From positions 1 to 64,000 of IMG/VR virus record IMGVR_UViG_3300027972_000007: DNA of 64,000 nt; one strand, written 5' to 3'. The stretch's first letter is position 1, and every line of letters starts with the position of its first letter. The stretch comes from a virus. Shown here piece after piece: positions 1-64,000 of the stretch. Below the pieces are notes generated by a model. That model ran no database searches and was not told where the DNA came from. It saw nothing but the letters and a program-made list of their open reading frames with translations. A program made the position numbers and the translations under genes.

Positions 1-126
1 AAGAAGATGAAGAAATTAACTTTAGATACTAAAGTTAAATTGGGTGATAAATTTATTGATAAATATAAAGGTTCGAAGAAAGAAGATAAACCATTAAAAA
101 AATCTATACTTAAAAAAGAAGAACAA
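1..126 (+). repeat. Direct repeat, copy 1 of 126 bp
   Basis: By eye, 126 bases are identical to 1432-1557. They encode the lysine-rich linker that precedes the pentapeptide array. Two neighbouring genes with the same linker indicate a recent duplication. Confidence 0.93.
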
Positions 127-585
127 ATAGCACTACTGAAGAGAAGTGTTGAAAAGTGGAATGAATGGAGAAAAGAAAATATTAGTATAATTCCCGATCT
201 GCGGGGTGCTAATCTGCAGGGTGCTAATCTGCAGGGTGCTTATCTGCGAGATGCTTATCTGCTGTATGCTAAACTGCAGGGTGCTAATCTGCAGGGTGCT
301 AATCTGCGAGATGCTTATCTGCAGAGTGCTAATCTGCAGGGTGCTAATCTGCGGGGTGCTAATCTGCGGGGTGCTAATCTGCGGGATGCTGATCTGCGGA
401 ATGCTAATCTGCAGAATGCTAATCTGCAGCGTGCTAATCTGCGGTATGTCGATCTGCGGTATGTCGATCTGCGGTATGCCGATCTGCGGAATGCTGATCT
501 GCTGAATGCTGATCTGCAGAATGCTAATCTGCAGGATGTTAATCTGCAGAATGCTAATCTGCAGAATGCAAAAGGAATTAAATAA
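1..585 (+). CDS. Pentapeptide-repeat protein, 5' end outside window
   Basis: The frame is open to the window edge. An ATG lies at 7, but bases 1-126 are identical to 1432-1557, which sit inside a gene starting 147 bases earlier with a capsid-targeting-like leader. The true start is therefore probably upstream and the protein probably carries that leader. From about residue 63 (counting from the ATG) it is an almost perfect array of A-(N/D/Y)-L-(Q/R)-x pentapeptides, which fold as a right-handed quadrilateral beta-helix; some family members (MfpA, Qnr) mimic DNA and bind gyrase. The target here is unknown. It lies 14 bases before the prohead protease gene. Confidence 0.85.
   Translation, partial: KKMKKLTLDTKVKLGDKFIDKYKGSKKEDKPLKKSILKKEEQIALLKRSVEKWNEWRKENISIIPDLRGANLQGANLQGAYLRDAYLLYAKLQGANLQGANLRDAYLQSANLQGANLRGANLRGANLRDADLRNANLQNANLQRANLRYVDLRYVDLRYADLRNADLLNADLQNANLQDVNLQNANLQNAKGIK
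199..570 (+). repeat. Array of 15-base pentapeptide-coding units
   Basis: About 25 consecutive 15-base units of the form AATCTGCAGGGTGCT with small variations. Near identity at DNA level, not only protein level, suggests recent expansion by slippage or unequal recombination. A long open frame on the opposite strand over this region is a by-product of the repeat. Confidence 0.93.
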
Positions 586-599
586 AAAGGAATCATAAC

Positions 600-1271
600 A
601 TGGATAATAGAGTCAATTTAATCTTCGAAGATATAGACTTCAAAGATTTAGAAATTATTACTGAAGTAACTCAAGAAAAGAAAAAAGTCTATAAAATTAA
701 AGGGCCATATATTCGTTCTGAAATTAAAAATAAGAATGGTAGAACGTATGGTAAAATGATAGTTGAGCGTGAAGTATCTAAATTGAATAAAGAAAAAATT
801 GAGGAAAATAGGTGTTGGGGGAATTTAGATCATCCACCATCTCCAGTTGTTTCTTTAAAAGATGCATCTCATATTATTAGAGAATTGAAAATGTATGATA
901 AAGATGCTGTCGGTTTATCTGAAATATTAGATACACCGATGGGCAGAATAGCTTCTACTTGTATAGAAGCTGGACAGGTTATGATGTCCAGTAGAGGTTT
1001 AGGTAAAGTATTATCTGATGGTAATGTTAAAGAGAATTGGAATTTGATTACGGTCGATATCGTATCCGATGGTTCAACTCCTGGAAGCTATGGAAAATTA
1101 GTAGAAGGTATTTTAGAAAATGTTGAATTTATTATTGGAGATGATAATCAAGTTGTTGAAACAGCTATAGAAAATTTACAGAAGAAAGTTGATGATAATT
1201 ATAATGATTCTTTTTTGAAGTGTTTATATTTTCAAGAATTTTTAAAGGAAGTAAGAAAGAATATTAAATAA
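600..1271 (+). CDS. 21: Prohead core protein protease (T4 gp21-like)
   Basis: This 223-residue protein looks like the T4 gp21 family of prohead serine proteases. The catalytic His is likely H78 in GNLDHP, and the Ser lies in the MSSRGLG motif (S130/S131). In T4 this enzyme sits in the prohead core, cuts scaffold, capsid protein and targeting leaders after Glu in L/I-x-E sites, and destroys itself. It lies just before the scaffold and capsid genes, as in T4. It is the likely processing enzyme for the many M-x-x-F-K-E-Y-L-x-E leaders in this window. Confidence 0.9.
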   Translation: MDNRVNLIFEDIDFKDLEIITEVTQEKKKVYKIKGPYIRSEIKNKNGRTYGKMIVEREVSKLNKEKIEENRCWGNLDHPPSPVVSLKDASHIIRELKMYDKDAVGLSEILDTPMGRIASTCIEAGQVMMSSRGLGKVLSDGNVKENWNLITVDIVSDGSTPGSYGKLVEGILENVEFIIGDDNQVVETAIENLQKKVDDNYNDSFLKCLYFQEFLKEVRKNIK

Positions 1272-1284
1272 AAAGGATTTAAAA

Positions 1285-1644
1285 ATGGCTAAATATAAAG
1301 AGTATTTAGAAAGCGTATTGAATGAGACAAAAGAATCAAGAGAACTAATGAAGAAGCAGAATCTTACTTATGCAGGATATGGAGTATATAAAGACAAACA
1401 GGGTAACAAGTTTGAGTATGATTCTAATCTGAAGAAGATGAAGAAATTAACTTTAGATACTAAAGTTAAATTGGGTGATAAATTTATTGATAAATATAAA
1501 GGTTCGAAGAAAGAAGATAAACCATTAAAAAAATCTATACTTAAAAAAGAAGAACAAAAGAAAAGTGTTGCAGATTGGGATGAATGGAGAAACGCAGGCG
1601 CTGGGAGGTATGGATATGCTGGAGAGAAAAGAATCCTGAAGTAA
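1285..1644 (+). CDS. Capsid-targeting-leader protein, decayed pentapeptide paralogue
   Basis: It begins MAKYKEYLESVLNE, the shared leader with a probable cut after Glu. Residues 15-52 (KESRE, then MKKQNL, then YKD, then LKKM) resemble residues 11-48 of the nucleotidyltransferase at 18927, so leader plus this module is a recurring N-terminal unit. Next comes the 126 bp linker shared with the window start. After DEWR the reading frame is lost relative to the pentapeptide paralogue and the protein ends at 119 residues; repeat-like coding continues in another frame (1620-1695). It may still be made as a truncated protein. The start has an AAAAGGA ribosome site nearby. Confidence 0.75.
   Translation: MAKYKEYLESVLNETKESRELMKKQNLTYAGYGVYKDKQGNKFEYDSNLKKMKKLTLDTKVKLGDKFIDKYKGSKKEDKPLKKSILKKEEQKKSVADWDEWRNAGAGRYGYAGEKRILK
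1432..1557 (+). repeat. Direct repeat, copy 2 of 126 bp
   Basis: Identical by eye to 1-126. It joins the leader-bearing N-terminus to the remains of a pentapeptide domain. Confidence 0.93.
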
Positions 1645-1695
1645 TTTCAGATCTTTCTTATGCAAATCTTCGTGACTGCAAAAGGAATTAAATAA
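1620..1695 (+). pseudogene. Out-of-frame remnant of a pentapeptide domain
   Basis: Read from 1620 this stretch gives WREKNPEVISDLSYANLRD, matching the junction W-R-K-E-N...P-D-L...A-N-L of the intact paralogues at 1 and 55440. The last 18 bases match the intact gene's 3' end (568-585) but in yet another frame. At least two frame breaks and loss of nearly all repeats show decay. Confidence 0.7.
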
Positions 1696-1747
1696 CTCTT
1701 TAATTTTTATAGTAATAAATTAAATGAGAATTTTTAGCAATATCTTT

Positions 1748-1755
1748 TATAAATA
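1748..1755 (+). promoter_or_regulatory. T4-type late promoter
   Basis: TATAAATA followed by ATTAAAA, 27 bases before the scaffold start. T4 late genes use exactly this octamer at -10 with no -35 box, recognised by gp55 sigma. Confidence 0.75.
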
Positions 1756-1781
1756 ATTAAAAATAAAGAAGTGGAGGTATT

Positions 1782-2582
1782 ATGAAGATAAGTGATATAT
1801 TAACCAAGTTAGGTCTTAAACCTGAAGACCAAAAGTTGATTGAAGAGTCCATTCAGGCTCTTATTGATGAACGTGTTCTTTTGAAAGAAGAAGAGTTAAA
1901 AACTTCTTATGATACTCTGTTATCTGAGACATTAGAAAAAGAAGTCGAAGAAAAAGTTGAGGAAATTAAAACTCAATTAGTCGAAGCTTCCGAAAAATGG
2001 CAAGAGGATTATGAGAAAGAAATAACTGATCAGCTTGACGGTTTTATTGATGCGGAAATAGAAAAGAATATTTCTGATGAAGCATTAGATAAGATTGCAA
2101 TTAATGAAGTAGCTCTTCCAATTGTCGAAGGTATTAAGAAATTATATGAGGAAAATCATATTGAACTTAATGCTGACGGTTCTGCTAAAGTAAAAGAATT
2201 AAGTGAAAAAGTTGAGAAATTAACTTCTGATCTTAATGAAAGCATTAGCAAGAATATTGAATTGGAAAATATTTCTGAAAAAGCTGCCGTAAAACTTCGT
2301 ATTAATGAAGTTTGTGATGGATTAGATGACGAGTTAGTAGAACAGGTAAAACTAAATTTTTCTGAAAAGTCTTTTGCTGATGTAGATGCAAAAATTGACA
2401 ATTATATTGAAATGATTGTCGAAGAGAAGACTAATAAGGAAAATAAAGTTGGTAGCGAAGATAAGCCATTAAACGAATCTAAAAAGCTCGAATCTGATGA
2501 AAATGTATCTCCAGATAAGGCGAAAGAAATTGTGCTGACTGGCGACGCAAAAGTATTAGATAAAGCAATGAGGTATTTTTAA
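1782..2582 (+). CDS. 22: Prohead core scaffolding protein (gp22-like)
   Basis: A 266-residue, strongly acidic, Glu/Lys-rich, mostly helical protein with coiled-coil character, placed between protease and capsid genes as T4 gene 22 is. Such proteins form the assembly core of the prohead and are degraded by gp21. It contains several L/I-x-E tripeptides that could serve as cut sites. A GGAGG ribosome site precedes the ATG. The call rests on composition and position more than on sequence similarity. Confidence 0.8.
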   Translation: MKISDILTKLGLKPEDQKLIEESIQALIDERVLLKEEELKTSYDTLLSETLEKEVEEKVEEIKTQLVEASEKWQEDYEKEITDQLDGFIDAEIEKNISDEALDKIAINEVALPIVEGIKKLYEENHIELNADGSAKVKELSEKVEKLTSDLNESISKNIELENISEKAAVKLRINEVCDGLDDELVEQVKLNFSEKSFADVDAKIDNYIEMIVEEKTNKENKVGSEDKPLNESKKLESDENVSPDKAKEIVLTGDAKVLDKAMRYF

Positions 2583-2652
2583 TTAACTAAATTTTATAAT
2601 TTGATTTGAAAGAGGTTTATATGCAAAAAAGAAATGAAGGAGGATAGTGTAT

Positions 2653-3984
2653 ATGATAGCAAGACCGAGAGCCGAACTTATTAAGAAGTGGTCAGAGTTG
2701 AAAGATAAAAACGGCAATCTTTCTCCTTTTTCCGTAGCTGATATTAAAGATCACTACGTGAAAGGTAATGTAGCTCAACTACTTGAAAACACAATGACCG
2801 ATTATGGTTTGATTGAAGAAGATATAAATATGTTGCTTGAGGCTTCTCAGGCAGATACAACTTTATCGAACGTTGGCGGAAAAATTGATGGCAGTGCAGA
2901 TGCGGCGGCTTATAAATGGCAGCCGATAGTATTAGCACTTGTTCGTAGGGCTATGCCTGAATTGTTTGCTCATAAAGTTGTTGGTGTGCAGTCAATGAAT
3001 GCGCCCGTTGGTTTGGCGTATGCAATTAGGAAGATTTATACTTCCGGTAATACAGAAGAGAATGAGGCAGGATGGGAAGCGCCCGATTATTTTGGTGGAT
3101 ATACTGGTAATCAGTCTCAAACATCTGGTGTTCTTTCTCAGGAACAGAGCGGTATTTATGATACATCTGCTGCTGGTATTGCTGCAACATCCGCAGAAAC
3201 TTGGACTATTGGACCTTCAGGAACTTGGCCACAGTTGAAGATTAAGATCGATAAGAAAACTATCGAGGCTGTTTCAAGAAAATTAGCAACAAGTTATTCG
3301 CTTGAGTCCGCACAAGATTTAAAAGCGATGCTTGGTGTTGAGATTGAAAGAGAAATGGTAGATTTTATTCAGTATGAGCTTGTTGCTGAGTTAGACAGAG
3401 AGTTAGTATACAGGATTAAAAAGGCAGCGACTACTGCAAGTCTTGGTGGAGAGGTACTTTCGAGTATTGACTGTTCAGGAACTGCATTAGACGGACGTTG
3501 GTCACAAGAGAAGTTTAGCAATATAATTAATGCTATTATACAGCAATCTAATAGAATTGCTACTTTGACTCGTCAAGGTGCTGGAAACTTTGCAATTGTG
3601 TCTCCTGCGATAGCTACTGTTTTACAGGGTGCCCCAACTCAGTGGTTCAATAAGAATACATCTGATGTTGATGTGCAAAAAGCAGGTATTGCTGATATTG
3701 GTAGTATTAATGGAAATTCAATAAAGATTTATAGGGATTCTTATGCGAGAGTTTCTTATGCGTTGGTTGGATATAAAGGTCCAACTCCTAAAGAAGCTGG
3801 AGTTATATATTGTCCTTATTTACTTGGATTGACACAGAGAGCAATTGATCCGAGTGATTTCAGTCCGAGAATTGGAACCATTATGCGGTATGCGATTGTT
3901 GATAATATGCTTGGCAGCGGTCGTTACTACAGACTGTTGCATTTCTCGAATATTGGTCAGATCGTACCGGGTGCAACTATATAA
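2653..3984 (+). CDS. 23: Major capsid protein (gp23-like)
   Basis: T4 gp23-like capsid protein. I choose ATG 2653 over GTG 2647 because the AGGAGG ribosome site at 2639-2644 is correctly spaced only for 2653, giving 443 residues. Residues 61-64 read LLE-A, a gp21-type cleavage site after E63; T4 gp23 is cut after E65, so an N-terminal delta domain is likely removed during maturation. The rest is a typical HK97-fold capsid body. A terminator follows. No gp24-like vertex protein gene is visible next to it. Confidence 0.93.
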   Translation: MIARPRAELIKKWSELKDKNGNLSPFSVADIKDHYVKGNVAQLLENTMTDYGLIEEDINMLLEASQADTTLSNVGGKIDGSADAAAYKWQPIVLALVRRAMPELFAHKVVGVQSMNAPVGLAYAIRKIYTSGNTEENEAGWEAPDYFGGYTGNQSQTSGVLSQEQSGIYDTSAAGIAATSAETWTIGPSGTWPQLKIKIDKKTIEAVSRKLATSYSLESAQDLKAMLGVEIEREMVDFIQYELVAELDRELVYRIKKAATTASLGGEVLSSIDCSGTALDGRWSQEKFSNIINAIIQQSNRIATLTRQGAGNFAIVSPAIATVLQGAPTQWFNKNTSDVDVQKAGIADIGSINGNSIKIYRDSYARVSYALVGYKGPTPKEAGVIYCPYLLGLTQRAIDPSDFSPRIGTIMRYAIVDNMLGSGRYYRLLHFSNIGQIVPGATI

Positions 3985-4011
3985 TTGATAATTGAAATTC
4001 TTTAAATAAAG

Positions 4012-4050
4012 AAAAAGAACTTGGAAGAAATTTTAAGTTCTTTTTTTGTT
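4012..4050 (+). terminator. Rho-independent terminator after capsid gene
   Basis: Stem AAAAAGAACTT (4012-4022) pairs with AAGTTCTTTTT (4035-4045), followed by further T residues. It closes the head-gene transcript. Confidence 0.9.
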
Positions 4051-4081
4051 TTTACCTTGATTTAATCACCCTTTAAAGGCA

Positions 4082-4144
4082 TTAGAATTGAGGATAATTT
4101 TTAGTATACTTTGATATTACTTTTCGTTTATTCTTAATTGTAGG
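4082..4144. repeat. Near-palindromic 63 bp intergenic element, copy A
   Basis: Starts TTAGAATTGAGGATAATT and ends with the imperfect inverse TTATTCTTAATTGTAGG, around a core TACTTTGATATTACTTT. Three related copies lie at 10660, 31374 and 52654. Similarity with the 31374 copy extends about 30 bases further (to roughly 4174). This copy sits between convergent transcription units. Confidence 0.85.
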
Positions 4145-4177
4145 CAATGTAATAGCGTTTAATTGGGTTATTTTAAT

Positions 4178-4212
4178 AAAAAAGGACTCAAAAATGATTT
4201 CGAGTCCTTTTT
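4178..4212 (-). terminator. Terminator closing the reverse-strand island
   Basis: Perfect stem AAAAAGGACTC/GAGTCCTTTTT (4178-4189 and 4202-4212) with T runs on both sides. It lies just past the last reverse-strand gene and should work in both directions. Confidence 0.9.
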
Positions 4213-4232
4213 CACTTCTTATTCTGCAGTTT

Positions 4233-4490
4233 TTACCTTTTCTTATTCTTCGGCTTTGCTTTTTCTTCTTTTGCAGCATCTGGGATCTGTTCTTTCTTTG
4301 CCTTCTTCTTTCTTTCTGCAGATTTTTCCAACTCTTCATTGTGCTCGCCCATCCACGAAGAAACTGCAGTACCAGCATCTTCAAATGTAGCATATCTCTT
4401 ATCCCATACTTCTCTCACGTTACCTTTCTTAATCAAAGTAACTTTAATTCCGTCCTTCTTCTTCGACAATGCAACTAATAGTGTAGACAT
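4233..4490 (-). CDS. Hypothetical protein, basic C-terminal tail
   Basis: 85 residues. The first ~50 look like a small folded unit (VTLIKKGNVREVWDKRY, then a helix ending in SWMGEH). The last ~30 are highly charged, rich in Lys and Glu, and probably disordered. Family not recognised. It is the last gene of the reverse-strand island, just upstream of its terminator, with a good ribosome site (AAAGGAG). Confidence 0.7.
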   Translation of the reverse strand: MSTLLVALSKKKDGIKVTLIKKGNVREVWDKRYATFEDAGTAVSSWMGEHNEELEKSAERKKKAKKEQIPDAAKEEKAKPKNKKR

Positions 4491-4551
4491 ACAGAAACTC
4501 CTTTAAAAATTGTTTATGAAAAATTACAATAATGATTTATTATTGTTTTGA

Positions 4552-4740
4552 TTATTCTATTTCAACGTAATTTGAACATAAGCATAAAACAGTGTCATAA
4601 CTTTCTGAATTGAAAGCTTTTGCAGTGAATTCAGATGCTTCTTTTGTCATGCCTTCCTTTTTGAGAGTTTTTGATACTATGCCAATAATGTTAAAAACAT
4701 TACCATCTTTGCCAATCAATTTGCATTTTGGTTTATTCAT
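4552..4740 (-). CDS. Small conserved phage protein
   Basis: 62 residues beginning MNKPKCKLIGKDGNVFNI. The pattern K-C-K-L-I-G-x-D-G-N-x-F-x-x-x-G, followed by a helix and a C-terminal YDxxL...YVE, recurs in small proteins of many phages and mobile elements; I know of no function. It is co-oriented with neighbours and preceded by a GGAATG-type ribosome site. Confidence 0.75.
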   Translation of the reverse strand: MNKPKCKLIGKDGNVFNIIGIVSKTLKKEGMTKEASEFTAKAFNSESYDTVLCLCSNYVEIE

Positions 4741-4752
4741 CTTTCATTCCTT

Positions 4753-5304
4753 TTATTTTAATATTTCTGTGTAATCTTTTTTAGGTTTAATTTGCCATTC
4801 TACGATATCCGTATATTTTTTGTTTCCATCTTCAATAATAATTTTATCTGATGTAGACGGTAATGATTTTAATTGTTTTGTTAATAGATGAATTGCAATA
4901 ACCATAAATTCATAATCGTGAGCGGCCATTTCTATTTTATCATTTTTTTCATATAAATTTGCTATTGGATTATTGCAAAATAAATGCCAACACGAATGAT
5001 TTATTGCGTTTAATCTCCAGCAATTTTCTATTGCAAATGTTGATAATAAGAAAAAATTTTGTATTCCAATTTCATCTGTTGGAGTAAAAAAATGTACGTA
5101 TGCTTGATTTAGTGTGTGACTTTTTGGTTCTTCTTCGTCTTCATTATCATAAGGAAAACCACAGCAAGAAAATTTTGTTTTTAGACCTATTCTATTTAAT
5201 TCAATTACGAGAGGTCTTATAGGTCTGTCAATTGATTCCAATATTGTTTTATTAGTATTATTTATTTTGTTTAATCTGTCAGTATATTCTTTATTTGTTG
5301 CCAT
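4753..5304 (-). CDS. Hypothetical protein with SCCGFPY motif
   Basis: 183 residues. An N-terminal helical part leads to LNRIGLKTKFSCCGFPY. This arrangement (a position 'too far along' a helix, then x-T-x-F-S-C-x-G) occurs in phage proteins of unknown function. Paired Cys and several His/Cys residues (HSCWHLFC) could bind metal. It lies in the reverse-strand island between two small genes. No function assigned. Confidence 0.7.
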   Translation of the reverse strand: MATNKEYTDRLNKINNTNKTILESIDRPIRPLVIELNRIGLKTKFSCCGFPYDNEDEEEPKSHTLNQAYVHFFTPTDEIGIQNFFLLSTFAIENCWRLNAINHSCWHLFCNNPIANLYEKNDKIEMAAHDYEFMVIAIHLLTKQLKSLPSTSDKIIIEDGNKKYTDIVEWQIKPKKDYTEILK

Positions 5305-5305
5305 G

Positions 5306-5515
5306 TTAATTTATTTCTCCAATCATTTGAATTCCTAAAGTAGTTGGAATCCAGATATTTTTGTTATTCTTTTTTATTAAATCTCTTTTTGATAAAGAGA
5401 TCGCAGATTTTAGAGAAACACATTTATTTCCTTGAAACTTTTTATAACATACTCGACAACGAATTAAATCGAGCATTGTTCCTACTGGTAGTGTTTCTAA
5501 TAAATCGAATTTCAT
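5306..5515 (-). CDS. Hypothetical small protein
   Basis: 69 residues when started at MKFDLLETLPVGTM; a longer reading from 5554 would overlap the preceding gene and lacks a ribosome site. It contains CRVCYKKF, a possible half of a metal site. It follows the upstream gene by 2 bases, so translation is probably coupled. Confidence 0.65.
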   Translation of the reverse strand: MKFDLLETLPVGTMLDLIRCRVCYKKFQGNKCVSLKSAISLSKRDLIKKNNKNIWIPTTLGIQMIGEIN

Positions 5516-5517
5516 TT

Positions 5518-5715
5518 TTATTCTTTTCTGAATGTTGTTTCCATCGGGAAACATGCAGGAATTTCCATTTCAATAAGTTGATCGCAGTATACTGTATGCC
5601 CAGGAACACACCATTCATCTGCCGGCGAATCGAAATCTTCAGTGAATGTGATAGTTTCTTCGTTTAATTCCCCATTCGACGGGCTTGTCCCGATAAATCT
5701 TAAAATCTTTCTCAT
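5518..5715 (-). CDS. Hypothetical small acidic protein
   Basis: 65 residues from MRKILRFIG. I prefer this start because AGGAG lies just upstream, whereas the longer frame back to 5784 runs through the promoter. Acidic, no recognised domain. First gene after the promoter at 5751-5784. Confidence 0.65.
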   Translation of the reverse strand: MRKILRFIGTSPSNGELNEETITFTEDFDSPADEWCVPGHTVYCDQLIEMEIPACFPMETTFRKE

Positions 5716-5750
5716 ACTGTTCTCCTGTTTATTGTTTATTTTCTTTCTTA

Positions 5751-5784
5751 TTATAATATATATTATAGTAACAATAAAAGTCAA
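5751..5784 (-). promoter_or_regulatory. Early-type promoter with palindrome
   Basis: On the minus strand TTGACT (complement of 5779-5784), 18 bp spacer, TATATT, the -10 lying in a palindromic TATAATATATATTATAA stretch. Matches the six other promoters of this class. Confidence 0.85.
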
Positions 5785-5797
5785 GGATTATTTTAAA

Positions 5798-6121
5798 TTA
5801 TTTTTGATTTAATTTTCTACCCATTTCATAAGCAGTTTTAGCAATCTCGAAAACATTTAATTGATGAACGTAATTAAAATTTCCGTCATTATTCGATGGT
5901 CGATATTCAGTTTTTTCGTGAATCATATCAAGTATTTCTTTTGGTGCATTACATTTTAATAAAAGTGAAGTTGAAATTTTTCTTCTGCCGTCATTACCAA
6001 AGTCACAATCACCAAAATCGACATACGCTTCGCTGTTAGTTTCATATTTTTCAAATATACCATATAATTGTAAGTTTTTATGATACACGGGATCGCCAGT
6101 GTTAAATATTTTTTCGTTCAT
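5798..6121 (-). CDS. Hypothetical protein
   Basis: 107 residues. The N-terminal part (GDPVYHKNLQLYGIFEKY...AYVDFGD) reads like a small beta-barrel of the kind found in SH3-like or carD-type folds; the C-terminal half is helical. Family not recognised. Its start overlaps the end of the upstream small gene (6102-6272) by 20 bases. Confidence 0.65.
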   Translation of the reverse strand: MNEKIFNTGDPVYHKNLQLYGIFEKYETNSEAYVDFGDCDFGNDGRRKISTSLLLKCNAPKEILDMIHEKTEYRPSNNDGNFNYVHQLNVFEIAKTAYEMGRKLNQK

Positions 6122-6272
6122 ATTTTTCCTTTTTAATAGTTATATTTTTCCAACATCTTTTACATTCGAAATATTCGCCATCAAACCAGGGACGGTAATA
6201 AATCATATTATGCCCGAAAATTTTGCATATTATTTTTTTTATGCTATAAAATTTTGGTTGAATCTTTTTCAT
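6102..6272 (-). CDS. Small Cys-containing protein, DUF1660-like
   Basis: 56 residues starting MKKIQPKFYSIKK. It contains C-K-I-F-G-H-x-M and, further on, Y-F-E-C-K-R-C-W, i.e. a C...GH...CxxC arrangement typical of small phage zinc-binding proteins (DUF1660-like; tentative). Its ATG overlaps the stop of the preceding gene (ATGA), supporting translation. Confidence 0.6.
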   Translation of the reverse strand: MKKIQPKFYSIKKIICKIFGHNMIYYRPWFDGEYFECKRCWKNITIKKEKYERKNI

Positions 6273-6457
6273 ACCTTCAATACCTTTTCTCCGGCTTGAG
6301 GAAGAATGTTGGCATCGGCTTCAAAAAAAGTAGAAAATTCTTTTGCTTCATGACGTTCTTTTGTCCATACAAACATCAGATCCTTTTTATTCGGGTCTTT
6401 TGAAATCGAAAGAAAACCTTTCGTTTCATGAAAAACGACATATTTTTTTGATGGCAT
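6269..6457 (-). CDS. Hypothetical small protein
   Basis: 62 residues (MPSKKYVVFHETKGFL...). Looks like a compact beta-rich domain followed by a helix (KERHEAKEFSTFFEADAN). Unknown family. It ends in an ATGA overlap with the next gene and starts 3 bases after its upstream neighbour, so this is a tight operon. Confidence 0.65.
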   Translation of the reverse strand: MPSKKYVVFHETKGFLSISKDPNKKDLMFVWTKERHEAKEFSTFFEADANILPQAGEKVLKV

Positions 6458-6460
6458 AAA

Positions 6461-6883
6461 CTACTCCTCATTCGTTTGATTGGTTATATGGTCAATGTAT
6501 TTATTTAATTTTTCATCTTCCTTTTGGGTCAATGAATTAGATGTGGGTTTGTTGTGTTTATAAATTGTTACTCTCGGCGGATAAATTCCAACTTTAACTA
6601 ATATATGTCCGATAGGAATTTCACATTTCCCATGCGCTTCAACAGCTAAATGATGATTCATTCCAGAATTTTGCCAAGAAAATTCTGTCGGTGCTGCATT
6701 ATCGTTTTCAAGTTTGAACATTTTAAAGTATTCTCTGTCTGCTTCATGCCAAGGAATGCCATCACCAATATCACAGATGCCTGAATCATTTAGTGTGTAT
6801 TTTCTGGACGATTTTTTGAGTATCGAAAATACCCATTCTTTAACTACTATAGGAATTAACGTTGAAGATATTTTTTGATTCAT
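6461..6883 (-). CDS. Hypothetical protein
   Basis: 140 residues, no recognised motif. Contains HHLAVEAHGKCEIPIGHILVKVG. First gene behind the promoter at 6908-6942, so probably an early gene. An AGGAGGGCAG ribosome site precedes the start. Confidence 0.65.
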   Translation of the reverse strand: MNQKISSTLIPIVVKEWVFSILKKSSRKYTLNDSGICDIGDGIPWHEADREYFKMFKLENDNAAPTEFSWQNSGMNHHLAVEAHGKCEIPIGHILVKVGIYPPRVTIYKHNKPTSNSLTQKEDEKLNKYIDHITNQTNEE

Positions 6884-6907
6884 ACTGCCCTCCTGTTTAT
6901 TTTCTTT

Positions 6908-6942
6908 ATTATAATATATATTAAAGTAAAATAAAAAGTCAA
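6908..6942 (-). promoter_or_regulatory. Early-type promoter with palindrome
   Basis: Minus strand TTGACT (6937-6942), 18 bp, TATATT. The palindrome is slightly degraded here (CTTTAATATATATTATAAT). Confidence 0.8.
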
Positions 6943-6945
6943 GGA

Positions 6946-7527
6946 TTATCTTTTAATTGTTGGTTTTTTATCTAATTCAAATTCTCTTATTATTGTAGCA
7001 ATTTCTGCCATTTTATTTTGAATTGGTCTTGTATGTAAATAAATATTTGCTTTCGTGTTTCCTTCTTTAAGATTCATTAATGTATAAAGAATTTGATATT
7101 CAAGTTCAACTACTTTATAATAATCTTTAAACCAATTTATAACTGATGCAGTATCTTTTTGGTGATTTTCAAGTAAAAAATTTCCGTAAGCTTTTTTATT
7201 TCTCATATCCATACCTGATTCCCTCATACGTTTGAAAAGCTTATCTTTATAAAGAACTTTATTAAGATTGGCAGTGTCTTTTGTAAGTGAATCTATTTTT
7301 TGATTTTCTACGTAGATTAACTTTTGTATCTCATCCTTTTTCATATTTGCTAATTCAATTTCGCCAATTCTTAAAGAATCCGACAAAATTGAATCTTGAA
7401 TTTTCTTTTCTGCTAATTCTTTTTTCTCCTTTTCAAAATTTTCAAACAACATTGCTTCTGAATCGGATAATTGGCAAAATGCCGTGATACAGATAATTAG
7501 AACTGTTAAAAGTGATTTGTAGTACAT
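6946..7527 (-). CDS. Exported helical protein with signal peptide
   Basis: 193 residues. The first ~22 form a typical signal peptide (MYYKSLLTVLIICITAFC) and the following Cys-Gln could be a signal or lipobox site. The rest is charged and helical, with coiled-coil character up to about residue 90. An early-promoter gene coding for a secreted or membrane-anchored protein is a candidate for envelope modification or superinfection exclusion, but this is inference from topology only. Confidence 0.7.
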   Translation of the reverse strand: MYYKSLLTVLIICITAFCQLSDSEAMLFENFEKEKKELAEKKIQDSILSDSLRIGEIELANMKKDEIQKLIYVENQKIDSLTKDTANLNKVLYKDKLFKRMRESGMDMRNKKAYGNFLLENHQKDTASVINWFKDYYKVVELEYQILYTLMNLKEGNTKANIYLHTRPIQNKMAEIATIIREFELDKKPTIKR

Positions 7528-7558
7528 TTTAGACTCCTTTGTTTAAATTTACTCTTCT

Positions 7559-7592
7559 ATTATAATATATATTATAATGCAGGAAAAGTCAA
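7559..7592 (-). promoter_or_regulatory. Early-type promoter with palindrome
   Basis: Minus strand TTGACT (7587-7592), 17 bp, TATATT within the palindrome TTATAATATATATTATAA. Confidence 0.85.
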
Positions 7593-7609
7593 GATAAAAA
7601 TAAGATAAT

Positions 7610-8596
7610 TTAAAATTCCTTTATTAAAAATATTTTTCTTGTTTTTAATTTTTCTATTATTAATCTATGTTTTTTCATTCTTTTGTTTATTTTTTCTAAA
7701 TCAGTATCTCTTTGAATTATTAGTTTTCCGGTTTTATCGAAATATCCATGTATATATTTTTTGATTGCTATTAATGATTTAGTTGAATAATCTTTATCTA
7801 TTACATAGTAATAACCAATGAAATCCTTTTTAATTGTATCGAGATTTATTATTGGATTTTTGTCGTTATTTATTGCGTTTTCATATATTGGTTTTGAATC
7901 TTCAATTCTTTTAATTCTTTCTTCTTCCCACTCTTTTGCTAATTTTTCATTTTCGATTTTTTCTAATCTTTCTTTTTCTGTTATATATGTATTCCATTCA
8001 TCTTCATTTTTGAAATTTGTTATAACTGGAAGCAGTTTCCATACTTCAGATTGATAAATTGCATTAATATTAATTTCGAGGCAGACAAATGTACCCATAA
8101 AACTATTTGATATAAAGCAGTTGAAATTGCCATAAAATTGACATGCATTTTTAATTGTTTCAATTTTTTCTTTATACTCTTTAACTATACTGACAGTTTT
8201 CTCTAAAGAATCAGTTAGTGTGTTTTTATATATGACATTTTTATCAAAAGAAAAATATCTTGGTTCGCTATTTCTTATTATTTTGGCAATATAATTCTTT
8301 TTTGCTCTATCTATTGCATCATATTTAATGCCAATAGATTTGTTTTTATTGTTGATAATATACTTATAACCGAGTATTCTTTCGGTTATTCTTCTTTCGG
8401 GTATTCCGTGCATAGTTATTTGGGTATGATATTTAAAAATAGGAAATTCGATTTTATCTAAATTTTCTGAAGTCATTCCTTCTTTTTCGATTGAATCAAT
8501 CAATTCTAACGGAATGATCATATCTGAAGCTCTATTGAGTTTGTTTTTGTGATCAACTTCGTATTTAATGTTGAATAATTCTTCTGTTTTGTTCAT
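7610..8596 (-). CDS. Hypothetical protein
   Basis: 328 residues, Lys- and Ile-rich. The middle (about 205-235) is a charged helical stretch (KERLEKIENEKLAKEWEEER). No domain recognised. It follows the helicase gene by 6 bases, so the two are likely co-transcribed from the promoter at 10568; function could be linked to the helicase. Confidence 0.7.
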   Translation of the reverse strand: MNKTEELFNIKYEVDHKNKLNRASDMIIPLELIDSIEKEGMTSENLDKIEFPIFKYHTQITMHGIPERRITERILGYKYIINNKNKSIGIKYDAIDRAKKNYIAKIIRNSEPRYFSFDKNVIYKNTLTDSLEKTVSIVKEYKEKIETIKNACQFYGNFNCFISNSFMGTFVCLEININAIYQSEVWKLLPVITNFKNEDEWNTYITEKERLEKIENEKLAKEWEEERIKRIEDSKPIYENAINNDKNPIINLDTIKKDFIGYYYVIDKDYSTKSLIAIKKYIHGYFDKTGKLIIQRDTDLEKINKRMKKHRLIIEKLKTRKIFLIKEF

Positions 8597-8602
8597 TTAT
8601 TT

Positions 8603-10537
8603 TTACTCCAACTTTATATGAAGATTTGCAGGTATTTGATTTTTATAATATTTTTTAACTATCGAATATCCCAGAGCTGCTTGTTTTTTAGTTAATGTTT
8701 CGTTTATTGCTAAAGCATGTCCGATTCCAGCATCGATTTTATTGAATCCGTTACCGTCCAATTCTATAGCGCCGTCACATATTTGTGCTAATAATTTTAA
8801 TGATTCATGTATTTTTAATATGTCATTATTTGTTAATTTTTCAGATATATCTATTATTTTTTTCTTGCTTGTATTTGAACTTGCGCCTTCTAATTTTGGG
8901 AGGATTGGAATATTTCTTTCAATTATATCTAATGCTTTATCAATAATATTTTGTTTTTCAACTAATGTTTTTGCTATATTTGCATCTATGCTTTCTTCCA
9001 ATACTAAATGTTGTATTAATACTGCATTTTTTTGGCCAATTCTATGAACTCTATCTTCTGCTTGAGTTATATTACCAGGCACCCAATCAAGTTCAGCAAA
9101 AACTACCAATGAACTTTCAGTTAATGTAATTCCAACTCCTGCTGCTTTTATCGAACCAATGAATAATTTTATATTTTCTCTTATTTGAAATTTATCTATT
9201 GCTTCTTGTCTTTCTTCTACTGTATTTTCTCCAGTCAATTTTACTGAAATATTTTTAAAATTTTCATATAATGCATTTATAACATCGTGATGATGAGCAA
9301 AAACTACTATTTTTTGACCATTTTCTAATAGTTCAGTTAAATGTTCAATTACGAAAGGAATTTTTGCTACTGCTGTTTCATGTCTTATTTTTGCCATTTC
9401 TGTAAAAGCTACTGAAGCACTTTCTTTAAGATTTTTTATTGCTTCATTGTATTCCTCATCAGTTCCCGTTTTTGCTAATTCAACTTTTATTTTTAATGAT
9501 TGTAATTCTCTTTTATAACTTTCCCATGAAGATTTTTCTTTATCTATTATAGTAGAACAACCATTAGCAGGAATTTCAATTACTTGTCTCGTTTTTTCTG
9601 GTAATTCAGTTAAAACATCTTTTTTTAACCTTCTTACCATTACTGTCGATCTTAGTTTATCTTGTAATTCATCTAAATTATTTGATCCTGAAACATCAAT
9701 TCCATATTTTGTTTGTTGCAGATCACAATATCTATTCGCAAATCCCCACCACGAACCCCAATTAATTGGGTCAATATAATGCAAACTGGAAAATAATTCT
9801 ATTGGTTTATTTAATATAGGAGTGCCAGTTAAAAGTATTTTCTTCTTTGCTGCAATTCCTTTTATTTCCGGTTTTTTATTTTCTTTATCTTTATATCCTA
9901 TTATTTCGCGAGTTCTTTGAGCTTTGTAATTTTTAATATAATGAGATTCGTCGAGAATTAAACAATCCCAATTTATTTCTTTAATTTGAGGGAATTTTTT
10001 AAGTATGTTGTAATTGATTATAATGATATCCGATTCAGGGAAAGTTTTAATTTTTGTATCAATAACTGTAATTGAGAATTTTTTAACCAACCATTTTTCA
10101 CATTCTCTTTTCCAGTTAATTTTTAATGAATTTGGGCAAACAATTAAAATTCTTTTTATTGTTTCGTCGATATTAATCAATCCTATAGCCTGTATTGTTT
10201 TTCCTAAACCCATTTCGTCAGCGATTAAAATTCCATTTTTATCTTTTCCGTATTTTATTCCAGCTTTTTGAAATGGTAGATAATCTAAATTTTCATTATG
10301 CGGAATTTCAATGTTGGCTGAAGCTGCCTTTGATTCATCAATTTTATAAGAAATTTTATTTAATTCTATTTTTGCTGATTCGTCTGCATAAATGAAAATT
10401 TTGTTTGCTTTAATTGGGTCGTTTGTCCACCATTTTTTAGTTTCGGGATTCCATCTAAATCCTGCAGATTTTGGAATATCTTTTTCTTGAAATGTACTTT
10501 CGCAGTAAAAAATGTTATTGTTGAATTTAAGTTGCAT
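8603..10537 (-). CDS. SNF2-family DNA helicase/translocase
   Basis: 644 residues. An N-terminal ~80-residue part contains SAGFRWNPETKKWWT, as in many phage SNF2 proteins. Helicase motifs: I at 107-114 (DEMGLGKT), II at 196-199 (DESH), III LTGTP at 236-240, and a C-terminal helicase domain with AAGVGITLTESS and QAEDRVHRIGQ. It resembles the SMARCAL1/ZRANB3 type that remodels DNA forks. In T4 the UvsW helicase also lies shortly after gene 23; a similar recombination or replication role is inferred. Read from its own early-type promoter. Confidence 0.92.
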   Translation of the reverse strand: MQLKFNNNIFYCESTFQEKDIPKSAGFRWNPETKKWWTNDPIKANKIFIYADESAKIELNKISYKIDESKAASANIEIPHNENLDYLPFQKAGIKYGKDKNGILIADEMGLGKTIQAIGLINIDETIKRILIVCPNSLKINWKRECEKWLVKKFSITVIDTKIKTFPESDIIIINYNILKKFPQIKEINWDCLILDESHYIKNYKAQRTREIIGYKDKENKKPEIKGIAAKKKILLTGTPILNKPIELFSSLHYIDPINWGSWWGFANRYCDLQQTKYGIDVSGSNNLDELQDKLRSTVMVRRLKKDVLTELPEKTRQVIEIPANGCSTIIDKEKSSWESYKRELQSLKIKVELAKTGTDEEYNEAIKNLKESASVAFTEMAKIRHETAVAKIPFVIEHLTELLENGQKIVVFAHHHDVINALYENFKNISVKLTGENTVEERQEAIDKFQIRENIKLFIGSIKAAGVGITLTESSLVVFAELDWVPGNITQAEDRVHRIGQKNAVLIQHLVLEESIDANIAKTLVEKQNIIDKALDIIERNIPILPKLEGASSNTSKKKIIDISEKLTNNDILKIHESLKLLAQICDGAIELDGNGFNKIDAGIGHALAINETLTKKQAALGYSIVKKYYKNQIPANLHIKLE

Positions 10538-10567
10538 ATTTTAACTCCTGTTTAATTTTCTTTCTTA

Positions 10568-10600
10568 TTATAATATATATTATAACGCAAAATAAGTCAA
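10568..10600 (-). promoter_or_regulatory. Early-type promoter with palindrome
   Basis: Minus strand TTGACT (10595-10600), 17 bp, TATATT in the perfect 18 bp palindrome TTATAATATATATTATAA (10568-10585). Confidence 0.87.
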
Positions 10601-10659
10601 GAAGTATTTTAAATTATTTTTACTATCTTTAAAAACTACTAAAATAAGCGTTATTTTAA

Positions 10660-10724
10660 CTCTAAAACACATTCAAATAAAAATAGTAATATACTATTAC
10701 TTTTTAATTATCCTCAATTCTAGG
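10660..10724. repeat. Near-palindromic intergenic element, copy B
   Basis: Ends in AATTATCCTCAATTCTAGG, the inverse of the arm at copies A, C and D. Its reverse complement aligns over the full length with copy D (52654-52715). Located in the divergent gap at the right edge of the reverse-strand island. Confidence 0.75.
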
Positions 10725-10764
10725 CCTCAAATCTATACGTTTTCTTATACTATTTTAACAGAAT

Positions 10765-10772
10765 TATAAATA
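10765..10772 (+). promoter_or_regulatory. T4-type late promoter
   Basis: TATAAATA followed by ATTAAAA, 20 bases before the start at 10792. Confidence 0.75.
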
Positions 10773-10791
10773 ATTAAAAGAAGGGTATATA

Positions 10792-11238
10792 ATGAAAGTG
10801 ATAAATCGCGTTGGAGTGCCTGTTTCTATCAAAGAAAATGGTATTAATCGTATTATTCCATACGATAAAAAACCGTACATAATTGACGATTCTTGTTATA
10901 ATGCATATAAAGATTTTTTCATTATAGTTACTCCGCCAATTTCTACAGAAAAAAAAGCAATATTAGAAAAAAGAGCTAAATTTGTTGCAAAAATATTACA
11001 TGGTAAAGGTGTGAGAAATGAATTGAGGTATAAACCAATTATTATGGGAAATAGAAAACATACTAAAAAAAGAATTTGGACATGGAATTTTATTTCTCCT
11101 GATGGTAAAAGATTTGAAAATGTGAACATTAAGGAATGGTGCAGAACAAATTATTGGGTACAACCACATTTATACAAGCATGTTGAAGATGGAAAATTAT
11201 ATCAAGGTTGGAAAATAGAACGTTTTGAAAAAGTATAA
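10792..11238 (+). CDS. Hypothetical protein, NUMOD/IENR1-like C-terminus
   Basis: 148 residues. The N-terminal ~60 residues look like a small beta domain. The C-terminal ~50 residues (SPDGKRFENVNIKEW, then HLYKHVEDGKLYQGWKIER) resemble the short DNA-binding modules (IENR1/NUMOD type) found in homing endonucleases and phage proteins. No nuclease domain is visible. First gene of the second late block. Confidence 0.6.
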   Translation: MKVINRVGVPVSIKENGINRIIPYDKKPYIIDDSCYNAYKDFFIIVTPPISTEKKAILEKRAKFVAKILHGKGVRNELRYKPIIMGNRKHTKKRIWTWNFISPDGKRFENVNIKEWCRTNYWVQPHLYKHVEDGKLYQGWKIERFEKV

Positions 11239-11241
11239 ATA
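11234..11241 (+). promoter_or_regulatory. T4-type late promoter overlapping a stop codon
   Basis: TATAAATA followed by ATTAAAAAGG. The stop codon of the preceding gene lies inside the octamer. It precedes the neck gene start at 11259. Confidence 0.75.
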
Positions 11242-11258
11242 ATTAAAAAGGAATAAAA

Positions 11259-11993
11259 ATGGCAACAATTACAAATTTAAGCGATATGAAAGAGTACATT
11301 TTAAGGCAACTTGGATATCCTGTTATTAACGTAGAAATGACACCGGAACAACTCGACGATATAATTCAAGAAACAATAGATGTGATGAATAGATATTTAT
11401 ATGGCGAAGCAGTATATAATGATTATGTAGTTTTTACTACTTCGGCAGGAGTTGACGAATATTCTTTATCGGGAAATAATATAGTAGATATATACGATTT
11501 TGAATTTTCAACAGGAACTAATGGTATTCATACATTATTTACTCCAGTTCATACATTATTATATCAGGACTGGGTAGTTAAGGGCAATTATCCCGGAGCA
11601 GGTAGAGGATTAAATTTGACCAGTTATCAGATTGATATGATGTATTTAGAAGATGTAATTCGCGCATTTGGTAAAACATATTGTGTTGATTGGTGGCCGC
11701 AAAGAGAAATTTTAAAACTTTCACCAACTCCAGACGAAGCACTTTCAGGAATTTTAATGGTATGGAAAAAATCAGATGCAGTAAATTTATACAATCATTT
11801 ATTTACACGCCAATATTCAGTTGCAAAAGCAAAAATTTTATGGGGTACTATTTTAGGTAAATATAGCGTAGAATTGCCAGGCGGTGGAACAACTAATGGC
11901 GGAGAAATTAAAAATGATGGAAAAGATGAATTAGAAAAAGTATTAGAAAATATAAAGAAAGAATCAGAACCAGTAGATTTTATCATCGGATAA
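11259..11993 (+). CDS. 13: Neck protein (gp13-like)
   Basis: 244 residues. The N-terminus (YILRQLGYPVINVEMTPEQ, then a long helix) and the C-terminal EPVDFIIG match T4 gp13, whose N-terminus has LRRLGAPIINVELTP and whose end is PPFGILVG. gp13 completes filled heads and forms the neck collar. It is shorter than T4 gp13 (about 309 residues), mainly in the middle. No gp14-like gene follows. Confidence 0.8.
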   Translation: MATITNLSDMKEYILRQLGYPVINVEMTPEQLDDIIQETIDVMNRYLYGEAVYNDYVVFTTSAGVDEYSLSGNNIVDIYDFEFSTGTNGIHTLFTPVHTLLYQDWVVKGNYPGAGRGLNLTSYQIDMMYLEDVIRAFGKTYCVDWWPQREILKLSPTPDEALSGILMVWKKSDAVNLYNHLFTRQYSVAKAKILWGTILGKYSVELPGGGTTNGGEIKNDGKDELEKVLENIKKESEPVDFIIG

Positions 11994-12009
11994 GAAGGGA
12001 GAGTTTAAG

Positions 12010-12795
12010 ATGGGCGAATTTTTTAGTGGTATGGGCGCATGGTTAAGTTCTTTAAATTTGAATTGGTGGCAATCGTTAATATTTTTAGTTTTGATATCTT
12101 TCATAATTTTAGTAGTTTATTCTGATAAAATTAAATCTCTATTAAAAATTAAAGGAAAAAGAAGTTGTATAGATTGTTTAAGTATAATATTTGGTGAAGA
12201 AAAAATATATTATGCAAAACAAAATAAAATATCTAAAGACCAAGAAAAAGTTGAAGATAAAATATTAAAAAATCAAATGGATTATGCGGAACAAAAATTA
12301 GCAGAAATAGAGTCGTCGTTTATTGATTTTTATAATTCATTAATTCATAAAAAAAGAACAACAGATACTAATATAATTCCATTGCTTATTCAAAATAAAC
12401 TGTTTTATTCTTTAATTCGAGACTCTATTTATTTAAGGATACGAGACGATATTAGAAAAAGGTTCAAAAGTAATGGTTATTATGAAATAAGTGGTTTTGA
12501 ATTTACTAATTATGTGAAGAATTTTTCGCAGAGTATATATTCATTATTTAAACAAACTATGATTCAATTATACCCACCGAATGGCCACATGTTTATTTCT
12601 ATAGATGATGTCTTAAAGTTTATGGAAGATTATGCGCCAGAATTTGAAGATATTATTTTCGAATCTGTTATATATGCTAAAAAAATAAAAAATGAAGCAA
12701 TAGAAAAGATAAAGCAATTAGAAAATGAATTAGTTAATAATGAAAAAGAGTTTGAGAGTAAAATTAGAAAGTTAATTGAGGAGGTTAAAAAGTGA
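12010..12795 (+). CDS. Membrane-anchored coiled-coil protein
   Basis: 261 residues. A hydrophobic segment spans about residues 20-37 (WWQSLIFLVLISFIILVVY). The rest is cytoplasmic-type, helical and highly charged, with a C-terminal coiled coil. Family not recognised. Placed between neck and tail-completion genes, so expressed late. A role in lysis control or as a virion membrane-facing protein is possible but unproven. Confidence 0.65.
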   Translation: MGEFFSGMGAWLSSLNLNWWQSLIFLVLISFIILVVYSDKIKSLLKIKGKRSCIDCLSIIFGEEKIYYAKQNKISKDQEKVEDKILKNQMDYAEQKLAEIESSFIDFYNSLIHKKRTTDTNIIPLLIQNKLFYSLIRDSIYLRIRDDIRKRFKSNGYYEISGFEFTNYVKNFSQSIYSLFKQTMIQLYPPNGHMFISIDDVLKFMEDYAPEFEDIIFESVIYAKKIKNEAIEKIKQLENELVNNEKEFESKIRKLIEEVKK

Positions 12796-13031
12796 AAGCA
12801 AAATTAGAATTTGATTTTGATAATTGTGATAATTTTGAAGAACAGAAATTTAATGTATATATAAAAGCATTGGAATTGTATGATGTTATTTATGAATTAG
12901 ACCAACATTTAAGAAGTAGATTAAAACATGGAAATTTAACTGGCGAAGTAGATAAAGAAGTGCAAGAAATAAGAGATAAGTTGCACGAAGAATTAAGCGA
13001 AAGAAATTGTTCAACAAATATGTTACCATGA
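12792..13031 (+). CDS. Small conserved phage protein
   Basis: 79 residues from a GTG start in a GTGA overlap with the preceding stop. The pattern KAKLEFDF...YIKALELYDVIYELDQHLRSRLKHG is shared by small proteins found in many unrelated phages; function unknown. GAGG lies just upstream. Confidence 0.7.
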   Translation: MKAKLEFDFDNCDNFEEQKFNVYIKALELYDVIYELDQHLRSRLKHGNLTGEVDKEVQEIRDKLHEELSERNCSTNMLP

Positions 13032-13041
13032 AGGAGAAGAT

Positions 13042-13257
13042 ATGAGAAGTATTAAAGAATATTTAAATGGGGTATTGAATGAAGACGAATTTACAGATAA
13101 TTCTTTAAAAAGACTTAGTATTTTAAAAATCGAACAAAAAATAAGAGAAACAGAAAAGAATAATAAAATTCATCCTATAAAGAAAACAGTTTTAATTAGT
13201 GATTTAAAGAAAAGATTACAGAAAATGAAAGAAGAATATAATAAAAAATCAAAATAA
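13042..13257 (+). CDS. Capsid-targeting-leader protein, helical
   Basis: 71 residues. Begins MRSIKEYLNGVLNE, the extended form of the leader also seen at 1285 and 26999 with the probable cut after LNE. The body is lysine-rich and helical (about 50 residues), like small basic internal head proteins of T4. Preceded by AAGGAG. Confidence 0.7.
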   Translation: MRSIKEYLNGVLNEDEFTDNSLKRLSILKIEQKIRETEKNNKIHPIKKTVLISDLKKRLQKMKEEYNKKSK

Positions 13258-13269
13258 AAGGAGTAAATA

Positions 13270-13488
13270 ATGGGCAAATTTAAAGAGTATTTAAGCGAAG
13301 CATCAGTATATTACACAAGTGAGAATGATGGGCATAAGCATATTTATCAAATTAGATTAGACGATTACGGCGAGACTATTAACACACTTTCTAAAGATAA
13401 TGCATATCCCGATCATGTTCATAAGATTATAAAAAATAAAATTGAAAAATGTAAAGATCATACTCACACATTAGAAGAAATAAAATAA
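13270..13488 (+). CDS. Capsid-targeting-leader protein, His-rich
   Basis: 72 residues. Leader MGKFKEYLSE. The body has three DGHKH/DHVH/DHTH motifs evenly spaced, like small bacterial YmaF-type proteins in which such His pairs look like metal ligands. A small protein with metal-binding capacity delivered with the leader is the inference. The gene abuts the gp15 start. Confidence 0.7.
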   Translation: MGKFKEYLSEASVYYTSENDGHKHIYQIRLDDYGETINTLSKDNAYPDHVHKIIKNKIEKCKDHTHTLEEIK

Positions 13489-14334
13489 ATGAAAACATTT
13501 TATTACCCTCGAACTACTTATAATATTTCAGTAGCATTTTCAGATTTGTTCAATGATATAGTTATACGAAAGTATAACAAAGCGAGGACAGTTGTTGAAA
13601 ATGTTAAAGTTCCATTAGCTTTTGGTAATAGAGATAAATTTTGGGATATACGTAAAGAACAAGAAGAAAAGATAAAATATAATTTGCAATTACCGAGAAT
13701 GTCATTTTCTTTAGTTTCTTTAAGTTACGATTCTGAAAGAGCATTATCACCGACTACACAGAGAAAGTTTTGGGATGAGAATGTTAGCTTGAGTGATTTG
13801 AGTAATTTCTTTACTGATATTATTCCATCTCCATATAATTTCGAATATAATTTAGAAATTAGAGCAGAAAAAATGGAGGATTATACTCAAATTATAGAAC
13901 AAATATTACCGTATTTTAATCCCTCTCAATTTTTAAGAGTGAAAGAATTTTCATTTTTAAATCTTGAAAGAGATTTAAAGGTAATAATGAATCCAAGTAT
14001 TAATTTAGATTTATTGAATGAACAAGACGAACAAAGTAGAAGAGAGATAAAAAGTGTTTTGAGTTTTACTGTTTATGGTTATTTATATAAACCATACGAA
14101 TCAACTAATATACCAATTAAGATTATTCAATCGAGATATTGGGTTGATGAAATTTCTGCAACTAATATAACTTCTGCCAGTGCTTATGAAGTAAATCAAT
14201 TTAGAACAAGTGGATTTTTTGTTAATTCGGCAGGCGATTTATCTGGAGTACCTGGCGAAGGGCAATATGATTTTTCAGCATTTAGCGACGATAATGATAT
14301 GTATTATTTTACTTCAGCAGATGGGATGCTATAA
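13489..14334 (+). CDS. 15: Tail completion and sheath stabiliser (gp15-like)
   Basis: 281 residues with clear T4 gp15 landmarks: an N-terminal FxYPRTTYNISVAFSDLFNDI, then LPRMSFSLVSLSYDSER, then IIEQILPYFNPSQF, RDLKVIMNPSINLD and a SRREIKSVLSFTVYGYLY end. gp15 forms the hexamer at the top of the tail that joins to the neck. The C-terminal extension contains ITSASA and FTSADG, the Thr-Ser-Ala motif that is abundant in the appendage proteins downstream. Confidence 0.9.
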   Translation: MKTFYYPRTTYNISVAFSDLFNDIVIRKYNKARTVVENVKVPLAFGNRDKFWDIRKEQEEKIKYNLQLPRMSFSLVSLSYDSERALSPTTQRKFWDENVSLSDLSNFFTDIIPSPYNFEYNLEIRAEKMEDYTQIIEQILPYFNPSQFLRVKEFSFLNLERDLKVIMNPSINLDLLNEQDEQSRREIKSVLSFTVYGYLYKPYESTNIPIKIIQSRYWVDEISATNITSASAYEVNQFRTSGFFVNSAGDLSGVPGEGQYDFSAFSDDNDMYYFTSADGML

Positions 14335-14742
14335 ATGGGTAAATTTAAAGAATATTTATTAAATGAACAACAGAAAATTAAACATAGAAAAAATTATCAA
14401 ATTAAGTTTGATTTATCTACAATAGGTCGAAATGATTGGGATAAAGAAATTTTATCTAATAAAGACGATTTTGTTATTAAGTTATCTTATATGAGTCCAG
14501 ATGAATTTTTAGATAAAACTGATGCTTCTCGATATTTAGTTGATCAAGCAAAACTTGATAAAATAAAAAGTACTTTAGGAACGAAAGCATTACCGGCTTT
14601 AATAATAATTTGGGGCGCAGGCGGCGATAAACATAAATCAGCTTTTCATGATGGTCAGCATCGAGCTATAGCATTAAAGATGTTAGGAATTACACGTATT
14701 CCAGTATACCAAGTATGGGATAAAGAATACTTTAGAAAATAA
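14335..14742 (+). CDS. Capsid-targeting-leader protein with ParB-like domain
   Basis: 135 residues. Leader MGKFKEYLLNE. The body ends in AFHDGQHRAIALKMLGITRIPVYQVWD, matching the G-x-H-R-x-x-A...G...I-P-V motif of the ParB/sulfiredoxin-like fold found in plasmid partition proteins, nucleases and phage proteins. Enzyme activity cannot be deduced. The gene starts directly after the gp15 stop and sits between gp15 and gp16. Confidence 0.8.
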   Translation: MGKFKEYLLNEQQKIKHRKNYQIKFDLSTIGRNDWDKEILSNKDDFVIKLSYMSPDEFLDKTDASRYLVDQAKLDKIKSTLGTKALPALIIIWGAGGDKHKSAFHDGQHRAIALKMLGITRIPVYQVWDKEYFRK

Positions 14743-14779
14743 AATAATTTGAAAGTGAATTTTATATAGGAGTTCATAA

Positions 14780-15301
14780 ATGAATGGCGAAAAAGAATAT
14801 TTTGACGGTATTGCTAATGTGTTTAATAGTGAATTCATAAAAGATACTTCATTATCAGCAATTGAAAATACATTACAAGTAATTACTAATGAAAAAAGAA
14901 GTATTGAAAATGTTGCAAATAAAAAATTAATCACTTTAAAAGATAAAGATTATTTAGAAGAAAAGACAAAAACATTAATTGAAATGTCATTAAAGGTTTT
15001 AACTAATTTAAAAGACGATATAAAAATTGGGTCATCAGCAAGAGATTATGAAGTATTTGCAAAATTAGGTGATACCATTGTAAATCAAATTAGAGAATTA
15101 AGAGAATTAAATAAAATGATTTCCGATATGGAAATATTTAATAATGAAGAACCAGAAGATAAAGCTAAAGTGAATGTTAATATTAAAATGACCGGTAAAG
15201 AAATGCTCGAATTATTTAAAAAGATTAAAGAAGAATCGAGTATGAATGCAGTAGATGCAGAATTTGTAATAAAAGATGATAAAGACGACAAGGATGAATA
15301 A
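14780..15301 (+). CDS. 16: Terminase small subunit (gp16-like)
   Basis: 173 residues. A central pair of helices (SARDYEVFAKLGDTIVNQIRELRELNKMI) matches the T4 gp16 core (SPRHMEVFATL...ILKLHKDMK). gp16 forms a ring that stimulates the large terminase and recognises concatemer DNA. Ends are charged and probably flexible. Order 15-16-x-x-17 as in T4 except for two inserted genes. Confidence 0.8.
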   Translation: MNGEKEYFDGIANVFNSEFIKDTSLSAIENTLQVITNEKRSIENVANKKLITLKDKDYLEEKTKTLIEMSLKVLTNLKDDIKIGSSARDYEVFAKLGDTIVNQIRELRELNKMISDMEIFNNEEPEDKAKVNVNIKMTGKEMLELFKKIKEESSMNAVDAEFVIKDDKDDKDE

Positions 15302-16207
15302 ATGGGTAAATTTAAAGAGTATTTGTTGAATGAATCTATTATTCATACTGATACAAAATTTATTGACGAATTAAATTTAGTTAAAAATAAAGTATTAGAA
15401 AAAAATTTAGGAACGTATGAAATATGTGAAATATTTAATGATAAATTAAGAAAATATGGTTTAGTTTTTAGACAAGAAGGTTTCAGTGTTTCTGATAATT
15501 CGGAATACGCGAAATCATGGATTAGAGGGGCAGGAACTAATGAAAGAGGAATAGTAACAATATTCGTTGAAGATGAATTTTATAAAGTATTTGATTATGA
15601 AGGAGAGTGGAATAATTTTATTAAAGTATTAAAAAGAATAGTTTCACACGAACTCGTGCATAAAGGGCAAATAAGCAGAATAAAAGCAAAAAATAAAGAA
15701 CAAAGCGGAGAAATATTAAGAAAACTCGGCGACGATGAAAGATTAACAATAACTTCAGGCGAAGCAAGAAAATATCTTTCACGAAAAATGGAATTAATGA
15801 GTTTTGCAAAAGAGGCCATCGAAGAATTTAGAGATATAGGATATACCGACAAACAAATTTTAAATAGAATTAGAAAACCATTAGATAAAAATATATATCC
15901 TTCAAAAGAAGAATCACATATTTTTTATAGATATACAGATTATTTTGATATTAATGAAAAACCATTTAAAGATTTTTTAAAATATTGTTATCATTATTTG
16001 AATAAAAAAGAAGATATAAAAAAGAATATAAATACTGAAAATTTATTTTTTAATTATATAAAAAATAAAAGATTTAAAAACCCCGAAACAGATAATCAAG
16101 TATTGTTTTATTCTTTACCCGAAAAAGAACAAAATAAAATAAGAGAAATATTTAGAAATTTTTATAAAAATAATAGATTAAAAAAGACGAATAAATGGGA
16201 CCTATAG
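15302..16207 (+). CDS. Capsid-targeting-leader zinc metalloprotease
   Basis: 301 residues. Leader MGKFKEYLLNE (1-11) is followed by a body with a classical HExxH zinc motif at 116-120 (VSHELVHKGQ), preceded by strand IVTIFV. This is the gluzincin/metzincin-type active site; a third ligand is not obvious, E145/E154 in the following helices are candidates. A protease delivered into the host with DNA is the inference. Start overlaps the gp16 stop (TAAATG). The gene overlaps the next by 13 bases. Confidence 0.8.
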   Translation: MGKFKEYLLNESIIHTDTKFIDELNLVKNKVLEKNLGTYEICEIFNDKLRKYGLVFRQEGFSVSDNSEYAKSWIRGAGTNERGIVTIFVEDEFYKVFDYEGEWNNFIKVLKRIVSHELVHKGQISRIKAKNKEQSGEILRKLGDDERLTITSGEARKYLSRKMELMSFAKEAIEEFRDIGYTDKQILNRIRKPLDKNIYPSKEESHIFYRYTDYFDINEKPFKDFLKYCYHYLNKKEDIKKNINTENLFFNYIKNKRFKNPETDNQVLFYSLPEKEQNKIREIFRNFYKNNRLKKTNKWDL

Positions 16208-16740
16208 TACATCTTTCAGTTATGAAACAAGTTAAGAAATTATTATCAACTCAAGGTATTAATATTGATGCAGGAAATTTAATTAATGTATTAGAACCTG
16301 ATTTAACGAAAGAACATGATAATTGGAAAAATAGAATTAACATTCATTTTGAAAGTATAAAGGCGAAACTAAAAGAAGGAAAAGATATAAGTAGGGATGT
16401 AAGATTAATTGCTCATTTTATTATTGATCATTTTGCATTTACTCAATCATTTAGCCAAGAATATGAAAAAAATTCAGATTCAAAAATAGATTTTTATGCA
16501 GAATTTGTAATTAATAAAGATAAGTATAAACCATATATTAAAATATATAATGATAAAAATGAAATAATGAAACAATTAGAAATATCTATTGTGAATATGA
16601 AAAATTTATATAGTAATTCTTTTAAAAAATCGTGGTTTAAATTTTTGGTGTCTGGTAATTTCAGAGAATTCGTAAGAAGATCTATTCAAGAATCTGTAGA
16701 ATTTACTGCCGCTTATGTTATATTAGCAAAAAACAATTAA
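16195..16740 (+). CDS. Possible zinc-dependent phospholipase C-like protein
   Basis: 181 residues beginning MGPIVHLSV, with LEPDLTKEHDNW at about 48-59 and IAHFIIDHFAF at about 89-99. A near-N-terminal His, an HDxW and an HxxxDH pattern in helices recall the zinc-dependent phospholipase C/S1-P1 nuclease fold; the likeness is tentative and needs a profile search. No leader. It overlaps the upstream metalloprotease gene, so the two may act together. Confidence 0.5.
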   Translation: MGPIVHLSVMKQVKKLLSTQGINIDAGNLINVLEPDLTKEHDNWKNRINIHFESIKAKLKEGKDISRDVRLIAHFIIDHFAFTQSFSQEYEKNSDSKIDFYAEFVINKDKYKPYIKIYNDKNEIMKQLEISIVNMKNLYSNSFKKSWFKFLVSGNFREFVRRSIQESVEFTAAYVILAKNN

Positions 16741-16747
16741 GGTATAT

Positions 16748-18376
16748 ATGTTTCGTAATAATTCTAGTTTACGATCTGCCGGCGAACGTATTGAAATGAC
16801 TCCTGAATTAAAAGAGGAGTGGTTTAAATGCGCACAAGATCCTATTTATTTTTTAGAAAATTATTATTACATTATTACTATTGATGAAGGCAAACAATTA
16901 TTTAAACTTCGTGATTATCAAAAGAAAATAGTTAAACTTTTAGTTCAACCGCCAATTCATTTGCCACATTTGATCTGTAACATTCCACGTCAATGTGGTA
17001 AGACAGAAATTATGAATGGTTATTTAATGCATTATGCTTTATTTAATGCAGATAAAAATATTGCAGTATTAGCGCACAGAGAAAAAACTGCAAAAACAGA
17101 AATTTTAGGTAGAATAAAATTTGCTTATCAGTGTTTACCATTATGGTTACAACAAGGTGTATTACCAGAGGGATGGAATGCTAAATCATTAATTTTAGAA
17201 AATGGCAGTAAAATAACAGCATCAGCTTCTTCTATGTCAAGTATATCCGGGGAGACCGTGTCAGTTTTATATTTGGATGAATTCTCGAAGCTGCCTCATC
17301 ATTTAGCAGATGCATTTATTACAGCAACATACCCAGTTATATCGAGCGGAAAATCTTCGAAAATTATTATTACATCAACTCCGTTAGGTTTAAATCATTA
17401 CCATGATTTTTGGGATGCAGCAATAAAGCGTAAGAATAATTTTTATCCAGTTAAAGTTAAATGGCAAGAAGTTCCAGGTAGAGATAAAGCATGGAAAGAA
17501 AAAATAATACGTGATATTGGTAGATTAAAATTTTCACAAGAATTTGGCGGAAAATTTTTAGGTTCTTCTGCTACATTAATTGATTCAGAAATTTTAGAAT
17601 CATTAGAAATCAAAACAGCAGTGGAAGATAAATGGGATGGAAAATTATTAATATACGAACCGCCAGAGCCAAATACTTTATATATAATGGGAGTTGATAC
17701 TGGTAAAGGTATTGGTAAAGATAGATCAACCATTCAAGTTTTAAAAATCGCAGATAAATTTGATATTAAACAGGTAGCAGTATATAAAAATGATAAAATA
17801 GGAACGTATGATTTTGCTGAAGTTTGTATTTCAGTTTCTAAATTCTATAATGGCGCTTACATGATGATTGAATCGAATGGTGAAGGAAAAGGATTAGTAA
17901 GTACTATTTGGTATGAACATGAATATGATAAACTTTGTAATATAGATAAAAAGGGTTTAGGTATATATGCAAATAGGGGAAATAGATTAGAAGCCCATTT
18001 ATTGTTAAAAGAGTATATGGAGAAAGAATGGCTATTTGTTTGTGATAGTGAAACAATTTATGAATTATCTAAATACGTAGAAGTTAAACCTAATGTATTT
18101 CATACAGAATCGCCTAATGGGTTTGATGATTTAGTTACTGCATTATTCTGGGCTTTATATTTTTTAAAGACATCATATTTTGACGATAAAGATATTGGCA
18201 ATAAAAGAATACAAGATAAGTTTAAATTACAAGATAATGAAGAACAAGAGCCAGTAATGTTTTTCGATGAAGGGGCAAATAATAATAATATTAGTTATAA
18301 TAAGACTGATGAATTATATACGGATATATATAACGCTAACAGCAATCAATTTGATAGTGATTTTTTAGTTTTATAA
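16748..18376 (+). CDS. 17: Terminase large subunit (gp17-like)
   Basis: 542 residues. ATPase: Walker A PRQCGKT at 80-86, Walker B VLYLDE at 173-178, coupling motif TSTP at 209-212. Nuclease: metal ligand D317 in MGVDTGKG, further acidic residues in IESNG and GFDDLVTA. This is the T4 gp17-type packaging motor and headful nuclease. No homing intron or insertion is seen. A late promoter overlaps its stop codon. Confidence 0.95.
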   Translation: MFRNNSSLRSAGERIEMTPELKEEWFKCAQDPIYFLENYYYIITIDEGKQLFKLRDYQKKIVKLLVQPPIHLPHLICNIPRQCGKTEIMNGYLMHYALFNADKNIAVLAHREKTAKTEILGRIKFAYQCLPLWLQQGVLPEGWNAKSLILENGSKITASASSMSSISGETVSVLYLDEFSKLPHHLADAFITATYPVISSGKSSKIIITSTPLGLNHYHDFWDAAIKRKNNFYPVKVKWQEVPGRDKAWKEKIIRDIGRLKFSQEFGGKFLGSSATLIDSEILESLEIKTAVEDKWDGKLLIYEPPEPNTLYIMGVDTGKGIGKDRSTIQVLKIADKFDIKQVAVYKNDKIGTYDFAEVCISVSKFYNGAYMMIESNGEGKGLVSTIWYEHEYDKLCNIDKKGLGIYANRGNRLEAHLLLKEYMEKEWLFVCDSETIYELSKYVEVKPNVFHTESPNGFDDLVTALFWALYFLKTSYFDDKDIGNKRIQDKFKLQDNEEQEPVMFFDEGANNNNISYNKTDELYTDIYNANSNQFDSDFLVL

Positions 18377-18379
18377 ATA
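18372..18379 (+). promoter_or_regulatory. T4-type late promoter overlapping the gp17 stop
   Basis: TATAAATA followed by TTTAAAAGGAG; the TAA stop of the terminase gene is inside the octamer. Confidence 0.7.
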
Positions 18380-18394
18380 TTTAAAAGGAGTGTT

Positions 18395-18652
18395 ATGGGG
18401 TTCGAGGAATTTTCAAAAGAAAGATTTTATGAGAGGGGTTGGTTGAAAGTGGATTTAATTAATGAAGGGAAAGAGAATGAAATTGGTAAAGACATTGCCA
18501 AAAAATTAAAATTAATTTTTAATGGATATTGGAAAGAAATGGATAAATTAACATTCACCGATCCAGTAAGTCAAAATACATTCACTGCTAAAGATTTTCA
18601 AGAAGCAGAAAGTAAAATTAATAAAATTAGGAATCAAATAAAGAAGGATTAA
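18395..18652 (+). CDS. Hypothetical protein
   Basis: 85 residues, helical, charged. Begins MGFEEFSKERFYERGWLKVDL; a degenerate leader is not convincing here (no Y-L-x-E). Ends two bases before the next leader-bearing gene. Confidence 0.65.
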   Translation: MGFEEFSKERFYERGWLKVDLINEGKENEIGKDIAKKLKLIFNGYWKEMDKLTFTDPVSQNTFTAKDFQEAESKINKIRNQIKKD

Positions 18653-18654
18653 TT

Positions 18655-18924
18655 ATGGGTAGAACTTATAAAGATTATTTACGGGAAGAAAGAAATTATT
18701 CTGATATAATGAGTATAGTTAAGAAGAAGAAAGAAAAGAATAAAGATTTTTATACGACAGACGAATATAAGAAATTATACGACGAAGCAACAAAAGCATA
18801 TAAAAAAGAAGGGTTAGATGTTAAGAGAAAAAATGAGTTGAAAAATAGAAGGAAATTTAATAAACAGATTAGACAGGGAATGGAAGATACTGGAATGCCA
18901 GTTGGATTATTTTTAGGGAGATAA
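18655..18924 (+). CDS. Capsid-targeting-leader protein, basic
   Basis: 89 residues. Leader MGRTYKDYLREE. The body is a very lysine- and arginine-rich helical protein with a short hydrophobic C-terminus (MPVGLFLGR). Basic composition fits a DNA-associated internal head protein. Family not recognised. Confidence 0.7.
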   Translation: MGRTYKDYLREERNYSDIMSIVKKKKEKNKDFYTTDEYKKLYDEATKAYKKEGLDVKRKNELKNRRKFNKQIRQGMEDTGMPVGLFLGR

Positions 18925-18926
18925 TA

Positions 18927-19982
18927 ATGAAATTTAAACAATATCTTATAGAATCAAAAGAATCAAGAGAAGCAATGAAGAGAATGAATCTTGATTATAT
19001 TGGCTGGGGTCATTATAAAGATAATAGTAATAATATATATGTCTGGAATGCGCATTTAAAGAAGATGTTAAAAAAAGAAATAGTTAAAGAAATTAAACCA
19101 GTAAATAAAACTTTTATAACTAGTATTATAAAAGAAAAATTAAAAAAATATCCTAAAATAAAAAATGTTCAATATGTAGGCAGTTTATCTAAATTTGAAA
19201 GTGGGAATGATGTAGATTTAAAATTAGACATTGAAGAGGATGAGTGGAGAGAAGCCGACGAAATTGTTTTTGATTTTATTAACGATATTAAGAAAACAGT
19301 TGGAAGTTCAAAAAGATTAGAAGATTTAAAAATTGATGTTTTTATTAATAATAGAAAATCAGTTTCTTGGAATTATTTTTTAATGTGGCTATTTTATGAA
19401 GATTTAGATTTAATACCCAACGAAAAATTAGAAGATTTCAATTTTTTTGGCGATGGCGACCCAGAATTTAGAAAAGACAAAGATTATACATTGTATAGAA
19501 TTTTAAATAGAAATAGGGACGATGCAATTAGATTGTTAAAAAGAATAAAATATAAAATTCCAAATACGATGGAAGCAAAATTAAATAAAATTGAAAATAT
19601 TATTGTAACAATGGGCGGCGGTTATACTTTTGCTTATGGATATTGGAATAAAAATATCGCAGGTTTAGATATAGAAAAAAATAGGGATAAAGGTGTTTTA
19701 AGTACTGAAGAAGAAGAACTTTTATTTAAAGTTCGATCTGGATTTGAAATATTTGCGAGAGAATCATTTATTAAACAATCTATTTCTATTAAAGGCGGTA
19801 GTAGAGTATATAGAACGGCATATATTAAAAGAGGAGAACAAGAAAAAAAGGTTGATATGTATGTAATAAAAATGTTATTAAATAAAGGATATTTAAAAAA
19901 AGCTAATGAAGAAGAAGTTTTGGAATTTGGTCGAAAAAGATTTAAATACATTTTAACATCTAAAGGCGAAGAATATAAATGA
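18927..19982 (+). CDS. Capsid-targeting-leader nucleotidyltransferase
   Basis: 351 residues. Leader MKFKQYLIE, then a module at 11-48 (KESREAMKRMNL...HYKD...LKKM) shared with the protein at 1285. The catalytic part has the polymerase-beta-type signature: GS at 85-86, DVD at 95-97 and a third Asp (D137) in LKIDVFI. Proteins of this fold transfer nucleotides to RNA, proteins or drugs; the target is unknown. The C-terminal third (about 200-351) is helical and includes a winged-helix-like end. By analogy with T4 Alt it may modify host components at injection. Confidence 0.8.
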   Translation: MKFKQYLIESKESREAMKRMNLDYIGWGHYKDNSNNIYVWNAHLKKMLKKEIVKEIKPVNKTFITSIIKEKLKKYPKIKNVQYVGSLSKFESGNDVDLKLDIEEDEWREADEIVFDFINDIKKTVGSSKRLEDLKIDVFINNRKSVSWNYFLMWLFYEDLDLIPNEKLEDFNFFGDGDPEFRKDKDYTLYRILNRNRDDAIRLLKRIKYKIPNTMEAKLNKIENIIVTMGGGYTFAYGYWNKNIAGLDIEKNRDKGVLSTEEEELLFKVRSGFEIFARESFIKQSISIKGGSRVYRTAYIKRGEQEKKVDMYVIKMLLNKGYLKKANEEEVLEFGRKRFKYILTSKGEEYK

Positions 19983-20476
19983 AATTTAAACAATATTTTT
20001 TAGAACAAAAACAATATAAAATTTATTGTGATCTCGACGGCGTTATAGTAAATTTTCTTAAACAAGTAAAAGATGCTGGTATTCCAGATAATTTGTATGA
20101 TAAAGATAAAGAATTATTTTTTCAAAAAGTAGAAGAAAAAGGAATAAAATTTTGGACTGATATGCAATGGTTATCAGATGGACACGAATTGTGGAATTAC
20201 ATTAAAGATAAGAATGTTACAATATTATCAGCAAAAACAAAGTCGCCATTATGTAAAAAAGGTAAAGAAATTTGGGTTAAAAGAGAATTAGGTAATGTTA
20301 ATTTAATAGTAACTTGGAAAAAGAATAAGAAAAGTTATGCAAATAAGAATTCTATTTTAATCGATGACGATAAAGGAAATATACAAGAGTGGGAAGAAAA
20401 TGAAGGTATTGGCATTTTACATACATCAGCAAAAAATACTATTAATAAGTTAAAAGAAATATTAGGAAAAGAGTAA
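19979..20476 (+). CDS. Capsid-targeting-leader HAD-type phosphatase
   Basis: 165 residues. Leader MKFKQYFLE, then a HAD fold: motif I D-L-D-G at 18-21 (IYCDLDGVIVNF), a serine-containing motif II (TILSAKT), and a motif IV Asp cluster (ILIDDDKGN). Resembles the 5'(3')-deoxyribonucleotidase/phosphatase group encoded by many phages. ATGA overlap with the nucleotidyltransferase gene suggests coupled translation. The leader implies packaging in the head, unusual for a nucleotidase. Confidence 0.82.
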   Translation: MKFKQYFLEQKQYKIYCDLDGVIVNFLKQVKDAGIPDNLYDKDKELFFQKVEEKGIKFWTDMQWLSDGHELWNYIKDKNVTILSAKTKSPLCKKGKEIWVKRELGNVNLIVTWKKNKKSYANKNSILIDDDKGNIQEWEENEGIGILHTSAKNTINKLKEILGKE

Positions 20477-20478
20477 TT

Positions 20479-20697
20479 ATGAGCAAATTTAAAGATTATT
20501 TAAATGAAGCAGTTACTGAAGAAAGTAAAGCTAAAAATGAAAAAATAATTGCAGATAATTTGAAAGATATATATAAAGCAGATAGATATGAATTTGCTAC
20601 AAAAGATGGGAAGAAAGTTGTTTATTTTTATAAAAAAGATAAAATGATTAGGATGTATGAATTCAAGAAAAGGAATTATAGACATGGGCAAATTTAA
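20479..20697 (+). CDS. Capsid-targeting-leader small protein
   Basis: 72 residues. Leader MSKFKDYLNE. Body helical then beta (FATKDGKKVVYFYKKDKMIRMYEF). Family not recognised. Its 3' end overlaps the start of the next gene by 14 bases. Confidence 0.7.
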   Translation: MSKFKDYLNEAVTEESKAKNEKIIADNLKDIYKADRYEFATKDGKKVVYFYKKDKMIRMYEFKKRNYRHGQI

Positions 20698-21145
20698 AGA
20701 GTATTTAATTGAAGGAAAAAATGTAGGAGATTTATATCATTTTACATATTATAGTTCTTTGGAAAGTATTTTAAAGAATAATAAAATGCATAGTACTTCT
20801 TATGATAAACAATATACAGGTAAAGAAGGTGTATCATTTACAAGAAATAAAAATCTTAAACTTGGTTCACCGGTTTGTTTAGTTATTGACGGGAATAAAA
20901 TAAGTAACAAATATAAAATTTTTCCAATTGGTACTAATTATATTGAAACTTATGAAGACGACGAAAACGAAGAGAGAGTTATTACTAAAGAAATAAAAGA
21001 TATTAGAAAATATATTAAAAAAATAATACTTTTTCCAAATATGATTGGTTATAAACATAGTTGGGTCGACGACGGAAAAATGATAATTGAAAAAATTAAA
21101 AATTATAATATTCCAATAGAAATAAATTATAAAAGAAAAAGATGA
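20684..21145 (+). CDS. Capsid-targeting-leader ADP-ribosyltransferase-like protein
   Basis: 153 residues from the ATG that starts MGKFKEYLIE; a longer in-frame start at 20657 lies inside the previous gene and lacks the leader. The body has LYHFTYYSSLESILKNNK, then GVSFTRNKNL, then VCLVIDGNKISNKYKI and ENEERVITKEIK. The order H-x-T, S-F-T-R and E-x-R resembles the ADP-ribosyltransferase-like fold (DarT/DUF4433, RNA 2'-phosphotransferase type). T4 Alt, an ADP-ribosyltransferase, is also head-packaged by this kind of leader. Activity is inference. Confidence 0.7.
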   Translation: MGKFKEYLIEGKNVGDLYHFTYYSSLESILKNNKMHSTSYDKQYTGKEGVSFTRNKNLKLGSPVCLVIDGNKISNKYKIFPIGTNYIETYEDDENEERVITKEIKDIRKYIKKIILFPNMIGYKHSWVDDGKMIIEKIKNYNIPIEINYKRKR

Positions 21146-21167
21146 GATATATTTAAAGGATAAAAAA

Positions 21168-21614
21168 ATGGGCAAATTTAAAGAATACTTATTAACAGAA
21201 ATTAAAAAATCAGTATTAATGAAGAATACTGATAAAAAAAGAATAAAATTATCTAAAGAAATGAGAGTTAGACCGCCAAAGGTTGAAACTTTAGATAATG
21301 GATTAGAAAGAATGTCTTATAAGTTTAAAATGTCACCTCCAAGCAAGTCCGTAGAAGGTAAAAGTCATTATGGATATATAGATTATGATTCAAAAACTAA
21401 AGATATTAAAAAATTATTTTGTTCATGTAAAGATTGGGCATTCAGACTTCGTTATCCTTATGCTAAAGATGATTTAGCAACGTGGGATTTGGATAAAAAA
21501 TTTAAGAAAAAAGAACCTTTTGAGCACAATCAGGAGCCGACTTACGAGACGAACCCGAATTTTACTAAGTTCCTATGCAAGCATCTTTTTGCACTCATTA
21601 AATCGTATTTATAA
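21168..21614 (+). CDS. Capsid-targeting-leader SWIM zinc-finger protein
   Basis: 148 residues. Leader MGKFKEYLLTE. The body has C-x-C at FCSCKDW and C-x-H at FLCKHLFALI, spaced as in SWIM zinc fingers (CxCx(n)CxH), which bind DNA or proteins. No other domain seen. Confidence 0.75.
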   Translation: MGKFKEYLLTEIKKSVLMKNTDKKRIKLSKEMRVRPPKVETLDNGLERMSYKFKMSPPSKSVEGKSHYGYIDYDSKTKDIKKLFCSCKDWAFRLRYPYAKDDLATWDLDKKFKKKEPFEHNQEPTYETNPNFTKFLCKHLFALIKSYL

Positions 21615-21620
21615 TGAAAT

Positions 21621-21628
21621 TATAAATA
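21621..21628 (+). promoter_or_regulatory. T4-type late promoter
   Basis: TATAAATA followed by ATTAAAAGG before the gene at 21645. Confidence 0.75.
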
Positions 21629-21644
21629 ATTAAAAGGATATTAT

Positions 21645-21866
21645 ATGAAACAAGATTTTGGTCATTATTTAATTAATTTTTTAGGTAGAAAAGATATTAA
21701 AGAAACAAGTAAGAAAATTAATTTGATCAATTTTTTCAATGAAATTACAACTAATGAATTAAAAAAGGTTTATCGGCATTTATATAATGATAAGAATTTT
21801 AATTTTGAAAGAAAAGTGTTGATTGATAAGATATTAGAAAAGTCAAACGATATTAATATTAAATAA
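21645..21866 (+). CDS. Hypothetical protein
   Basis: 73 residues, helical. No leader of the common type (starts MKQDFGHYLINFLGRK). Sits among leader-bearing genes behind its own late promoter. Function unknown. Confidence 0.6.
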   Translation: MKQDFGHYLINFLGRKDIKETSKKINLINFFNEITTNELKKVYRHLYNDKNFNFERKVLIDKILEKSNDINIK

Positions 21867-21875
21867 GGAGATACG

Positions 21876-22055
21876 ATGAAACCAATAACTGAGTATTTAA
21901 ATGAAGCAACCAATCAAAAACAGGGGAGTCTATGCCCAGATTGTGCAGGAAAAGGTAAAAAATCTCTAACTCATACGGGATTGTATGAATGTACTCAATG
22001 TGGAATGTTATATGACCCAAATAATAAAAAACACGATCCGAGAAGAGGACGATAA
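21876..22055 (+). CDS. Capsid-targeting-leader zinc-ribbon protein
   Basis: 59 residues. Leader MKPITEYLNE. Body has CPDC at 20-23 and CTQC at 39-42, a single zinc ribbon, then a basic tail ending DPRRGR. AAGGAG precedes the ATG. It fills the gap between two genes and has a good ribosome site, so it is very likely real. Confidence 0.78.
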   Translation: MKPITEYLNEATNQKQGSLCPDCAGKGKKSLTHTGLYECTQCGMLYDPNNKKHDPRRGR

Positions 22056-22058
22056 ATT

Positions 22059-22262
22059 ATGAAAAGTATTAAAGAGTATTTAAATGAAGCAATAGAAGGT
22101 TCTAAAGAAGTATCCAAAAGGTATAATCAATTAAATACTATGTCTTTAGAACAGATTAAAAGGCTGTATAAGAAGAGTTATGGTAATGCAGATTTAAAAG
22201 GTAAAACTAAAAATGATATGATAAATGATTTAATGGACGACGAATTTGGAAGTGAAGAGTAA
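22059..22262 (+). CDS. Capsid-targeting-leader small helical protein
   Basis: 67 residues. Leader MKSIKEYLNE. The body is a helical acidic/basic stretch, with LEQIKRLYKKSYGNADLKGKTKNDMINDLM resembling a SAP-like helix-turn-helix. TAATG overlap with the next gene. Confidence 0.7.
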   Translation: MKSIKEYLNEAIEGSKEVSKRYNQLNTMSLEQIKRLYKKSYGNADLKGKTKNDMINDLMDDEFGSEE

Positions 22263-22681
22263 TGCGTTTCAAAGATTATATTAAAGAAGAATTTTGGAAA
22301 TCTAAAAAGAAATTTGATTATCTTCCAAAAACAGATGGTTATATTGAAATATTTAGAAATCCAACATCTTCCGAATTAGACGATCTTTATAAGATTGCTT
22401 ATGATAATGGTGTTCGTTTAGGTGTTGATAATAAAAATGTATTATATGCATGGGTTGAAGATGTTTTGCATGCAGAAATAGAAAAATTATTCAATTTAAA
22501 ATTTATGGTTAAATTTGAATATACGAAAGGTAGAGATATATTATATCTTTCAACTGGCGAGAAGGGCGAACACTTTAAAAAATTAAGTAAAAAAATATTA
22601 GATAGAATGAGCAACATAATGGATTTTAAGAAAATAGAAATGGTAAGTAAACCATATACAGTTTTATATGAAAGAAAGTAA
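22262..22681 (+). CDS. Protein with variant capsid-targeting leader
   Basis: 139 residues. Begins MRFKDYIKEE, a variant leader. The body has a mixed alpha/beta domain (GYIEIFRNPTSSELDDLYKIA...VLYAWVEDVLHAEIEK). Similar proteins occur in phages and head-associated genes, function unknown to me. Confidence 0.65.
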   Translation: MRFKDYIKEEFWKSKKKFDYLPKTDGYIEIFRNPTSSELDDLYKIAYDNGVRLGVDNKNVLYAWVEDVLHAEIEKLFNLKFMVKFEYTKGRDILYLSTGEKGEHFKKLSKKILDRMSNIMDFKKIEMVSKPYTVLYERK

Positions 22682-22683
22682 TT

Positions 22684-22845
22684 ATGAACGATAGAGTATT
22701 TGAAAACAAAGAGTTAAAAGAATTTGATTATGAAAAAATAATGGAAAGTGACGATTATAAAAAGCACAGAGAAAAAGCGCCAAGAAATAAGAAAAGTTTC
22801 AAAAGATGGGATGAAACTGTTAAAGATGGATCGATAATTCTGTAA
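22684..22845 (+). CDS. Hypothetical small protein
   Basis: 53 residues, charged (starts MNDRVFENKELKEFDY). No leader. It directly follows the previous gene by 2 bases. Its stop codon abuts the 275 bp repeat. Confidence 0.55.
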   Translation: MNDRVFENKELKEFDYEKIMESDDYKKHREKAPRNKKSFKRWDETVKDGSIIL

Positions 22846-22848
22846 TAT

Positions 22849-22856
22849 TATAAATA
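22849..22856 (+). promoter_or_regulatory. T4-type late promoter
   Basis: TATAAATA with ATTAAAAAGG, 19 bases before the start at 22875. Inside the 275 bp repeat. Confidence 0.75.
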
Positions 22857-22874
22857 ATTAAAAAGGATGGAAAT

Positions 22875-23099
22875 ATGAAGTCAGTATTAGAGTATTTAAA
22901 TGAGAGTACAAAATATGTATCAGTAGATACAAACGCATTCGAAAATGAATATGGAAAGAAACCAAAAGGAATAGCCGGATGGGCATTTAAAATTAATGGG
23001 AAAGAATTTTCTTTTAGTGGTAGTTATTCAGAAGCAGTAAAAAAAGCTAAAGAAAGAGCATCTAATATGGGTGTATATTCAATAACACTTATGATTTAA
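22875..23099 (+). CDS. Capsid-targeting-leader protein, copy 1 of 2
   Basis: 74 residues. Leader MKSVLEYLNES. The body is a compact alpha/beta domain (GWAFKINGKEFSFSGSYSEAVKKAKERASNMGVYSITLMI), like small dsRNA-binding or DUF-type folds; not identified. An identical gene is at 56707. Lies directly before the sheath gene. Confidence 0.8.
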   Translation: MKSVLEYLNESTKYVSVDTNAFENEYGKKPKGIAGWAFKINGKEFSFSGSYSEAVKKAKERASNMGVYSITLMI

Positions 23100-23108
23100 T
23101 ACAGTAAT

Positions 23109-23116
23109 GATAAATA
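23109..23116 (+). promoter_or_regulatory. Late-promoter-like sequence before sheath gene
   Basis: GATAAATA, one base off the T4 octamer, 23 bases before the sheath start. Confidence 0.6.
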
Positions 23117-23138
23117 ATTTTTAAATAAGGAGAAAAAC

Positions 23139-24875
23139 ATGCCAGTAATAAAGAAACGTAGTGTACCGGGAGTTTATTTAACAGAGAGAGATATCTCTAA
23201 TATCATGCTTCCTGCCGGAACTTCAACCGGTGCAGTAGTCGTAAGATCGAAAAAAGGTCCTATAGCAAGACCAGTTTTTGTTCAATCAGATCAAGAATAT
23301 ACAGATATTTTTGGCGATCCAGTATTTACTTCTGGAACTACAGCATCTGATACAGATACTCCCGAAATGGGTTATGGTCAATATGCAGCATTAGTATTTT
23401 TAACTGAATCAGATTCGTTATATGTAGTTAGAGATTTTGATACTGGTGATAAATTTGCTGCTATAGTTTTTGATACGAGCGGAACTTATACTAATTCAGG
23501 TATTGCAGCAGCCGCAGATGCAGATAATGCCGATAAATTGAATTATATATATGCGTTAGAAAATGCTTCAATAACTGGTAATGCTTTATTAGTTGGCGCA
23601 TTAGGCCCAGGATTAGACGGTAACAATACAGCAGTAACAATTGAAACTTGTCATTCTGCTTGCGATTGGTTTAATAGTTATGATGATTATACTTCGGCTA
23701 CTGATTTAAGTGCTCATTCAATCGCCGCAGATGTTTTTAAAATTAATGTTTTCAGAAAAACAGATAGTGAAGCATGGGCGAATTTATCATACGCTAATAT
23801 TTCTGCAACTCCAGTAGAAACATGGTATGGAAGCAGAGCAAGTTTGCAAGATGCAGCTAAAAATCAGTTAAGAATTAGTGATGTAGTAAATGGAAATTCA
23901 CAATATATTTATGTGGTTCCAGGTACTGCCGATTTTGGCGCAACAGCTTTTAATAGTGCACCTTCTGCAGTTGTTCCTCTTTCTGGTGGAGATTTAGTAT
24001 ATGGAACTAATTTAACAACCACTGATGGGTTAAGTTATTTTGAAAGTAAGGAAGAAACTTCAATCAATATTTTAATGGCACCAACTTATAATATGACAGT
24101 TAAAATTGAAGCGGCAAGGATTGCAGCTTTGAGAAAAGATTGTATTGCTGTTGGTCAAAGTGGCCAGAGAACTCATACGACTGTTGCTCAAATTAAAACA
24201 GCAGAAACTTACGGCTACGGCACGCCTTCGTATGTTGCGCTGTATGCGGGCTGGGATAAATTTTATGATAAATATAATGATAAATATGTATGGTTGCCGA
24301 AATGTATTTATGGTGCAGCTATAATGGCAAGAGTTGATAGAATAGCAAATACTTGGGACGCTCCTATGGGTGTGACGAGAGGAATAATTAATTCGAGCGG
24401 GCAATACAAAACATTTAAATCGACTGAAATTGGTCAGTTGTATGATGTGAATATCAACTGTTCGAAAAATTTAAGAGGAACTGGCGATACAATGTGGGGG
24501 CAGAAAACGAGTCAAATGAAAACATCAGCTCTTGACAGGATAAATGTAAGAAGATTGTTATTATTTTTAGAAAATAGTACAGAAGCCGCACTTTTACCTT
24601 TCATTGGTGAATTAAATAATAATGAAACCAGATTAAGGGTATATAATATATTGGATAGTTTTTTTGCAGAAGTTGCAGGACAGGGAGCTTTTGATGACAG
24701 TAATGGAATTGGATATCAAATCGTCTGCGACACTAGTAATAATACCAGTTTAATTATTGATTCTAACAAATTAGCCGTTGACTGCTATGTGAAGCCGGTA
24801 CGGGTAATTGAATTTATAGAGCTCGGGTTTGTAGTCACAAGGACTGGAGTTTCGTTTTCTGAAGTTATAAGATAA
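23139..24875 (+). CDS. 18: Tail sheath protein (gp18-like)
   Basis: 578 residues. N-terminus PGVYLTERDISN and C-terminus (IGYQIVCDTSNNT...VDCYVKPVRVIEFIELGFVVTRTGVSFSEV) are diagnostic of contractile-tail sheath proteins: the C-terminal domain mediates strand exchange between subunits. Internal surface-exposed part about 100-330 carries the variable insertion. Late promoter-like sequence upstream. Confidence 0.95.
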   Translation: MPVIKKRSVPGVYLTERDISNIMLPAGTSTGAVVVRSKKGPIARPVFVQSDQEYTDIFGDPVFTSGTTASDTDTPEMGYGQYAALVFLTESDSLYVVRDFDTGDKFAAIVFDTSGTYTNSGIAAAADADNADKLNYIYALENASITGNALLVGALGPGLDGNNTAVTIETCHSACDWFNSYDDYTSATDLSAHSIAADVFKINVFRKTDSEAWANLSYANISATPVETWYGSRASLQDAAKNQLRISDVVNGNSQYIYVVPGTADFGATAFNSAPSAVVPLSGGDLVYGTNLTTTDGLSYFESKEETSINILMAPTYNMTVKIEAARIAALRKDCIAVGQSGQRTHTTVAQIKTAETYGYGTPSYVALYAGWDKFYDKYNDKYVWLPKCIYGAAIMARVDRIANTWDAPMGVTRGIINSSGQYKTFKSTEIGQLYDVNINCSKNLRGTGDTMWGQKTSQMKTSALDRINVRRLLLFLENSTEAALLPFIGELNNNETRLRVYNILDSFFAEVAGQGAFDDSNGIGYQIVCDTSNNTSLIIDSNKLAVDCYVKPVRVIEFIELGFVVTRTGVSFSEVIR

Positions 24876-24879
24876 GAAT

Positions 24880-25332
24880 ATGAACATTACAAAAGAAACT
24901 ATAAAAGAAATTTCTAAAAATTGGAAAAATCCAATATCAGGAGGATTTGCAGATAATAAAAATCCTTCTGATTTCCCTATAGAACAACTTATAAAGGGTG
25001 TTAAAATAGAGCAGGAACATACAAAAGATTTAAAGATTGCTTTAAAGATTTCTATGGATCATTTAGTGGAATTCAAAAATTATTATGATTACTTAATAGA
25101 TATGGAAAATAAAATAAAAAAAGAATTAAAGGAGAATTACAGTATGAGAAGTATTAAAGAATATTTGAATGAGACACTAAAAAAAGAAAACAAGGACGAA
25201 CAGATAGAAGGTTATGGAGTAAAGGGATTGAATAGTACAAAATGGAGAAGAGTATTTAAAAGTGTTGAAGCTATGAATAAATGGGCCGAGAAAAACGACG
25301 CCGAAGTTCACGGAACAAGAAAAGCAGATTAA
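24880..25332 (+). CDS. DUF5661-like domain joined to a leader-bearing protein
   Basis: 150 residues as one open frame. Residues 1-85 (ISGGFADNKNPSDF...GVKIEQEHTKDLKIALKISMDHLVEF...YYDYL) match the DUF5661 pattern with its H-T-x-D and D-H-L residues. In the same frame, after an AAAGGAG, M89 (25144) begins MRSIKEYLNE and a 62-residue body. Either it is one fused protein or two products, the second from the internal ATG 25144. The ribosome site and leader favour an internal start. Confidence 0.7.
   Translation: MNITKETIKEISKNWKNPISGGFADNKNPSDFPIEQLIKGVKIEQEHTKDLKIALKISMDHLVEFKNYYDYLIDMENKIKKELKENYSMRSIKEYLNETLKKENKDEQIEGYGVKGLNSTKWRRVFKSVEAMNKWAEKNDAEVHGTRKAD
25144..25332 (+). CDS. Capsid-targeting-leader protein (internal start)
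   Basis: 62 residues read from the internal ATG with AAAGGAG 9 bases upstream. Leader MRSIKEYLNE, then KENKDEQIEGYGVKGL and a short helical domain (WRRVFKSVEAMNKWAEKNDAEVHG). All other leaders sit at the protein N-terminus, so this start is likely used even though the frame is open upstream. Confidence 0.65.
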   Translation: MRSIKEYLNETLKKENKDEQIEGYGVKGLNSTKWRRVFKSVEAMNKWAEKNDAEVHGTRKAD

Positions 25333-25351
25333 ATAAAAAAGGAAAATAACA

Positions 25352-25684
25352 ATGAGAAGTATTAAAGAGTATTTAGAAGAAAGTTTAAATGAAAATAATA
25401 AAAATAGTTTTTTTCTTGTTAAAAATAAAAAGTCAGGAAAAGAACAAAAAATTCGAGCAGATACTGATTTTGAAGTTGTAGAAAAAATGATTAAACGACC
25501 ACCAAATAAGAATGACATTGAATTTTTTAAATCTAATTATTCATATAAAAAAATATTAGATGAATGCATTAAAGGCGATGCAATGAAACCAGGCAAAATG
25601 AAGTCTAAAGACGAAAAGAAAAATAGAGTAAAAGATATTTTTAAGAAGATAAAAGACGAAAAAGCAAAAGAAGAAAAGGAGTAA
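25352..25684 (+). CDS. Capsid-targeting-leader protein
   Basis: 110 residues. Leader MRSIKEYLEESLNE (two possible cut sites, LEE and LNE). The body begins with a small beta part (FFLVKNKKSGKEQKIRADTDFEV) and ends lysine-rich. Family not recognised. Lies between the sheath and tube genes. Confidence 0.7.
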   Translation: MRSIKEYLEESLNENNKNSFFLVKNKKSGKEQKIRADTDFEVVEKMIKRPPNKNDIEFFKSNYSYKKILDECIKGDAMKPGKMKSKDEKKNRVKDIFKKIKDEKAKEEKE

Positions 25685-25687
25685 CTA

Positions 25688-26242
25688 ATGGGTTTTCATA
25701 TTAATGATCTTAAAAAATTAGGTGATGTTCAGCGTACATATACTTGGAAAGTTTTTATTCCAGATATATCTAAAGTTACAAATACTAAAATTGATGCTGA
25801 TAATTTTATTTTAAGAGCAAGAAGTGTATCTTTGCCTTCAAGAGGTAATGATCCGATAGAATCTTATTTTTATGGTATGAAACAGGTATTTCCTGGACGG
25901 CCAGTATTCACAAATACTATGTCTATAACTCTTGAAGAATTTGAAGATCAGAAGTTATTGAAAGCATTATATGAATGGCAAGAAAATATTTATAGTACTG
26001 ATTTAAAATCAGGTCATCCCGGCAATGCTTCATTGGGCAGTAAAACACAATATGCAGTTGACGTATTATTGCGTATGTATAAGCAATTTGAGAATGAAGA
26101 GTTAGATAAATATGTTCGTGTTAAGAATGCATGGATTAGTAATATTGATGAAGTTAATTTAGATTATACTGCACAAGATTCAGTTAAATATAATTTGACT
26201 CTTGCTTATGATTGGTGGCAGTTAGAGGATAGCGGGAAATAA
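25688..26242 (+). CDS. 19: Tail tube protein (gp19-like)
   Basis: 184 residues. The order sheath-tube, the size (T4 gp19 has about 163 residues) and the typical elements (FILRARSVSLPSRGNDPIE, then MSITLEEFEDQKLLKALYEW, and a C-terminal YTAQDSVKYNLTLAYDWWQL) identify a tube-fold protein. It polymerises inside the sheath. Confidence 0.85.
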   Translation: MGFHINDLKKLGDVQRTYTWKVFIPDISKVTNTKIDADNFILRARSVSLPSRGNDPIESYFYGMKQVFPGRPVFTNTMSITLEEFEDQKLLKALYEWQENIYSTDLKSGHPGNASLGSKTQYAVDVLLRMYKQFENEELDKYVRVKNAWISNIDEVNLDYTAQDSVKYNLTLAYDWWQLEDSGK

Positions 26243-26331
26243 ACATTTCTTTGATTCTTATCGTGTTTATATTCCTTCTGCAATGGAGGGAATTATATAT
26301 CTCAATTAAAAATATTGTATGAGGAATTGGT

Positions 26332-26982
26332 ATGTTAGGTGCAAATGCCTTCGAGCTTGCAGGATATTTTTCTAAAAGAATGTTTTCAAAAACTATTCTG
26401 CAAAATTTTAGATTTTTCGTTACTATATACGATAAATCGATGTTCACGACGCTCCCAGTGATTCAGCACTGGCATGTATTATCAGTAACATTACCAAATT
26501 ATGATTGGAAGAAAGAAAGTTTAATGTATGGGCCGGTTCCTAAAAGTTTTCCATATTTAGAATATGACGGGTTAGAATTAAAAATGAATTTAGAGGAAGA
26601 TGAATTTGGAACTATTAGTGATTTTATACATTCATTACAAAAAAGAGTTTTAAATACTGATGGAACCTATAATGCACCCAATAAAGTATATATTGATCGA
26701 ATAATGGTTACAGTAGAAGATAGATTTGGTATAGTTGTAAATCATTTTACTTTTCATGAGTGTTTTCTTTTACAGGCAAGTGATATAGAATTTAATTATG
26801 GAAGTAACGATTCAATTAAATATGATTTAACTTTTAATTGTGATTATTATTCAGTTTTATATCCAAAAAGGGCTTTAATTAATGCAGCCAAAACTATAGT
26901 ATCTGAGGCTGTTTCGCCAATAACTGAAAATATTAAAGATGCAGCTTATTTTAAAAAGAGTGCTAATTTTTTTAAAAAATAA
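26332..26982 (+). CDS. Second tail-tube-fold protein
   Basis: 216 residues. Shares the tube layout: HWHVLSVTLPNYDWKKES, LEEDEFGTISDFIHSLQK, and a C-terminal SDIEFNYGSNDSIKYDLTFNCDYYSV. Probably a tube terminator, initiator (gp54-like) or a second tube species. A C-terminal tail of about 35 residues follows the fold. Confidence 0.7.
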   Translation: MLGANAFELAGYFSKRMFSKTILQNFRFFVTIYDKSMFTTLPVIQHWHVLSVTLPNYDWKKESLMYGPVPKSFPYLEYDGLELKMNLEEDEFGTISDFIHSLQKRVLNTDGTYNAPNKVYIDRIMVTVEDRFGIVVNHFTFHECFLLQASDIEFNYGSNDSIKYDLTFNCDYYSVLYPKRALINAAKTIVSEAVSPITENIKDAAYFKKSANFFKK

Positions 26983-26998
26983 ATTGGAAGGATTGATA

Positions 26999-27775
26999 AT
27001 GGGTAAGTTTAAAAATTATTTAGAAGAATATATGAATGAAGCAATTGGTGATTTTTCACAAGCCGGTGAATTGGCTGGCGATATTGTTTCTGGAATAAAG
27101 TCTGGAGCAGAAGCAATTGGAACAACACTAAAAAATATGATACATAAGTTGAGTACTTTGCGCGAAGCCCATAAGAAATTAGTCACAAAAATTGAAGAGT
27201 TAAGAAGTAAAAAAAGTAAAATAGAAAATCAAATAGAGAAGCAAAATTATTCAAAACAGATTAAATTATTAGAATCTCAAGCAGCAAAGATGCAACAAAA
27301 TATAGATAGATTAGCAGTAGAAAAAGAAAAAGAAGTGCAAAGGGAGTTTGAAAAAAGAAAACGTGCACGTGATGTTGCTAAAAAATATAGAGAGAAGAAA
27401 AAGACAGAAAAAGGTATTAAGCCAAAAGAGAAGAAAGAAGTTGGAAAACCAATAAAAGAAAAAGAAGTAAAAGGAAAATCTGCTGTTAAACCCGAAGTAA
27501 AAAAAGAGGAAAAGCCAATGACGGAGAAACAGGCAGGGGCAGCAAGAACAACGCAGTTAAGACAAAATAGAGATTTATTAGAAAATGAGATGAAAAGCTG
27601 GCAAGAAAAAAAGAAATCGATGACTGAAAAGGCAAAAACAACAGGAAAGCCGGAATATAAAGAAATGGTTAAAAAAATAGATTTAAGAATGTGGGATATA
27701 GAAAAAAGAATTGATGTAATAGATACAAAACTGGGGTTGATTAAAATGCATATGAAAGCAGCCTCGAAAGGATAA
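26999..27775 (+). CDS. Capsid-targeting-leader basic coiled-coil protein
   Basis: 258 residues from ATG 26999 (AAGGATTG upstream); the longer frame from 26939 overlaps the preceding gene. Leader MGKFKNYLEEYMNE, then a Gly/Ala-rich helix (about 20-45), a coiled coil (about 50-110), a Lys/Glu-rich low-complexity middle (130-185) and a second coiled coil. Strongly basic overall, suitable for packing against DNA like T4 internal proteins. Family not recognised. Confidence 0.75.
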   Translation: MGKFKNYLEEYMNEAIGDFSQAGELAGDIVSGIKSGAEAIGTTLKNMIHKLSTLREAHKKLVTKIEELRSKKSKIENQIEKQNYSKQIKLLESQAAKMQQNIDRLAVEKEKEVQREFEKRKRARDVAKKYREKKKTEKGIKPKEKKEVGKPIKEKEVKGKSAVKPEVKKEEKPMTEKQAGAARTTQLRQNRDLLENEMKSWQEKKKSMTEKAKTTGKPEYKEMVKKIDLRMWDIEKRIDVIDTKLGLIKMHMKAASKG

Positions 27776-27778
27776 TAT

Positions 27779-28543
27779 ATGAAAGTAATTGAAATTGAAG
27801 AAACAAAAAAAGAGAATAATGTTCAATTTTTTGAAATTAAAGATTTACCGTCTCGTTTTAAATTCTATCCAAAAGGAACTAAGATATTAGGACGTAGATT
27901 GACTGTTCCAGAAGTAAAAAAATTAGCAGAAATAAATAGTGAAAATTTTGATTTTGTTATTGATTCAGTATTAGAACAAACAATTAAAGGCATAGAATTA
28001 AATGAAATAAGATATTTCGATAAATTATATATAATACTTTGGTTAAGAGCTAATACATATAAAGAACCGGGATATATTATTGATTATGAGTGTGCAAAAT
28101 GTAAAAATAAAATTGAATACGAATTTGATTTGGATAAATTAGAAATTATTTATTTACCGGAAAATTTTAATGGTTTGATGACATTTGGAAATAATATAAT
28201 AGAAGTGGTTTATCAATCTATAAAATCACAAAAAGAAGTAGATGAAATAAAAAAATTAAATGAAAATGAAAAAGATGATAACAAAAAAATTGATATATCA
28301 GATTTAGAATTAGCAGCTAATTTGAAAATAAATAAAAAAGATTTTTCATTATTAGAAAAATATAATTTTATACGGAATGTTTTAAATCCAGAACAATATG
28401 TTAAATTAAAAGATTTTATTAAAAAGAACGAGTTTGGGTTTAAAGAATTTATTAATACTACATGTTCTTCGTGCGGAGGTAATATTCCTATGGGAATTAC
28501 GTTTTGTACCGAATTCTTTATTCCCAGATATCAGTTTAAGTAG
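27779..28543 (+). CDS. 26: Baseplate hub assembly protein (gp26-like)
   Basis: 254 residues. N-terminal part (LPSRFKFYPKGTKILGRRLTVPEVKKLAEI) and ILWLRANTY resemble the T4 gp26/T4_baseplate family, with a treble zinc-ribbon pair: CAKC at about 101-104 and CSSCGG near residue 229. gp26-type proteins act in hub assembly. It directly precedes the small gene 28554 and the lytic-transglycosylase gene. Confidence 0.7.
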   Translation: MKVIEIEETKKENNVQFFEIKDLPSRFKFYPKGTKILGRRLTVPEVKKLAEINSENFDFVIDSVLEQTIKGIELNEIRYFDKLYIILWLRANTYKEPGYIIDYECAKCKNKIEYEFDLDKLEIIYLPENFNGLMTFGNNIIEVVYQSIKSQKEVDEIKKLNENEKDDNKKIDISDLELAANLKINKKDFSLLEKYNFIRNVLNPEQYVKLKDFIKKNEFGFKEFINTTCSSCGGNIPMGITFCTEFFIPRYQFK

Positions 28544-28553
28544 AATATATGAA

Positions 28554-28706
28554 ATGGAATTTTTAATGAATTATTATTTAAAAATAAGTAATTTTGAAAA
28601 TATGAGTTTTTTTGAATTTATGTGGAAATATGAAAGATTATGTGCGCAGTTAAAAAAAGAAAAAGAAAATAATCTGCAAGAAATACCTTTGCAGAATTTG
28701 ATTTAG
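28554..28706 (+). CDS. Small hub-assembly-like protein
   Basis: 50 residues from MEFLMNYYLKISNF (an alternative start is M at 28566). A helix with FEFMWKYERLCAQLKKEKENN. This arrangement (chaperone followed by a short overlapping helical ORF before the tape-measure or hub gene) recalls tail-assembly chaperone pairs; the frame remains open upstream into the previous gene, so a frameshift product is conceivable. Not shown. Confidence 0.55.
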   Translation: MEFLMNYYLKISNFENMSFFEFMWKYERLCAQLKKEKENNLQEIPLQNLI

Positions 28707-28713
28707 GAGAATT

Positions 28714-30096
28714 ATGACAGCAACAATAGATGATCTAAAAAAAGGTTTAGACGATATTAAAAAAGAAGCTAGAAAACAAAGAGAGTTTTTTAGAGATGAA
28801 AGAGGTCGTTTTACAAAGAAAAAAGACCCAATTGAAATAGTTGCCGATAAAGTAGATAAAACTAACGAAATTTTAAAAGGTATTAAAGAGATTGGTCAAC
28901 CCAAAAAAGAAACAGAAAAAAGTCTTTTAACAAAAGTTTTATCTGCATTAAAAAATCCTTATGTTTTGACTGCTATTGGCGGAGTTGCTGCTATTGTTGC
29001 TGCTTCTACATTTTTAAAAAAACCTTTAAATGATTTTAAAAATAAAATTGGTGACGCAGTTAAAAAACCATTTCAGACTTTAAAAGATACTATAAAAGAT
29101 TTTTTAACAGATAAAGAAGAAAAGGAATATACTCCTAAAAGTTATAGAAAAATAAAAGAACATAAATTAGACGAGTATGAAGATATTATTAAAGATGCAA
29201 GTAAAACATTTAAAATATCTGAAGATTTAATAAAAGCAGTAATTTGGCAAGAATCCCACGGTAAAAAGAATGCAGTTTCTCCGATGGGCGCTAAAGGTTT
29301 GATGCAATTAATGCCAGGCACTGCTAAAGATATGGGTGTAACTGATGTTTATGATCCAAAACAAAATATTTTTGGAGGAACAAAATATCTTAAACAATTA
29401 TCTGATCAATTTGGCGGGAATATAAAGGAAATTTTAGCAGGATATAATTGGGGGCCTGATAATGTTGAGAAAAAAGGTTTAATGAGTTTGCCAATGGAAA
29501 CAGCTGATTATATTATTTCTATTAGTAAAAATTTAAAAATATTGGAAGGTGTAACAGATGATATTAATAAAACAATAGATCCTAAAAATCCAAATTCATT
29601 TGTTAATAATTTAAAAAATATATGGGATAAGACTAATTATTTTACTAATAAATTAGATAAACTTATGTCTTTTGAACATGAGCAACAAGATATTCAAAAT
29701 ATGCAGGAAAAACAAGATAGAAAGATTAAAGATTTTGAAGATTATTTAAAACAAGTTATTGAAAAAAAGAAAATAGATAAAACAGAAAAAATTAGAACTG
29801 GTCAATATTCTTTCGGCGATATTTTAAAAAAATCAATAATGCCAGTAGGCGAAGAGGATACAAGTTTTTTTAATCATTTTGTAAAAAAAGTAGTAGAAAC
29901 GTCATCTTTAAGGAATAAACCAATAAATATACCTGATATAGATGAGAAAAAAAATAATGATCTTATTGAAATATTAAATGAAACAAATAAAATTCTTAAA
30001 AAATTGCCTGAAGATATGAGAAAAGAAAACGAAAAAATAAAATCGAATATGTTGAAGCCTAATTTATCAATAACTGACACGGCGTATGGGGGATAA
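28714..30096 (+). CDS. Baseplate hub protein with lytic transglycosylase domain
   Basis: 460 residues. A charged N-terminus and a hydrophobic segment (about 82-102, YVLTAIGGVAAIVAASTF) precede an SLT domain at about 155-280: catalytic E180 in WQESHG, then SPMGAKGLMQLMPGTA, and AGYNWGPDNV. The C-terminal 170 residues are coiled-coil. It would cut peptidoglycan during injection, replacing the lysozyme that T4 carries on gp5. Confidence 0.85.
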   Translation: MTATIDDLKKGLDDIKKEARKQREFFRDERGRFTKKKDPIEIVADKVDKTNEILKGIKEIGQPKKETEKSLLTKVLSALKNPYVLTAIGGVAAIVAASTFLKKPLNDFKNKIGDAVKKPFQTLKDTIKDFLTDKEEKEYTPKSYRKIKEHKLDEYEDIIKDASKTFKISEDLIKAVIWQESHGKKNAVSPMGAKGLMQLMPGTAKDMGVTDVYDPKQNIFGGTKYLKQLSDQFGGNIKEILAGYNWGPDNVEKKGLMSLPMETADYIISISKNLKILEGVTDDINKTIDPKNPNSFVNNLKNIWDKTNYFTNKLDKLMSFEHEQQDIQNMQEKQDRKIKDFEDYLKQVIEKKKIDKTEKIRTGQYSFGDILKKSIMPVGEEDTSFFNHFVKKVVETSSLRNKPINIPDIDEKKNNDLIEILNETNKILKKLPEDMRKENEKIKSNMLKPNLSITDTAYGG

Positions 30097-30098
30097 AA

Positions 30099-31058
30099 AT
30101 GGCTAATTTTGGACAAACATTAATGAGTTCTTTGGATAAAAGTCTTTTTACTAAATCATCTTATAGTCAAGCTGTTAGAAAAGATGATGGTTTATATAGA
30201 ATAGAAATAATACCTATTTTAAATTCCTCCAGAACAGAAATTCCTATTATTGGTGTTATTCAAGAACCAATTTCTATAAGCATGGACCCCGAATGGGATG
30301 TATTAAATTTAGCCAGTATAGTTAGTAATTTTCCAAAAATTGAAAGTTTATTTAATATGGCAGTGGCTCCAATGGCAGCGGCAGGAGTTAGTTTAACTAA
30401 TGCGGGTTTGAGTACTGAAAAATTCTTTGTTAAAGGAAGTTACATTAAAATTGATGTAAATTTTAAAGTAGTTAATTGGGATGACGATGGACAACCATTA
30501 AGAGCATCGACATTATTATTAAATTTATGCACGCCACAAAAATCGAGATATTCAATAGAATATGGTGAAGTTGTTGATAATTTATTAGAAGTATTAAATA
30601 ATATGAATGCTGATGAAATAGAAGTTTTAAAAAATTTGGGTGTATTAGGTGATATTGTTGCTAATTTATCAAAATTTCTTGGGGGAGTTATAACTACATC
30701 AGAAAAAGTAGTTGGTGCTTTAAAAGGAAAGTTGCCTGCAGATCTTAGAGGATCTGTCGATGAAGGGTTAAAAAGAATTTCTGTAGGTGAATTTATGCTT
30801 ACCAATTCTCCTCCCGCAGTACAGGTAAAAATAGGTAATTATTTTGATCATCCTGAAATGATAATTGAAAATATTTCCTGTGATTTATCAAAACAAATGA
30901 CAAAAACGGGCCCTATGTTTGCTAATTTTAAAGTTTCTTTTTCTTCTAAATCTATGCCTTTAATAGCAGGTAAAGATAAATACAGTACGGGTTTAACACT
31001 TAAGAAAAAAAGAGTAGAAATTCAAGGAAAAGAATTAAATACAACAGGAGTTAGATAA
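30099..31058 (+). CDS. 48: Baseplate tail-tube cap (gp48/gp54-like)
   Basis: 319 residues. N-terminal FGQTLMSSLDKSLFTKSS and C-terminal VQVKIGNYFDHPEMIIENISCDLSKQMTKTGPMFANFKVSFSS match the tube-cap layout of T4 gp48/gp54. In T4 these sit on the hub and prime tube growth. Which of the two it is cannot be decided by eye. Confidence 0.7.
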   Translation: MANFGQTLMSSLDKSLFTKSSYSQAVRKDDGLYRIEIIPILNSSRTEIPIIGVIQEPISISMDPEWDVLNLASIVSNFPKIESLFNMAVAPMAAAGVSLTNAGLSTEKFFVKGSYIKIDVNFKVVNWDDDGQPLRASTLLLNLCTPQKSRYSIEYGEVVDNLLEVLNNMNADEIEVLKNLGVLGDIVANLSKFLGGVITTSEKVVGALKGKLPADLRGSVDEGLKRISVGEFMLTNSPPAVQVKIGNYFDHPEMIIENISCDLSKQMTKTGPMFANFKVSFSSKSMPLIAGKDKYSTGLTLKKKRVEIQGKELNTTGVR

Positions 31059-31369
31059 TGAGCAAATTTAACCGAGTAAAATTTTATAATCAAAATAATA
31101 TCAATGGCAATGATGAGTGCGATTTTTTACTGTCTGATATTAGTGATTTTGAAATAAAAAGACCAACTACTTTTTATACAATAAGAGAAGAAGATATTCA
31201 GAGACCTGATTTATTGTCATATAAAATATATAATAATCAAGATTATTGGTATCTATTAATGTACGTAAATAATATTCATGATGTTTGGAACGATTTAACT
31301 GTTGGATTAATTATAAAAGTTCCTAATGTTCGTGATATAACTGAATGGTATCTAAATACAAAGAAATAA
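31058..31369 (+). CDS. 53: Baseplate wedge protein (gp53-like, LysM fold)
   Basis: 103 residues. Motifs RPTTFYTIREEDIQRPDLLSYKIYNNQDYWYLLMYVN and VGLIIKVPNVRDI are typical of gp53, a LysM-like wedge component holding gp6/25. Overlaps the previous stop by ATGA. Confidence 0.82.
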   Translation: MSKFNRVKFYNQNNINGNDECDFLLSDISDFEIKRPTTFYTIREEDIQRPDLLSYKIYNNQDYWYLLMYVNNIHDVWNDLTVGLIIKVPNVRDITEWYLNTKK

Positions 31370-31373
31370 TAGG

Positions 31374-31436
31374 CTAGAATTGAGGATAATTTTCAACGTA
31401 CTTTGATATTACTTTTCGTTTATCTTCAATTGTAGG
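31374..31436. repeat. Near-palindromic 63 bp intergenic element, copy C
   Basis: CTAGAATTGAGGATAATT ... TTATCTTCAATTGTAGG around the core TACTTTGATATTACTTT; 31391 to about 31465 resembles 4098-4174. It fills a 114-base gap in an otherwise tightly packed tail operon. Confidence 0.85.
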
Positions 31437-31483
31437 GTGTATTTAAACGTTTAAATAGGGTATATTTTAGCAAAGAAATAACA

Positions 31484-32683
31484 ATGAGTAGTAACAGACT
31501 GCAGAACGATATAGACACATCTTTTAATCAGCTATTTTTATGCGAAATGAAGATAGATGATATAGAAATAATACCTGAAAATATTATTACTATAACAATT
31601 AGGGAATGGGTATTAGATGTTGTTCCAAGATTATATTGTATTCTAAATGATGATGGAATGCTTTCCGAAGTTTTTAATATTAATGATAATGCTAAAATTA
31701 CATTAATGTTAGGCAAACACCCTAATGATGAAAATCCAATTAGAACTGAGTTTTTATTACAAGATTTTAAATTTAATTTAGTTGGAGACAATCAAAATTC
31801 AATAGTTTCATTTACTGGTTTATTATATTCGAAAGAATTATATTTTCCAATTAGAACAAGGTGTTTTAAGAATAAAAATTCTTTAAATGTTTTAGATTCT
31901 ATTGCAAGTGAATGTGGATTGAAATTTGAAATTCCTCTCGGATTTAAAACTAATGATAACATGAATTGGTTACAAATTAATCAACCTAATTTTTTATTTT
32001 TAAAACATATAAAAAATAGGGCATATAAAGAAAATGATGGAATTTTAATATATACTGATATTTATAAGAATTTAAAAGCAACCAGTATAAAATACGAATG
32101 TGAAAAAGCTCAAGAAAAAACAGCAATATATGATCAAGAAAATTATACTAAATTTGATTTTGATAATATTGATGATGCAAAAACTATTTGGTATAACTAT
32201 TATGACCATATCAATCTCAATGGTACAAAAAATAAAATAAATAATTATGGAATAAGATACAATTATTGGGATATAACTAATGGTAATATAGAAAAGAATA
32301 TAAATAATAATGAGAGTATATTAGCACAGAGAACGTTTAAAGAAGATAATTATTTAGTTGATAGTACATATAATGGTATTGAAAATAATGTTCACAAGTT
32401 TTATTCAAAAGCTATTTCACAGAATAAATTCTATATAGATAATTTCTTTTCGTATGTTATGACTCTTAATATTAATAGTTTGAGTAATGTAAAATTATTT
32501 GATAAAATAAATCTGATTGTACCATCAATGCCAACGTATGGAAGTATTCATGCAGTTAATGATATAATGAGTGGAAAATATTTAACCGCAGGCATAATAT
32601 ATGGAGCAGGAAAAAGTAAAGTTTTTAGAAAACAAATAGTTCTTTCAAGGGATGGAAATAATAATTCCAATTTTCAATTATGA
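31484..32683 (+). CDS. 27: Baseplate hub protein (gp27-like)
   Basis: 399 residues. The position (directly before the gp5-like spike), size (T4 gp27 has 391 residues) and the pattern of a hub protein (early LFLCEMKIDDIEI..., QDFKFNLVGDN, a central SLNVLDSIASECGLKFEI typical of hub domain swaps, late NIN..LSNVKLFDKINLIVP) support a gp27-type hub ring that carries the spike. Moderately confident, no unique motif. Confidence 0.7.
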   Translation: MSSNRLQNDIDTSFNQLFLCEMKIDDIEIIPENIITITIREWVLDVVPRLYCILNDDGMLSEVFNINDNAKITLMLGKHPNDENPIRTEFLLQDFKFNLVGDNQNSIVSFTGLLYSKELYFPIRTRCFKNKNSLNVLDSIASECGLKFEIPLGFKTNDNMNWLQINQPNFLFLKHIKNRAYKENDGILIYTDIYKNLKATSIKYECEKAQEKTAIYDQENYTKFDFDNIDDAKTIWYNYYDHINLNGTKNKINNYGIRYNYWDITNGNIEKNINNNESILAQRTFKEDNYLVDSTYNGIENNVHKFYSKAISQNKFYIDNFFSYVMTLNINSLSNVKLFDKINLIVPSMPTYGSIHAVNDIMSGKYLTAGIIYGAGKSKVFRKQIVLSRDGNNNSNFQL

Positions 32684-33414
32684 GCGAAAATATAAGGCAA
32701 GAATATAATAAAGATTTAGTGAATATTTTGCAAACTTTTTTTGATCAAAAAGCAGACGAAGTTTATGGGAATTATTATGCCGGTATCGTGAAAAATAATA
32801 ACGATCCCAAAAAGTTGGGACGTTGTCAAATTCGAGTTTATGGTATTTATGGCAAAGAAATTATAGATAATGATTTACCTTGGGCATTGCCTGATTTTAA
32901 TTTTGTGGGTAGTTTGAAGGGTTCGTTTATAGTTCCACCAAATGAATGCATAGTAAATGTGCGTTTTGATCAAGGAGATGTATATAGGCCAATATATACC
33001 TCGAAAATTATCAAAAAAAATAGTTTACCTGACGATAAAAATACTGATTATCCGAATATGATGGTTTTTTTTCAAACAGATGAGGGCGATAAATTTATTC
33101 TCAATAGAAAAACAGGGCAAACTATTTATGAACAACGAGCAGGAATAAAAATTACAATGGAAAGTAATGGTAGTTTTAAATTAGAACATCAAACAGGCCC
33201 AATATTTGAAATTGATGTTTCAGGTAATGTAAAATTATTTTCAGGAGAAAAAAATCCATTATCAACAATAACAATAGAACCAGGAGCAGCGGGGCGGATT
33301 AATATTGGCAAAAATGCTATACGGCCTTGTCCTGACGCTTTAACTTGTTATATAACTGGTGCGCCATTAGCAACAAATACATTAATACCAGGAATGAAAA
33401 TAAACATACCGTAA
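32680..33414 (+). CDS. 5: Central spike protein (gp5/VgrG-like, no lysozyme)
   Basis: 244 residues. N-terminal OB fold (YAGIVKNNNDPKKLGRCQIRVYGIYG...LPWALPDF...VRFDQGD) as in gp5/gpV, then a beta-helix (DKFILNRKTGQTIYEQRAGIKITMESNGSFKLE) and a C-terminal cap. The lysozyme domain of T4 gp5 is absent; the neighbouring transglycosylase probably does that job. The start overlaps the gp27-like gene's stop. Confidence 0.85.
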   Translation: MSENIRQEYNKDLVNILQTFFDQKADEVYGNYYAGIVKNNNDPKKLGRCQIRVYGIYGKEIIDNDLPWALPDFNFVGSLKGSFIVPPNECIVNVRFDQGDVYRPIYTSKIIKKNSLPDDKNTDYPNMMVFFQTDEGDKFILNRKTGQTIYEQRAGIKITMESNGSFKLEHQTGPIFEIDVSGNVKLFSGEKNPLSTITIEPGAAGRINIGKNAIRPCPDALTCYITGAPLATNTLIPGMKINIP

Positions 33415-33423
33415 GAGAAAATT

Positions 33424-36400
33424 ATGCTAGATATAACTACAATAAAAAACGAAACTATAGGAATACTGCAAACTTCTGCTGGAGGTTTATTTGATTTTGA
33501 AAAAATGCCAGATCATATAAAATATGATCAAGAAGACGATGGCAGAGCAAAATTAAATAGTAATAATGAAATAATAATTTTAAAACAGTATGAAGAACCA
33601 GCATTAGAATTGATTTTATCGGCTATTGATAATGGAATTATTAATGCATTTAAAACGAGTGGAACATTAGACGATTTTTCTGATGTAGAATATAATAATT
33701 TAGCTAAAAATGATTTATTAATTTATGATGGAATTGATTGGATTAATACTTCAGTAAGTGGAATTAATTTATCTGGTAATAATGTATCAAGTCATAAAAT
33801 TCCTTTAAATTATGTACCTAAAAGTGATGGTATTGGTGGATGGGCAAAAACTAATATATATGAAGATGTAAATGGATTAATTAAAATAAAATATGGTACA
33901 AGTATTAATGAATTTTCTATTGATGGCACATTAGGCGGTAATAGCGATTTAGCTCTACCGACAGAAAAAGCAGTTAAAACGTATGTTGACAGTAATGCAC
34001 CACATAAATTATTATCTACTAGACATACAGATACAACAGTAGCAGATGTTAGCAGAGGTGATATAATTACGGGTCAAGGCGTATCAGCAACATGGACAAG
34101 ATATGCTATATCTGTTCCCGGTGCAAATTTAATGAATGTTTTTGGTGTTGTTAATGGGGATGTTGAACCAGGGTATAAAGCGATATTTGATAATACAAAT
34201 CCGACAACTATAGGTATAAGTGATTCTGCATCGGCAGGAACTGCTATTATTGCTGCTCACCGGGATCATCAACATGCTTCACCGGCAACGTGGCCAGCTA
34301 CAGCGCACGACCTTTTTTCGACTATTCATGGAGACACTACAGGCGCAGCGTCTCCTGTTGACGGTGATATTATTATAGGAAACGCAACGCCGAAATGGAG
34401 TAAACTGGCAAGGAGCATCCCAGGATATGCAAGCATAATTAATGTTCCTGGAATACTATATGGAGAGTTAAGGCCAAGTTATAAAACAATATTAGATTCG
34501 GTGACAATAGCAACTGACAGACACGAACCAACAGGGTTTACCGCTGCGGGAGTTGCAGCAACTACACTATCATTTGTTGACAATACTCGCATATTTACGA
34601 TTACAGGAAATCACGAAATTTATATACAAGGAATTAAGTCAACAAAATCTACTGCATCAATTACGTTGAGTGATGTCACGGGAACACATTGGATATACTA
34701 CAATTCAGCAGGAACATTATCAGAAACGACATCAGTTCCGGGTTTCGGTGATGGAAATGTATTTATTGCGACAGTATATTACAATACGACTCCGGGCTTT
34801 GATAAAGGACTTCTGGGTGGAGAACGACATGGTATTACAATGGATTGGAAAACCCATAATTTATTGCATAATACGGTGGGTGTGTTGTATGCTGTTGATA
34901 GTACAGGGGCGCTTACAGGAGCATTCACAAACACAACATTTTCAATTGGTGCTGGTGCAATTTACGATGAAGACAATAAGATTCTCATTACAGCACAAAC
35001 TACATGTGATGTGCTGTATAAAAATGGTGCGGCTGATTTTGAATGGGATTTAAACCAGACAGCATACTATAAACTAAATGCAGGTAATTTACGGTATAAT
35101 AATGGCAATGCTTTAGCAGATGTTGGTGCAAATCAGTACATGGCAATGTGGATTTTTGCAACAAATTCTATTGTAAAGCCAATAGTTGCACTGATGGGAC
35201 AACGTACTGATGTAAATATTGCCGATGCTCGCGCAAATAATAAGTACGAAAGTTTGGCATTGGGTAATTTACCATTTCAGGAGATGAAATTACTTTACAG
35301 AGTAATATTACGAAATGCAGCACCGAACTATTATATTGAAACACAGGATTTGCGTACAATAAGTAATTTACCTGCGGGAACATTTATTGCTACTGCTCAT
35401 GGTGCGTTATCAGGTCTTGAGTGGGGAGTATCCGGTCATAATAATATTGTTTTCAACGTGAATAATAATGCGAATGGGCGTGTAGGTGTCGGAGTAATTG
35501 ACCCCTTATATTTATTTCATTTACATGCGGCAGATGGTGTATCGGATAATACGTATGTGGCATATATATCCAATGATGAATCAACCGCAGATCGTAATAA
35601 TGGTTTGTGGATTAATGCGGGTAGTAGTGCAAGCGATTATAATATTCGATGTGCTGCAAAAGGAGGTGCTGCTCTTTGGAATGTAACGGGTGCAGGTGCG
35701 GTGACGTTTAATACTTACGGGCTTGGTATTATCCACAGTTCCGCAGCGGGATTACTGACATCCAGCGCAATAGTAGCGGCGGATTTAGGTTTACTCGGTA
35801 CGGCTGGAGTACATGCTAAATTTGGCGCTTTAGGAGTGGGACTGGTTGATAGCCTGTTAAGTGAAACTGCAAGTGATGTTGTTATTGGTAGTACAAAAAG
35901 ATTTGGTTTGGGCGCTGGAAAAGGCGGCATGACATTTACCGATGCAGCGACGGATACGATTACTTTTGATGATTGCAACGTCGGCATCGGGACGGTCGCG
36001 CCTACTGAAAAATTAGTAGTTGCTGGAAATGTTGTATTAGGATATGACACGGCAGGAACATATCTGGTTGGTAAAACGTTTGCAACACCAGCATCAGCAA
36101 GTAATGTTCCGTCTTCTATGTTATATGGTCTTTATAATGGTACTACAGTAACAACCTTTGCTGGAATGTCTGTGTCTTCCGTAAGAAATCCTGGCAATAC
36201 GGCAAATGATTATACTACTCAATTTTATTATCATCAGGGCGGCATTGCTGATGGGATAGCAATGACAATAGATAAGATTGGCTACATAGGAATCGGGGCG
36301 GTGACACCGTATACGAAATTTGAAGTTTTACACGCTGACGGTACCGTGGGAACAACACCACCGATTACATCGTCAATTAATCTTACCAATTTAACCCAAG

Positions 36401-37860
36401 TTGCTAATACGTGGTCTGCAATTCTTTTTCGTTCTTACGACGGTATGGGAAACGTGCCAGTTACGGCAGCTATAGGGGCCAAATATACAGCGAGGAATGT
36501 GGGGTCCGACACATCTTTAGCCACCAGTTTGTGCTTTTTGACAGGAGATAATTTAACATATCCGCTGGCTGAACGGATGCGAATTACAGATGTAGGCAAC
36601 GTCGGCATCGGGACGACACCTGCAACTGTCGATGGTGTTGTATCAAAATTAACTATTGCAGGTTCCACGAATTTGCTTACCATCACAGGCGCTGCAACTG
36701 CCGTAAAAGATTTAACATGGTTTGACAATACCAGTGGGGAGGCATGGATCTGGTCACATCGTTTACATTCGGCAGGTAATAATTTTGAGGCGTGGTATCA
36801 CAACGGAACAAACTGGAACGCCAGTCCAAATTTAGCTTTAACACCGACCGGCAACGTCGGCATCGGGACGACGGCACCGCTTGTGGACGTGGGAGGTTCT
36901 ACTGGTGATTTTGATTCAACGAGTCTCGGTTTACATATTAAAGCAACTTCTGGGTATAATGCCAGATTAATTCTTGAGGGCGGGTCTGCAATGAGTGACG
37001 GGCTTCGAAATTCAGCTAACAGTATTATTTTCTGTAATACTTCTATTGGTGGTGACAATGAAATGTTTATAATAGGTCAAGACAACGGTTATTCTGAAAC
37101 CGGCGATTTCTATATGCGACCAATTAATGCGGACGGAAGTATAAAAAGTTATAATTACTATATGTCAGCTACATCGGCAGTTTCTCGATATACAACAAAG
37201 ACAGTTGATGCCGTTGGATATTCATTGCAAATATACCATGACAGAAACGGTAATATTTTATCAAATGCAGACGTGATCGGTTGTATAGATTTTATTGGGT
37301 ATGTTGATGCAACACCAAGTCCGGTAATAGAAACAATAGGACGAATAGAATCGCGGTGGTATTCGCCCAATGGTGGTTCGGAATCAATGAGGTTTTTGAC
37401 CAATGGCACGCTGGCTATGTACATAGAAGATCATGGAGGCGGCGTGTATGTTACGAATGAATTGGTGACAGCGGCTCATTTAGTAGCCCCAACTATATAT
37501 GTAGATCACATATCAGAAAAAACAAATACTCACGGAATCGTGTTTGACCACAATTTGTCGAGTACCAATAAAAACATATCTGCCGGAAACGTTAATCTCG
37601 ACGACGATACTGCCACGAGTTTTACGCCTGGCAGATCGCATGGAATGCTTTGTATCCACTGCCAGACCTCTTGTACTAGTGCTATAATTGCATACGATGT
37701 AGATGGTTCAGTATCAATAGCAATTACAGCGCAAAGTGGTACGACGTTTGCAGTAACTACAGGCGCACTGTCTGGAACAACTGGAGGCGATGGAACTTTT
37801 AATGTAAGTGTACATACTGACGGAAAAATATATTTTGAAAATAGAACAGGTGGGACTTGA
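33424..37860 (+). CDS. Large tail fibre protein
   Basis: 1478 residues. N-terminal ~200 residues look baseplate-attaching (LDDFSDVEYNNLAKNDLLIYD, then TEKAVKTYVDSNAPH). The centre and C-terminal part repeat the tail-fibre motif N-V-G-I-G-T (about three times, near 857, 1061 and 1145, plus weaker copies), each followed by short beta units. From ~34.2 kb the DNA is markedly richer in G and C than the rest of the window, with its own codon choice, so the distal part is probably acquired. Binds the host surface. Confidence 0.8.
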   Translation: MLDITTIKNETIGILQTSAGGLFDFEKMPDHIKYDQEDDGRAKLNSNNEIIILKQYEEPALELILSAIDNGIINAFKTSGTLDDFSDVEYNNLAKNDLLIYDGIDWINTSVSGINLSGNNVSSHKIPLNYVPKSDGIGGWAKTNIYEDVNGLIKIKYGTSINEFSIDGTLGGNSDLALPTEKAVKTYVDSNAPHKLLSTRHTDTTVADVSRGDIITGQGVSATWTRYAISVPGANLMNVFGVVNGDVEPGYKAIFDNTNPTTIGISDSASAGTAIIAAHRDHQHASPATWPATAHDLFSTIHGDTTGAASPVDGDIIIGNATPKWSKLARSIPGYASIINVPGILYGELRPSYKTILDSVTIATDRHEPTGFTAAGVAATTLSFVDNTRIFTITGNHEIYIQGIKSTKSTASITLSDVTGTHWIYYNSAGTLSETTSVPGFGDGNVFIATVYYNTTPGFDKGLLGGERHGITMDWKTHNLLHNTVGVLYAVDSTGALTGAFTNTTFSIGAGAIYDEDNKILITAQTTCDVLYKNGAADFEWDLNQTAYYKLNAGNLRYNNGNALADVGANQYMAMWIFATNSIVKPIVALMGQRTDVNIADARANNKYESLALGNLPFQEMKLLYRVILRNAAPNYYIETQDLRTISNLPAGTFIATAHGALSGLEWGVSGHNNIVFNVNNNANGRVGVGVIDPLYLFHLHAADGVSDNTYVAYISNDESTADRNNGLWINAGSSASDYNIRCAAKGGAALWNVTGAGAVTFNTYGLGIIHSSAAGLLTSSAIVAADLGLLGTAGVHAKFGALGVGLVDSLLSETASDVVIGSTKRFGLGAGKGGMTFTDAATDTITFDDCNVGIGTVAPTEKLVVAGNVVLGYDTAGTYLVGKTFATPASASNVPSSMLYGLYNGTTVTTFAGMSVSSVRNPGNTANDYTTQFYYHQGGIADGIAMTIDKIGYIGIGAVTPYTKFEVLHADGTVGTTPPITSSINLTNLTQVANTWSAILFRSYDGMGNVPVTAAIGAKYTARNVGSDTSLATSLCFLTGDNLTYPLAERMRITDVGNVGIGTTPATVDGVVSKLTIAGSTNLLTITGAATAVKDLTWFDNTSGEAWIWSHRLHSAGNNFEAWYHNGTNWNASPNLALTPTGNVGIGTTAPLVDVGGSTGDFDSTSLGLHIKATSGYNARLILEGGSAMSDGLRNSANSIIFCNTSIGGDNEMFIIGQDNGYSETGDFYMRPINADGSIKSYNYYMSATSAVSRYTTKTVDAVGYSLQIYHDRNGNILSNADVIGCIDFIGYVDATPSPVIETIGRIESRWYSPNGGSESMRFLTNGTLAMYIEDHGGGVYVTNELVTAAHLVAPTIYVDHISEKTNTHGIVFDHNLSSTNKNISAGNVNLDDDTATSFTPGRSHGMLCIHCQTSCTSAIIAYDVDGSVSIAITAQSGTTFAVTTGALSGTTGGDGTFNVSVHTDGKIYFENRTGGT
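35977..36875 (+). repeat. Dispersed VGIGT-coding repeats in the tail fibre
   Basis: CGTCGGCATCGGGACG occurs at about 35980, 36600 and 36854 without change, each coding VGIGT. Exact DNA identity between distant units points to recent recombination within the gene or shared import. Confidence 0.8.
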
Positions 37861-37910
37861 CCGATGGGTTATACACTACTCGGTGAGTAGAAAACAAAAA
37901 GGAGAAAACA

Positions 37911-38162
37911 ATGGCAGATTTTGATTATGTAGAAATAGCCAAAAAGGAACACATGGTAGGAATTGATGAATCAATAACTCGTATTTATGAAGCAATAGAA
38001 AGATTACAAGTTAAATTAGATAAAGAATTAGTAGAAAAAGAAATGATTGAAAAAATAAAAAACGAAGATTATGAAGTGTTTTATAAAGATAAAATATTAA
38101 AGATTAAGGCAAGACTCGGTATAAAAACTATAGAAGAAAAACCAATAACTAAAGAAAAATAA
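37911..38162 (+). CDS. Hypothetical protein
   Basis: 83 residues, helical, charged (ADFDYVEIAKKEHMVGIDESITRIYEAIERLQ). Follows the tail fibre with a GGAG ribosome site. Might be a fibre-assembly helper by position; no sequence evidence. Confidence 0.6.
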   Translation: MADFDYVEIAKKEHMVGIDESITRIYEAIERLQVKLDKELVEKEMIEKIKNEDYEVFYKDKILKIKARLGIKTIEEKPITKEK

Positions 38163-38185
38163 CAAATTCGGCGAAAATTAAGTTT

Positions 38186-38193
38186 TATAAATA
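38186..38193 (+). promoter_or_regulatory. T4-type late promoter
   Basis: TATAAATA followed by ATTAAAA, upstream of the gene at 38226. Confidence 0.75.
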
Positions 38194-38225
38194 ATTAAAA
38201 TAATAATCATTTAAAAGGAGTTGTT

Positions 38226-38708
38226 ATGAAATTAGATGTTGAAGGGTTGTTAAATCTGCATAGTGCTGTTAATATGTGTGAAGAATTAAAAAAATTAAAG
38301 TCCGCAGGAACGTGGAAATTCGGTTTTTTATTAGTTGAAATTATGAAATTGATTAAAGGAAAATCGGCCGAATATAAAGAAAAAATCGATATAATGAATG
38401 AAGATATTACTAATTTAAGATTAAAATATTGCACAAAAGATTCAGAAAATAAACCTATAATTATTAAATCTATTGACCGAAATGGTAATCAAATAGAAAT
38501 GTATACAGGATTAGTAAGAGGTCAACAACCAGAATTTGATAAATTAACAGATGAAATAAAAAATAAATCAAAAGAATTATTGAAAGAAAAAGTTGAAATA
38601 GAATTAGAAAAAATACCTAAAATAAAAGAAGATGATATTCATCTTGAAATATCAGAGTATGCTTTTATACAATTAGGATTATATGATCTCATAGAAAGAA
38701 ATAAATAA
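38226..38708 (+). CDS. Hypothetical protein
   Basis: 160 residues, helical with a small beta part (NKPIIIKSIDRNGNQIEMYT). Precedes the gp25-like wedge gene; unknown function. Confidence 0.65.
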   Translation: MKLDVEGLLNLHSAVNMCEELKKLKSAGTWKFGFLLVEIMKLIKGKSAEYKEKIDIMNEDITNLRLKYCTKDSENKPIIIKSIDRNGNQIEMYTGLVRGQQPEFDKLTDEIKNKSKELLKEKVEIELEKIPKIKEDDIHLEISEYAFIQLGLYDLIERNK

Positions 38709-38719
38709 AGAAGAATAAA

Positions 38720-39100
38720 ATGATTCTCTCAACTAGAGATAATTGGGCTTATGATATAGCTAAAAATATCAATACTAAAGGCGAAGTATGGGATGACGTT
38801 GCAATTAAGCAAAGTATTGAAACTATATTAACCACTTCTTATGGTGAAAGAGTATTTAATCCTTTTTTTGGTTCTCCTTTATATTCTTTTATTTCAGAAA
38901 CAATAAGTCAGCAAACAGCAGAAAGATTATTAGATTCTATTATTAAAGCTATAAAGAGATGGGAAGATAGAATTACTATATTAGAAAATAGTGTAAAAAT
39001 GATAATAAGTTATGATTCACATGCAATTACATTGAAAATACCATATATAATAAAAAAATTAAATATTGTGAGCTCATACGATAAGAAGATTATTTTTTAA
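38720..39100 (+). CDS. 25: Baseplate wedge protein (gp25-like)
   Basis: 126 residues. GPW/gp25 family landmarks: N-terminal LSTRDNWAYDIAKNIN, then SIETILTTSYGERVFNPFFGSPLYSF and RWEDRITIL. gp25 forms the wedge core with gp6 and initiates sheath assembly. Confidence 0.9.
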   Translation: MILSTRDNWAYDIAKNINTKGEVWDDVAIKQSIETILTTSYGERVFNPFFGSPLYSFISETISQQTAERLLDSIIKAIKRWEDRITILENSVKMIISYDSHAITLKIPYIIKKLNIVSSYDKKIIF

Positions 39101-39111
39101 AAGGATAGAAA

Positions 39112-41658
39112 ATGGGAAATTTTTTAAAATACACGAATTTAACATACGAAGAAATATTAACCGGAATTAAGAATAAAATTGAGAATGATAGTAGATTTGA
39201 AAATTTTAAAGAATCTGCTATTGCTCAATTAACGTATGAAATATTTGCTGCTGTTGGCGATTTATGTAATTATAATTTAGAAAGAAGAGCTGAAGAAAAT
39301 TATTTTGATACTTGTAAATTAAGATCGTCTGCTATTTTATTAGCAAAACAATTAGGGTATGTAGTAACAAGACCAATACCTGCAGAAGCTAAAATAAAAA
39401 TGAAAATTACTGGCGATTTAACAAGTAAAAATATTAAAACTGGCGATATTTTACAAGTTCCAATTTATACAGATTTTACTTATGATTCTAATAATTATTT
39501 GTTAAAAAATACGATTAGTTATACATTTACATCTGCCGATGTTGCATCAATAAGTGCTACTGGCGAAGATTATGAAAAAGAAATTACTATAGGCGACGAC
39601 GATGAATATTTTTATGTTTTGCAAGGAGAAAGAAAACAAAAAATAATTGAAGGCGAAACGAATGATCAGGTAGGACAGAATTTCCAGATATATAAATTAG
39701 AAGATAGTGAATTTTCTAATAAATATGGCGATCAAGATTATGATATTAATATTACTACTGTTGAAGTTGGTCAAACATCGGCTGCTGCAGTAGATTATTC
39801 TATTGATAGAAGATCGTTAATTAATTTAGAATCAATAGAAAATTTTGTTCAGGGAGATGAAAAAAAGGTTTGTGTTGTTAGAACTGCTGTTGATGAAAAT
39901 GTAGAAATTTTATTTGGTGACGCTCAATATGCAGCAATAGGAGCTAATGTAAGTGCTAATGGCCCTATTACAAATTATGATAATATTTATATTACATATT
40001 TAGCAACGAAAGGCTCTAAAGCAAATAAAACCGGAATTATTGATGAAAGTTTAAATACTGATTCAACAGTATTAGCAGGTGGAGCTGATATAACAGGCAA
40101 TATAGAATTTTTATTTTATTCAAATCTTATTGGCGGTGCTGATATTGAAGATATTGATTCCATAAAATTAAATGCACCTTCAGTTTATTATTCTTTAGAT
40201 AGAGTAGTAACAAAAAGAGATTATATAGCATATTTAAAAAGTTTAACATCGCCAATTATAATTAAAAATGCAGTGGTATGGGGTGAACAGGACGAGATGG
40301 AAGATTCAACTAATGAGCCTATTAGAAAATTATTTAATGTGGTATTATTTTCTTGTTTGGGTTCGTTATATAATTTAACTGGTACTGCTTATTCAGTTAA
40401 AACTGAAGATAATAATTTAGAAACAGCAGTATTAGATTTAGATTGTCAAGAGGATGATTTGAAAAATGAAAATTATTTTAATATTTACGTGAAACAAAAT
40501 ATTGTTGATCAATTAGAAACATATAATACTTCAGGATCATATTATATACTTTATGGTAACGATAATTTAGGAATAGATTTAGACGATTTTAAAACTAAAT
40601 ATGATACACAAAAATTAAGTATTACATATACATCGGATTTATACTTATCTGGTTATTCAGTTATAAATCAACAAACAGATGAAATAAATATATCGGCTGT
40701 TAGTACATTATCGGAAATTGCTTCTGAAATACAAACTGAATTGAGATTAGTTACTGACCAAAGAGGGTCGTCAGCAATTAATGATAATTATGGTAATTAC
40801 GCTTTTTCAGCAATTTCTTGTAATTATGATTCAGTTAATGATAGATTTATTGTTTCGGGTAGTCCGTATGATTCTTGTTATATCGCTTCTCTTTCTCCAG
40901 AATTAACAGCATCCAATTATGCATTTACTAATGCATTAGGATTTTATGCCAAATCAAGCAATAAAGCAACATTAATAATAAACGATAATTCACTTATTAG
41001 TGATAAGATAACAAGCGTTATTGATAAATTAGATTTACGTTCACAGGTGACTGTTAAAAACGTATATATATCACCAATCATACAAAATTTTAATTTAAAT
41101 GGTACAATATATGTAAATCAATTAGCAGATAAAACAGATCTTTTAACGAGTATTAAAAATGATATTTATAAATGGTTAGATAAGAATGCTGATTTTGATA
41201 CTTCTATTTATTTATCTAATATTACTGATATTATAGAAGAATTTCCTAATGTGGTTTATTCTAATATAGAATTTTCCGCATCTACAGTTTCATATACTGC
41301 ATATGATTCGACGTCAAATACAATTTTAAATAAAACATTATACGCAGACGAAACCAATTTAAAAACTGAATTTGATAATTATTATAATATCTTAAATGTC
41401 GATTTGACATTGACAGAAAGAACATTTTTTAATTATACTAAAGATTTATATGATAGTTTAACGAGCAGTAATAATAATCATACACCATTTAGGGATACTG
41501 AAGATTTTATTACACTTGTTTCAGATATTCATAAAATATTTTTATCAAGAATAAAATCTAATATGATTGATAGTAATGGTAATATTGTTAATTATAGCAT
41601 GCCAAATGAGGTGGCTAAAATTAATATTGCTTTGGTAGCAACATACAAAACAGTATAG
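39112..41658 (+). CDS. 6: Baseplate wedge protein (gp6/baseplate J-like)
   Basis: 848 residues. N-terminal LKYTNLTYEEILTGIKNKIENDSRF...AAVGDLCNYNLERRAEENYFDTCKLRSSAILLAKQLGY is typical of gp6/J-type wedge proteins; the central part has DRRSLINLESIENFVQGD and KRDYIAYLKS, C-terminal part typical of gp6 dimer domain. It contains occasional TSA/SA motifs. Directly after gp25, as in T4 (gp25 and gp6 form the wedge). Confidence 0.88.
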   Translation: MGNFLKYTNLTYEEILTGIKNKIENDSRFENFKESAIAQLTYEIFAAVGDLCNYNLERRAEENYFDTCKLRSSAILLAKQLGYVVTRPIPAEAKIKMKITGDLTSKNIKTGDILQVPIYTDFTYDSNNYLLKNTISYTFTSADVASISATGEDYEKEITIGDDDEYFYVLQGERKQKIIEGETNDQVGQNFQIYKLEDSEFSNKYGDQDYDINITTVEVGQTSAAAVDYSIDRRSLINLESIENFVQGDEKKVCVVRTAVDENVEILFGDAQYAAIGANVSANGPITNYDNIYITYLATKGSKANKTGIIDESLNTDSTVLAGGADITGNIEFLFYSNLIGGADIEDIDSIKLNAPSVYYSLDRVVTKRDYIAYLKSLTSPIIIKNAVVWGEQDEMEDSTNEPIRKLFNVVLFSCLGSLYNLTGTAYSVKTEDNNLETAVLDLDCQEDDLKNENYFNIYVKQNIVDQLETYNTSGSYYILYGNDNLGIDLDDFKTKYDTQKLSITYTSDLYLSGYSVINQQTDEINISAVSTLSEIASEIQTELRLVTDQRGSSAINDNYGNYAFSAISCNYDSVNDRFIVSGSPYDSCYIASLSPELTASNYAFTNALGFYAKSSNKATLIINDNSLISDKITSVIDKLDLRSQVTVKNVYISPIIQNFNLNGTIYVNQLADKTDLLTSIKNDIYKWLDKNADFDTSIYLSNITDIIEEFPNVVYSNIEFSASTVSYTAYDSTSNTILNKTLYADETNLKTEFDNYYNILNVDLTLTERTFFNYTKDLYDSLTSSNNNHTPFRDTEDFITLVSDIHKIFLSRIKSNMIDSNGNIVNYSMPNEVAKINIALVATYKTV

Positions 41659-41665
41659 GTAATTT

Positions 41666-42100
41666 ATGGCAGATTATAAATATGTCGATTTAAGCACAAG
41701 TGCATCAGGCTACGGTACAGTAGAATATCCGTATGGATATATCGATTGGTTTAATTATGTAAATAGTGGATCAAATGGTTTTGGAGTTGAAGTCGATACT
41801 GTATTTGTTTTGAGCGGCACCCGAACAACAACTGGAGCATTAGAAATAGATATTAATATGCGTTATGAAAATATGAGTATTAGCGCAGTGAATTGGCAAA
41901 CAACACCTTGGAAAATAACTACTGATAATTTGTTAAAAATAAAAACTGGAAGAAATGGATTTACTCCAAATTTATATTTCAGTGGAGGAATATTAGAAGA
42001 CGCGTACGGGTTTGAAATTGTAGCGTATGATAATCCTCAAAATAAAATATTAAATACTAATAATATGTGGATTAATGATAGAATACCTTCGCCGTCATAA
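41666..42100 (+). CDS. Small beta-rich appendage protein
   Basis: 144 residues. N-terminal DYKYVDLSTSASGYGTVEYPYGYIDWFNYVNSGS resembles start of a module seen again in the proteins at 42110 (about residue 345) and 44047 (about residue 325): Y-x-D-x-S...G-T-x-x-x-P followed by a helix-like Y/F segment and 'D-T-x-x-x-x-G'. Probably a parallel beta-helix entry module of a surface protein. Confidence 0.7.
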   Translation: MADYKYVDLSTSASGYGTVEYPYGYIDWFNYVNSGSNGFGVEVDTVFVLSGTRTTTGALEIDINMRYENMSISAVNWQTTPWKITTDNLLKIKTGRNGFTPNLYFSGGILEDAYGFEIVAYDNPQNKILNTNNMWINDRIPSPS

Positions 42101-42109
42101 AAGGAAATT

Positions 42110-44050
42110 ATGATTCAGATAAACGGTTTTAAAAATGTAAATATAATTAACAGCAATATTTTTAGTGTTAATGAATTTTATGCTGACGATCTTATATCAT
42201 TTTTTAATGATCAACAAGATGTTACTGTTGATATTATAAATTCTGTTATTTATGCTGAACATATACTGAAATATAATGTTTTCAGTAAATCTGTCAATGT
42301 TTCGTTGAATAATGTAACATTGAGCACGACATTAGCTATTTTAAAAACATCTCACAGTCCTTTTTTAGCTGTTGATTCTTTAGAATATGAAACAGGTACT
42401 ATACAAGAAAGTTGGATTTCGCCAGTATATTCCACGCCAACAGCGAGTGCATACAGCGATTTTAATTATCTCAAAAGTAATTTAGGTATAACTGTTTCTG
42501 GTGATACAGATTATAAAACTGATGGATTAGAATGGTTTTCTGGGCAGAGAGATGGAATCGGTTCATTCTATTTTGAAAAGCCTGATAATGTTTTATCTGC
42601 ATCAGGATCCTCAGGTACTATTCCTTTTGATATTTCATTTTCAGTTAGTGCCACTTCTGCTAACACCAATAATAATGAAATAACCTATGATTTTGGTGAT
42701 GGCAATACTTCTGCCACAACTAATTTATTAATAACACATACTTATAATTCAGTTGGTACTTTTAGTGCAACGGCAGAAATAGAAACAAAAAATGAATGGT
42801 ATAAGTTAATAACTTCAGCAACAAAAATAACATCATATAGTGGTACGTTATCAGCTTCATATAATATTCACAATTTATCAACGTCAGCAGTTATTACAAG
42901 TGCTAATACATATCAGGATTTATTTTTGTCAGGAGATATATTAGGTGGTAGTCCAAATTTGTATGATATTAATTTTATAGATGATAATTATGAAAGTCAA
43001 AATGTAATTGATAGTCTAATTTATTATCCTTATAAATTTAAAACGCCAGGAACAAAAAATATAACATTAAAATTATATGATTCACCAGATACGTTTTCTG
43101 TTTCGGCAGCATTTATTGTGTCTGAATTACCCAGCACAACATATTATGTTGATATTAGTGAAACATACGATACAAATACTTCTAATATTGGTACCAGCGC
43201 AGATCCGTTTAATTATTTAGAATTCTATGATTATATTAAAACTGATGGGAGTGCAAGCGCTACAGATATTTTCAAATTACGTGGATATAGAGAGTTAACA
43301 AAACCAACGAGTGCAACATCTCCTTGGACTGCTATAGAAACAGATTCCGATAAAAAAATAACTATTGAATCTTGGGATCTTTCTGCTTATGGCCCTTGGT
43401 TATTAATAATAAATGATTATTCAGTTTATGATAGTACTATAGTTTCTTTTAAATCATCAATTCTAAAAAATGGCATTATCTATAACAAGCCATTTAATTT
43501 AAATAATACTGATTATGGTGGTACATATTATTTATCATATGCTTATAATATGTATTTAGTTCAACAAGGATTAAATAGTACTATTAAAGTATATCCAAAT
43601 ATTTCAGTTAGTGGCGTTGACGTTGAAGGATGTACAATTTATTCCGAAAATGGATTTAGTGATTTAAATACTTTTAGTGCTTATAATTTTAAAATTACTG
43701 ATTCTGTTATTACTGGATTTACAAGTTCGGCAAGCACATCAAGTTTTTTGAGCGCAAATTGTTATCTCTATAATGATACTTTTAGAGAAACTTCGGCTTA
43801 TATCGATTCTTATTTTATATTAAGTGCTAACGAAAATTGTCAATTTGGATGGTCATTACCTACTGATTATCCTTTTCTAAAAGGCGATAGTGGTTATAAT
43901 CAAACACTATCTTGGTTATTAATGAATAAAGAAATATTAGTTCCATTTAGTGGCATTACTACGCCGCCAAATCCAGGTAAAAATTACGACATATATAAAA
44001 ATTATGAAACTGGTTTATTTGGTTATAGTAGAAAGGATTATGTGAGATGA
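42110..44050 (+). CDS. Appendage protein with PKD domain
   Basis: 646 residues. Residues about 170-235 form a PKD-type beta sandwich (FDISFSVSATSANTN, then ITYDFGDGN, then ITHTYNSVGTFSATAEIE). From about 345 the beta-helix module begins (YYVDISETYDTNTSNIG, then LRGYREL). PKD domains mediate surface adhesion. Seven TSA tripeptides. Likely an exposed baseplate or fibre protein. Confidence 0.75.
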   Translation: MIQINGFKNVNIINSNIFSVNEFYADDLISFFNDQQDVTVDIINSVIYAEHILKYNVFSKSVNVSLNNVTLSTTLAILKTSHSPFLAVDSLEYETGTIQESWISPVYSTPTASAYSDFNYLKSNLGITVSGDTDYKTDGLEWFSGQRDGIGSFYFEKPDNVLSASGSSGTIPFDISFSVSATSANTNNNEITYDFGDGNTSATTNLLITHTYNSVGTFSATAEIETKNEWYKLITSATKITSYSGTLSASYNIHNLSTSAVITSANTYQDLFLSGDILGGSPNLYDINFIDDNYESQNVIDSLIYYPYKFKTPGTKNITLKLYDSPDTFSVSAAFIVSELPSTTYYVDISETYDTNTSNIGTSADPFNYLEFYDYIKTDGSASATDIFKLRGYRELTKPTSATSPWTAIETDSDKKITIESWDLSAYGPWLLIINDYSVYDSTIVSFKSSILKNGIIYNKPFNLNNTDYGGTYYLSYAYNMYLVQQGLNSTIKVYPNISVSGVDVEGCTIYSENGFSDLNTFSAYNFKITDSVITGFTSSASTSSFLSANCYLYNDTFRETSAYIDSYFILSANENCQFGWSLPTDYPFLKGDSGYNQTLSWLLMNKEILVPFSGITTPPNPGKNYDIYKNYETGLFGYSRKDYVR

Positions 44051-45555
44051 GAGGACAAGTAACATATATTACAAGTGCTGCCACTTTGAACGAATATCAA
44101 ACTAATATAAATATTGATATTAATAATTCACTATTATTTACAACATTTAGTGCAGATAACGGCGATTATGGTTTGAGATCATTTTCGTATGATGACAGTG
44201 GTATTGTTACTTCAGCAGACAAAGATATAATTGGAAGTGTAGCAATCGAAAACATTGAAATAGATACTATTAATAAATTACTTTTTGTAGATTATGATAC
44301 TAAAATTTATTCTTATATTTATGATACTTCAGGTAATATGACAAGCGCCGATTGTTTTGAAGGATTAAGTTCAGCTACTAATATAAATGGGTTATGTGTC
44401 GACAATACAAATTCATTACTTTTTGCGAGCAGTGATCAATTTGCAGCTTTATCATTTTCATATGATACTTCAGGTAATATGACCAGCGCTGAAGAATATG
44501 GTACAAGTGCAGGAAAAATAGATTTAGATAAAGAAATAACTAAATTATTTCTTTTGAGTGCGGGAGCTGTTGTAATGGTATATTATGATACTTCAGGCAA
44601 TAATTTTGTTTATATGGATTCATTAGTATTAGATGATAATACAAATAATATTGCTATAGATAATATTAGAGATTTAATTTTTATTACAAGGAATATCAAT
44701 GGCGGTTTGATTTCAGTATTATACAATAATGCGAACATAACAACATCTGCATTTTCAAATTCGCCGGGCGGTGCAGGGTATGGCGTAATTATAGATCAAA
44801 ATAGGCAATTAGTTATCAATTGTAATGGTGTCGGAACGGGATATATTTATAGTTATAATTGTAATGGCGAATTAAAAATGTTAGATTATATACCTGGTTC
44901 ATCTGATAATAGATATATAGTAATTGATAATGTAAAAAAATTAATATTCACTAATGATGTTTATAGTGATAATGATCCTTATGGTAGAATAAAAAGTTTT
45001 TCATATGATTGGGATAGTACATTTTATTCTGATATAAATAATTCTTATTCTGATACTGGAACTGGAACAAGTGCAAGCCCATTTAATGAATCACAATTGG
45101 AATTATTTTTGAGTGGAACTTCGGCATTTGATGGTTATGTTACAAGTGCAGATACTATTAGAATAAAAGGTGATTGTATTAAAAGTACTGGAAGTAATTT
45201 ACAATTATTTGAAAATATAAATACAAAAGTAACAATTACTTCATGGCAAGATAGAAGTCCTTGGTCTGTTTATCATATAAGTGCTACGGGAATAAGTGGT
45301 TGCACTATGATTTCTCAATATGAACCGTCTAATTTTTCGACAAATAGCGCAGATATTGATTTAATAATAGAAGATGGGATCATAAATAAACCGTATATAA
45401 ATATGGATAATAATAGTGAATATTTTATTTTTAAAAATTGCATATTTTATGATAATTTAAATTTATCAATATTAGATGGTAGCATTTTAGATTTTAATGG
45501 CTGTACAAGAACCAGCGGGGATAATAACTATTATGGGTATCAATTGTTGGGTTAA
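44047..45555 (+). CDS. Beta-propeller-like appendage protein
   Basis: 502 residues. Residues about 1-320 contain repeated units like F-S-Y-D-x-S-G-x-x-T-S-A-D and I-D-x-x-x-x-L-L-F, i.e. beta-propeller blades of the lactonase/YVTN type. From about 325 a copy of the beta-helix module (SDINNSYSDTGTGTSASPF). Nine TSA tripeptides. Start overlaps the upstream stop. Function as receptor-binding or decoration protein is inferred. Confidence 0.7.
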   Translation: MRGQVTYITSAATLNEYQTNINIDINNSLLFTTFSADNGDYGLRSFSYDDSGIVTSADKDIIGSVAIENIEIDTINKLLFVDYDTKIYSYIYDTSGNMTSADCFEGLSSATNINGLCVDNTNSLLFASSDQFAALSFSYDTSGNMTSAEEYGTSAGKIDLDKEITKLFLLSAGAVVMVYYDTSGNNFVYMDSLVLDDNTNNIAIDNIRDLIFITRNINGGLISVLYNNANITTSAFSNSPGGAGYGVIIDQNRQLVINCNGVGTGYIYSYNCNGELKMLDYIPGSSDNRYIVIDNVKKLIFTNDVYSDNDPYGRIKSFSYDWDSTFYSDINNSYSDTGTGTSASPFNESQLELFLSGTSAFDGYVTSADTIRIKGDCIKSTGSNLQLFENINTKVTITSWQDRSPWSVYHISATGISGCTMISQYEPSNFSTNSADIDLIIEDGIINKPYINMDNNSEYFIFKNCIFYDNLNLSILDGSILDFNGCTRTSGDNNYYGYQLLG

Positions 45556-45567
45556 AAAGGATGATAA

Positions 45568-46617
45568 ATGTCAATAATTATTAGACATAATGACTGTGCT
45601 TTTATAGATAGCAAACCATATGATTTGGGTGCTGTTACTTCACCACTCGACGGTATAGATATATCTAGTATTGAATTTAATTATTGTGCAGTTACAGATT
45701 CACAGACAGTTTTTTCTGCTGGCGTTTCTGCTACCGATTCAATAACATATTTAAATAATGATTTTAGTTGGGATCAAGATAGTAAAGTTTTTCCTACATT
45801 TGCTAATATAGATAAAGAAAGTATTAGATTTAGTGAATATGGTTTAAGTTCCACTAGCGTAGATAGAGCTTCGAGCTGGGTTACTAATGATATTAATACT
45901 GGATTTTATCGAGATAGTAGATTAGGACCTGGAGCATGGTTTTTTAATTTAACGGGTCATATCGGGGCATTTTATTTTGGTCCTATTAGTGGAGCTCATG
46001 TTACTCCGGAACCATTAGAAATAACTTTAGAATTATTAGAACCAACTATTATAATTGGCGATGTTATAACAGTTACTCCCGAACCATTAAATATATTTTT
46101 AGAATTATTAGATCCAACAATTTATTCTTATGAAGATGTGGTTGTTGATTTTGTCGGCTCGCCACTTAAAGGTTCGAGTCCATTAGACGTAGATTTTACG
46201 GCAACAGTTAATTTGCTTTCAGAAACATTACAGAATTATAATATAACAAGTTATAAATGGTATTTTGATTATGATATTTCTGCCGCTACTTCTGCAACAA
46301 CAGATATTCCAACCACCAGCCATACATTTAGCGGATATTCAGGTAAAACATTTTCTATTAATTTAGATGTTGTTCTTACAAGCAAATCAACATCTGCTAC
46401 AATTACAAGAAGTAAATATAAATCTAATTATATAACTCTTTGTGGAATGCAACAACCAGTTAGATTTGGTACTGATAGATTGATTGATTTGAAAGGTTAT
46501 TTATCTGATTATCATCAAGAAACTGATATTTATAATTTTATAAAAATGTTTGAAGATTATTTAAATACAATGTATGAAGGAAATAAAAGTTACGAATACA
46601 GTGAAGAGGATTTATAA
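45568..46617 (+). CDS. Appendage protein with PKD-like domain
   Basis: 349 residues. Two near-identical stretches V-T-P-E-P-L-x-I-x-L-E-L-L-(E/D)-P-T-I at about 148-165 and 169-183 form a short tandem repeat. From about 190 a PKD-like domain (VVVDFVGSPLKGSSPLDVDFTATV, then YKWYFDYD, then TTSHTFSGYSG). The C-terminal ~60 residues are different (FGTDRLIDLKGYLSDYHQETDIYNFIKMFEDYLN) and may dock to the baseplate. Confidence 0.72.
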   Translation: MSIIIRHNDCAFIDSKPYDLGAVTSPLDGIDISSIEFNYCAVTDSQTVFSAGVSATDSITYLNNDFSWDQDSKVFPTFANIDKESIRFSEYGLSSTSVDRASSWVTNDINTGFYRDSRLGPGAWFFNLTGHIGAFYFGPISGAHVTPEPLEITLELLEPTIIIGDVITVTPEPLNIFLELLDPTIYSYEDVVVDFVGSPLKGSSPLDVDFTATVNLLSETLQNYNITSYKWYFDYDISAATSATTDIPTTSHTFSGYSGKTFSINLDVVLTSKSTSATITRSKYKSNYITLCGMQQPVRFGTDRLIDLKGYLSDYHQETDIYNFIKMFEDYLNTMYEGNKSYEYSEEDL

Positions 46618-47550
46618 GTGAATACTAAAAAAATAGTTTATATTTCGCCAGATTTTGCAACGAGTGGTATATCCATATTAGAGAAAATTCATCGATTAAA
46701 TGATTTACAAGATCCTGATTTAATGGATGTGGAGCACTTGCAATATTTTGCTAATAATTTAGGGTATAATGTAAATATTAATAGGGGGGAATTAGGGAAT
46801 TTAGCAGAATATGTGACGAGTGCTACATGTCCTGATATTGAAACTGAAAAATATTTGCGTTTTGCTATTAGAAATCTACCATTCTGGTATCGTATAAAAA
46901 CAACTCATAATGCAGTTAAAATAATGCTGTATTCTTTTGGATTAATTGGCGATATTTCTCAATATTATACTGATAATTATTTGCCTGAATCTGAAGGAGG
47001 AAGATGGGTAACAGAAGATATTAATCATCTAAGTTATTCATTAAGTGGAATCCCAAGTAATTTTTATCCGACGCCACATTTTATTGTGTGGGTGAACCTT
47101 GACCTCAGCACCAATAATTTGTCGTGGCAATATGAGAAGAAAAATGAAATAGTAAATGCAATAGAATCTGTCAAACCAGCCAATACCGTTTTTAGAAAAT
47201 TGGGTGGCTATACTAAAATTCCAATTAATCTCTATTGTTCGATTGCAGTTCGTTTTCATAGTATTTATATAAAATTACCAGTAGATGACGTATACGGCGA
47301 TTCCGATCATTGGTTTGGTTCAGCATCTGAATCTATGTCAGAATCTGCTTCTGAAAGTAAGTCTGCAAGTCTTTCAGAATCTGCTTCTGGATCACTTTCA
47401 GAATCTGCAAGTGAATCGAAAAGTCCAAGCAAATCTGAATCTGCTTCTGGATCATTGTCAGAATCTGCAAGCGGTTCTGCAAGTCCAAGTTTAAGTGAAT
47501 CTGCTTCTGGAAGTTTATCGGAATCTGCAAGCCCGTCAGGGGAAGAATAA
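46618..47550 (+). CDS. Tail protein with Ser-rich repeat tail
   Basis: 310 residues from a GTG start. The first ~235 residues look like the phage tail protein I/baseplate-wedge type (LEKIHRLNDLQDPDLMDVEHLQYFANNLGY, then RFAIRNLPFWYRIKTTHNAVKIMLYSFG). The last ~75 residues are a low-complexity Ser/Ala/Glu repeat (SESASGSLSESASES). Such serine-rich repeats occur in glycosylated adhesins. Exactly how it joins the baseplate is unknown. Confidence 0.72.
   Translation: MNTKKIVYISPDFATSGISILEKIHRLNDLQDPDLMDVEHLQYFANNLGYNVNINRGELGNLAEYVTSATCPDIETEKYLRFAIRNLPFWYRIKTTHNAVKIMLYSFGLIGDISQYYTDNYLPESEGGRWVTEDINHLSYSLSGIPSNFYPTPHFIVWVNLDLSTNNLSWQYEKKNEIVNAIESVKPANTVFRKLGGYTKIPINLYCSIAVRFHSIYIKLPVDDVYGDSDHWFGSASESMSESASESKSASLSESASGSLSESASESKSPSKSESASGSLSESASGSASPSLSESASGSLSESASPSGEE
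47325..47545 (+). repeat. Serine-rich tandem coding repeat
   Basis: Repeats of about 36-45 bases (TCAGAATCTGCTTCTGGA and variants) coding SESASGS/SESASES. Near-identical DNA in several units indicates length instability. Confidence 0.85.
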
Positions 47551-47556
47551 TAAATA
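47549..47556 (+). promoter_or_regulatory. Late-promoter-like sequence
   Basis: AATAAATA followed by ATTAAAA overlaps the preceding TAA stop; one base off the octamer. Confidence 0.55.
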
Positions 47557-47588
47557 ATTAAAATGATTATATTTAAAGGAGAAAATAA

Positions 47589-49616
47589 ATGTCTTTGCTA
47601 AATTTCAATATCGTGACTGAAAGTGGGCTGAACTATATTACTAGCGCATATAACGGCGGTCCATTAATTGCAATAAAATATTTTTTGCCATGCTATGACT
47701 ATCGAATCGACCAATTTGTGCATGACGGCTCGGAAACTTCAGTTATTGCTTTATCTGCTTCTGTTTCAGCTACAGACACAACTCCATCAGGAGAAAAAAT
47801 ATGGAATATATCAACAGATAATGCATATACTTTATCTGATACTGACGATTTTGTAACAAGTGCAGGCGGAGAAACATTAGATGACAGCGGCGATCCTTGG
47901 ATATTAACTGATGCAGTAATTTCAAAAGAACAAAAAATCAATTTATATAATGGTGTACCTTTAAGTAATTATGTTTCTGGAAGTGATGTTGATGCTTCAG
48001 CCACTTCTAATGCTTGGGAAATTTATGATGGTGCTTTAGTTGTCGGAAATAATGATGTTCCTGCAGAAACTTCAGCAGGTTCAAATAGATATTTTCAAGT
48101 TGTTGATTATTATCCAGTTTCTGACGGTAGTGTTCTAAAGGGTAGTTTTAAATGTAGATTAAATAAAAAATTAGGTACTGTTAAATTTAACAAAATAGCA
48201 TTATATGTTGTCCAGGTAGATAATAATGGTGTGGAAACTTCTTCGCCTGCATTATTTGCAGAAGCTGTAATAGATTCGCCTATTACAAAAACAAATTATG
48301 GAACTTCGGGTTTTGAAGATATTGTTATTGATGTTCAGATTCAAATTGGGTCAGTTACTACAAATTTCAGTGATGTTTTTTATGCAACAAGCGCAGATTA
48401 TTGGAGTAGAACAGTAGGTGGAGTTTATTATTCTGAAAAAGTTGGTATTGGTGTTTTTGATGACGGCTATGAAGAAATGCAAAATAAATTACATATTAAA
48501 GAGTCTGATGCCACAAAGCCACAATTAAGATTGGATTATGGAATAGGAACTTCGGCATTAACTTCAGCAACATTTCATACTACGTCGGCAGGCAATTTAG
48601 AAATTACATTATCAAGTAATAAAGCGATTCAACCAAAAACAACCGATTCTATCGATTTAGGAACCAGTGCTTTGGAATATAGAAAAGTTTATGCAACATC
48701 AGCTAATTTTGATTATTTGGATGATTCCGGTGCTGGTAGTATTAAGGTAAATAAAAATGTAGTGCCACTCACGCATAATGCTTATAATTTAGGCACTTCG
48801 ACCAGTCGTTGGGAAAATGGTTATTTTAATATTTTAGAAAGTAGCGCATCATATTCTGATTATTATTGTCCGAACACTAATGCTGTATCATATGCCAGTT
48901 TAGGTTCGAGTAGCAGAATTTGGAAATATTTATTTGCTGATACTTTATCTAATCCTAATAGTACAATTAAAATTGCAGAAACAATAATTCCGGTGACTGA
49001 TGAACGTTGTGGATTGGGTGATTCAAGTCATGCATATAGTGCTGCGTATATTAAAGATTTATATTTATCGAAAAAAAATAATTTTAAAACTGGTGAGTGG
49101 TATTTTTTAGGTAATCATACTTGGTATCCGAATAATGGATCTTTCTGGAATGCTGTTCCAACAGGTTTCGATAAATCATATAGTAGTTTGTACAATGAAT
49201 CACAATGGGATTATGTTGATATTTGGAATTGGAAATTTAGTGTTATTGGAAAAACATTATTTATAAAATTTACATTTCAATTAGATAAAAGTTCAAATAG
49301 TTTGACTGGAAGAACTGCTAATATATGCAGAACTGCAATTTTAACAGGTTCTAATGAAGGAGATTTATTAAATTCTATAGTTTCTGATAAAGCTGCAGGT
49401 ATCGCTACAAGCAGTAATAATCATTGTTTTACTATTGTTAATCCACAAACATCCGATCCAGTATTAATTTTAATGGTTAAATTTTTTAATTCTGCTGAGA
49501 GTGGTTTTGATCAGAGAAATGGATTTTTATTTTCAATACAAAAATCTTCTTCTGCAGCATGGAATAGTGCAGCAAGATATTATGCCGCATGTACTTTAAC
49601 TTATGAATTATCATAA
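47589..49616 (+). CDS. Tail fibre or baseplate appendage protein
   Basis: 675 residues. N-terminal part matches the phage fibre-attachment style (ITSAYNGGPLIAIKYFLPCYDYRID). The middle holds the fibre repeat (LHIKESDATKPQLRLDYG, DSIDLGTSALEYRKVYATSANFDYL, AYNLGTSTSRWENGYF), typical of shaft domains. C-terminal ~130 residues (WYFLGNHTWYPNNGSF...) form a distal head domain. Nine TSA tripeptides. Confidence 0.78.
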   Translation: MSLLNFNIVTESGLNYITSAYNGGPLIAIKYFLPCYDYRIDQFVHDGSETSVIALSASVSATDTTPSGEKIWNISTDNAYTLSDTDDFVTSAGGETLDDSGDPWILTDAVISKEQKINLYNGVPLSNYVSGSDVDASATSNAWEIYDGALVVGNNDVPAETSAGSNRYFQVVDYYPVSDGSVLKGSFKCRLNKKLGTVKFNKIALYVVQVDNNGVETSSPALFAEAVIDSPITKTNYGTSGFEDIVIDVQIQIGSVTTNFSDVFYATSADYWSRTVGGVYYSEKVGIGVFDDGYEEMQNKLHIKESDATKPQLRLDYGIGTSALTSATFHTTSAGNLEITLSSNKAIQPKTTDSIDLGTSALEYRKVYATSANFDYLDDSGAGSIKVNKNVVPLTHNAYNLGTSTSRWENGYFNILESSASYSDYYCPNTNAVSYASLGSSSRIWKYLFADTLSNPNSTIKIAETIIPVTDERCGLGDSSHAYSAAYIKDLYLSKKNNFKTGEWYFLGNHTWYPNNGSFWNAVPTGFDKSYSSLYNESQWDYVDIWNWKFSVIGKTLFIKFTFQLDKSSNSLTGRTANICRTAILTGSNEGDLLNSIVSDKAAGIATSSNNHCFTIVNPQTSDPVLILMVKFFNSAESGFDQRNGFLFSIQKSSSAAWNSAARYYAACTLTYELS

Positions 49617-49626
49617 AAGGATATAA

Positions 49627-50136
49627 ATGGGCACGCCTAATTTTTTTAATACTACAAAATGGAGGTTGGAATTTTCTAATATTCCAACTATTACTAATTT
49701 AAACAATATGAAATTGTATAATGATTATGTAAGAAATTGTACAATACCAGAATTTGCATTAGATAATGATTACAGTAATTATGGTACAGTTATTTATAAA
49801 AGGCCTATTACAAAAGTTAATGAAAATTTAGGTAATTTGGATATTGAATTTAAATGTTCTGAAGATTTAGAAAATTATACTAATCTGTTTCAATATATTC
49901 AGTATTTAAAATATGGCGAAGATTTACCTGAAGATGTAATAGTAGATAATGTTATAAAAAATATTAGTATTGTAATATTAGATAATCAAAATAGAGATAA
50001 GAAAATAATTTATTTTACGAATGTTTATTTGAGTTCAATTAGTAGTTTAAATTTACTATATGGTGAAGAAATAGAAGTGACGTTTACTGCTTCATTCTTC
50101 TTTCAAGAGATGAAAATTAAAGATCCACAAGCATAA
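49627..50136 (+). CDS. Tube-fold-like tail protein
   Basis: 169 residues. WRLEFSNIPTITNLNNMKLYNDYVRNCTIPEFAL, then LDIEFKCSEDLENYTNLFQYIQYL, and a terminal YGEEIEVTFTASFFFQEM resemble the tube fold seen at 25688 and 26332. Could be a baseplate tube-like component. Tentative. Confidence 0.6.
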   Translation: MGTPNFFNTTKWRLEFSNIPTITNLNNMKLYNDYVRNCTIPEFALDNDYSNYGTVIYKRPITKVNENLGNLDIEFKCSEDLENYTNLFQYIQYLKYGEDLPEDVIVDNVIKNISIVILDNQNRDKKIIYFTNVYLSSISSLNLLYGEEIEVTFTASFFFQEMKIKDPQA

Positions 50137-50147
50137 AGAGGTAACAA

Positions 50148-50510
50148 ATGAATATTGTGAAAGTTGAATTGTTGAAAGATGCTAATGTAATTATTGAAAC
50201 ATTAGAAAGAATTGGTATAGCAAATATAGGTTTAAAAACATTATGGCCAAGCTGTTATTTGTATACTGAAAATGAAGAACATTTTATAGTTCATTTTAAA
50301 GAATTGTTTTTATTAACTAAAGAAAATAGCTATAATAATGTAAGTGAAAAAGATATTGAAAGAAGAAATGCTGTAATATGGAATTTAAAAAATTGGGGGT
50401 TGATTAATGTCGATGAAAATTTAATTGAGCCCCATAGTGAAAAAGTATTTGTATTGCAGCATAAAGAAAAAAGAGAATGGAAAATAGAACATAAGATTAA
50501 GTACAGATAA
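50148..50510 (+). CDS. regA: RegA-like translational repressor
   Basis: 120 residues (T4 RegA 122). Alignment is clear: ETLERIGIANIGLKTLWPSCYLYTENEEHFIVHFKELFLL ... IERRNAVIWNLKNWGLI corresponds to RegA's TLTRMGIAN...SCHIL...YYIVHFKEML...IAWLLEDWGLI. RegA binds mRNA start regions and represses early genes. It lies between tail genes and the early-type promoter at 50519, away from its replication-gene position in T4. Confidence 0.9.
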   Translation: MNIVKVELLKDANVIIETLERIGIANIGLKTLWPSCYLYTENEEHFIVHFKELFLLTKENSYNNVSEKDIERRNAVIWNLKNWGLINVDENLIEPHSEKVFVLQHKEKREWKIEHKIKYR

Positions 50511-50518
50511 AATATTCC

Positions 50519-50552
50519 TTGACTTTTATTGCGTTATAATATATATTATAAT
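50519..50552 (+). promoter_or_regulatory. Early-type promoter with palindrome
   Basis: TTGACT (50519-50524), 17 bp, TATATT (50542-50547), covered by the palindrome TTATAATATATATTATAA. It drives the leader-bearing gene at 50588. Confidence 0.87.
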
Positions 50553-50587
50553 AAGAAAGAAAATAAACAATTAAAAGGAGAAAATAT

Positions 50588-50908
50588 ATGAATAAGAAAG
50601 TTGTAGATTATCTGAATGAGGATGTAAAGAAAACAATAAAATTATCCGATGTCAGAAAAAAGTTGGAAGAAGAAAATGTCGGCGATCAGATAACCACAAA
50701 AAACGGTAATATATTAGTAAGAAAAGGATATTTTTATTCGAGCGGGGGTAGCGAAGAAAAATTAGCTTCCAGAATTACTCCAATTTTAGATTCTATGAAT
50801 ATTAAATACACAATAGTTGATAAAGGAAATGTATGGAGATCTTTTAAAGGCGGTGCGCCCATAGCCAAACAGTCCCATTGGTATGTAGAAATAAAAATAA
50901 ATGAATAA
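50588..50908 (+). CDS. Leader-bearing protein (MNKKVVDYLNE type)
   Basis: 106 residues. Leader MNKKVVDYLNE, a second version of the capsid-targeting-like leader. Body: helical then beta (ITTKNGNILVRKGYFYSSGG, SHWYVEIKI). Driven by an early-type promoter rather than a late one, which is odd for a protein expected to be packaged in the head. Confidence 0.75.
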   Translation: MNKKVVDYLNEDVKKTIKLSDVRKKLEEENVGDQITTKNGNILVRKGYFYSSGGSEEKLASRITPILDSMNIKYTIVDKGNVWRSFKGGAPIAKQSHWYVEIKINE

Positions 50909-50919
50909 TTTAAATTCAT

Positions 50920-51036
50920 ATGAAATTATTATCTAATATTTGGAAATCTTTTATTCTATTAAACAAAGTTGTAATAGGATTTATTGTAGTTTTCTTTTAC
51001 TTTGATTATTTAATAATTTTTTATAAAGGACAATAA
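50920..51036 (+). CDS. Small membrane peptide
   Basis: 38 residues with one hydrophobic segment (VVIGFIVVFFYFDYLIIFY). No strong ribosome site. A decayed copy of its 3' end lies at 51628-51657, implying that the region was duplicated. Confidence 0.4.
   Translation: MKLLSNIWKSFILLNKVVIGFIVVFFYFDYLIIFYKGQ
51007..51036 (+). repeat. 30 bp direct repeat, copy 1
   Basis: Identical to 51628-51657 (TATTTAATAATTTTTTATAA and GGACAATAA). Lies just before the start at 51038, as copy 2 lies before the start at 51659. Confidence 0.9.
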
Positions 51037-51037
51037 T

Positions 51038-51301
51038 ATGTCATTAGGTAGTAACAGAGTCGGATTGCCGGGAGTATACACCAATAAAGTTAAAGAAACA
51101 TCTCATAAGATTATTATTGGAGATAAAGAATATACATTAAAAATTAAAAATAAATCTCATATGGGTAATCCAGTTGGTTTTAATTATACTATTAATGATA
51201 GTAAAAAGATTTTTTGTAATCGTTTAACAAGAGATGAAGTTATTGAAAGTGCTAAAAAAAGAATAGAAAGTGGTAATATAATAGATTATTTAAAAAAATA
51301 G
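51038..51301 (+). CDS. Hypothetical protein
   Basis: 87 residues (SLGSNRVGLPGVYTNKVKETSHKIIIGDKEYTLKI...). Beta-rich first part, then a helical end with RDEVIESAKKRIE. No leader. It shares the 30 bp upstream repeat with the leader-bearing gene at 51659. TAAAGGA ribosome site. Confidence 0.65.
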   Translation: MSLGSNRVGLPGVYTNKVKETSHKIIIGDKEYTLKIKNKSHMGNPVGFNYTINDSKKIFCNRLTRDEVIESAKKRIESGNIIDYLKK

Positions 51302-51327
51302 ATTCTTTTCTTAAGGAGTATGGAGTT

Positions 51328-51582
51328 ATGAATAAGAAAGTTGCAGATTATTTAAATGAGGCAGCGAATAAAAAGAAAACTAAAGGAAAACTATTAACAA
51401 TAAAAACGGCAAAGACAGCAAAGGTTATTAGAAACATACAGCATCCAGAATGGGGAACAAAAAAGTTTAATTACAACGACCAACCACTTCCTAATGGTGA
51501 TGTTTGTAGTTCATTTGGAAGTGGGTCAGATTCGGCAGTTCTTTTCGAAAAAGACTATAAGTTTTGGGAAGTAGTCGCATAA
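51328..51582 (+). CDS. Leader-bearing protein (MNKKVADYLNE type)
   Basis: 84 residues. Leader MNKKVADYLNEA, then Lys-rich linker and a small domain (KTAKVIRNIQHPEWGTKKFNYN...). Family unknown. AAGGAG ribosome site. Confidence 0.75.
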   Translation: MNKKVADYLNEAANKKKTKGKLLTIKTAKTAKVIRNIQHPEWGTKKFNYNDQPLPNGDVCSSFGSGSDSAVLFEKDYKFWEVVA

Positions 51583-51627
51583 AAGAAAAGTCCGATTTTT
51601 ACAAATATAATTTTCTTTTATACAACA

Positions 51628-51657
51628 TATTTAATAATTTTTTATAAAGGACAATAA
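51628..51657 (+). repeat. 30 bp direct repeat, copy 2
   Basis: Matches 51007-51036. Upstream sequence in frame reads like the end of the small membrane peptide (FFY..YLIIFYKGQ), so it is a duplicate remnant. Confidence 0.85.
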
Positions 51658-51658
51658 C

Positions 51659-51976
51659 ATGAATAAGAAAGTTGTAGATTATTTGAATGAAACGGTAAAT
51701 GATATACATAAAAGTAATACTAACGAAGAACAAATTTTAGAATATTTAGAGAAAAATAAAATAAAATTTAAAATTTTAAAGAATCATATTAAATTAGTTA
51801 ATTATGATTACAATAAAAAAGACAACGATTTTGTTGAAAATTTAGGCTATATGATAAAATATGATTCTAATAGTGATTATTTTAAATTATATCCAAGAGT
51901 TCAACAACATTTTAATTATCTACACTGGACTCAATATACAACAAGACGACAGCAAACACCGGAAGGTTCTAAATAA
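51659..51976 (+). CDS. Leader-bearing protein (MNKKVVDYLNE type)
   Basis: 105 residues. Leader MNKKVVDYLNET. Body has a helix then a beta-hairpin (KFKILKNHIKLVNYDYNK) and a C-terminal part rich in Tyr/Arg/Gln. Family unknown. Confidence 0.72.
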   Translation: MNKKVVDYLNETVNDIHKSNTNEEQILEYLEKNKIKFKILKNHIKLVNYDYNKKDNDFVENLGYMIKYDSNSDYFKLYPRVQQHFNYLHWTQYTTRRQQTPEGSK

Positions 51977-52038
51977 TTATAAAAATAAAAGAGTTTGGAT
52001 TGATGCTTATACTCAATTAATAAAGGTTTATCCTTCTT

Positions 52039-52644
52039 ATGAATTTGAATTTGGTTTGTTCAGATTTTTCTTGTCCTTGTTATAGTGAATGTTGTTTTCT
52101 TCCAACTTCATTATTCCCTTATTTTAATGAAATTACATTTTTATTTGTTGGCCAAGGCGGCGGTAGCGAAGAAAGAAAACAACGATTACCTTTTGTTGGT
52201 GATGCAGGAAAACGACTCCACGATCTTTTAAACTTGTGTAAAGAAACATATCACCATTTTGGTTTTGCCCTTTCTAATACTATTCGTAATAATCCGGAAA
52301 ATAATAGAGTTCCTACAAAAGAAGAATACGACCATTGTAAAATTCATCTTTATAAAGATATACAAAATTTAAGAGAATTTGGTCTTTCAGTAATAATTCC
52401 TCTTGGAAATAATTCTAAAGAATTATTATTAAATATTAAAGGTACTATGAAAAATTGTCACGGTAATATATATAAGTATAAAGATTACATTATAGTGCCA
52501 ACATATCATCCAGCAGCTATGATTAGACAAAATCCAATCTTTAATGAAAACAAATTAAGTGAATTCGAACAATGTTTTATTGATGATATGGGTAAAGTGT
52601 TTAAGTACTTAAAATTATATCCAAAAACCGATAAAATAGTATAG
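52039..52644 (+). CDS. Uracil-DNA glycosylase-like protein (family 4/5 type)
   Basis: 201 residues. N-terminal Cys cluster (C7, C12, C14, C18, C19) could hold a Fe-S cluster as in family 4 enzymes. Motif A FVGQGGGSEERKQRLPFVGDAGKRL, then SNTIRNNPENNRVPT, and motif B PTYHPAAMIR with H157. Differs from the usual GEAPG motif (here GQGGG), so activity is uncertain. A 33-base fragment of this gene reappears at 59584. Confidence 0.8.
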   Translation: MNLNLVCSDFSCPCYSECCFLPTSLFPYFNEITFLFVGQGGGSEERKQRLPFVGDAGKRLHDLLNLCKETYHHFGFALSNTIRNNPENNRVPTKEEYDHCKIHLYKDIQNLREFGLSVIIPLGNNSKELLLNIKGTMKNCHGNIYKYKDYIIVPTYHPAAMIRQNPIFNENKLSEFEQCFIDDMGKVFKYLKLYPKTDKIV

Positions 52645-52653
52645 ATTTTATAC

Positions 52654-52715
52654 CTAGAATTGAGGATAATTGGAAAGTAATATCAAAGTATATTAAAAAT
52701 TATCCTTGTTTTTAG
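52654..52715. repeat. Near-palindromic intergenic element, copy D
   Basis: CTAGAATTGAGGATAATT ... AAATTATCCTTGTTTTTAG. The core (GTAATATCAAAGTA) is in the opposite orientation to copies A and C: its reverse complement aligns with copy A over the whole length. Intergenic. Confidence 0.82.
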
Positions 52716-52761
52716 ACTCAAAATAATATATATTTAATAGATATATTTTCAAAGGAGTTTT

Positions 52762-53019
52762 ATGTCTAATTTAAAAAAGTTGAATAAACCTGTATTGGCT
52801 GAAGGCGAAGTTACAGGCCACGCACACGTTATTGATGCAGATGTTGATGTTTATTTAGATGAAAGTAGCGGTTCACGCGAATTTCATCTCGACGAACCAG
52901 CCACAATAGTTCATGAAGAACACAACCCCATCACTATTGAAGAAATGGATGACTTCGAGGTTGGAAAAGTGCAAGAATATGACCACTTTCTCGAAGAATC
53001 GCGTAACGTTCAAGATTAA
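52762..53019 (+). CDS. Conserved His-rich small protein
   Basis: 85 residues. Pattern LAEGEVTGHAH, then IVHEEHNPITI and VGKVQEYDHF is shared by small proteins in many bacteria and phages; the His/Glu arrangement suggests metal binding. Its third codon positions look less AT-biased than neighbours. AAAGGAG ribosome site. Confidence 0.75.
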   Translation: MSNLKKLNKPVLAEGEVTGHAHVIDADVDVYLDESSGSREFHLDEPATIVHEEHNPITIEEMDDFEVGKVQEYDHFLEESRNVQD

Positions 53020-53031
53020 TTTTTTGGTATT

Positions 53032-53811
53032 ATGATTAAAATACTTTCAGGCTGGAGCAATCCCGGAGGGAGTACAACAAGTTGGATTAACCTAACTAAT
53101 GAATTAAATAGAGTAGGTTATCCGACTTGTTTATATGGCCCTCATAATTATCATATTGATAAGTGTAAAAGTAATTTTTTAGCATGTTTAAAAATTAACA
53201 ATGAAGATAGAATAATAATTCATTTTTTAAAACCACAAACCATAATTTGTAAAAAATATATATTTAGTTCGCACGAACAAAATATATTTCCAATATCGAA
53301 TATAAATTATAAAATATGTGATAAAATTCATTATGTCAGTCAATGGCAAAAGGAATACCATAATATTGATCATCCATATTTTATAATTCCTAATATTGTT
53401 GAAAATTTAAAAATATCAAATAAACCAGATAAAATATTTGGTATTATTGGTAGTATTGATAGAAATAAAAATGTTCATAAAAGTATTGAAAGAGCTATTA
53501 ATGATGGGGCTAAAAAAATACTTATTTATGGTATGGTTACTGATCAAAAATATTTTATGGAAGAAATTCAACCTATTATTAAAAAATATGGTAATATTGA
53601 AATGAAAGGTTTTTGTAATGATAAGCAAAAAATGTATGATTCGATAAGTAGAGTATATCAAGATAGTGAAATGGAAAGTTGGGGATATATTCGAGCGGAA
53701 TGTATTAAAACTGGAACTGAATTTTATGGCAATAAAACAACGGAAAAAATAGATATTTGGAATACAGATAAAATAATTGAGGGATGGTTAAAAGAAATGG
53801 AGATTTTATGA
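53032..53811 (+). CDS. GT-B-type glycosyltransferase
   Basis: 259 residues. N-terminal GGSTTSWINLTNELNRVGYPTCLYGPHNYH is typical of the first Rossmann domain of GT4-like transferases; then IHYVSQWQKEYH, IIPNIVE and GIIGSIDRNKNVHKSIERA (second Rossmann domain). Could modify phage DNA bases or surface proteins. Not in an obvious operon with nucleotide-modifying genes in this window. Confidence 0.75.
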   Translation: MIKILSGWSNPGGSTTSWINLTNELNRVGYPTCLYGPHNYHIDKCKSNFLACLKINNEDRIIIHFLKPQTIICKKYIFSSHEQNIFPISNINYKICDKIHYVSQWQKEYHNIDHPYFIIPNIVENLKISNKPDKIFGIIGSIDRNKNVHKSIERAINDGAKKILIYGMVTDQKYFMEEIQPIIKKYGNIEMKGFCNDKQKMYDSISRVYQDSEMESWGYIRAECIKTGTEFYGNKTTEKIDIWNTDKIIEGWLKEMEIL

Positions 53812-54197
53812 ATAATAAATCATACAAATTAGGTTTTAAAAGAACAGGCCCAGCATTAGAAGATATAAAAAAAGAATTAGAAACAAAATCAAATAATACC
53901 GACGATTTTATTACGCCAGATTTGAAAGGCGTAAATCCAGATCTTTCCGAAATAAATATTAAAAATGTAGAATTTACTGACGATTCGGATGCAGTCAATT
54001 ATCCATCGCATTATAATAAAGGCGGTATCGAAGTAATAGATTTTATAATGGCATGGTTTACTGATGATTATTGTTTGGGAAATGTTTGCAAATATATTGC
54101 AAGAAGCAAACACAAAGGTAAAGAATTAGAAGATTTAAAGAAAGCACAATGGTATTTGAACAAAAAAATTAATTTTTTAACTAATGCAAACAAATAA
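53808..54197 (+). CDS. DUF3310 family protein
   Basis: 129 residues from [10 protein letters not shown] (ATGA overlap with the transferase; a longer start at 53784 lies inside it). C-terminal [55 protein letters not shown] is the DUF3310 signature (phage proteins sometimes called nucleotide kinase-like). The N-terminal part is unique. Function unknown. Confidence 0.85.
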
Positions 54198-54417
54198 TAT
54201 ATTACCAATAGAAGAAATAGATCCGGAATTTGCTACTTTAATTAAACAGGTAGCGAATAAAGAGTTACCTGCAATTGTTTTTAATGATAAAGTATTTAAA
54301 ACAATTAATGGCAAAATAGTTGGTGAAATTGTTGATAATATATTAAAAATAGGTAGAAATGAATTATGCCCTTGTAATAGTGGAAGGAAATATAAAAAAT
54401 GTTGTGGTGGAAAATAA
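54184..54417 (+). CDS. SEC-C zinc-binding motif protein
   Basis: 77 residues. C-terminus [20 protein letters not shown] is the SEC-C motif (C-x-C-x8-C-C) that binds zinc, as in SecA and many small proteins. N-terminal part helical. Start overlaps the upstream gene by 14 bases. Confidence 0.82.
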
Positions 54418-54494
54418 AGAATATAATTAATAAAATCAGATGGCAAATAAAGATTTTGTGGTGGTTTGCAATTGATTTCATTAATGGAAGATGA
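54399..54494 (+). CDS. Possible Trp-rich small peptide
   Basis: 31 residues, [23 protein letters not shown]. Amphipathic, Trp-rich. It overlaps the SEC-C gene and has no clear ribosome site, so it may not be real. Confidence 0.3.
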
Positions 54495-54511
54495 TTAGCA
54501 TCTGTTTTAAC

Positions 54512-54655
54512 ATGGTGGAATTTAAAACACTATTTTTATATTCTCATATAGCAGGATTTAGTATAGCAACAATATTATTTATTATATTTATTGTATTGTG
54601 GTATTTAATAACAATTTTAATAAAGAGAATTAATCATAATGAATGGAATAATTAG
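54512..54655 (+). CDS. Small single-span membrane protein
   Basis: 47 residues with a hydrophobic helix (about 13-38, GFSIATILFIIFIVLWYLITIL). Ends by overlapping the start of the next gene. Unknown role. Confidence 0.5.
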   Translation: MVEFKTLFLYSHIAGFSIATILFIIFIVLWYLITILIKRINHNEWNN

Positions 54656-54920
54656 TAAGTATAATTTAGCATTCAAAATAGAAAACAACATAGAAGTAAC
54701 TTATATAGAAGTACCTAAAGGTTCAATAATTCTAAAAGCCGATAACGAGAATAACCAATTGTATTTTTATATATTAACAACCGATTCTAAAAAAATGGAA
54801 ACATTAAAAATAGTAGCATACCGCAATAATATAAAATATGATTTTGCTGGTAGTTATATAGATTCAATAACAATTACATATAAATTTGAAGATTTAATAT
54901 ATCATTTTTTCGTGGAATAA
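54639..54920 (+). CDS. Hypothetical protein
   Basis: 93 residues, beta-rich (IEVTYIEVPKGSIILKAD, then YFYILTTDSKKM). Unknown. Two bases before the phosphoesterase gene. Confidence 0.6.
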   Translation: MNGIISKYNLAFKIENNIEVTYIEVPKGSIILKADNENNQLYFYILTTDSKKMETLKIVAYRNNIKYDFAGSYIDSITITYKFEDLIYHFFVE

Positions 54921-54922
54921 AA

Positions 54923-55438
54923 ATGGCTAATATATTTTTTACATCTGATACACATTTTGGTCATTTAAATAAAAGAGGAACAGGAATTATTGATTATTGT
55001 AAAAGGCCATTTAAAGATATAATAGAAATGGATAACGCATTAATTGAAAATTGGAATAGAAAAGTATCGATGTATGATATAGTATATCATTTAGGAGATT
55101 TTTCTTTTTATAATTTTTCAATAGCTAAATTAAATGGTTATATTCAATTCATAAAAGGTAATCATGATGCTAAAAAATGGCCTGATTTCGCAGTAGTAAA
55201 ATTTAAAGGAAAGAAAATATTATTACGGCATAAACCTTTTGAAAAATATGAAGATATTTCATATCCTCAATGTGATATTATATTTTGTGGGCATGTACAT
55301 GAAAAATGGCTGTTTAAAATATGTAAAAGTTTAAATAATGAAAGTAAATTAATGATAAATGTTGGAGTAGATATGTGGAATTTTGAACCAGTTACATTCG
55401 ATGAAATAATGAAAAATGTAAGAATAAGGAGTATGTGA
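54923..55438 (+). CDS. Metallophosphoesterase
   Basis: 171 residues. Calcineurin-type metal-binding motifs: D-x-H at 9-11 (SDTHFGH), GDFSF, GNHD (about 78-81), and GHVH near residue 117. The size and motif order match the YfcE/small phage phosphoesterases. Substrate unknown. Confidence 0.9.
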   Translation: MANIFFTSDTHFGHLNKRGTGIIDYCKRPFKDIIEMDNALIENWNRKVSMYDIVYHLGDFSFYNFSIAKLNGYIQFIKGNHDAKKWPDFAVVKFKGKKILLRHKPFEKYEDISYPQCDIIFCGHVHEKWLFKICKSLNNESKLMINVGVDMWNFEPVTFDEIMKNVRIRSM

Positions 55439-55439
55439 T

Positions 55440-55973
55440 ATGAATAATGAACATGTAGAAATTCTTAAATCTGGTGTTGCAGAATGGAATGAGTGGAGAA
55501 AAGAAAATCATAGTGTAATTCCTGATCTGCAAGGTGCTAATCTGCGGGGTGCTAATCTGCAGGGTGCTGATCTGTGGAATGCTAATCTGCAGGATGCTGA
55601 TCTGCAGGGTGCTGATCTGTGGAATGCTAATCTGCAGGATGCTGATCTGCGGGGTGCTAATCTGCGGGGTGCATATCTTTCCCGTGCAGATCTTCTGAGA
55701 AGTCAGTATCAAATATCAAATTTATTACATGGAATATGTTGGGGCGAATTAACTAAAGAATTAACTCTCGAACTAATGCGTAGAGACGCAATAATTTGTG
55801 GAGTTGAAAAAATGAATAAATGGGCAAAAGGGCACAATTGTCCATTTAAAACAGGTTTTGAAAGGGATTTTTTCTTTAATCAAAATCAAAAAATTTGGAA
55901 ACCAGGTAAACCAAAACTTAATGATTTACAACTATTTAAAGCTTTATGTAATGTAAAGAAAATAAAGATTTGA
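55440..55973 (+). CDS. Pentapeptide-repeat protein
   Basis: 177 residues. N-terminal NEHVEILKSGVAEWNEWRKENHSVIPDL shares the W-N-E-W-R-K-E-N...P-D-L lead-in with the protein at 1. Then about 13 pentapeptides (A-(N/D)-L-(Q/R/W)-x) and a C-terminal ~85-residue non-repeat domain (ISNLLHGICWGELT...GHNCPFKTGFERDFFF). No capsid leader. Its start is one base after the previous stop. Confidence 0.85.
   Translation: MNNEHVEILKSGVAEWNEWRKENHSVIPDLQGANLRGANLQGADLWNANLQDADLQGADLWNANLQDADLRGANLRGAYLSRADLLRSQYQISNLLHGICWGELTKELTLELMRRDAIICGVEKMNKWAKGHNCPFKTGFERDFFFNQNQKIWKPGKPKLNDLQLFKALCNVKKIKI
55529..55680 (+). repeat. Pentapeptide-coding 15-base units
   Basis: About ten near-identical 15-base units (e.g. 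GCTAATCTGCAGGGT), closely resembling those at 199-570. Confidence 0.85.
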
Positions 55974-56024
55974 AATGAATTACTTCTATACCCTATATAT
56001 ATAATTAAAACAAAGGAGTTGAAA

Positions 56025-56222
56025 GTGAAAGGTCTTTTCATAAAATTAATATTCATTTTTGTATTTGCTTTATCGTATGCTTCATTAACAGATTATATTA
56101 TATCCCATAAATTAATAACAGAAGCAAGAAGTCTAATAACGTTAGGATTTTTTATGGGAATAACATGGGCAATTATTTACGATATTATTTTTACCATCAC
56201 AAAACACAATCATTATAAATAA
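56025..56222 (+). CDS. Small membrane protein
   Basis: 65 residues from GTG 56025 (AAAGGAG correctly placed). Two hydrophobic segments (about 6-25 and 42-60). The end TAT-AAA-TAA is also the TATAAATA late promoter. Function unknown. Confidence 0.6.
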   Translation: MKGLFIKLIFIFVFALSYASLTDYIISHKLITEARSLITLGFFMGITWAIIYDIIFTITKHNHYK

Positions 56223-56253
56223 TTAAAATAAATCTTGTTTTTATTAGAAAAAT
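56213..56253 (+). repeat. 41 bp direct repeat, copy 1
   Basis: Identical to 56618-56658; contains TATAAATAATTAAAA and AAATCTTGTTTTTATTAG. Both copies sit at a gene's 3' end. Confidence 0.9.
56214..56221 (+). promoter_or_regulatory. T4-type late promoter, part of the stop
   Basis: TATAAATA; the preceding gene ends in TAT-AAA-TAA within it. Confidence 0.65.
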
Positions 56254-56285
56254 TTATTGAACATTGACAACCCCAAATTACCAGA

Positions 56286-56393
56286 ATGATTAATGAAGCA
56301 GCAAAAGAATTCGTAGATAATAAATTTTGGGAAATTACTGAATTATTAAATTCTTTAAAAGAACAAGTTCAAAATAAAATAGAAGATAAATAA
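56286..56393 (+). CDS. Possible small helical peptide
   Basis: 35 residues (MINEAAKEFVDNKFWEITEL...). No obvious ribosome site; could be a gene remnant. It lies in the 187-base gap after the membrane protein gene. Confidence 0.35.
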   Translation: MINEAAKEFVDNKFWEITELLNSLKEQVQNKIEDK

Positions 56394-56408
56394 AAAGGAA
56401 TATGTGGT

Positions 56409-56627
56409 ATGCCAATTAACACTAAAATAATAGAAATTTCAAAAAAGATTCTAAATTCTAATGGTAATATGCACGATAGAGTCGAAAAAGTAATTGAACC
56501 ATATAATTTAAGTGACGACGAATTATCTCAATTAGGATTTGAGTTAATAACTGATGTTATTTCAATTTTTTGCCAATTAAAAATTATGCGCGGAATAAAG
56601 ACTAGAAAATCACAGGGTTATAAATAA
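56409..56627 (+). CDS. Hypothetical protein
   Basis: 72 residues, helical (MPINTKIIEISKKILNSNGN...). Ends TAT-AAA-TAA, again sharing bases with a late promoter. Unknown function. Confidence 0.6.
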   Translation: MPINTKIIEISKKILNSNGNMHDRVEKVIEPYNLSDDELSQLGFELITDVISIFCQLKIMRGIKTRKSQGYK

Positions 56628-56658
56628 TTAAAATAAATCTTGTTTTTATTAGAAAAAT
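56618..56658 (+). repeat. 41 bp direct repeat, copy 2
   Basis: Identical to 56213-56253. Confidence 0.9.
56619..56626 (+). promoter_or_regulatory. T4-type late promoter, part of the stop
   Basis: TATAAATA overlapping the stop codon of the gene at 56409. Confidence 0.65.
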
Positions 56659-56680
56659 ATATTATATTTAATGTTGATAT

Positions 56681-56688
56681 TATAAATA
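56681..56688 (+). promoter_or_regulatory. T4-type late promoter
   Basis: TATAAATA within the 275 bp repeat, 19 bases before the start at 56707. Confidence 0.75.
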
Positions 56689-56706
56689 ATTAAAAAGGAT
56701 GGAAAT

Positions 56707-56931
56707 ATGAAGTCAGTATTAGAGTATTTAAATGAGAGTACAAAATATGTATCAGTAGATACAAACGCATTCGAAAATGAATATGGAAAGAAACCAAAAG
56801 GAATAGCCGGATGGGCATTTAAAATTAATGGGAAAGAATTTTCTTTTAGTGGTAGTTATTCAGAAGCAGTAAAAAAAGCTAAAGAAAGAGCATCTAATAT
56901 GGGTGTATATTCAATAACACTTATGATTTAA
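56707..56931 (+). CDS. Capsid-targeting-leader protein, copy 2 of 2
   Basis: Identical to the 74-residue protein at 22875 (leader MKSVLEYLNES). Complete identity including flanks means recent duplication, or conversion. Confidence 0.8.
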   Translation: MKSVLEYLNESTKYVSVDTNAFENEYGKKPKGIAGWAFKINGKEFSFSGSYSEAVKKAKERASNMGVYSITLMI

Positions 56932-56940
56932 TACAGTAAT

Positions 56941-56948
56941 GATAAATA
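56941..56948 (+). promoter_or_regulatory. Late-promoter-like sequence
   Basis: GATAAATA followed by ATTAAAA; it is the right-hand end of the 275 bp repeat. Confidence 0.6.
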
Positions 56949-56967
56949 ATTAAAAAGAGAAGATATT

Positions 56968-57093
56968 ATGATAAAAAGTACAAGACGAATTACAATTACC
57001 TCGAAACCATGTTTAACCATATCATGGCTCGAAGGTGTATTGTTTTATCATAATGATAAAGCAAATCAACCCAGAATGCTTTATATGAAATAA
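56968..57093 (+). CDS. Hypothetical small peptide
   Basis: 41 residues (MIKSTRRITITSKPCLTISWLEG...). Has AGAGAAG upstream and a late promoter-like sequence; ends before a terminator. Unknown. Confidence 0.45.
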   Translation: MIKSTRRITITSKPCLTISWLEGVLFYHNDKANQPRMLYMK

Positions 57094-57118
57094 GTAAAAA
57101 ACTTATAAAATTTCATAT

Positions 57119-57156
57119 AAAGCCTTTAAAGAAGAGATTTTTTAAAGGCTTTTTTA
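57119..57156 (+). terminator. Rho-independent terminator before the tRNA cluster
   Basis: AGCCTTTAAA (57121-57130) pairs with TTTAAAGGCT (57141-57150), followed by TTTTT. It separates the protein genes from the tRNA operon. Confidence 0.88.
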
Positions 57157-57164
57157 TTAGTTCT

Positions 57165-57195
57165 TTGACATTTATACAATTTCGCCAAGTACATT
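57165..57195 (+). promoter_or_regulatory. Possible promoter of the tRNA cluster
   Basis: TTGACA at 57165-57170 and TACATT at 57190-57195 (19 bp spacer). A perfect -35 but weak -10, between the terminator and the first tRNA. Confidence 0.4.
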
Positions 57196-57199
57196 TTTT

Positions 57200-57276
57200 C
57201 GGGGCGTATTGTAATCTGGTAACACTCCTGACTTGGGATCAGGAAAGTGAGGGTTCAAATCCCTCTGTCCCGACCA
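57200..57276 (+). tRNA. tRNA-Pro (UGG)
   Basis: Cloverleaf: acceptor CGGGGCG/TGTCCCG (two G-U), anticodon loop CTTGGGA, T arm GAGGG-TTCAAAT-CCCTC. CCA is encoded. First gene of the cluster. Confidence 0.9.
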
Positions 57277-57279
57277 TAT

Positions 57280-57361
57280 TGACGAGTAGTCTAATGGCAA
57301 GACAGCAGGCTGTTAACCTGCCGCAGAATAATCTGTTTGGAGGTTCGAATCCTCTCTCGTC
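57280..57361 (+). tRNA. Class II tRNA with Asn anticodon GUU
   Basis: Acceptor TGACGAG/CTCGTCA, anticodon arm GCAGG-CTGTTAA-CCTGC (GUU), then a 17-base variable region with stem CAGA/TCTG, T arm GGAGG-TTCGAAT-CCTCT, base 73 = G, no encoded CCA. Long variable arm plus G73 is the serine pattern, whereas the anticodon is asparagine. Identity is therefore uncertain. Confidence 0.75.
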
Positions 57362-57374
57362 AGCTAAATTATAT

Positions 57375-57446
57375 TGCAGAGTACAGTATTGGTAACTGAG
57401 GAGCCTCATAAGCTTCTTTATATGGGTTCAAATCCCATCTCTGCTA
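57375..57446 (+). tRNA. tRNA with CAU anticodon (Met or Ile2)
   Basis: Anticodon loop CTCATAA in stem GGAGC/GCTTC; T arm ATGGG-TTCAAAT-CCCAT; acceptor GCAGAG/CTCTGC with a first-pair T-T mismatch. CCA not encoded. Met or lysidine-modified Ile cannot be told apart. Confidence 0.8.
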
Positions 57447-57452
57447 AATTTC

Positions 57453-57527
57453 GACTGAGTGGTGAAGTCCGGTTAACACGGTAGTCTGCAAAACTATTAT
57501 TCACAGGTTCAAATCCTGTCTCGGTCT
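57453..57527 (+). tRNA. tRNA-Cys (GCA)
   Basis: Acceptor GACTGAG/CTCGGTC, anticodon loop CTGCAAA, T arm ACAGG-TTCAAAT-CCTGT, discriminator T as usual for Cys. No CCA. Confidence 0.88.
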
Positions 57528-57531
57528 TTTC

Positions 57532-57617
57532 GGAGGATTAGGATAATTGGTAATCCAACAGTCTTGAAAACTGTCGTCAGAAATGATTTGAGGGTTCGAG
57601 TCCCTTGTCCTCCGCCA
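57532..57617 (+). tRNA. tRNA-Ser (UGA)
   Basis: Class II with long variable arm. Anticodon loop CTTGAAA in stem ACAGT/ACTGT; acceptor GGAGGAT/GTCCTCC; G73; CCA encoded. Confidence 0.9.
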
Positions 57618-57625
57618 AATTATAT

Positions 57626-57701
57626 GTTGGAGGTAGTTCAAAGGTAGAACATTGGATTGTGGTTCCAATAGTTGCGGGTTCAAATCCCGTCTTCCAACCC
57701 A
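57626..57701 (+). tRNA. tRNA-His (GUG)
   Basis: Anticodon loop TTGTGGT in stem TTGGA/TCCAA; acceptor TTGGAGG/CTTCCAA with an extra G at -1 opposite C73, the His identity pair. CCA encoded. Confidence 0.9.
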
Positions 57702-57707
57702 AAATAT

Positions 57708-57783
57708 AGCGCTGTCGCCAAGTGGTTAAGGCGCCACTCTGATAAGGTGGTATACAACGGTTCAACTCCGTTCAGCGCTACCA
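57708..57783 (+). tRNA. tRNA-Ile (GAU)
   Basis: Acceptor AGCGCTG/CAGCGCT, anticodon loop CTGATAA in stem CCACT/GGTGG, A73, CCA encoded. Confidence 0.9.
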
Positions 57784-57789
57784 AATTTT

Positions 57790-57865
57790 GCTGGTGTAAC
57801 TCAATTGGTAGAGTAGTAGTTTTGTAAACTACAAGTTAAGTGTTCGAATCACTTCATCAGCTCCA
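57790..57865 (+). tRNA. tRNA-Thr (UGU)
   Basis: Acceptor GCTGGTG/CATCAGC, anticodon loop TTTGTAA in GTAGT/ACTAC, T arm TTCGAAT, CCA encoded. Confidence 0.9.
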
Positions 57866-57873
57866 AATTACAT

Positions 57874-57948
57874 GGGTCATAACAGTCGGACGGGCGAGTT
57901 TCCTTTGCAAGGAAATTTTGATGGGTGGAACTCCCATATGATCCACCA
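57874..57948 (+). tRNA. tRNA-Ala (UGC)
   Basis: Acceptor GGGTCAT/ATGATCC, anticodon loop TTTGCAA in TTTCC/GGAAA, CCA encoded. The T loop is TGGAACT instead of TTCRANT, and the acceptor lacks the usual G3-U70 (G3-U70 here pairs G with T, present). Confidence 0.82.
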
Positions 57949-57954
57949 AATTAA

Positions 57955-58030
57955 GCGGATATCGTTTAGTTGATAAGACCTCTGCCTTCCAAGCAGGTGA
58001 CTGCCGGTTTGAATCCGGCTATCCGCACCA
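57955..58030 (+). tRNA. tRNA-Gly (UCC)
   Basis: Acceptor GCGGATA/TATCCGC, anticodon loop CTTCCAA, T loop TTTGAAT, CCA encoded. Confidence 0.9.
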
Positions 58031-58036
58031 ATATAT

Positions 58037-58053
58037 ACAGGTTCAACTCCTGT
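58037..58053 (+). pseudogene. tRNA T-arm relic
   Basis: ACAGG-TTCAACT-CCTGT is a perfect T arm without the remaining cloverleaf. It lies in the 44-base gap after tRNA-Gly and looks like the tail of a deleted tRNA gene. Confidence 0.65.
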
Positions 58054-58074
58054 TAATCATATTAATTTTAATAT

Positions 58075-58174
58075 ACGTCTGTAGCTCAACGAATAGAGCG
58101 CTTGGTCACGAACCAAGGACTTCTCAGCCACGAACTGAGGACTTGTGAGGGTTTGAATCCTTCCAGACGTACCA
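58075..58174 (+). tRNA. tRNA-Arg (ACG) with tandem anticodon arms
   Basis: Acceptor ACGTCTG/CAGACGT, D arm GCTC/GAGC, T arm GAGGG-TTTGAAT-CCTTC, CCA encoded. Instead of one anticodon arm there are two 22-base units in tandem: CTTGG-TCACGAA-CCAAG (58101-58117) and CTCAG-CCACGAA-CTGAG (58123-58139), each followed by GACTT. Both loops read ACG and both have C rather than U at position 33. Removing one unit gives a normal 78-base tRNA. Confidence 0.82.
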
Positions 58175-58175
58175 C

Positions 58176-58252
58176 GCGACGGTCGATTAGTTGGTTAAGT
58201 CTCTGGATTGTCAATCCAGTGATCGTGGGTTCAAATCCCATTCGTCGCGCCA
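58176..58252 (+). tRNA. tRNA-Asp (GUC)
   Basis: Acceptor GCGACGG/TCGTCGC, anticodon loop TTGTCAA in CTGGA/TCCAG, G73, CCA encoded. Confidence 0.9.
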
Positions 58253-58258
58253 AATCAT

Positions 58259-58343
58259 GGAGACGTATGTTAATGGTAAACAACAGGTTTGCTAAACCTG
58301 CGTCTGAAAAGATTTCAGGGTTCAAATCCCTGCGTCCCCGCCA
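58259..58343 (+). tRNA. tRNA-Ser (GCU)
   Basis: Class II. Anticodon loop TTGCTAA in CAGGT/ACCTG; variable arm CGTCTGAAAAGATTT; G73; CCA encoded. Acceptor GGAGACG/CGTCCCC has one A-C mismatch at pair 3. Confidence 0.87.
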
Positions 58344-58350
58344 AGTTTAT

Positions 58351-58423
58351 GCAGCAATATATCAATTGGTAGATAGCCACTTTGCCAAGGTGGAGGTTGC
58401 CGGTTCAAGCCCGGTTTGCTGCT
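58351..58423 (+). tRNA. tRNA-Gly (GCC)
   Basis: Acceptor GCAGCAA/TTGCTGC, anticodon loop TTGCCAA in CCACT/GGTGG, T arm GCCGG-TTCAAGC-CCGGT. No CCA. Confidence 0.9.
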
Positions 58424-58438
58424 TTTATAAAAATTATC

Positions 58439-58528
58439 GGGCAGGAGGTCAGATATCGGTTGGCTGCACCAGACTGTAAATCTGGATTCTGTAATAGAAC
58501 GTGGAAGGTTCAACTCCTTCTCTGCCCA
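58439..58528 (+). tRNA. tRNA-Tyr (GUA)
   Basis: Class II as normal for bacterial Tyr. Anticodon loop CTGTAAA in CCAGA/TCTGG, acceptor GGGCAGG/TCTGCCC, A73, no CCA. Confidence 0.9.
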
Positions 58529-58545
58529 TAAGTTCTTTGAAAATT

Positions 58546-58620
58546 GCCCCCATAACTCAGATGGTTTAGAGTAATTCACTTTTAATGAATAAGTCGTCAG
58601 TTCGAATCTGACTGGGGGTA
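58546..58620 (+). tRNA. tRNA-Lys (UUU)
   Basis: Acceptor GCCCCCA/TGGGGGT, anticodon loop CTTTTAA in ATTCA/TGAAT, T arm GTCAG-TTCGAAT-CTGAC. No CCA. Confidence 0.88.
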
Positions 58621-58630
58621 TAAAATTATT

Positions 58631-58705
58631 GGGCAAGTGGCGAAATTGGTATCCGCGATAGTTTCAAAAACTATACAAATAAGAGTTCGAATCTCTTCTT
58701 GCCCA
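58631..58705 (+). tRNA. tRNA-Leu (CAA), short variable loop
   Basis: Acceptor GGGCAAG/CTTGCCC, leucine-type D arm (TGGCGAAATTGGTA), anticodon loop TTCAAAA in ATAGT/ACTAT, A73. The variable region is only about 6 bases, whereas Leu tRNAs normally have a long arm (compare 58716). Confidence 0.78.
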
Positions 58706-58715
58706 TAAAGTTTTT

Positions 58716-58797
58716 AGCCTGATGGTGGAATTGGCATACACGCAAGTCTTAGAAACTTGTTCTGAAAAGATTGAGAGTTCAAATCTCTCTCGGGCTA
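58716..58797 (+). tRNA. tRNA-Leu (UAG)
   Basis: Class II. Acceptor AGCCTGA/TCGGGCT, anticodon loop CTTAGAA in CAAGT/ACTTG, variable arm TTCTGAAAAGATT, A73, no CCA. Confidence 0.9.
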
Positions 58798-58808
58798 TAT
58801 AAATTATT

Positions 58809-58885
58809 GCTCCTGTAGCTCAAATGAATAGAGTAAGACGCTTCTAACGTCGAGGTTGCAGGTTTGAATCCTGCCAGGAGTACCA
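58809..58885 (+). tRNA. tRNA-Arg (UCU)
   Basis: Acceptor GCTCCTG/CAGGAGT, anticodon loop CTTCTAA in GACG/CGTC, CCA encoded. An HNH endonuclease gene starts 17 bases later. Confidence 0.88.
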
Positions 58886-58902
58886 TTATAAAAGAAGGAC
58901 GT

Positions 58903-59493
58903 ATGTTACAGACACTGGAATTAAATAAAGCATCAGTTCCTGTTGGAATTATATCTGCTAAAAGAGCATTAATAGCAGTATGTAATAAAAGAGCTATTGC
59001 TTTAGCAAATTATGATAAAGTTTATCATTCATCGGATTATATATGCATGGATTTGAATTTAGTAAAAGGAAAGAATTCATTAATATCAATTCCTATTCCA
59101 TCAGTCATACGATTTATTGATTCTGATTTCATGCCAAAAAGATATACAAATATTTTACCATTTAATCGCATGAATGTGTATATAAGAGATAGTGGAACTT
59201 GTTGTTATTGTGGTAAAAAAGTATCCATAAGTAATTTTACTTTTGATCATGTTATACCAAGGGCTGATGGAGGAAAAAGCTGTTGGGAAAATGTTGTGGT
59301 GAGTTGTGTAAAATGCAATAATCAAAAGGATAGAATTCCATTACATAAATTTTCAAAGAAACTTATAAAAAAACCATATGTACCACATTTAACGAAAGCA
59401 GCACCAGAACATTTAGTAAGTAGAATAGCAATGGAAATACCACATGAAACATGGTTAGATTATATTTACTGGAGAATAGAATTAGAAGAGTAA
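58903..59493 (+). CDS. HNH endonuclease (free-standing homing type)
   Basis: 196 residues from ATG 58903 (AAGAAGGACG upstream); the longer frame from 58864 runs through the tRNA-Arg. Zinc-bound HNH: CCYCGKK (near 101), then FDHVIPRADGGKSCWENVV and CVKCNNQK. The N-terminal part resembles the HNH proteins of the RRXRR-like/cyanobacterial type. It sits between tRNA genes, typical for a selfish homing nuclease. Confidence 0.87.
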   Translation: MLQTLELNKASVPVGIISAKRALIAVCNKRAIALANYDKVYHSSDYICMDLNLVKGKNSLISIPIPSVIRFIDSDFMPKRYTNILPFNRMNVYIRDSGTCCYCGKKVSISNFTFDHVIPRADGGKSCWENVVVSCVKCNNQKDRIPLHKFSKKLIKKPYVPHLTKAAPEHLVSRIAMEIPHETWLDYIYWRIELEE

Positions 59494-59508
59494 TTTCATG
59501 AAAAATAA

Positions 59509-59583
59509 GCTCCCGTAGTGCAGTGGTTAGCACGTCTGGTTTTCAACCAGAGAATCTCGGTTCAACTCCGGGCGGGAGTACCA
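59509..59583 (+). tRNA. tRNA-Glu (UUC)
   Basis: Acceptor GCTCCCG/CGGGAGT, anticodon loop TTTTCAA in TCTGG/CCAGA, CCA encoded. Confidence 0.9.
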
Positions 59584-59616
59584 TATTTTAATGAAATCAC
59601 ATTTCTATTTGTTGGC
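59584..59616 (+). pseudogene. Fragment of the uracil-DNA glycosylase gene
   Basis: 33 bases match 52120-52152 with two T-to-C differences (coding YFNEITFLFVG). No other part of that gene is present. A recombination scar or trace of another UDG copy. Confidence 0.75.
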
Positions 59617-59684
59617 TAGAGAAATAAGGATAATATTATAATTTTTAACAAAATAAATTAAATCGAAATAATAATTATTATTTT

Positions 59685-59692
59685 TATAAATA
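59685..59692 (+). promoter_or_regulatory. T4-type late promoter
   Basis: TATAAATA followed by ATTAAAAAAGG, upstream of the HTH gene at 59714. Confidence 0.72.
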
Positions 59693-59713
59693 ATTAAAAA
59701 AGGAAAGATATAC

Positions 59714-59899
59714 ATGCTCAATCAATTAAATCAAATTAAAAGTAAAGTTTGTTTGTGTGATAAAACATTAAAAGAATTAACTAAAGAATTAGATATGGAT
59801 TATAACAGTTTTATTAGAATTATTAACGGTTACCAGAAGATTCCCGAAGGATTTTTTCAAAAAGTAGAATTAGTTTTAAAAACATGGAAAGAAAAATAA
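59714..59899 (+). CDS. Small helix-turn-helix-like protein
   Basis: 61 residues. TLKELTKELDMDYNSFIRIINGYQKIP reads like an XRE-type helix-turn-helix. It ends one base before the TnpB-like gene, so the pair forms one transcript; a regulator of the nuclease is the inference. Confidence 0.65.
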   Translation: MLNQLNQIKSKVCLCDKTLKELTKELDMDYNSFIRIINGYQKIPEGFFQKVELVLKTWKEK

Positions 59900-59900
59900 T

Positions 59901-61151
59901 ATGAGATTGGTTTATAAATTCAACTTTACTGATACTTCAGATTATTTGAATAATCTTTGTATTATTTCAAAGAATTTATATAATCAGGCCAATTATTTGA
60001 TTAAACAAGAATTAAATACTAATAAAAAGTGGTTACGTTATAATGATTTAGATAAAATAATGAAAGTAACTAAAAATCTTGAAAGTAATATTAATTATAG
60101 ATTACTTAAATCTCATGTTGCTCAACAATGTTTAAAGTTATTAGATAAAAATTGGTCGTCTTTTTTTATGTCAATTAAATGTTGGAAAGCAAATAAAGAT
60201 AATTATAAGGGTATGCCCAAATCACCTTATTATCTTAAAAAAGATAAGAATTTATTAATATATACTAATCAAGTTTCTAAAATAAAAGATAATAAAATTT
60301 ATCTTTCTAAAGATTTTACTATAGATATACCTAAGTATAAAGATTTTAGTAAATTTCAACAGATAAGAGTATTACCTACATATATCAAAAATCAATTTGA
60401 AGTAGAGATAATTTATAATCAAGACATAAAGAATGAAAATCTGAATTATGATAAGTATTCTTCTATTGATTTAGGATTAAATAATTTGGTGTCTTTAGTT
60501 TCCGAAAACAAACCAATATTAATTAATGGAAATATACTTAAATCATATAATCAATTATACAATAAACAAAAAGCTAAATTATATTCAGTTAAAGATAAAA
60601 TGAAGAATAAACATTACACAAGGAGACTATATGAGTTAGAAAAGAATAGAAATAATTACGTCAAAGATTATTTACACAAAGTTTCAAGATTAATGATTAA
60701 TTATTTAATTAAGAATAAGATTGGTAATTTAGTTATAGGTCACAATAAACAATGGAAAGACTCCATTAATATAGGGCATAAAAATAACCAGGCTTTTGTT
60801 ACTATTCCTCATTCACAATTAATTAATTATTTAACATATAAATCTGAACTTTGTGGTATTAAGGTGCAAGAAGTTGAAGAGAGTTATACATCTAAATGTG
60901 ATTCTTTAGCTAATGAAACTATAGAAAAACATGAAGTATATTTAGGAAAAAGAATAAAAAGAGGATTATTTCAAAGTTCGTCAAGAAAATTAATTAATGC
61001 AGATGTTAATGGAGCTTTGAATATAATGAGAAAAGTAGTTGGTAATTCTTATGCAAATAAGATAATCAATAGTGGGTTCTTGTTTAACCCAGTAAAGATA
61101 AGGAATCTGTTTTCAAACTCTTTGCAAACTTGTTTATTAAAGATAACATGA
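59901..61151 (+). CDS. TnpB-like RNA-guided nuclease family protein (OrfB)
   Basis: 416 residues. RuvC residues: D190 in SSIDLGLNNL, E326 or E327 in QEVEESYTSKC, D368 in INADVNGALNI. The zinc-finger region between has one Cys (SKCDSLANETIEKHEVYLGKRIKRGLF) instead of two CxxC pairs, a variant known in some OrfB lineages. No TnpA gene is near. The stop is only 19 bases from tRNA-Gln, leaving no normal transposon right end. Likely a domesticated or homing TnpB in the tRNA cluster. Confidence 0.85.
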   Translation: MRLVYKFNFTDTSDYLNNLCIISKNLYNQANYLIKQELNTNKKWLRYNDLDKIMKVTKNLESNINYRLLKSHVAQQCLKLLDKNWSSFFMSIKCWKANKDNYKGMPKSPYYLKKDKNLLIYTNQVSKIKDNKIYLSKDFTIDIPKYKDFSKFQQIRVLPTYIKNQFEVEIIYNQDIKNENLNYDKYSSIDLGLNNLVSLVSENKPILINGNILKSYNQLYNKQKAKLYSVKDKMKNKHYTRRLYELEKNRNNYVKDYLHKVSRLMINYLIKNKIGNLVIGHNKQWKDSINIGHKNNQAFVTIPHSQLINYLTYKSELCGIKVQEVEESYTSKCDSLANETIEKHEVYLGKRIKRGLFQSSSRKLINADVNGALNIMRKVVGNSYANKIINSGFLFNPVKIRNLFSNSLQTCLLKIT

Positions 61152-61170
61152 GTGAGACGCTCTAAATTAT

Positions 61171-61246
61171 TGGGATGTCGCCAAACGGTTAAGGCACTGG
61201 ACTTTGAATCCAGTATTTGAAGGTTCGAATCCTTCCATCCCAGCCA
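61171..61246 (+). tRNA. tRNA-Gln (UUG)
   Basis: Acceptor TGGGATG/CATCCCA, anticodon loop CTTTGAA in CTGGA/TCCAG, G73, CCA encoded. Confidence 0.9.
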
Positions 61247-61254
61247 TTCTTTAC

Positions 61255-61330
61255 ATAAGCGTAATTCAATTGGTAGAATACTGGTCTCCAAAACCAGCAG
61301 TTAAGAGTTCGAGTCTCTTCGCTTATGCCA
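61255..61330 (+). tRNA. tRNA-Trp (CCA)
   Basis: Acceptor ATAAGCG/CGCTTAT, anticodon loop CTCCAAA in CTGGT/ACCAG, G73, CCA encoded. Last tRNA; none for Phe or Val is in the window. Confidence 0.9.
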
Positions 61331-61354
61331 TATTAAAAATAATTTAAATACTTC

Positions 61355-61388
61355 TTGACTTATTTCTTACTTTAATATATATTATAAT
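61355..61388 (+). promoter_or_regulatory. Early-type promoter with palindrome
   Basis: TTGACT (61355-61360), 17 bp, TATATT (61378-61383), in TTTAATATATATTATAAT (palindrome slightly altered). Confidence 0.85.
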
Positions 61389-61443
61389 AGTAATAGAAAA
61401 GATAAACAATTTAATAATTTAATTCATAAAAAGGATTAATAAA

Positions 61444-61614
61444 ATGCATATACAATATTTTATTGATAAAGAAGAATTTGCTGGTCGTACTAGAGATATA
61501 ATTCCAAGAATTGGAGATGAAATAAGATTTAAAAATGTAATATATAAAATTAAAAGTGTAGTATGGATAGAAGATGAAACGCCAGAACATGTTCATATTT
61601 TAATAGAAAAATAA
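61444..61614 (+). CDS. Hypothetical small protein
   Basis: 56 residues, beta-rich (MHIQYFIDKEEFAGRTRDI...). Has AAAAAGGA upstream and the early-type promoter at 61355. Unknown function. Confidence 0.65.
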   Translation: MHIQYFIDKEEFAGRTRDIIPRIGDEIRFKNVIYKIKSVVWIEDETPEHVHILIEK

Positions 61615-61627
61615 TTAAAAATACTTA

Positions 61628-61661
61628 TTGACTTTTATTGTGTTATAATATATATTATAAC
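61628..61661 (+). promoter_or_regulatory. Early-type promoter with palindrome
   Basis: TTGACT (61628-61633), 17 bp, TATATT (61651-61656), in the perfect palindrome TTATAATATATATTATAA. Confidence 0.87.
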
Positions 61662-61674
61662 AGGAAAAATTATT

Positions 61675-61836
61675 ATGAAAAATCTTTACATAGTTATTAT
61701 TCCATTTTTAATGCTTTTGACAATTTGTTCAGTTATATTTATCACATTTTATTTTGATGATTATAGTGATTATCAAATCAAAATAGAAAGTAAAAGAAAT
61801 TTAGAAATAATTATGAGTGATACAACAAAGAATTAA
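61675..61836 (+). CDS. Small membrane protein
   Basis: 53 residues: hydrophobic helix at about 4-27 (LYIVIIPFLMLLTICSVIFITFYF), then a charged tail. The short leader transcript and membrane topology suggest an early membrane-targeted peptide; inference. Confidence 0.6.
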   Translation: MKNLYIVIIPFLMLLTICSVIFITFYFDDYSDYQIKIESKRNLEIIMSDTTKN

Positions 61837-61840
61837 AAAT

Positions 61841-62140
61841 ATGGAACATTTTGTGGTTAAACATTATAGTGAAGATGCTCATCCATCAATAAAAGGAAAT
61901 GGTTTTGATGGTCTTGTAATTGGCAATAATCGTAGCGAAGCAGAAGATTTCATTAATTGGATAAATGCTGTTATTGATAAAGCATGTAATACAAATAAAT
62001 CAAATATATGCATAGCAGAGACAAAAGTATCAGTATCACAGTGGAATTTAGATAAACCGGAATGTGCTTGCGGCGGCAAAGTTATACTGGTTCAAGAAAA
62101 ATATCGTTGTGATTGCGGACGAGTATTTTATAAAATATAG
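61841..62140 (+). CDS. Zinc-ribbon-like protein
   Basis: 99 residues from ATG 61841 (4 bases after the preceding stop); the longer reading from 61817 starts inside the upstream gene. Ends CACGGKV...CDCGRVFYK, a C-x-C-G...C-x-C-G zinc ribbon. The first part is alpha/beta (GFDGLVIGNNRSEAEDFINWI). Confidence 0.72.
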   Translation: MEHFVVKHYSEDAHPSIKGNGFDGLVIGNNRSEAEDFINWINAVIDKACNTNKSNICIAETKVSVSQWNLDKPECACGGKVILVQEKYRCDCGRVFYKI

Positions 62141-62162
62141 TATAAAAATAAAGGGAGTAATT

Positions 62163-62582
62163 GTGAGACAAATAAATGTTATTAAACGTGACAAAAAGCA
62201 TTTCCAATACTATCATAAAAAGGTATGGAATAAAATTATTGAATATATTAAAAGAGATTTTCCTGACAATAATACTCTAATATATTCTTCTGTTATTTAT
62301 GAATATAAATATGAAGCATTTAAAGAGATATTTAATATAGAAGAAGGAATTAGATCCCAATGTTTTGGATGTCATTGGTCAAAAATATCAATTGAAGATA
62401 ATGAATGTTATTGTAAAGATTGCCTATTTAAGATAAAATATAAAAAAGCTTTATTTGAATATGACTCAGAAAGACAATGTCTAAATGGTTTGTATTTTAA
62501 ACTTATTGATTCAGATAATAATTTAAATGTTAAAGAGTACATCAAAATCTGTATCAAAATCAGAGATTTTCCAATTAAATGA
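62163..62582 (+). CDS. Hypothetical Cys-rich protein
   Basis: 139 residues from GTG 62163 (AAAGGGAG upstream), preferred over upstream starts that overlap the previous gene. CFGCHW and CYCKDCLF give four or more Cys ligands, probably a zinc site. Unknown family. Confidence 0.65.
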   Translation: MRQINVIKRDKKHFQYYHKKVWNKIIEYIKRDFPDNNTLIYSSVIYEYKYEAFKEIFNIEEGIRSQCFGCHWSKISIEDNECYCKDCLFKIKYKKALFEYDSERQCLNGLYFKLIDSDNNLNVKEYIKICIKIRDFPIK

Positions 62583-62603
62583 AACATAAAAAGGAATTTT
62601 ACA

Positions 62604-62999
62604 ATGGAAACTACAGCAAAAAAACTATTAATTAAAGCAATAAGTATATGGCAAAAAACTCATGAAAGTCTATTAGAAGTAGAAGGAGAGAAGATTGATA
62701 GAAATAATTTCATAGCTCCGTCAACGGTATATATAAATGAAAAAATAATTATGAAACATGGTATTTATCAATGTCCATTATGTATAGAATACCATAGAGA
62801 CAATGATTGTAGCGGATGCCCAATAAAAGAACATACTGGTTATAATCATTGTGATAACACTCCATATAGAACATTAACATATTATATGATTAAAACTAAA
62901 CCCAAAACAGTAACTAAAAAACTAATTCGAATCCATCAAGAAATGATAGATTTAATGAAAAAGATATTAAAAGATACACTCTGGAAATTGTATATTTAA
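62604..62999 (+). CDS. Hypothetical Cys-rich protein
   Basis: 131 residues. A central cluster CPLC...CSGC...HC (YQCPLCIEYHRDNDCSGCPI) could bind zinc; helical ends. Several phages carry similar 'HNCPLC' small proteins; function unknown. Confidence 0.68.
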   Translation: METTAKKLLIKAISIWQKTHESLLEVEGEKIDRNNFIAPSTVYINEKIIMKHGIYQCPLCIEYHRDNDCSGCPIKEHTGYNHCDNTPYRTLTYYMIKTKPKTVTKKLIRIHQEMIDLMKKILKDTLWKLYI

Positions 63000-63028
63000 G
63001 ATAAAATATTAAAATGAGGTTAAATATC

Positions 63029-63292
63029 ATGAAAATATTGTTAATAATTTTATTATTTATAGGGTGTAGTAATTATTATAAAGAAATGAACGATATTGAA
63101 CTCGCAAAACATAATGAATTTATCAGTTATACTATATTAAATGAATTTCAATCTATTGCTGTTGATACATTACATAATATATGGCTTATCGAACATCACG
63201 GTAATGGTACTATAACTGATAAAAGACTAATATATTCTCCTATAAAAGAATATGAATTATTCATTATGCCAGCAGAAAAATATGGAAAATAA
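63029..63292 (+). CDS. Small lipoprotein
   Basis: 87 residues from MKILLIILLFIGCSN; TGAGGT lies 7 bases upstream, so I prefer this over 63014. LLFIGC is a lipobox, so the protein is likely anchored to a bacterial membrane after Cys lipidation. Lipoproteins of phages often block superinfection; here inferred from topology only. Confidence 0.7.
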   Translation: MKILLIILLFIGCSNYYKEMNDIELAKHNEFISYTILNEFQSIAVDTLHNIWLIEHHGNGTITDKRLIYSPIKEYELFIMPAEKYGK

Positions 63293-63314
63293 TAACAGAT
63301 AAAAAGGAATTTTA

Positions 63315-63528
63315 TGTGTTTAGATATAATTAATAAAAAATATGATATCCAACAGAAATATAAAAAGTACAAAGTAAAAAAGAATACAAAGAATATGAAT
63401 TAGAAACTATTACAAATCATTATTATGCAAGAATAGTGTATGGAATATATGATAATAGACTTGGTTATTACTATATCTGTATAAAATGTAAGAGTAAAAA
63501 TAGAACAGAAAAACTTATTAATATATGA
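63315..63528 (+). pseudogene. Gene split by a frameshift at an A run
   Basis: Starts MCLDIINKKYDIQQKYKKYK with AAAAAGGA upstream and stops after 29 residues. In the next frame, from about 63385, KEYKEYELETITNHYYARIVYGIYDNRLGYYYICIKCKSKNRTEKLINI continues to 63528. Joined at the A6 run they make a ~70-residue protein that would abut the next gene (ATGA overlap). A true mutation, a programmed slip or a sequencing error are possible. Confidence 0.6.
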
Positions 63529-63785
63529 AAGATAAAAAGCAAAACAATTTTGAAACAATGTATTTAGGAAAATGGATAGCTCAATGTGCAGTATGTGATA
63601 ACAAAAGGCAACATTGTCCGGATGAACCCATTCATTATGTAGAATATCGAGATGAAAAAGTAGGTTTATGTGAAAGATGTTTTTCTAATTTTCAAAATGG
63701 AGCATTTGATTATTCCCGAGTTAGAAAGATACCAAGAGAAGAACGTTTATATATTTGTACTAAAAATGGAAGGATATTAAGATAA
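63525..63785 (+). CDS. Small zinc-finger-like protein
   Basis: 86 residues. CAVC (about 21-24) and CERC (about 50-53) plus an extra HC form a probable zinc site. Overlaps the preceding frame's stop. Confidence 0.68.
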   Translation: MKDKKQNNFETMYLGKWIAQCAVCDNKRQHCPDEPIHYVEYRDEKVGLCERCFSNFQNGAFDYSRVRKIPREERLYICTKNGRILR

Positions 63786-63787
63786 TC

Positions 63788-63973
63788 ATGCAATTTAAAT
63801 CAGTATCTTATAATTATGCTTTAGATACAAATCTATCTACTAATTTTAAAGGTAGCAATATTCCTCATTCAGATATAGTTAAGAATATTACAACAGAAAT
63901 GATCAATAAATTAATTGGAAAGATGAGTGATATGGATATCCCTGATATTCTATATATCTATCAATATGACTGA
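63788..63973 (+). CDS. Hypothetical protein
   Basis: 61 residues (MQFKSVSYNYALDTNLSTNF...). No recognised motif. Ends 27 bases before the window edge. Confidence 0.55.
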   Translation: MQFKSVSYNYALDTNLSTNFKGSNIPHSDIVKNITTEMINKLIGKMSDMDIPDILYIYQYD

Positions 63974-64000
63974 TAAACCATATTTGCAACAAGAGCAAGA

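Follow-up and report, generated by a model that had tools for sequence, protein, structure and literature searches.

A tRNA-Arg(ACG) gene with two tandem anticodon arms in a distant T4-like phage

The window analysed here, a stretch of 64,000 nucleotides, belongs to a 170,170-b IMG/VR record with a GC content of 27.7%. On its forward strand lies a tRNA-Arg(ACG) gene in which one anticodon arm is directly followed by a second. The gene is composed as follows, with the basis of each assignment in brackets:

58075..58174, + strand: entire two-arm tRNA-Arg(ACG) gene, 100 nt including the encoded CCA (sequence, Rfam, folding)
58075..58081, + strand: acceptor stem 5′ strand ACGTCTG, 7/7 paired with CAGACGT at 58164-58170 (sequence, pairing probabilities)
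58084..58099, + strand: D-arm GCTC-AACGAATA-GAGC with A15, G18, A19 and A20 (sequence, Rfam alignment)
58101..58117, + strand: anticodon arm 1, CTTGG-TCACGAA-CCAAG, with C33 and anticodon ACG; likely decoding arm (sequence, fold)
58118..58122, + strand: GACTT spacer, copy 1 (sequence)
58123..58139, + strand: anticodon arm 2, CTCAG-CCACGAA-CTGAG, with C33 and ACG, in variable-arm position (pseudo-anticodon arm) (sequence, fold, Rfam alignment)
58140..58146, + strand: GACTT copy 2 followed by GT, the last T being a possible U48 opposite A15 (sequence; U48 deduced)
58147..58163, + strand: T-arm GAGGG-TTTGAAT-CCTTC, with U56 opposite A19 (sequence, Rfam alignment, pairing probabilities)
58164..58174, + strand: acceptor stem 3′ strand CAGACGT, discriminator A73 and encoded CCA (sequence)

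The core of the molecule is intact. U8 and A9 (TA) separate the acceptor 5′ strand from the D-arm, and the single nucleotide G26 joins the D-stem to arm 1. The tertiary pairs A15-U48 and A19-U56 can form where G15-C48 and G19-C56 are the rule, and the A19/U56 combination can also be read in the tRNA-Arg(TCT) and tRNA-Gly(TCC) of the same cluster. A20, an arginine identity position, and A73 both fit arginine tRNAs. The variable region measures 29 nt and holds arm 2 with its 5-bp stem and 7-nt loop.

Exact parsing of 58075-58174 bears out a preliminary description of this DNA, which had recognised two 22-base units, each with a stem and a 7-base ACG loop, and the absence of U33 from both. Each of the tandem 22-nt units consists of a 5-bp stem with a 7-nt ACG loop followed by GACTT, and position 33 is C in each loop. 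The units are identical at 17/22 positions. Of their five differences, four belong to two stem pairs in which both partners have changed (T-A to C-G and G-C to A-T) and one is at loop position 32, so that the stems indeed differ in a compensating way, as had been noted, and both stay foldable. When five random substitutions were placed in arm 1, every pair was still Watson-Crick and two or more pairs were doubly changed in 0.05% of the trials. Compensated differences of this kind would reflect either a pairing constraint on both hairpins after duplication or the fusion of two separately evolved tRNA-Arg(ACG) genes, a choice that concerns one sequence here. An assembly error as the source of the doubled arm is unlikely because the copies differ at 5/22 positions. 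The tandem-ACG pattern with T-arm occurred in none of 100 shuffles of the window.

Folding is in accordance with this anatomy. All five arms are present in the minimum free energy structure (−33.2 kcal/mol, z −2.2), and the pairing probabilities of both anticodon arms lie between 0.98 and 1.0. Pairing of the 5′ strand of arm 1 with the 3′ strand of arm 2 was 11 kcal/mol worse and had a probability of ~0.

The gene is recognised by the Rfam tRNA model (RF00005) with 47.4 bits at a gathering score of 29, the lowest score among the window's 20 Rfam tRNA hits, and the covariance model accommodates the second unit by an insertion at the variable region. It is thus a cloverleaf by this measure, but it departs from the canonical tRNA, which has one anticodon arm, a class I variable region of 4-5 nt and U33, in having two arms, a variable region of 29 nt and C33 in both loops. 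Default ARAGORN does not report it; removal of either unit leaves a 78-nt tRNA-Arg(ACG) that is called. With a variable region longer than 10 nt and a paired stem (predicted pairing about 1.0) it resembles class II tRNAs, yet it does not share their Leu, Ser or Tyr identity, as both anticodons are ACG and the single-arm versions are called tRNA-Arg. Its 7-bp acceptor stem and 5-bp T-stem set it apart from allo-tRNA- or tRNASec-like molecules (8/4 or 9/3), taken here as those with an acceptor stem of 8 or 9 bp and a short T-stem of 3-4 bp.

The record derives from a distant T4-like phage, as judged by a terminase ~36% identical to those of cyanomyoviruses, a sheath protein (28%) and the presence of baseplate genes, and the viral origin assumed by the preliminary description thus holds. 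The whole record contains 23 Rfam tRNA hits. Further features of the tRNA cluster and of the record are as follows:

Window 57280-57364: tRNA-Asn(GTT) with a 17-nt variable region and a 4-bp stem, CAGA-ATAA-TCTG, class II-like
Window 57874-57948: aberrant tRNA-Ala(TGC)-like gene with G3-U70, an odd D-arm and the T-loop TGGAACT, read from the sequence
Window 58037-58053: isolated T-arm ACAGG-TTCAACT-CCTGT just upstream of the two-arm gene
Window 58439-58528: tRNA-Tyr(GTA), 33.9 bits in the whole-record Rfam search, missed by ARAGORN
Window 58903-59493: HNH endonuclease ORF inside the tRNA cluster
Window 59901-61151: TnpB/transposase-like ORF between tRNA-Glu and tRNA-Gln
Record 75616-76929, − strand: CCA-adding enzyme, adjoining tRNA-Leu(TAA) (L169 and L297 for this enzyme and the ligase)
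Record 103144-103773, − strand: minimal RNA-ligase-family protein, 209 aa

Neither ARAGORN nor Rfam at the gathering score detected the tRNA-Ala(TGC)-like gene. The isolated T-arm is probably what is left of a tRNA that was lost, and its position directly upstream indicates that tRNA genes decay in this cluster. A scan with the transposase-like ORF found nothing. Given its 23 Rfam hits, CCA-adding enzyme and RNA-ligase-family protein, the phage looks tRNA-dependent; a TadA-like deaminase was not found in it by PF00383. CGN codons are rare but used in the predicted ORFs (CGT 139, CGA 114, CGC 40 and CGG 44 of 44,743 codons, as against 992 AGA), CGT, CGC and CGA together accounting for 293. Among the tRNAs detected in the record there is no other that reads CGN.

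We consider it fairly probable that the locus encodes a genuine phage tRNA-Arg(ACG) in which the anticodon arm and GACTT have been doubled, arm 1 decoding and arm 2 serving as a class II-like variable arm. Maturation would then give a class II-like tRNA-Arg of 100 nt. Arm 1 is taken as the decoding arm because it lies one nucleotide from the D-stem, as in canonical cloverleaves; arm 2, after its 5-nt spacer, would take the place of a variable arm as a stable hairpin, a diverged but foldable, natural pseudo-anticodon arm. Most likely the phage would rely on this tRNA alone to decode CGN, and the host ArgRS would charge it. Arm 2 should at least be tolerated in the manner of class II variable arms and may add a contact to ArgRS. 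Its possible roles, in order of preference, are a tolerated insert, an ArgRS contact and, together with C33, a decoy for or resistance to anticodon nucleases. In favour of this explanation are the complete core, the matched tertiary pairs, the five-arm minimum free energy structure, the compensated pairs and the ordinary tRNAs obtained by deletion of single arms, as well as the tRNA-rich context, the variable arms of phage tRNAs outside Leu, Ser and Tyr and a synthetic precedent (PMC7590224). Against it stand the rarity of C33 in tRNA-Arg(ACG), the lack of long variable regions among 104 phage tRNA-Arg and the decay of nearby tRNA genes; selective maintenance, moreover, would be argued from a single sequence for which no homologue was found. 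The anatomy, that is sequence, predicted pairing, intact core and tRNA-rich context, is firm, whereas function, that is expression, charging, decoding by arm 1 and any role of arm 2, is what we infer.

The two-arm tRNA has so far remained a singleton. The exact tandem-unit pattern had no match in viral contigs, and a pattern search of 2.9 million viral contigs and the genomes of ~85,000 species, collections from which the record's nearest relatives may be missing, revealed no second tandem-ACG tRNA; as the pattern requires two exact copies of ACGAA together with a consensus T-loop, diverged cases would escape it. A looser pattern of tandem ACG and T-arm gave 12 viral and 64 genome matches, none with both stems. 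One match to a C33 pattern with the same stems lay in a tRNA-free contig stretch and was taken as chance. When ~2.3 Mb of fetched DNA were scanned with a descriptor for tandem arms with similar 7-nt loops and any anticodon, only the window tRNA stood out. Terminase searches returned a 21.5-kb fragment, apparently of the same phage and without the tRNA cluster, and, with a profile, only relatives at ~36%. Within the wordings tried, we found no paper on natural tRNAs whose anticodon arm is duplicated.

Extended variable arms as such recur in phage tRNAs outside Leu, Ser and Tyr, namely in those for Ile, Asn, Cys, Trp, Lys, Thr and Glu; variable regions of at least 10 nt occurred in 0/104 phage tRNA-Arg examined. 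A close parallel is tRNA-Ile(UAU), which in several phages carries a variable arm with a 7-nt loop and GAT in anticodon register (CAGATTA, CAGATAA, CCGATTA, CTGATTT), close to the anticodon loop CTGATAA of tRNA-Ile(GAU). Such genes (L190:7585, L205:3104, L212:5527, L216:7128, L299, L300, L301 and L302) are found in phages of Acinetobacter, Stenotrophomonas, Aeromonas and Synechococcus and in uncultured contigs. The loop is mostly CAGATTA and the stems differ between phages. From these sequences the arm is possibly a natural pseudo-anticodon for IleRS, which makes a pseudo-anticodon variable arm plausible as a natural design. Like the window tRNA, tRNA-Ile(UAU) lies outside Leu, Ser and Tyr and bears a cognate-like anticodon in register in its variable-arm loop. 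In contrast to arm 2, however, this arm is not copied from the tRNA's own anticodon arm, and it is recurrent across phages. In Pectobacterium phage My1 (L306, E 0.3), a near-identical hairpin is not part of any recognisable tRNA and may be chance. Elsewhere (L231:4722-4921), ARAGORN called two adjacent 98-nt tRNA-like genes with at least 25 surplus bases in the anticodon loop or close to it, which may be insertions or erroneous calls.

Class II tRNAs for Leu, Ser and Tyr likewise have a paired arm between anticodon arm and T-arm and a 7/5 acceptor branch. The window tRNA differs from them in its Arg(ACG) identity, in its 29-nt variable region and in the nature of the arm, a diverged anticodon-arm copy with a 7-nt ACG loop. 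Engineered tRNAs with a His anticodon arm as variable arm stay translationally active, and their charging can be modestly enhanced if the synthetase carries the matching anticodon-binding domain as a fusion (Mukai 2020, PMC7590224). These molecules share with the window tRNA the use of an anticodon arm as variable arm. They were built on an allo-tRNA (9/3) chassis with a His arm, whereas the window tRNA is natural, a predicted tRNA-Arg of the 7/5 type and known from sequence. Anatomy, folding and the comparison with class II-like phage tRNAs thus agree with the preliminary description, both in its central claim of a tRNA-Arg with two tandem anticodon hairpins and in its suggestion that the second could act as a giant variable arm.

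C33 was found in 29/963 ARAGORN-called tRNAs of the fetched phage loci and in 1/78 tRNA-Arg(ACG), the latter ratio being biased towards U33 because most of these 78 come from loci fetched by a U33 pattern. A fairer comparison is provided by two exact pattern scans with the same D-arm: in viral contigs, the C33 version matched one contig (L175) and the U33 version at least 120. The tRNA-Arg(ACG) of L175 has a single arm whose loop, CCACGAA, is identical to that of arm 2. C33 could weaken the U-turn and the deamination of A34. As it is common to both arms, it is probably older than the duplication. C33 tRNAs seem to be concentrated in certain phages (L175, also L224, L237 and L240). In the tRNA-rich phage contig L175 (2930-6138), 4/24 tRNAs (Pro, Ser, Arg and Leu) carry C33.

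The alternatives to a functional tRNA with a variable arm overlap partly with this explanation. It is possible, though we doubt it, that a functionless extra hairpin remained after a neutral or decaying tandem 22-nt duplication, or after a fusion to which one tRNA-Arg(ACG) gene gave the 5′ part and a diverged paralogue the 3′ part, and that the tRNA may be inactive. The tRNA remnant at 58037-58053 just upstream, the HNH and TnpB-like ORFs, which suggest turnover of the cluster, C33 and the reduced covariance score of 47.4 bits, lowest of the 20 window hits, are consistent with decay, and fusion of two diverged functional genes explains the compensated differences without selection on arm 2. 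However, the core is intact, including the matched tertiary pairs and the encoded CCA, and random divergence rarely (0.05%) keeps all pairs Watson-Crick with two double changes.

A role in counter-defence appears unlikely. By analogy, arm 2 would be a decoy substrate and C33 a resistance change against a host anticodon nuclease. Phage tRNAs have been proposed to evade anticodon nucleases through anticodon-loop changes (PMC10264068); their departure from the loop consensus compares with C33 in the tRNA-rich window phage, but a second anticodon arm, present here, is not described for them. The presence of C33 in both arms, and thus probably before duplication, the same loop CCACGAA in the single-arm tRNA-Arg(ACG) of another tRNA-rich phage contig and the RNA-ligase-family ORF are compatible with such a role. 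On the other hand, a PNK-like AAA_33 domain was not found in the phage, and the decoy function is drawn from analogy.

That the extra 22 nt are an intron or processed spacer, excised to give a one-arm 78-nt tRNA, is very improbable: removal of either unit does yield a normal tRNA-Arg, but terminase, sheath and baseplate mark the phage as a T4-like bacterial virus, the locus matches no Rfam intron family, and the intron mode of ARAGORN produces only an implausible tRNA-Glu, so that the spliced product lacking one hairpin considered in the preliminary description is not borne out. Decoding by both arms is hardly credible, even though both fold with 7-nt ACG loops, since arm 2 follows a 5-nt spacer in variable position and, if this arm stacked on the D-stem, 23 nt would separate that stem from the arm's first pair; the two anticodons proposed earlier exist in the sequence, while the linkers (1 nt versus 5 nt) favour arm 1 alone in decoding position, and identical anticodons would bring no gain in codon range.

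Provided that the RNA is made and charged, two complete anticodon arms would occur together in one natural tRNA. Such a molecule would bear on the limits of cloverleaf extension, on whether a second anticodon loop allows synthetases or anticodon nucleases to be engaged, and on the reason why phages carry near-complete tRNA sets. Tentatively, and as a rather doubtful extension, the variable arm may be a selected second anticodon arm that holds the host ArgRS or absorbs or resists anticodon nucleases, as part of a wider phage habit that includes tRNA-Ile(UAU). In that case, it would represent a natural counterpart of the engineered tRNAs with pseudo-anticodon variable arms.
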